The position numbers were made by a program, and so were the translations under genes. Source: Bacilli bacterium (lineage in GTDB: Bacteria; Bacillota_I; Bacilli_A; RF39; UBA660). Taken from it: a stretch of DNA of 12,133 nucleotides. How positions within the stretch are numbered: position 1 is the first letter of the stretch; every line of letters starts with the position of its first letter. The notes below the pieces were generated by a model, which was given only the letters and a program-made list of their open reading frames with translations, made no database searches and had not been told where the DNA came from. The stretch is from NCBI GenBank assembly GCA_028685445.1, contig JAQUDY010000020.1:1-12133 (forward strand), in the 5' to 3' direction. Below, in pieces: positions 1 through 12,133 of this stretch.

Positions 1-1468
1 CAAATTCATCGCCTATACTTGTACCAAAAGCGGTTATTAAACTTCTTATTTCTTCATTTCCTAAAATTTTATCTAATCTTGATTTTTCTACGTTTAATAT
101 TTTTCCTTTTATTGGAAGAATAGCTTGAGTTTTAGGGTTTCTACCAAGTTTTGATGACCCCATAGCAGAATCCCCTTCTACTATAAACAATTCTCTTTCT
201 AAAGGATCTTTACTAGAACAATCTGCCAACTTTCCCCACTGATTAGTTAAATCAAGTCCACCTTTTGTTCGAGATAATTCTCGTGCTTTTTTTGCAGCTA
301 AGCGTGCATGAGAAGCCATTAATGATTTATCTAAAATTTGTTTTGCTACATCAGGGTTTTCCATTAAGAATCTTTCTAAACCTTCACCAAAAATATCTGA
401 TGCAATTTTTCTTACTTCCGTATTTCCTAAACGCCCTTTTGTTTGCCCTTCAAATTGAGGATTAGGATGTTTACAAGAAATTACAATTGTTAATCCTTCG
501 CGGACATCATCTCCTGTTAAAGATTCATCGTTTTCTTTTAAAAATTTGTTTTTACGAGCATAATTATTTATTATTCTGGTTAGTGAGTTTCTAACTCCTT
601 CTTCATGTGTTCCCCCATCTCCTGTGTTTATATTATTTACAAAAGATAATGTTGAATTATTATAGGATTCGTTGTATTGGAAGCTTACTTCTATAGATAT
701 TTCTTCCTTTACGCCTTCAATATAAACTATTTCTTCATGAATAGGTCGATGGTTTCTATTTAAATAAATAATGTATTCTTTTAACCCGCCATTATATAAA
801 AATTCTTCTTTTTTACTTTCAATTTCACGGTCATCTACCAAAATGATCCTTAATCCTTTATTTAAAAATGCTAATTCTCTTACCCTATTTTTTAAAATTT
901 CATAATCAAAAATTGTTGTTTCTTGAAATATTTCAGGATCCGGTTTAAAAGTAACTGTTGTTCCTGTTCGTTCTTTATCACACTTTGCAATTACTTTTAA
1001 TGGTTCAAGAGCTTTTCCACCATTTTCAAAACGAATAAAATGAACTTTTTCGTTTTGATAAATTGTTACTTCTACAAATGAACTTAAAGCATTTACAACA
1101 GAAGCTCCTACTCCATGTAATCCACCAGATACTTTATATCCTCCACCACCAAATTTTCCTCCTGCATGCAAAACAGTATAAACAGTTTCTACAGTTGAAA
1201 GACCTGTTTTCGAGTGTATTCCTGTGGGTATCCCACGCCCATCATCTTTTATTGTAATAGAGTTATCTTTATTAATTATTATTTCAATATCATCACAGTA
1301 TCCAGCTAAAGCTTCATCTATAGCATTATCAACTATTTCCCATACTAAATGATGTAAACCTCTACCACTTGTTGTACCAATATACATACCTGGTCTTTTT
1401 CGAATAGCTTCTAATCCCTCTAAGACTTGAATATCTTCTTCATTATATTTCATTTCATTTTTATTCAT
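1..1468 (-). CDS. gyrB: DNA gyrase subunit B, 3'-truncated by the window edge
   Basis: ATPase subunit of DNA gyrase, which with GyrA introduces negative supercoils. The reading frame is open from the ATG at 1468-1466 to base 1 (489 codons); I translated it through and found no frameshift. It shows the GHKL ATPase elements ([38 protein letters not shown]), the transducer-region motif [29 protein letters not shown], and the TOPRIM start VEGDSA at about residues 430-435, then [12 protein letters not shown]. The last visible residues are GDEF; the rest of TOPRIM and the C-terminal GyrA-binding part, roughly 150 residues, lie outside. A strong SD (GAGGTGG) sits just before the ATG, and the start overlaps the recF stop by 8 bp, implying translational coupling. 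One oddity is Met436, where family members usually have Gly (EGDSAGGS). ParE is the alternative, but the position after recF favours GyrB. Confidence 0.96.
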
Positions 1469-2558
1469 AATTTTCCACCTCAATTTTTTTTGTAGTTAAT
1501 TTAAATATTTTACTATTAGATAATGTTTTTTGATCCAAATAATCTAAATCTGTGGTAGTTATAAATATTTGGATATTTTTTTTAAAGAAACGAATGATTC
1601 TTTTTATTTTTTCTTTATCTAATTCACTAAAAAGATCATCTAATATTAAAATAGGCATTGTTTTGGTTTTTTGATAAAAAATACTAACTTCTGATAACTT
1701 AAATGATATGATTGCGTTTTTTTGTTCACCTTCTGACAAAAAATCTTTTGCTAAATACTCATTATAATAAAAAATAAAGTCATCTAAATGAATACCATAA
1801 TGTGTTTTTCCATAATTTAAATCTCTACTAAAATTTTTTTGATATTTTTTAACTAAAGATTCTTTTGTTTCTTCGTTATAATCAGATATGTAATTAATAA
1901 ATAAACCTTCTTTTTTTGTTATTTTTTTAAAATTAATATTTATGTTTTCATTTATTAAATTTATATAATCTTTACGAATATTAAAAATTTGAATACCATA
2001 ATCTATTAACTTTTCAGTTAGTATATTTAAAAAATTTGTTGGTATCATACTATTTATCAACATTGATTTTAAATAACTATTTCTTTGTTTCAATACTTTA
2101 TTGTAATTTGATAAAAGTTTTAAATATGTGTTGTCCAATTGAGAAATTTCCATATTTAATAGCTTTCTTCGAATACTAGGACTATCTTTTATCATTCTTA
2201 AATCCTCTTGGTTAAATAAAATAACATTTATTTTTGATATATAATCACTAATTTTATTAACTTGATTATTATCGATAAAAGCTTTTTTACCTTGTTGATT
2301 TAAAATTATTTTATATGTGTTTTTATAGCGATTTGATATTATACCTATTATTGATGTTGTATCACTTTCTGTATTAATCAAAACTGAATCGTCATATGTT
2401 CTAAAAGATTTAGTTAATGCTAAATAATAGATTGCTTCTACTATATTTGTTTTCCCAAGGCCATTATTTCCTATTATAATATTTTTTGTTTTAGAAAATT
2501 CTAAATTAAGTGATTTAAAACTTCTGAAATTACGCATTTCTAAATTTAATATTTGCAT
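1461..2558 (-). CDS. recF: DNA replication and repair protein RecF
   Basis: ABC/SMC-type ATPase that, with RecO and RecR, helps load RecA at single-strand gaps and stalled forks. The 365 residues match the family's usual length. Visible elements: N-terminal LRNFRSF-like segment ([11 protein letters not shown]), Walker [10 protein letters not shown] at residues 30-38, the RecF-typical [17 protein letters not shown] at 119-135, the signature loop LSEGEQK at 274-280 (the usual RecF form is SxGQQ), and Walker B plus D-loop [12 protein letters not shown] at 303-314. The central helical arm is rich in Lys, Asn and Ile, as expected from base composition. The start ATG follows an AGAGGG SD. A 101-bp gap separates it from the upstream ComK-like gene and carries its own extended -10 promoter, so recF-gyrB can probably be transcribed apart from dnaA-dnaN. 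The stop lies inside the gyrB start region. Confidence 0.97.
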
Positions 2559-2589
2559 TTAAAACCCTCTTTTAAGACCTATAATAATA

Positions 2590-2622
2590 AAATAGGTATA
2601 TTGAGTACACCTATACCTATTT
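2590..2622. repeat. 11-bp perfect inverted repeat, candidate operator of recF-gyrB
   Basis: On the plus strand the arms are AAATAGGTATA (2590-2600) and TATACCTATTT (2612-2622), separated by 11 bp. The dyad begins two bases downstream of a consensus extended -10 (2625-2633), so it covers the expected transcription start and early leader of recF. That position favours a DNA operator bound by a dimeric regulator over a terminator, and the stretch after it on the minus strand (TATTATTATAGG) is not a clean T-run. A leader hairpin in RNA is the alternative, although the predicted start would lie within one arm. Confidence 0.6.
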
Positions 2623-2624
2623 AA

Positions 2625-2633
2625 ATTATAACA
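2625..2633 (-). promoter_or_regulatory. Extended -10 promoter for recF-gyrB
   Basis: The minus strand reads TG-T-TATAAT, a perfect extended -10 (TGnTATAAT). The -35 position 17 bp upstream (2648-2653) reads TTTAAA, which is weak but tolerable for extended -10 promoters. The predicted start near 2618 gives a leader of about 60 nt to the recF ATG. Confidence 0.6.
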
Positions 2634-2634
2634 C

Positions 2635-2669
2635 AAAACAATGCTTTTTTAAAGGAATTTTATTGTTTT
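2635..2669 (-). terminator. Possible weak terminator at the end of the comK-like gene
   Basis: Arms AAAACAAT (2635-2642) and ATTGTTTT (2662-2669) form an 8-bp stem that includes the comK-like stop codon. The 19-nt loop contains a small inner CTTT/AAAG stem. On the minus strand the distal arm ends in TTTT and then GTG, so the U-tract is poor. It also overlaps the spacer of the recF promoter. Weakly supported. Confidence 0.3.
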
Positions 2670-3109
2670 TTAGATCTTTTTTTTATAGCTGATTCAAGCA
2701 ATGCAGCTCGCAATATTTGATTTTTTAAAATATTTTCAGAAATTGATAATTCTAATTTTTCTTTATTTAAAAACTCTAATATTATTTTGTCTTCTTTTAA
2801 ATAATATTTATTTATATTATTTAAACTTATCCAACTACATTCTTTTAATCTAGGAGAAGTAGTTGGAAAAAAAATAACATTATTTTCCTCAGAGACTATT
2901 ATTGGTACTTTATAGTTAATACCTGTTAATGCTGTTGCTCCTTTTTGTCTACCTTCCATAGTACTTCCATAATACTTACAACTATTATCCATAATTTTAG
3001 AAACTGGTTTTTCTAAAATGAAACAATCTTTCCCTTCATAGACAATAGATTGATTATAATTATAAGGTAAAACTGCTAATGTTTTATCATTAATTTCATA
3101 TTCCTGCAT
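2660..3109 (-). CDS. ComK-family transcription factor, short form
   Basis: Resembles ComK, the competence master regulator that binds AT-boxes (AAAA-N5-TTTT) and activates DNA-uptake genes in Bacillus and relatives. The likeness covers the whole core: YEINDKTLAVLP (4-15), DNSCKYYGSTMEGRQKGAT (41-59; B. subtilis has DRSCRFFGSSYAGRKAGT), VPIIVSEENNVIFFPTTSP (68-86), CSWISLNNINKY (91-102) and NQILRAALLE (130-139; B. subtilis NQVYRTAWLR). At 149 residues it is about 40 shorter than B. subtilis ComK and ends right after that last core helix. It therefore lacks the C-terminal tail that in B. subtilis carries the MecA-binding motif and activation function. It occupies the dnaN-recF slot where Bacillus has yaaA. 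The start follows a very strong SD (GGGGGTGATC) held in a hairpin. The family call is firm; a role in competence is inference, and it could act as a DNA-binding repressor or on a different regulon. Confidence 0.88.
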   Translation of the reverse strand: MQEYEINDKTLAVLPYNYNQSIVYEGKDCFILEKPVSKIMDNSCKYYGSTMEGRQKGATALTGINYKVPIIVSEENNVIFFPTTSPRLKECSWISLNNINKYYLKEDKIILEFLNKEKLELSISENILKNQILRAALLESAIKKRSKKQ

Positions 3110-3128
3110 CTGATCACCCCCTGACCAG
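3110..3128 (-). promoter_or_regulatory. Ribosome-binding site inside a 7-bp hairpin, comK-like gene
   Basis: The mRNA reads CUGGUCA-GGGGG-UGAUCAG directly before the AUG. The outer heptamers pair over seven positions (one G-U pair), leaving five G in the loop. The SD run GGGGGUGAUC matches the 16S anti-SD complement GGAGGUGAUC at 9 of 10 positions and lies half in the loop and half in the 3' arm. This is a plausible on/off element for translation and a conspicuous G/C patch in AT-rich surroundings. Confidence 0.55.
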
Positions 3129-3133
3129 TTACT

Positions 3134-3142
3134 CTTATAACA
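3134..3142 (-). promoter_or_regulatory. Candidate extended -10 upstream of the comK-like gene
   Basis: The minus strand reads TG-T-TATAAG, five of six in the -10 plus the TG extension, and closely resembles the recF promoter (TGTTATAAT). No good -35 lies 16-18 bp upstream. Transcription from here would begin near 3127, inside the 5' arm of the SD hairpin. Confidence 0.35.
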
Positions 3143-3148
3143 TTTTTT

Positions 3149-3176
3149 TTTGTAGAATATTGTAGAATATTGTCAA
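3149..3176 (-). promoter_or_regulatory. Candidate sigma-A promoter of the comK-like gene
   Basis: A perfect TTGACA (3176-3171) is followed after 16 bp by TACAAA (3154-3149, four of six). The predicted start is near 3142, giving a leader of about 33 nt that contains the complete SD hairpin. The 10-bp tandem repeat lies within the spacer and -10. Confidence 0.45.
3151..3173. repeat. Tandem 10-bp direct repeat in the comK-like promoter
   Basis: TGTAGAATAT occurs twice without a gap (3151-3160 and 3161-3170), followed by a partial third copy TGT that runs into the -35 box. The period is close to one helical turn, as expected for a protein binding site read on one face. No known operator was recognised. 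Confidence 0.6.
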
Positions 3177-3180
3177 AAAA

Positions 3181-3203
3181 AATTAAAAATTGAATTTTTA
3201 ATT
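3181..3203. promoter_or_regulatory. Palindrome with a ComK-type AT-box; possibly also the dnaN terminator
   Basis: Perfect dyad with 11-bp arms around one central base (3192), immediately after the dnaN stop. At its heart lies AAAA-TTGAA-TTTT (3186-3198), a perfect AAAA-N5-TTTT AT-box, just upstream of the TTGACA of the comK-like promoter. B. subtilis ComK activates its own gene through such boxes, so autoregulation is plausible. On the minus strand the dyad is followed by eight T, so it may instead or also end dnaA-dnaN transcripts, though an all-AU stem is weak. A second AT-box was not found, and chance is a real possibility at this base composition. Confidence 0.4.
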
Positions 3204-4319
3204 TTAATATGTTTTTATTGGCAAAATTAATTGAATTAATGATTCATCTTTTGTTGATTTTAAAATTATTGGTTTAGTATCTGTGTTTAATAAAATTAAT
3301 AACTCTTCTTCTTCAAAAGTTTTTAATGCTTCTAGCATATATTTAGAACTAAATGAAATAGATAAATCTTTTGAATCATTTTTGTTAATTGTAACAGTTT
3401 CTTCTACTTTTCCTATTTCACTTGCATAAGATGATATCATTAATGTTTTTTCTGCTGTTTCCATTTTTACAATGTTTTTATCTTTGTTCTGTGTCAATAA
3501 AGCCGCACGATCAATGGCATGATAATATTCAGATAAAGTTGTTGTTAATATTATTTCAAAATCAGTTGGTATTAAATTTGATGTATTTGGGTAAGAACCG
3601 CTTAATAAATTAGATTGAAAACTGTAATTATCGTATTTAAATAATATTTTGTTAATAAATGGATGAATTTCCACATTACCTTCTAGAGACAATAATTTGT
3701 CTAATTCATTTATATTTTTTCCTGGAATCACCAAATCAAATGATTCATATTCTTCTGAGAGGATAAAAGTCTTTTTTGCTAATCTATAAGAATCAGTTGC
3801 AATACACTCAAGTATATTGCCATTTACTTTAAAATTAATTCCAGTTAATAACGGTCTTGATTCTTGAGTTGAAACAGCAAAGATTGTTTGATTAATTATA
3901 TTTTTTAAATCTTTACTTTCAATAATAATTGGTTTTTTGATTTCTTCTAATGAAATATGTGGATAATCCTCTAGATTTAAACAATTTAAATTAAAAATTG
4001 TATTTTCTGTACTAATAATTATTTTTAAACCATCAACAACTTCTATATTAATATCAGTATTTGGTAACTTTCTTATTATTTCTAATAAATATTTACTTTG
4101 AATTATTATACTTCCTGTTTTTTCTATATTTTTAATTTTTTCTTTTGGAATGATAGTTTTAATAGTTAAGTCACTATCGCTTGCAGTTAAATATAATCCT
4201 TCTTTAGTTAAATCAAATCTAACTCCATTTAATATAGGAATTATATTTCGTGGAGAAATAGCTCTCATTACATTTGTTAAACTTCCTAATATTTCATTTC
4301 TTTCTATTAATAATTTCAT
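3204..4319 (-). CDS. dnaN: DNA polymerase III beta subunit (sliding clamp)
   Basis: Ring-shaped homodimer that tethers DNA polymerase III to the template and recruits repair polymerases, ligase and mismatch-repair proteins. The 371 residues match the family. The N-terminus MKLLIERNEILGSLTNVMRAISPRNIIPILNGV and the C-terminus LILPIKTY (B. subtilis LILPVRTY) are diagnostic. In between, SRPLLTGINF, ATDSYRLAKK and the third-domain FSSKYMLEALKTF are typical clamp segments. The start follows an AAGAAGG SD. It is transcribed with dnaA across a 117-bp spacer that contains DnaA boxes, so origin complexes could affect its expression. The stop directly abuts a palindrome, and the ComK-like gene follows 94 bp downstream. 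Confidence 0.98.
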   Translation of the reverse strand: MKLLIERNEILGSLTNVMRAISPRNIIPILNGVRFDLTKEGLYLTASDSDLTIKTIIPKEKIKNIEKTGSIIIQSKYLLEIIRKLPNTDINIEVVDGLKIIISTENTIFNLNCLNLEDYPHISLEEIKKPIIIESKDLKNIINQTIFAVSTQESRPLLTGINFKVNGNILECIATDSYRLAKKTFILSEEYESFDLVIPGKNINELDKLLSLEGNVEIHPFINKILFKYDNYSFQSNLLSGSYPNTSNLIPTDFEIILTTTLSEYYHAIDRAALLTQNKDKNIVKMETAEKTLMISSYASEIGKVEETVTINKNDSKDLSISFSSKYMLEALKTFEEEELLILLNTDTKPIILKSTKDESLIQLILPIKTY

Positions 4320-4341
4320 TGTATACCTTCTTTCTTTTTAA

Positions 4342-4357
4342 TTATTATTATTATTAG
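4342..4357. repeat. Triplet-phased TTA/TAT array next to a DnaA box
   Basis: On the plus strand four TAT triplets end in TAG (4343-4357), nine bases before the DnaA box at 4367-4375. In B. subtilis the DnaA-trio element (5'-[T/A]A[G/A] repeats) lies at the same place, after dnaA and beside a DnaA box, and directs strand opening. Here the box-proximal triplet is a proper TAG; the others keep T-A but end in T. It may be a variant trio element and unwinding site, or just a simple repeat. Confidence 0.4.
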
Positions 4358-4366
4358 TGTTCATTT

Positions 4367-4375
4367 TGTGGAAAA
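4367..4375 (-). promoter_or_regulatory. DnaA box, dnaA-dnaN spacer (inner)
   Basis: The minus strand reads TTTTCCACA, one mismatch to TTATCCACA. It is oriented toward the triplet array. Confidence 0.65.
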
Positions 4376-4411
4376 CATATAGTTTTCAAGATTTATTCTA
4401 TAAAAAGTGTG

Positions 4412-4420
4412 TGTTGATAA
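4412..4420 (-). promoter_or_regulatory. DnaA box, dnaA-dnaN spacer (outer)
   Basis: The minus strand reads TTATCAACA, one mismatch to TTATCCACA and identical to the two best boxes on the other side of dnaA. It lies 17 bp past the dnaA stop. Confidence 0.7.
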
Positions 4421-4436
4421 ATCTGAGTTATCTTCA

Positions 4437-5786
4437 TTAATTAACAATTTTATTTTTAATTTCCTTTAATTTATTTTTTAATTTTTCATTATTATTTAAT
4501 TCCTTTGCTATTTTTTCACAAGAGTGTAATACAGTTGAATGATCTCTATTTCCAAATTCTAGTCCTATCTTTACAATAGTTTCTTCTGTTGTCATTCTAG
4601 ATAAGTACATAGCAATTTGTCGTGGATAACTGATATTAGCGTGTCTTTTTTTACTTTTTAAATCTTCAATTGTTATATTATAATAATCAGCAACTGCTTT
4701 TTGAATTTTTGTAATATTATTTGTTATGTATATAGATTTACCAATATAATCTTTTAGTGCTTCAACCGCGAAATCTAAATTTATTTCTTTTGGACACATT
4801 ATTGCAGCATACGCGTATAATCTTGTTATAGCACCTTCTAAATGTCTAACATCATTTTCACAATTTGTAGCTATATATTCAATAACTTCATTCTTAACTA
4901 AATTAGCAACTTCATGACCTACCATTTTATCTTTTAATATTTTACATCTAAGTTCGAAGTTTGGAGGGAAAATATCAACTGTTAATCCCCATCTGAACCT
5001 AGTTCTAAGTCTATCTTCTAATAATTTTAAATCATCTGGTGATCTATCAGAACTAATAATTATTTGCTTGTTAGAATCATATAAAGTATTAAAAGTATGA
5101 AAAAATTCATGTTGAGTTTTTTCTGCGCCTCCTAAAAATTGAATATCATCAATTAATAGGACATCAATGTTTCTATATTTTTCTTTAAAATGATCAACAA
5201 TGTCAAAATTATTATTTTCTTTTTTATTAATCCCAATAAAATCAGCAATAAATTCTTCACTAGTAACATATAATACTTTTTTCTCACTGTTATTAATAAC
5301 GTAATTGCCAATAGCGTGCATTAAATGGGTTTTACCTAGTCCACTTTTACCATGAATAAACAAAGGATTATATATTTTACCAGGCTGCTCAGCAACAGCA
5401 ACCGCTGCTGTTTGTGCAAAACGATTACTCTCGCCTATTACAAAATTTTCAAATGTGTATTTAGAATTGAGGTTAGAATTAAGATTACTATACGTAGTAT
5501 CAATGTTTTTTTCATCTATTTCATTATCAGAATCTTTAATTTCTTCTTCTACTATAAAATCTAAATCAAAACTATTTCCAGTAATACCTACTAAAATTTC
5601 GTCAATTAAATCATAATATGTTTCGTTTAAAAATTTTTTATGAAAAGACATAGGAACTTGAATTAATAGCTTATTATTTTCATTTTTGATTAGCTTAGTT
5701 TCTTTAAACCAGGTATCAAATGAAACAGAAGAAATTTTACTTTTAATAACATCAAGAAAATTATTCCATAAAATACTATTTTCCAT
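4437..5786 (-). CDS. dnaA: Chromosomal replication initiator DnaA
   Basis: AAA+ ATPase that binds DnaA boxes and opens oriC; also a transcription factor for its own promoter. All four domains are present in 449 residues. Domain I (1 to about 75) is the helicase and regulator contact region and contains SFDTWF. A short, Asn- and Asp-rich domain II follows. Domain III carries Walker A GKSGLGKT (146-153), Walker B LLIDDIQFLGG (210-220), sensor 1 IIISSDRSP (242-250), the Arg-finger stretch LEDRLRTRF (256-264) and sensor 2 NDVRHLEGAI (311-320). Domain IV binds DNA through the helix-turn-helix with the signature GNRDHSTVLH (412-421). The start has a GGGGTGG SD five bases upstream. The promoter just upstream predicts a leader of only about 13 nt. 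Nothing is missing or unusual in the motifs. Confidence 0.99.
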   Translation of the reverse strand: MENSILWNNFLDVIKSKISSVSFDTWFKETKLIKNENNKLLIQVPMSFHKKFLNETYYDLIDEILVGITGNSFDLDFIVEEEIKDSDNEIDEKNIDTTYSNLNSNLNSKYTFENFVIGESNRFAQTAAVAVAEQPGKIYNPLFIHGKSGLGKTHLMHAIGNYVINNSEKKVLYVTSEEFIADFIGINKKENNNFDIVDHFKEKYRNIDVLLIDDIQFLGGAEKTQHEFFHTFNTLYDSNKQIIISSDRSPDDLKLLEDRLRTRFRWGLTVDIFPPNFELRCKILKDKMVGHEVANLVKNEVIEYIATNCENDVRHLEGAITRLYAYAAIMCPKEINLDFAVEALKDYIGKSIYITNNITKIQKAVADYYNITIEDLKSKKRHANISYPRQIAMYLSRMTTEETIVKIGLEFGNRDHSTVLHSCEKIAKELNNNEKLKNKLKEIKNKIVN

Positions 5787-5804
5787 TTAACCACCCCGCT
5801 TGCG

Positions 5805-5834
5805 ATTATATTTCGTACTTAATTTAATTGTAAA
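5805..5834 (-). promoter_or_regulatory. dnaA promoter
   Basis: On the minus strand TTTACA (5834-5829, five of six) is followed after 18 bp by a perfect TATAAT (5810-5805). The predicted start is near 5798, so the mRNA would begin at the SD itself (AGCGGGGTGG, 5800-5791). A leftward DnaA-box-like 9-mer lies just upstream of the -35, consistent with autoregulation. Confidence 0.7.
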
Positions 5835-5841
5835 GCTTTTT

Positions 5842-5850
5842 TGTTGAAAA
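5842..5850 (-). promoter_or_regulatory. Degenerate DnaA box beside the dnaA -35
   Basis: The minus strand reads TTTTCAACA, two mismatches to TTATCCACA, eight bases upstream of the dnaA -35. Confidence 0.45.
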
Positions 5851-5875
5851 AGAAAGCCCCCATTAATAAAAAACA

Positions 5876-5910
5876 ACTTATCAACAAGTTATAAACATAC
5901 TTATCAACAA
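5876..5910 (+). promoter_or_regulatory. Three tandem DnaA boxes at helical spacing
   Basis: TTATCAACA at 5878-5886 and 5901-5909 (one mismatch each to consensus) flank TTATAAACA at 5889-5897 (two mismatches). Start-to-start spacings are 11 and 12 bp, so all three face one side of the helix. The outer two sit in a 12-bp direct repeat (ACTTATCAACAA at 5876-5887 and 5899-5910). Confidence 0.75.
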
Positions 5911-5942
5911 CTTAAGTCTTATAATACCTAACAATAATGAAG

Positions 5943-6002
5943 TTTTCAACAATTTCCACAAAATTAATTAAACAAATAAAAAAGATATCAACAATTTCCA
6001 CA
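5943..6002 (+). repeat. 15-bp direct repeat of paired degenerate DnaA boxes, 42-bp period
   Basis: TCAACAATTTCCACA occurs exactly at 5946-5960 and 5988-6002, 42 bp apart, close to four helical turns. Each copy joins the end of one degenerate box (TTTTCAACA at 5943-5951; ATATCAACA at 5985-5993) to a second (ATTTCCACA at 5952-5960 and 5994-6002). The intervening DNA is almost purely A and T. These are likely low-affinity DnaA sites. Confidence 0.65.
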
Positions 6003-6034
6003 TTATTTTCTAAAAAAACCTTTATATAACAAGG

Positions 6035-6063
6035 TTGACTTAATTCTCAGAGTATAATATAAT
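6035..6063 (+). promoter_or_regulatory. rpmH promoter
   Basis: TTGACT (6035-6040, five of six) is followed after 17 bp by a perfect TATAAT (6058-6063). An overlapping TATAAT at 6053-6058 would leave only 12 bp of spacer, so the second is chosen. The predicted start near 6070 gives a leader of about 28 nt. This is the strongest-looking promoter in the window, as expected for a ribosomal protein gene. Confidence 0.85.
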
Positions 6064-6097
6064 AAAAACGCAAAAACAGATGTGGAGGTGCATATAT

Positions 6098-6220
6098 ATG
6101 AAAATGACATTTCAAAGAAATAACCGTAAAAAAAGTAAGAAACAAGGTTTTTTTGCTCGTAAAAAAACAAAAATATTAAAGTTACGTAGAAAAAAAGGAC
6201 GCAAAGTTCTTTCAAAATAA
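6098..6220 (+). CDS. rpmH: Ribosomal protein bL34, unusually short (40 aa)
   Basis: Small, highly basic protein of the large ribosomal subunit. It reads MKMTFQRNNRKKSKKQGFFA then RKKTKILKLRRKKGRKVLSK. Against the usual 44-residue form (from memory [21 protein letters not shown]... in B. subtilis), the N-terminal frame, the GF-x2-R core and the GRKVLS end are kept. Four residues equivalent to NGR[KL] after the TK are missing, and Arg3, Pro7 and the His before GF are replaced by Met, Arg and Gln. The start is set by a strong SD (GGAGGTG, 6084-6090) seven bases before the ATG; the ATG at 6104 is too far away. It is the first gene of the rightward group, in its conserved place next to rnpA. Confidence 0.95.
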   Translation: MKMTFQRNNRKKSKKQGFFARKKTKILKLRRKKGRKVLSK

Positions 6221-6250
6221 GCCACGAAAAAAGTGGTTTATTTATTTTAG
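6219..6250 (+). terminator. Hairpin between rpmH and rnpA, probable partial terminator
   Basis: AAGCCAC (6219-6225) pairs with GTGGTTT (6233-6239) over seven positions with one G-U pair and a GAAAAAA loop, followed by the U-rich stretch ATTTATTTT. It starts within the rpmH stop codon. As rnpA has no visible promoter of its own, some read-through is needed, so attenuation is the likely function: much L34, little RNase P protein. Confidence 0.6.
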
Positions 6251-6257
6251 GAGAAAA

Positions 6258-6575
6258 ATGAAAAAAGAATTAAGAATAAAAAACAAAATAGAGTTTGATA
6301 ATTTTGTTAAAAACACTAAGTATTTAAAAAATTCTTTTTTTGTAATTCATTATTCAAAAAAGAAGCAAGAAAAAACAAGATTTGGTATAGCCGTAGGAAA
6401 AAGTATTGGAAATGCTGTTAAAAGAAACAAATTAAAAAGAAGAACAAAAGAAATTATAAAAGAAACAATAAATCTATTTCAAAAAGACTTAGATTATATT
6501 ATAATAATAAGAAAGCGCTGTGTTGAATTAAATTATAATGAAATGAAAGAAAATTTAATTAAATTAATTAAATAG
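6258..6575 (+). CDS. rnpA: Ribonuclease P protein component
   Basis: Basic protein partner of the catalytic RNase P RNA, which removes 5' leaders from precursor tRNAs. It has 105 residues, within the family range. The family's central motif is clear (FGIAVGKSIGNAVKRNKLKRRTKEI, about residues 42-66), and the N-terminal LRIKNKIEFDNFVKN and following FFVIHYSKK segments fit the fold. An AGGAG SD lies five bases before the ATG. It is seven bases upstream of yidC and downstream of the rpmH hairpin, the usual rpmH-rnpA-yidC order. Lys content is very high, as expected. Confidence 0.97.
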   Translation: MKKELRIKNKIEFDNFVKNTKYLKNSFFVIHYSKKKQEKTRFGIAVGKSIGNAVKRNKLKRRTKEIIKETINLFQKDLDYIIIIRKRCVELNYNEMKENLIKLIK

Positions 6576-6582
6576 GTGAAAA

Positions 6583-7518
6583 ATGAAAACAAAAAGTAAA
6601 TTAGTAATATTATTATTAATCATTTCTTTTACATTAACAGGATGTACAAAATATATAAATGATAATAATAATAAAAGAATAACAAGTGAAGTTACTGGTC
6701 AAAGTATTCCATCAAATATATTATGTCAACCAACAGATGAAACTTTAAAAAAAATATATACAAAATATGAAGACCAATTACCAACTAAAATAGATAAATT
6801 ACCAAAATGTGAAAATTTAAAAATATATGATTCTAAAAATTATAGTGGATTTTGGGCTCAGATTTTCGTTTTACCTTTAGCTTGGTATATAATAAAAGTA
6901 GGTTTATTTTTTAAAAACTATGGTATTGCAGTTATGTTAGTTGGAGTTGCAATAAGAATAATACTGATGCCTTTTACAATCAAAATGATGAAACAATCTG
7001 CTAATATGAAAAAAGCTCAGCCAGAGTTATCAAATTTAGAAAAGAAATATGAAAATAAGACTGATTCAGATGCAATGATGCAAAAAAGTCAAGAAATGAT
7101 GTCAATTTATAAAAAATATAATGTTAATCCAATAGGTAGTTGTTTATTATCCTTTGTTCAATTACCGTTATTCTTAGCTTTTTTAGAAGCAATAAATAGA
7201 ATACCAGCAATTTTTGAAGCTGACCTTTGGGTATTTCAATTAGGTACAACACCTTTTAAAGGTATTAGCTCAGGTAATTATTGGTATTTATTATTAGTAT
7301 TTCTTATAATTTTAACGACATATTTATCATTTAAATATAATATGACATCGATGGGAAGTCCTGAACAAGAAAAACAAATGAAATTTATGACAAATTTTAT
7401 GCTAATATTTATATCAATAGCATCATTTAGTTTACCAACAGCTATTGCATTATATTGGTTTGTCACAAATGGATTTAGTGTTATCCAAAATTTAATTATA
7501 AAAAAAAGGAGTAATTAG
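6583..7518 (+). CDS. yidC: Membrane protein insertase YidC/Oxa1 (SpoIIIJ type), lipoprotein
   Basis: Inserts membrane proteins on its own or with SecYEG. The N-terminus is a lipoprotein signal: KTKSK, a hydrophobic core, then the lipobox LTGC with Cys21 as the lipid attachment site. An outside segment of about 65 residues (22-86) contains two further cysteines, Cys48 and Cys76. The Oxa1 domain begins near residue 89. Its first core helix carries Arg125 (GVAIRIILMP), the groove arginine essential in Gram-positive YidC. Then come a cytoplasmic helical hairpin (KKAQPELSNLEKKY... to IYKKYNVNP), NPIGSCLLSFVQLPLFLAF (183-201), and hydrophobic segments near 233-249 and 271-299. The end is basic. The 311 residues are somewhat longer than SpoIIIJ, mainly in the outside segment. 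It is followed after two bases by jag. Confidence 0.97.
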   Translation: MKTKSKLVILLLIISFTLTGCTKYINDNNNKRITSEVTGQSIPSNILCQPTDETLKKIYTKYEDQLPTKIDKLPKCENLKIYDSKNYSGFWAQIFVLPLAWYIIKVGLFFKNYGIAVMLVGVAIRIILMPFTIKMMKQSANMKKAQPELSNLEKKYENKTDSDAMMQKSQEMMSIYKKYNVNPIGSCLLSFVQLPLFLAFLEAINRIPAIFEADLWVFQLGTTPFKGISSGNYWYLLLVFLIILTTYLSFKYNMTSMGSPEQEKQMKFMTNFMLIFISIASFSLPTAIALYWFVTNGFSVIQNLIIKKRSN

Positions 7519-7520
7519 TT

Positions 7521-8132
7521 ATGGAATTGTATATTTATGAAGGAAAAGAAAAAAATAATCTATTAGAAAAAGCTCTAGATAATTTAAAATTAAACGAAGA
7601 GGATGTATTATATAAATTTGAAGAGAAAAAAAGTGGTTTGTTTAAAACAGTTCATTATAAATTATCAATTGTTAAATTAACTGTTATTCAAACATATTTA
7701 AAAGATTTTTTAATTCAATTAACCAGTGATATGGGGTTAAATGTAACTTTCGAGTCAAATATTCGAAATAAACAAATAGGAATAAAAATGTTTTCTGACA
7801 ATAATCCTATATTAATAGGTAAAAATGGACAAACACTATCGGCTTTAACTTTAATATCAAAACAAGTAATGTTCAATCAATTAGGCATGTTTCCTTATAT
7901 AAATTTAGATGTAGAAAATTATAAAGACAAACAGGTAGCGCATCTAGAAAGACTAGCAAAGAATATCGCTAGGGAAGTAAAATCAACAAAAACACAGGTT
8001 GTTATGGAAAATATGAATTCTTATGAAAGAAGAATAGTACACAATATATTGACAAATTATAAAGGAATAAAAACAGAAAGTGAAGGAATTGAACCAAATC
8101 GACATATAATTGTAAAACCAACAAAGGATTAA
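7521..8132 (+). CDS. jag: RNA-binding protein Jag/KhpB (KH and R3H domains)
   Basis: RNA-binding protein (also called KhpB or EloR) linked in Firmicutes to cell elongation and post-transcriptional control, usually with the small KH protein KhpA. Three parts are visible in 203 residues: a Jag-N domain (about 1-50) with the typical KSGLFK near 37-42; a KH domain (about 75-150) with its GxxG loop in IGKNGQTL (99-106); and a C-terminal R3H domain with RRIVH (170-174) and the later SEGIEPNRHIIVKP. The SD AGGAG overlaps the end of yidC, so the two are translationally close. A terminator overlaps its stop codon. The Jag-N to KH linker is short compared with B. subtilis and S. pneumoniae relatives, as far as I recall them. 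Confidence 0.95.
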   Translation: MELYIYEGKEKNNLLEKALDNLKLNEEDVLYKFEEKKSGLFKTVHYKLSIVKLTVIQTYLKDFLIQLTSDMGLNVTFESNIRNKQIGIKMFSDNNPILIGKNGQTLSALTLISKQVMFNQLGMFPYINLDVENYKDKQVAHLERLAKNIAREVKSTKTQVVMENMNSYERRIVHNILTNYKGIKTESEGIEPNRHIIVKPTKD

Positions 8133-8149
8133 ATTCCTTTTTTTATTTA
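8123..8149 (+). terminator. Intrinsic terminator overlapping the jag stop
   Basis: AAAGGA (8123-8128) pairs with TCCTTT (8135-8140) across a 6-nt loop that contains the jag stop codon; TTTTATTTAT follows. The stem is short, so it may be leaky. It separates the rpmH-rnpA-yidC-jag group from the next promoter. Confidence 0.6.
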
Positions 8150-8165
8150 TTAGAAAAAGAATTTA

Positions 8166-8174
8166 TGCTATAAT
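8166..8174 (+). promoter_or_regulatory. Extended -10 promoter for mnmE-mnmG-rsmG
   Basis: TG-C-TATAAT is a perfect extended -10. The -35 position (8146-8151, TTTATT) matches only three of six and falls inside the terminator U-tract. The predicted start is near 8181, so the leader would be about 12 nt and begin at the SD. Confidence 0.65.
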
Positions 8175-8192
8175 ACCAGCGAGGTGAAACCT

Positions 8193-9548
8193 ATGAATAC
8201 AACTATATGCGGAATATCAACTTCTCTTGGTGTTGGGGCTATAAGTATAATAAGAATGAGTGGTCCAGATTCTATAAAAATAATTAACAATATATTTTCT
8301 GGTAAAAATTTACTCAAAGTAGCAAGCCACACAATTCACTATGGTTTTATAATGGAAAATTCTGATAAAATAGATGAAGTTTTAGTTAGTATTATGAAAG
8401 CTCCTAAAACATACACTACAGAAGATATTGTTGAAATAAATTGTCATGGTGGTATAGCAACAACAAATAAAATATTAGAAGTTTTGTTAAATAATGGCTG
8501 TCAATTAGCAGAGCCAGGAGAATTTACTAAAAGAGCTTTTTTAAATGGGAGAATCGATCTATTAAAAGCAGAAGGAGTAGCAGACTTAATTTCAAGTGAA
8601 ACTGAAAAATCAAGAAAGCTAGCAATTAATCAAGTATCTGGATCATTATCAGAAAAAATAAATAAAATAAGAAAAGAACTTATTAATTTACAAGCAAGTA
8701 TAGAGGTTAATATAGATTATCCTGAATATGATGATATAGAAATTATTACAAATGAGTTTTTATCACCAAAATTAAAGAAAATTTCAATTAAACTAGAAGA
8801 ATTATTAAAAGATGCAAAAGACGGAAAATTGATAAAAAGTGGGATTGATGTGGCAATCATTGGAAAACCAAATGTAGGAAAAAGTAGTATTCTTAATTCT
8901 TTAATAGAGGAAAAAAAAGCTATAGTTACAAATATTCCTGGAACTACAAGAGATATAGTAGAAGGGAAAATTTCTTTAAATGGAATATTATTGAATATAA
9001 TAGATACAGCAGGGATTAGAGAAACATCCGATATTGTAGAAAAAATTGGAGTAGACAAAAGTTTAACAATAAGTAAAGAAGCGGATTTAATAATATATGT
9101 TATAGATAACACAGAAGATAATATAGAAGAAGACATTTTTTTATTATCACAAATAAAAAATAAAAATATTATAGTTTTTATAAATAAAGATGATCAACAA
9201 CAAAAAATAAAAATATCTAGATTAAAAGAATTTAACTTAATATTTGGAAATACTATAAATAACGAAGGATTAATAAAACTAAAAAAAGAAATAATAAAAC
9301 TATTTAATTTAGACCAATTAGAAAAAAAAGATTTTTCATATTTATCATCAGCACGTCAAATATCATTAGTAAGAAAAACACTTAATTTAATAAAAGAAAC
9401 TCAAAAAGCAATACAAAACAAAATATCAATAGATTTAATATCCATTGATTTAAGATTAATTTATGAAATATTAGGAGAAATTATAGGAGAAACCTATAAA
9501 GAAGACCTACTTGATGAATTATTTTCAAAATTTTGTTTAGGAAAGTAG
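8193..9548 (+). CDS. mnmE: tRNA modification GTPase MnmE (TrmE)
   Basis: Forms a complex with MnmG that adds the (carboxymethyl)aminomethyl group to C5 of the wobble uridine of several tRNAs, using a folate one-carbon unit. The 451-residue protein starts MNTTICGISTSLGVGAISII, the N-terminal folate-binding domain. The embedded GTPase domain shows G1 GKPNVGKSS (224-232), the G2 region with IPGTTRD (248-254), G3 DTAGIR (271-276) and G4 NKDD (331-334). The C-terminus ends CLGK with the conserved catalytic-type cysteine. A GTG nine bases upstream is in frame but forms part of the SD GAGGTG, so the ATG six bases after that SD is the start. It is followed after six bases by mnmG, its functional partner. 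Confidence 0.97.
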   Translation: MNTTICGISTSLGVGAISIIRMSGPDSIKIINNIFSGKNLLKVASHTIHYGFIMENSDKIDEVLVSIMKAPKTYTTEDIVEINCHGGIATTNKILEVLLNNGCQLAEPGEFTKRAFLNGRIDLLKAEGVADLISSETEKSRKLAINQVSGSLSEKINKIRKELINLQASIEVNIDYPEYDDIEIITNEFLSPKLKKISIKLEELLKDAKDGKLIKSGIDVAIIGKPNVGKSSILNSLIEEKKAIVTNIPGTTRDIVEGKISLNGILLNIIDTAGIRETSDIVEKIGVDKSLTISKEADLIIYVIDNTEDNIEEDIFLLSQIKNKNIIVFINKDDQQQKIKISRLKEFNLIFGNTINNEGLIKLKKEIIKLFNLDQLEKKDFSYLSSARQISLVRKTLNLIKETQKAIQNKISIDLISIDLRLIYEILGEIIGETYKEDLLDELFSKFCLGK

Positions 9549-9554
9549 GAAGTT

Positions 9555-11426
9555 ATGAAATATGAAATTATAGTAGTAGGTGGAGGACACGCAGGAGTAG
9601 AAGCAGCTCATGCGGCAAGTCTTCTTGGCCATAAAACAGCTTTAATAACATCAAATATAAATAATATAGCAGATATGCCCTGTAATCCATCAATAGGCGG
9701 AACTGCTAAAGGAATAGTAGTAAGAGAAATAGATGCTTTGGGTGGATTAATGGGAAAAGTAGCGGATAAAAGTCATATTCAAATTAAAATGCTTAATAAT
9801 GCTAAAGGTCCTGCAGTAAGATCTCTTCGCGCGCAAGCAGATAAAGTCATTTATCCAAAAGAAATGTTGAAAGAACTAAAAAAATTAAAAAATCTAACTA
9901 TAATAGAAGGTATGGTAGCAAATCTTCTATTAGAAAAGAATACTATAAAAGGAGTAGAATTAGAAAACAACACTAAGTTTTTATGTGATGCATTAATATT
10001 GACAACAGGGACTTATTTAAAAAGCAAAATTTTAATAGGCAATGAATCTAAAGAAGAGGGCCCACATGGAGAAAAAAGCTCAAAGTTCTTAAGTGAATCA
10101 TTAAAAAAAGCAGGTTTTGAATTATTAAGGTTAAAAACAGGAACACCTCAAAGAATAGATAAAAGTTCTATAGATTTTTCTAAATTAAAAGAAGAATATG
10201 GAGATCCAATCTTATGGACTTTCAGTTATGATTCCATACCTACATATGACCCACTTAATCAAGAAAAATGTTATACAACATATACAAATGAAAAAACACA
10301 TAAAATTATAAACGATAATTTATCAAAATCAGCTATGTATGGAGGAAAAGTAGAAGGAACAGGAACAAGATATTGTCCATCAATTGAAGATAAAATAGTA
10401 AGATTTTTTGATAAAGAAAGACATCAATTATTCTTAGAACCAGAAAGCAAGTTTTATGATGATATTTATTTACAAGGATTCTCAACAAGTATGCCATATG
10501 AGATTCAAGAAAAAATGGTTCGAAGTTTAGAAGGTTTAGAAGATGCAAAGATTTTACAATATGCATATGCAATAGAATATGATGCAATAAATCCTTTACA
10601 ATTAAAACCTACTTTAGAAACGAAAATAATATCAAAACTCTTTACTGCTGGGCAAATAAATGGCACAAGTGGTTATGAAGAAGCAGCAAGCCAAGGGTTA
10701 ATAGCAGGGATTAATGCCGCAAAAATATTAACTAACAAAGAACCAATAATTTTAAAAAGAAACGAGGCATATATAGGAGTTTTAATTGATGATTTAGTAA
10801 CTAAAGGTACTTTAGAACCATATCGTTTGTTAACATCAAGAGCAGAATTTAGATTAATTTTAAGACACGATAATGCAGATTTAAGATTAAGAGAAATTGG
10901 TTATAAGATAGGTTTGATTTCTGAGAATCAATATAAAAAATTATTAACTAAAAAAGAATTGATTCAAAATCTAACAAATGAATTAAAATTAACAAAAATT
11001 ACTCCAAACAACATCCCAATAAAAATAAAACAAAAATTAAATAATAAAGTTTTAAATACAGGATATAATTTATATGACTTTGCAAAAAGACCAGAAATTA
11101 AAATAATTGATTATTTAGAAAATAAATTAATCGATACAAATTATTCTAAAGAAATAATAGAAGCTGTAGAATTTAATATAAAATATGAAGGATATATAAA
11201 AAAAACTTATAGTGATATAGAAAAACTATTAAAATCTGAAGAAAAACAAATTCCAATAGATATAAATTATAATAAAATAAAAAATTTAGCTTTAGAAGCA
11301 CGGGAAAAACTTAATAAAATTAGACCACTAACAATTGCTCAAGCATCAAGAATAAGTGGAGTAAATCCAGTAGACATTTCATTATTAGCAATTTATTTAA
11401 AGAAAGAATATAATAAAAATGGATAA
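9555..11426 (+). CDS. mnmG: tRNA uridine 5-carboxymethylaminomethyl modification enzyme MnmG (GidA)
   Basis: FAD-dependent partner of MnmE in wobble-uridine modification. The 623 residues match the family. The N-terminal dinucleotide-binding motif is VVGGGHAGVEAAHAA (7-21), followed by the highly conserved MPCNPSIGGTAKGIVVREID (41-60). The stretch KGPAVRSLRAQADK and the later GTGTRYCPSIEDKIVRF are further family signatures. The C-terminal domain that contacts tRNA and MnmE is present and ends in RISGVNPVDISLLAIYLK. The SD AGGAAG lies only two bases before the ATG, an unusually tight spacing, but the reading frame gives the normal N-terminus. The last codons overlap the rsmG start by 8 bp. Confidence 0.98.
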   Translation: MKYEIIVVGGGHAGVEAAHAASLLGHKTALITSNINNIADMPCNPSIGGTAKGIVVREIDALGGLMGKVADKSHIQIKMLNNAKGPAVRSLRAQADKVIYPKEMLKELKKLKNLTIIEGMVANLLLEKNTIKGVELENNTKFLCDALILTTGTYLKSKILIGNESKEEGPHGEKSSKFLSESLKKAGFELLRLKTGTPQRIDKSSIDFSKLKEEYGDPILWTFSYDSIPTYDPLNQEKCYTTYTNEKTHKIINDNLSKSAMYGGKVEGTGTRYCPSIEDKIVRFFDKERHQLFLEPESKFYDDIYLQGFSTSMPYEIQEKMVRSLEGLEDAKILQYAYAIEYDAINPLQLKPTLETKIISKLFTAGQINGTSGYEEAASQGLIAGINAAKILTNKEPIILKRNEAYIGVLIDDLVTKGTLEPYRLLTSRAEFRLILRHDNADLRLREIGYKIGLISENQYKKLLTKKELIQNLTNELKLTKITPNNIPIKIKQKLNNKVLNTGYNLYDFAKRPEIKIIDYLENKLIDTNYSKEIIEAVEFNIKYEGYIKKTYSDIEKLLKSEEKQIPIDINYNKIKNLALEAREKLNKIRPLTIAQASRISGVNPVDISLLAIYLKKEYNKNG

Positions 11427-12132
11427 AAATAAATTTATAGAAGAAATAAATAAAATAAATATAAACATAAATTCACATATAGAAAAACAACTGAAAATAT
11501 ATTATGAATTTTTATTAGAATACAACGAACATACAAATTTAACAAGAATTATATCAGAAGAAGATGTTTATTTAAAGCATTATTATGACTCTTTGACTAT
11601 ATTAAAAATTGTAGATATCAAAAAAATTAAATCAATATTAGACATTGGAACTGGTGCTGGTTTTCCAGGAGTAGTTTTAAAAATATTTAATCCACATTTA
11701 GAATTAACACTTTTAGATTCAAATAAGAAAAAAACAATATTTTTAGAAGAATTAATTAAAAAATTAGAATTGGATAATGTATCTGTTATTAATGATAGAA
11801 GTGAAAAGTACATAGAAAATAAAAGAGAACAGTTTGATTTAGTTACTTCACGAGCAGTTGCAGATTTAAAAATTTTATCTGAATTATCATTACCATATGT
11901 GAAATTAAATGGTTATTTTATTCCATTAAAAGCAGATTCTAAAGAAGAATTAGATAAATCGAATTACGCTATTAATATTCTTGGAGGAGAAATAATAGAA
12001 AGTCAAAACTTTTTATTACCAATAGAAAATAGTAAGAGAATGTTAATAAAAATAAAAAAAATAAAAAAAACCCCAATTAAATATCCAAGGACGTACGACA
12101 AAATTTTAAAAAAACCATTAAAAATATACTAA
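11419..12132 (+). CDS. rsmG: 16S rRNA (guanine-N7)-methyltransferase RsmG (GidB)
   Basis: S-adenosylmethionine-dependent methyltransferase that modifies G527 (E. coli numbering) of 16S rRNA to m7G; in other bacteria its loss gives low-level streptomycin resistance. The 237 residues include the N-terminal helical segment with EYNEHTNLTRI (34-44), the SAM-binding motif ILDIGTGAGFPG (73-84), the second-strand acidic motif LLDSNKKKTIFLEEL (98-112), VTSRAVADL (142-150), and the terminal YPRTYDKILKKPL, a variant of the usual YPRKPGTPxKxPL. The start codon lies within the mnmG end (8-bp overlap), so translation is probably coupled. The gene is complete, with its TAA one base before the window end. 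In Bacilli noc or parA often follows, outside this window. Confidence 0.97.
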   Translation: MDKNKFIEEINKINININSHIEKQLKIYYEFLLEYNEHTNLTRIISEEDVYLKHYYDSLTILKIVDIKKIKSILDIGTGAGFPGVVLKIFNPHLELTLLDSNKKKTIFLEELIKKLELDNVSVINDRSEKYIENKREQFDLVTSRAVADLKILSELSLPYVKLNGYFIPLKADSKEELDKSNYAINILGGEIIESQNFLLPIENSKRMLIKIKKIKKTPIKYPRTYDKILKKPLKIY

Positions 12133-12133
12133 A

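Follow-up and report, generated by a model that had tools for sequence, protein, structure and literature searches.

Tandem Spo0A-box-like repeats precede an origin-proximal comK gene in the UBA660 family of uncultured Bacilli

The window—the whole stretch of 12,133 nucleotides analysed here—carries an origin region in which dnaA, dnaN, comK, recF, and a partial gyrB run leftwards, whilst rnpA, yidC, jag, mnmE, mnmG, and rsmG run rightwards (Table 1). Between dnaA and rnpA there are sites resembling DnaA boxes, and gyrB, mnmE, mnmG, and rsmG were identified from the sequence. The product of comK is full-length, with residues 2–146 aligning to positions 2–151 of the 152-position PF06338 profile, and has 281 homologues at E ≤ 1e-3. 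A PDB sequence search returned no solved relative of ComK, and an NCBIfam search of the product returned no ComK model, the sole return being a sub-threshold EF-P match. The original prediction, made from the letters of the window, was of a ComK-family regulator lodged between dnaN and recF. Profile search bears out the family and shows the product to be full-length, and no second ComK match occurs in the window's own genome (917 kb in 126 contigs, 87.9% complete), in agreement with a single copy; the position also holds when relatives are surveyed, as described below.

Table 1. Features of the comK locus in the window
Feature	Position	Strand	Evidence or remark
recF, downstream neighbour of comK	1461-2558	-	Pfam PF02463 and place before gyrB
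Candidate extended -10 TGTTATAAT of a separate recF promoter	2625-2633	-	From sequence; function inferred
comK, 149 aa	2660-3109	-	Pfam PF06338, 146.4 bits (cut-off 22.3), E 6.9e-43
Ribosome-binding site GGGGGTGAT of comK	3113-3121	-	Read from sequence
Extended -10 TGTTATAAG of the comK promoter	3134-3142	-	TGnTATAAT consensus of 107 comK upstream regions
Repeat 3, Spo0A-box-like TTCTACA, one mismatch to TTCGACA	3151-3157	-	11 bp before the -10 hexamer
Repeat 2, Spo0A-box-like TTCTACA, one mismatch	3161-3167	-	21 bp before the -10 hexamer; overlaps the -35 region
Repeat 1, Spo0A-box-like TTTGACA, one mismatch	3171-3177	-	31 bp before the -10 hexamer
Hairpin and T-run after dnaN, terminator-like, weak, AT-only	3178-3205	-	Folding, -4.8 kcal/mol
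dnaN, upstream neighbour of comK	3204-4319	-	Pfam PF00712/PF02767/PF02768

In Bacillus, a gene of this type turns on DNA uptake; here its hosts are a large family of uncultured bacteria (UBA660), many of them from animal guts, which we take to belong to the order RF39; one named relative, Candidatus Ventrenecus, is placed by NCBI under Bacteria incertae sedis. A ComK match occurs in 136 of 145 sampled family genomes (practically one genome per genus), in 274 of 288 genomes sampled from the order, all listed under the same family, and in 167 of 395 genomes of the class. Comparison of 99 family loci—a non-random set comprising the 30 with the best ComK scores and others selected by hand among the hits, in part according to Spo0A and SpoIVA status—places dnaN upstream and recF downstream of comK in 82, with neither neighbour in six and the remaining 11 truncated at a contig end or one-sided. 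Both neighbours are likewise present in 73 of 80 named loci, these being the best-scoring 80 of 296 and overlapping in part with the family genome set; neither is present in one, and six are cut or one-sided. All four genomes examined from the window's own genus have the order dnaN-comK-recF. Twenty loci were fetched from nine further families in the class; comK was re-found in 19, and in none of these do dnaN, recF, dnaA, or gyrB lie near comK within the reach of the search, which was about 2.5 kb or up to the contig end. The slot is hence a trait of the family and not of a single genome, as seen from 82/99 loci inside against 0/19 outside. No description of a dnaN-comK-recF placement was found in the open-licence literature of PubMed Central.

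The gap between dnaN and comK contains a terminator-like hairpin with a T-run in 64 of the 72 gaps among the named loci (criterion: −3.5 kcal/mol or better), and comK possesses its own conserved promoter. Read-through from dnaA-dnaN, through which the original prediction had supposed that comK might respond to DnaA, is thus unlikely. Expectation-maximisation alignment of 107 distinct comK upstream regions yields a family promoter of up to three tandem TTCGACAWWW repeats followed by an extended −10 element, TGnTATAAT; the repeats stand 11, 21, and 31 bp ahead of the −10 hexamer, and the middle one is the strongest. Exact TCGACA is present in 63 of these regions, whereas 200 Markov shuffles gave 1.5 on average and 5 at most; the reverse complement is present in 5 regions. 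Of the 34 spacings between neighbouring T[CTA]GACA words, 29 equal 10 bp (17 cases) or 20 bp (12 cases). The comK promoter has no TTGACA spaced 17 bp from the −10 element, the −35 place being occupied by the strongest box. TTCGACA is found 47 times in 8.1 kb of dnaN-comK gaps and not once in 9.4 kb of comK-recF gaps; it occurs 11 times in 32.2 kb of rnpA-dnaA gaps and seven times in 11.3 kb of dnaA-dnaN gaps.

Within the window, the triple array (3151-3177) has no second match, and none of 200 shuffles contains one. It scores 18 of a possible 21, the highest shuffle bin listed being 17 (0.03%); a score of 15 is reached by 0.2% of shuffled regions. The four genomes of the window's own genus score 15, 16, 18, and 19. 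No array was found upstream of comK in other families (19 genomes, scores 10–13). Scores were obtained for 98 of the 99 family loci, one having too little upstream DNA, and of the six comK genes that lie outside the slot, those of G026 (17) and G072 score at least 15, those of G005 and G117 score 14, and those of G039 and G130 score 12. The interpretation first offered for the locus stands as to place and family, but it missed the Spo0A-box array of the promoter. The repeats were also considered as DnaA boxes, a candidate that is ruled out, the origin regions having TTATCCACA, TTATCAACA, and TTTTCCACA instead. A G-rich stretch recurs upstream of comK in the named loci. On the far side of the gene, the comK-recF gap (window 2585-2633) contains TGTTATAAT and then a hairpin, AAATAGGTATA...TATACCTATTT, of −10.5 kcal/mol, with a like arrangement in some named loci; this hairpin is perhaps a recF leader.

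Read on the other strand, the family repeat TTCGACA becomes TGTCGAA, the Spo0A box, in which Spo0A contacts G2, C4, and G5 (PMC3485338). In the strongest repeat, information content is highest at three columns, C, G, and C (1.5, 1.2, and 2.4 bits), the complements of those three bases; each box of the window lacks one of the contacted bases. Across the 145 genomes, tandem pairs at up to one mismatch number 241 sites, spread over 92 genomes, whereas the reversed control gives 5; 187 sites remain once the outlier genomes G092, G097, and G143 are removed, and the window's own genome has no tandem pair at this stringency. Of these sites, 30 were sampled, and a downstream gene was parsed for 19 but not for the other 11. 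Seven of the 19 precede a membrane sensor kinase of ~410 aa (four called by Pfam and three by resemblance), four precede spo0A (two by Pfam, two by resemblance), and two precede comK; the others precede one agrB, one NUDIX gene, one dnaA, one sigma-factor-like gene, and two unassigned genes. When spo0A itself is taken as the starting point, the 220 bp upstream contain exact TTCGACA at 22 of 28 parsed loci and a match at one mismatch at 27 of 28, two of 30 loci not being parsed.

Spo0A is the master regulator of sporulation. Recognised by a Spo0A_C match, it is present in 134 of 145 family genomes, including the window's own. There the protein has both receiver and DNA-binding domains (Spo0A_C 142 bits, L222), box-like words lie upstream of its gene, and its recognition helix reads TTTSRVERAIRHAIEVSW; the solved Spo0A-DNA chain 1lq1 has TTASRVERAIRHAIEVAW, a difference of one residue among 13, in the context SRVERAIRHAIEV(S/A)W. 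The gene directly before this spo0A (L222:147-950) codes for a protein with a receiver domain and, below threshold, a weak Hpt match; it may be a fused phosphorelay component. Of the 145 genomes, 123, again including the window's own, have the sporulation marker SpoIVA, and the notion that the family is non-sporulating was rejected on that count; the order RF39 has been predicted to be able to sporulate (PMC10868615).

Eleven of the 145 genomes have no Spo0A match, and these divide into six with SpoIVA and five without. The six SpoIVA-bearing genomes have comK array scores of 15–21, and their missing Spo0A is probably due to assembly gaps; in G087, a receiver-like open reading frame with a box ahead of it runs off the contig end (L208). 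The five genomes with neither protein (G038, G113, G115, G116, and G130, the last of these probably lacking SpoIVA) score 11–13, which is the chance level. The two groups differ (one-sided Mann-Whitney p 0.004), as do the 69 genomes with full Spo0A and SpoIVA from the same five (Mann-Whitney p 0.003). The triple array is not present throughout: of the 69, 41 reach at least 15 and 20 lie at or below 13, and G102, with a full Spo0A, scores 10. Four of the 98 scored loci, with split or paralogous Spo0A matches, were kept apart as ambiguous (scores 16–19). The comK array and Spo0A thus tend to be lost or altered together, as far as can be judged by comparing genomes.

Among genomes without SpoIVA, several retain a pared-down Spo0A. 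In G096, G125, G057, G059, and G082, Spo0A_C is found in proteins of ~120–157 aa with no receiver detected nearby; G055 and G036 have a degenerate receiver within Spo0A, G043 has a Spo0A fragment, and the Spo0A of G005 is full-length but diverged. The ERxxR recognition helix is intact in G096, G125, G055, and G036, in which the arrays score 20, 18, 18, and 16, and is altered in G059, G057, G082, G043, and G005, in which they score 12, 13, 15, 12, and 14. The association between helix state and array has a Fisher p of 0.008 across these nine genomes, with a threshold that was set after seeing the data. The state of G043, which is absent from the recognition-helix alignment, was read separately, and G137, G033, G042, and G022 were left out of the comparison because their comK is missing or fragmentary or their Spo0A match is probably a paralogue. 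Two of the promoters with an altered helix carry other words: 10-bp repeats of AATCGCC in place of the usual box in G057, and three repeats of TCGACT or TCGACC in G082. A single tandem pair was found in each of G096 and G055, and it lies just upstream of comK; at up to one mismatch, none was found in G125, G036, G057, G059, and G043, and two were found in G082. These patterns fit co-evolution of the pared-down Spo0A with the comK promoter, and likely Spo0A sites at comK appear to persist in several lineages without spore formation. By eye, several of the short or receiver-degenerate spo0A genes (L287, L289-L293, and L296) come directly after the end of a triosephosphate isomerase-like gene.

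Uptake-type genes accompany comK in the window's own genome, as had been anticipated: comEC, two comEA-like genes, a PilB-like T2SSE ATPase of the pilus type, a PilC-like T2SSF protein, and a prepilin peptidase are present, and a prepilin-like match falls below the cut-off. The two comEA-like genes (SLBB and HHH) are adjacent and precede comEC (L172:6015-7153). ComEC is found in 129 of 145 family genomes. DprA (PF02481), which had been named among the genes to be sought, is absent from the window's own genome at its 87.9% completeness. Three of the 145 family genomes have a match, one of them strong, and the same search is positive in 11 of 14 control genomes. An AT-box regulon had also been envisaged and is not seen: AAAA-N5-TTTT pairs, the sites that ComK binds, also at its own promoter, reach a score of at least 15 of 16 in 9.3% of the 97 comK regions, a slight excess over the 3.1% of shuffles, and upstream of pilB in 0% of 18 regions against 1.4% of shuffles (13 of 31 pilB loci not being parsed). 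Upstream of comEA, the 17 parsed regions (of 20 loci, three not being parsed) reveal no obvious shared motif by eye and no Spo0A box. Many PilB-like genes (L062-L091) have a conserved TATTATATAATA promoter upstream, followed by a conserved word near GCTAGTC.

From the DNA alone, it is probable that comK in the UBA660 family forms a transcription unit of its own next to the origin and is controlled directly by Spo0A. In such a scheme, phosphorylated Spo0A would bind the boxes side by side along one helical face and thereby switch comK on, and ComK would then drive the DNA-uptake genes. Since the best box sits at the −35 place and TTGACA is lacking at normal spacing, the promoter should need an activator, for which Spo0A~P is the candidate; that the effect is activation rather than repression is inferred from this geometry alone. 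The box closest to the −10 element may in turn close the promoter once Spo0A~P is abundant, as happens in Bacillus subtilis. In some SpoIVA-less lineages, Spo0A would have lost its receiver and retained a DNA-binding domain that still serves comK. A bolder extension, which we hold only tentatively, is that Spo0A in the non-sporulating lineages has become a phosphorylation-independent DNA-binding competence switch, with the comK promoter as its main or only job, and that uptake proceeds free of DprA, for nutrition or through RecFOR.

Were Spo0A instead a repressor of comK, ComK would be active only in growing cells before sporulation. The third repeat, lying between the −35 region and the −10 element, could indeed block RNA polymerase, and two of the five Spo0A sites at B. 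subtilis PcomK repress (PMC3297582); however, the overlap of the strongest repeat with the −35 region and the lack of TTGACA at 17 bp suggest activator dependence, and we consider repression unlikely. Direct repeats spaced by 10 bp are typical of OmpR-type regulators, and the array might on that ground belong to such a protein, or to ComK itself, with the co-occurrence of Spo0A being coincidental. ComK does regulate its own gene in B. subtilis (PMC3297582), but ComK boxes of the B. subtilis type are hardly in excess here. Moreover, the repeat matches the Spo0A box letter for letter and precedes spo0A at 27 of 28 loci at one mismatch, and the array fades where Spo0A is gone though ComK remains, all of which makes a different binder very improbable.

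A further explanation concerns the place of the gene rather than its promoter, namely that the position serves origin-proximal dosage, with stalled or repeated initiation raising the copy number of comK. The gene does lie some 3 kb or less from the origin region, its place is conserved in the family (82/99), and replication stress has been linked to the origin-proximal comCDE of Streptococcus pneumoniae (PMC8394987). The conserved order may nevertheless merely reflect a stable origin cluster, the promoter bears a specific regulator array rather than depending on read-through, and comK persists off the slot in at least six of 99 genomes; hence, dosage is an improbable reason for the location, and control by Spo0A remains the preferred account of the promoter.

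Spo0A control of comK is already known from B. subtilis, in which Spo0A~P both activates and represses the gene by direct binding at five sites, three positive and two negative, with up to two mismatches (PMC3297582). The UBA660 promoter resembles PcomK in having Spo0A-type sites with mismatches. It differs in that its boxes are tandem, 10 bp apart, all facing the same way, and set at fixed distances from an extended −10 element; it differs also in the position of comK between dnaN and recF and in the receiver-less Spo0A of some relatives. The Spo0A regulon set out in PMC3485338 has the core TGTCGAA, an auto-regulated spo0A, and boxes within roughly 100 bp of start codons, and the family shares the core box, the box-preceded spo0A, and the closeness to start codons; the 10-bp tandem arrays at comK and at the sensor kinase, seen among the 30 sites sampled of 241, set the family apart. 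With the wider ComK family (PF06338), the gene shares a full-length domain and single copy; it departs in its genomic place and in the presence of uptake genes with dprA nearly absent. As in S. pneumoniae, a competence regulator lies close to the origin, although here it is ComK, unrelated to ComDE, with a Spo0A-box promoter (PMC8394987 for S. pneumoniae).

As far as the open-licence part of PubMed Central has been searched, three features are new: the family-wide dnaN-recF place, a promoter with three boxes in tandem, and its retention alongside a receiver-less Spo0A. The findings suggest that Spo0A control of comK is not peculiar to B. subtilis and also exists in a remote branch of the Bacilli whose members are uncultured and have reduced genomes, there taking a simple tandem-box form legible from sequence. 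If the receiver-less cases hold, they would reveal which Spo0A duty selection keeps once spores are abandoned, and the sharing of one regulator between competence and sporulation would become a question testable by comparison. The family is also marked out by ComK and an uptake channel with almost no DprA.

G092, G097, and G143 have 20, 22, and 12 tandem Spo0A-box sites, respectively, far above other genomes, and this excess is possibly a repeated element. The ~410-aa membrane sensor histidine kinase has its tandem box 33–55 bp before the start codon (L189, L203, L215, and L216; probably also L197, L204, and L205), which makes it, on sequence grounds, a candidate self-reinforcing Spo0A kinase. 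In one genome, a tandem box lies 84 bp upstream of agrB (PF04647, L195:820-1416), hinting at peptide signalling under Spo0A control. Spo0A binds at the B. subtilis origin, and in two relatives (L202 and L206), tandem boxes lie near DnaA boxes or upstream of dnaA.
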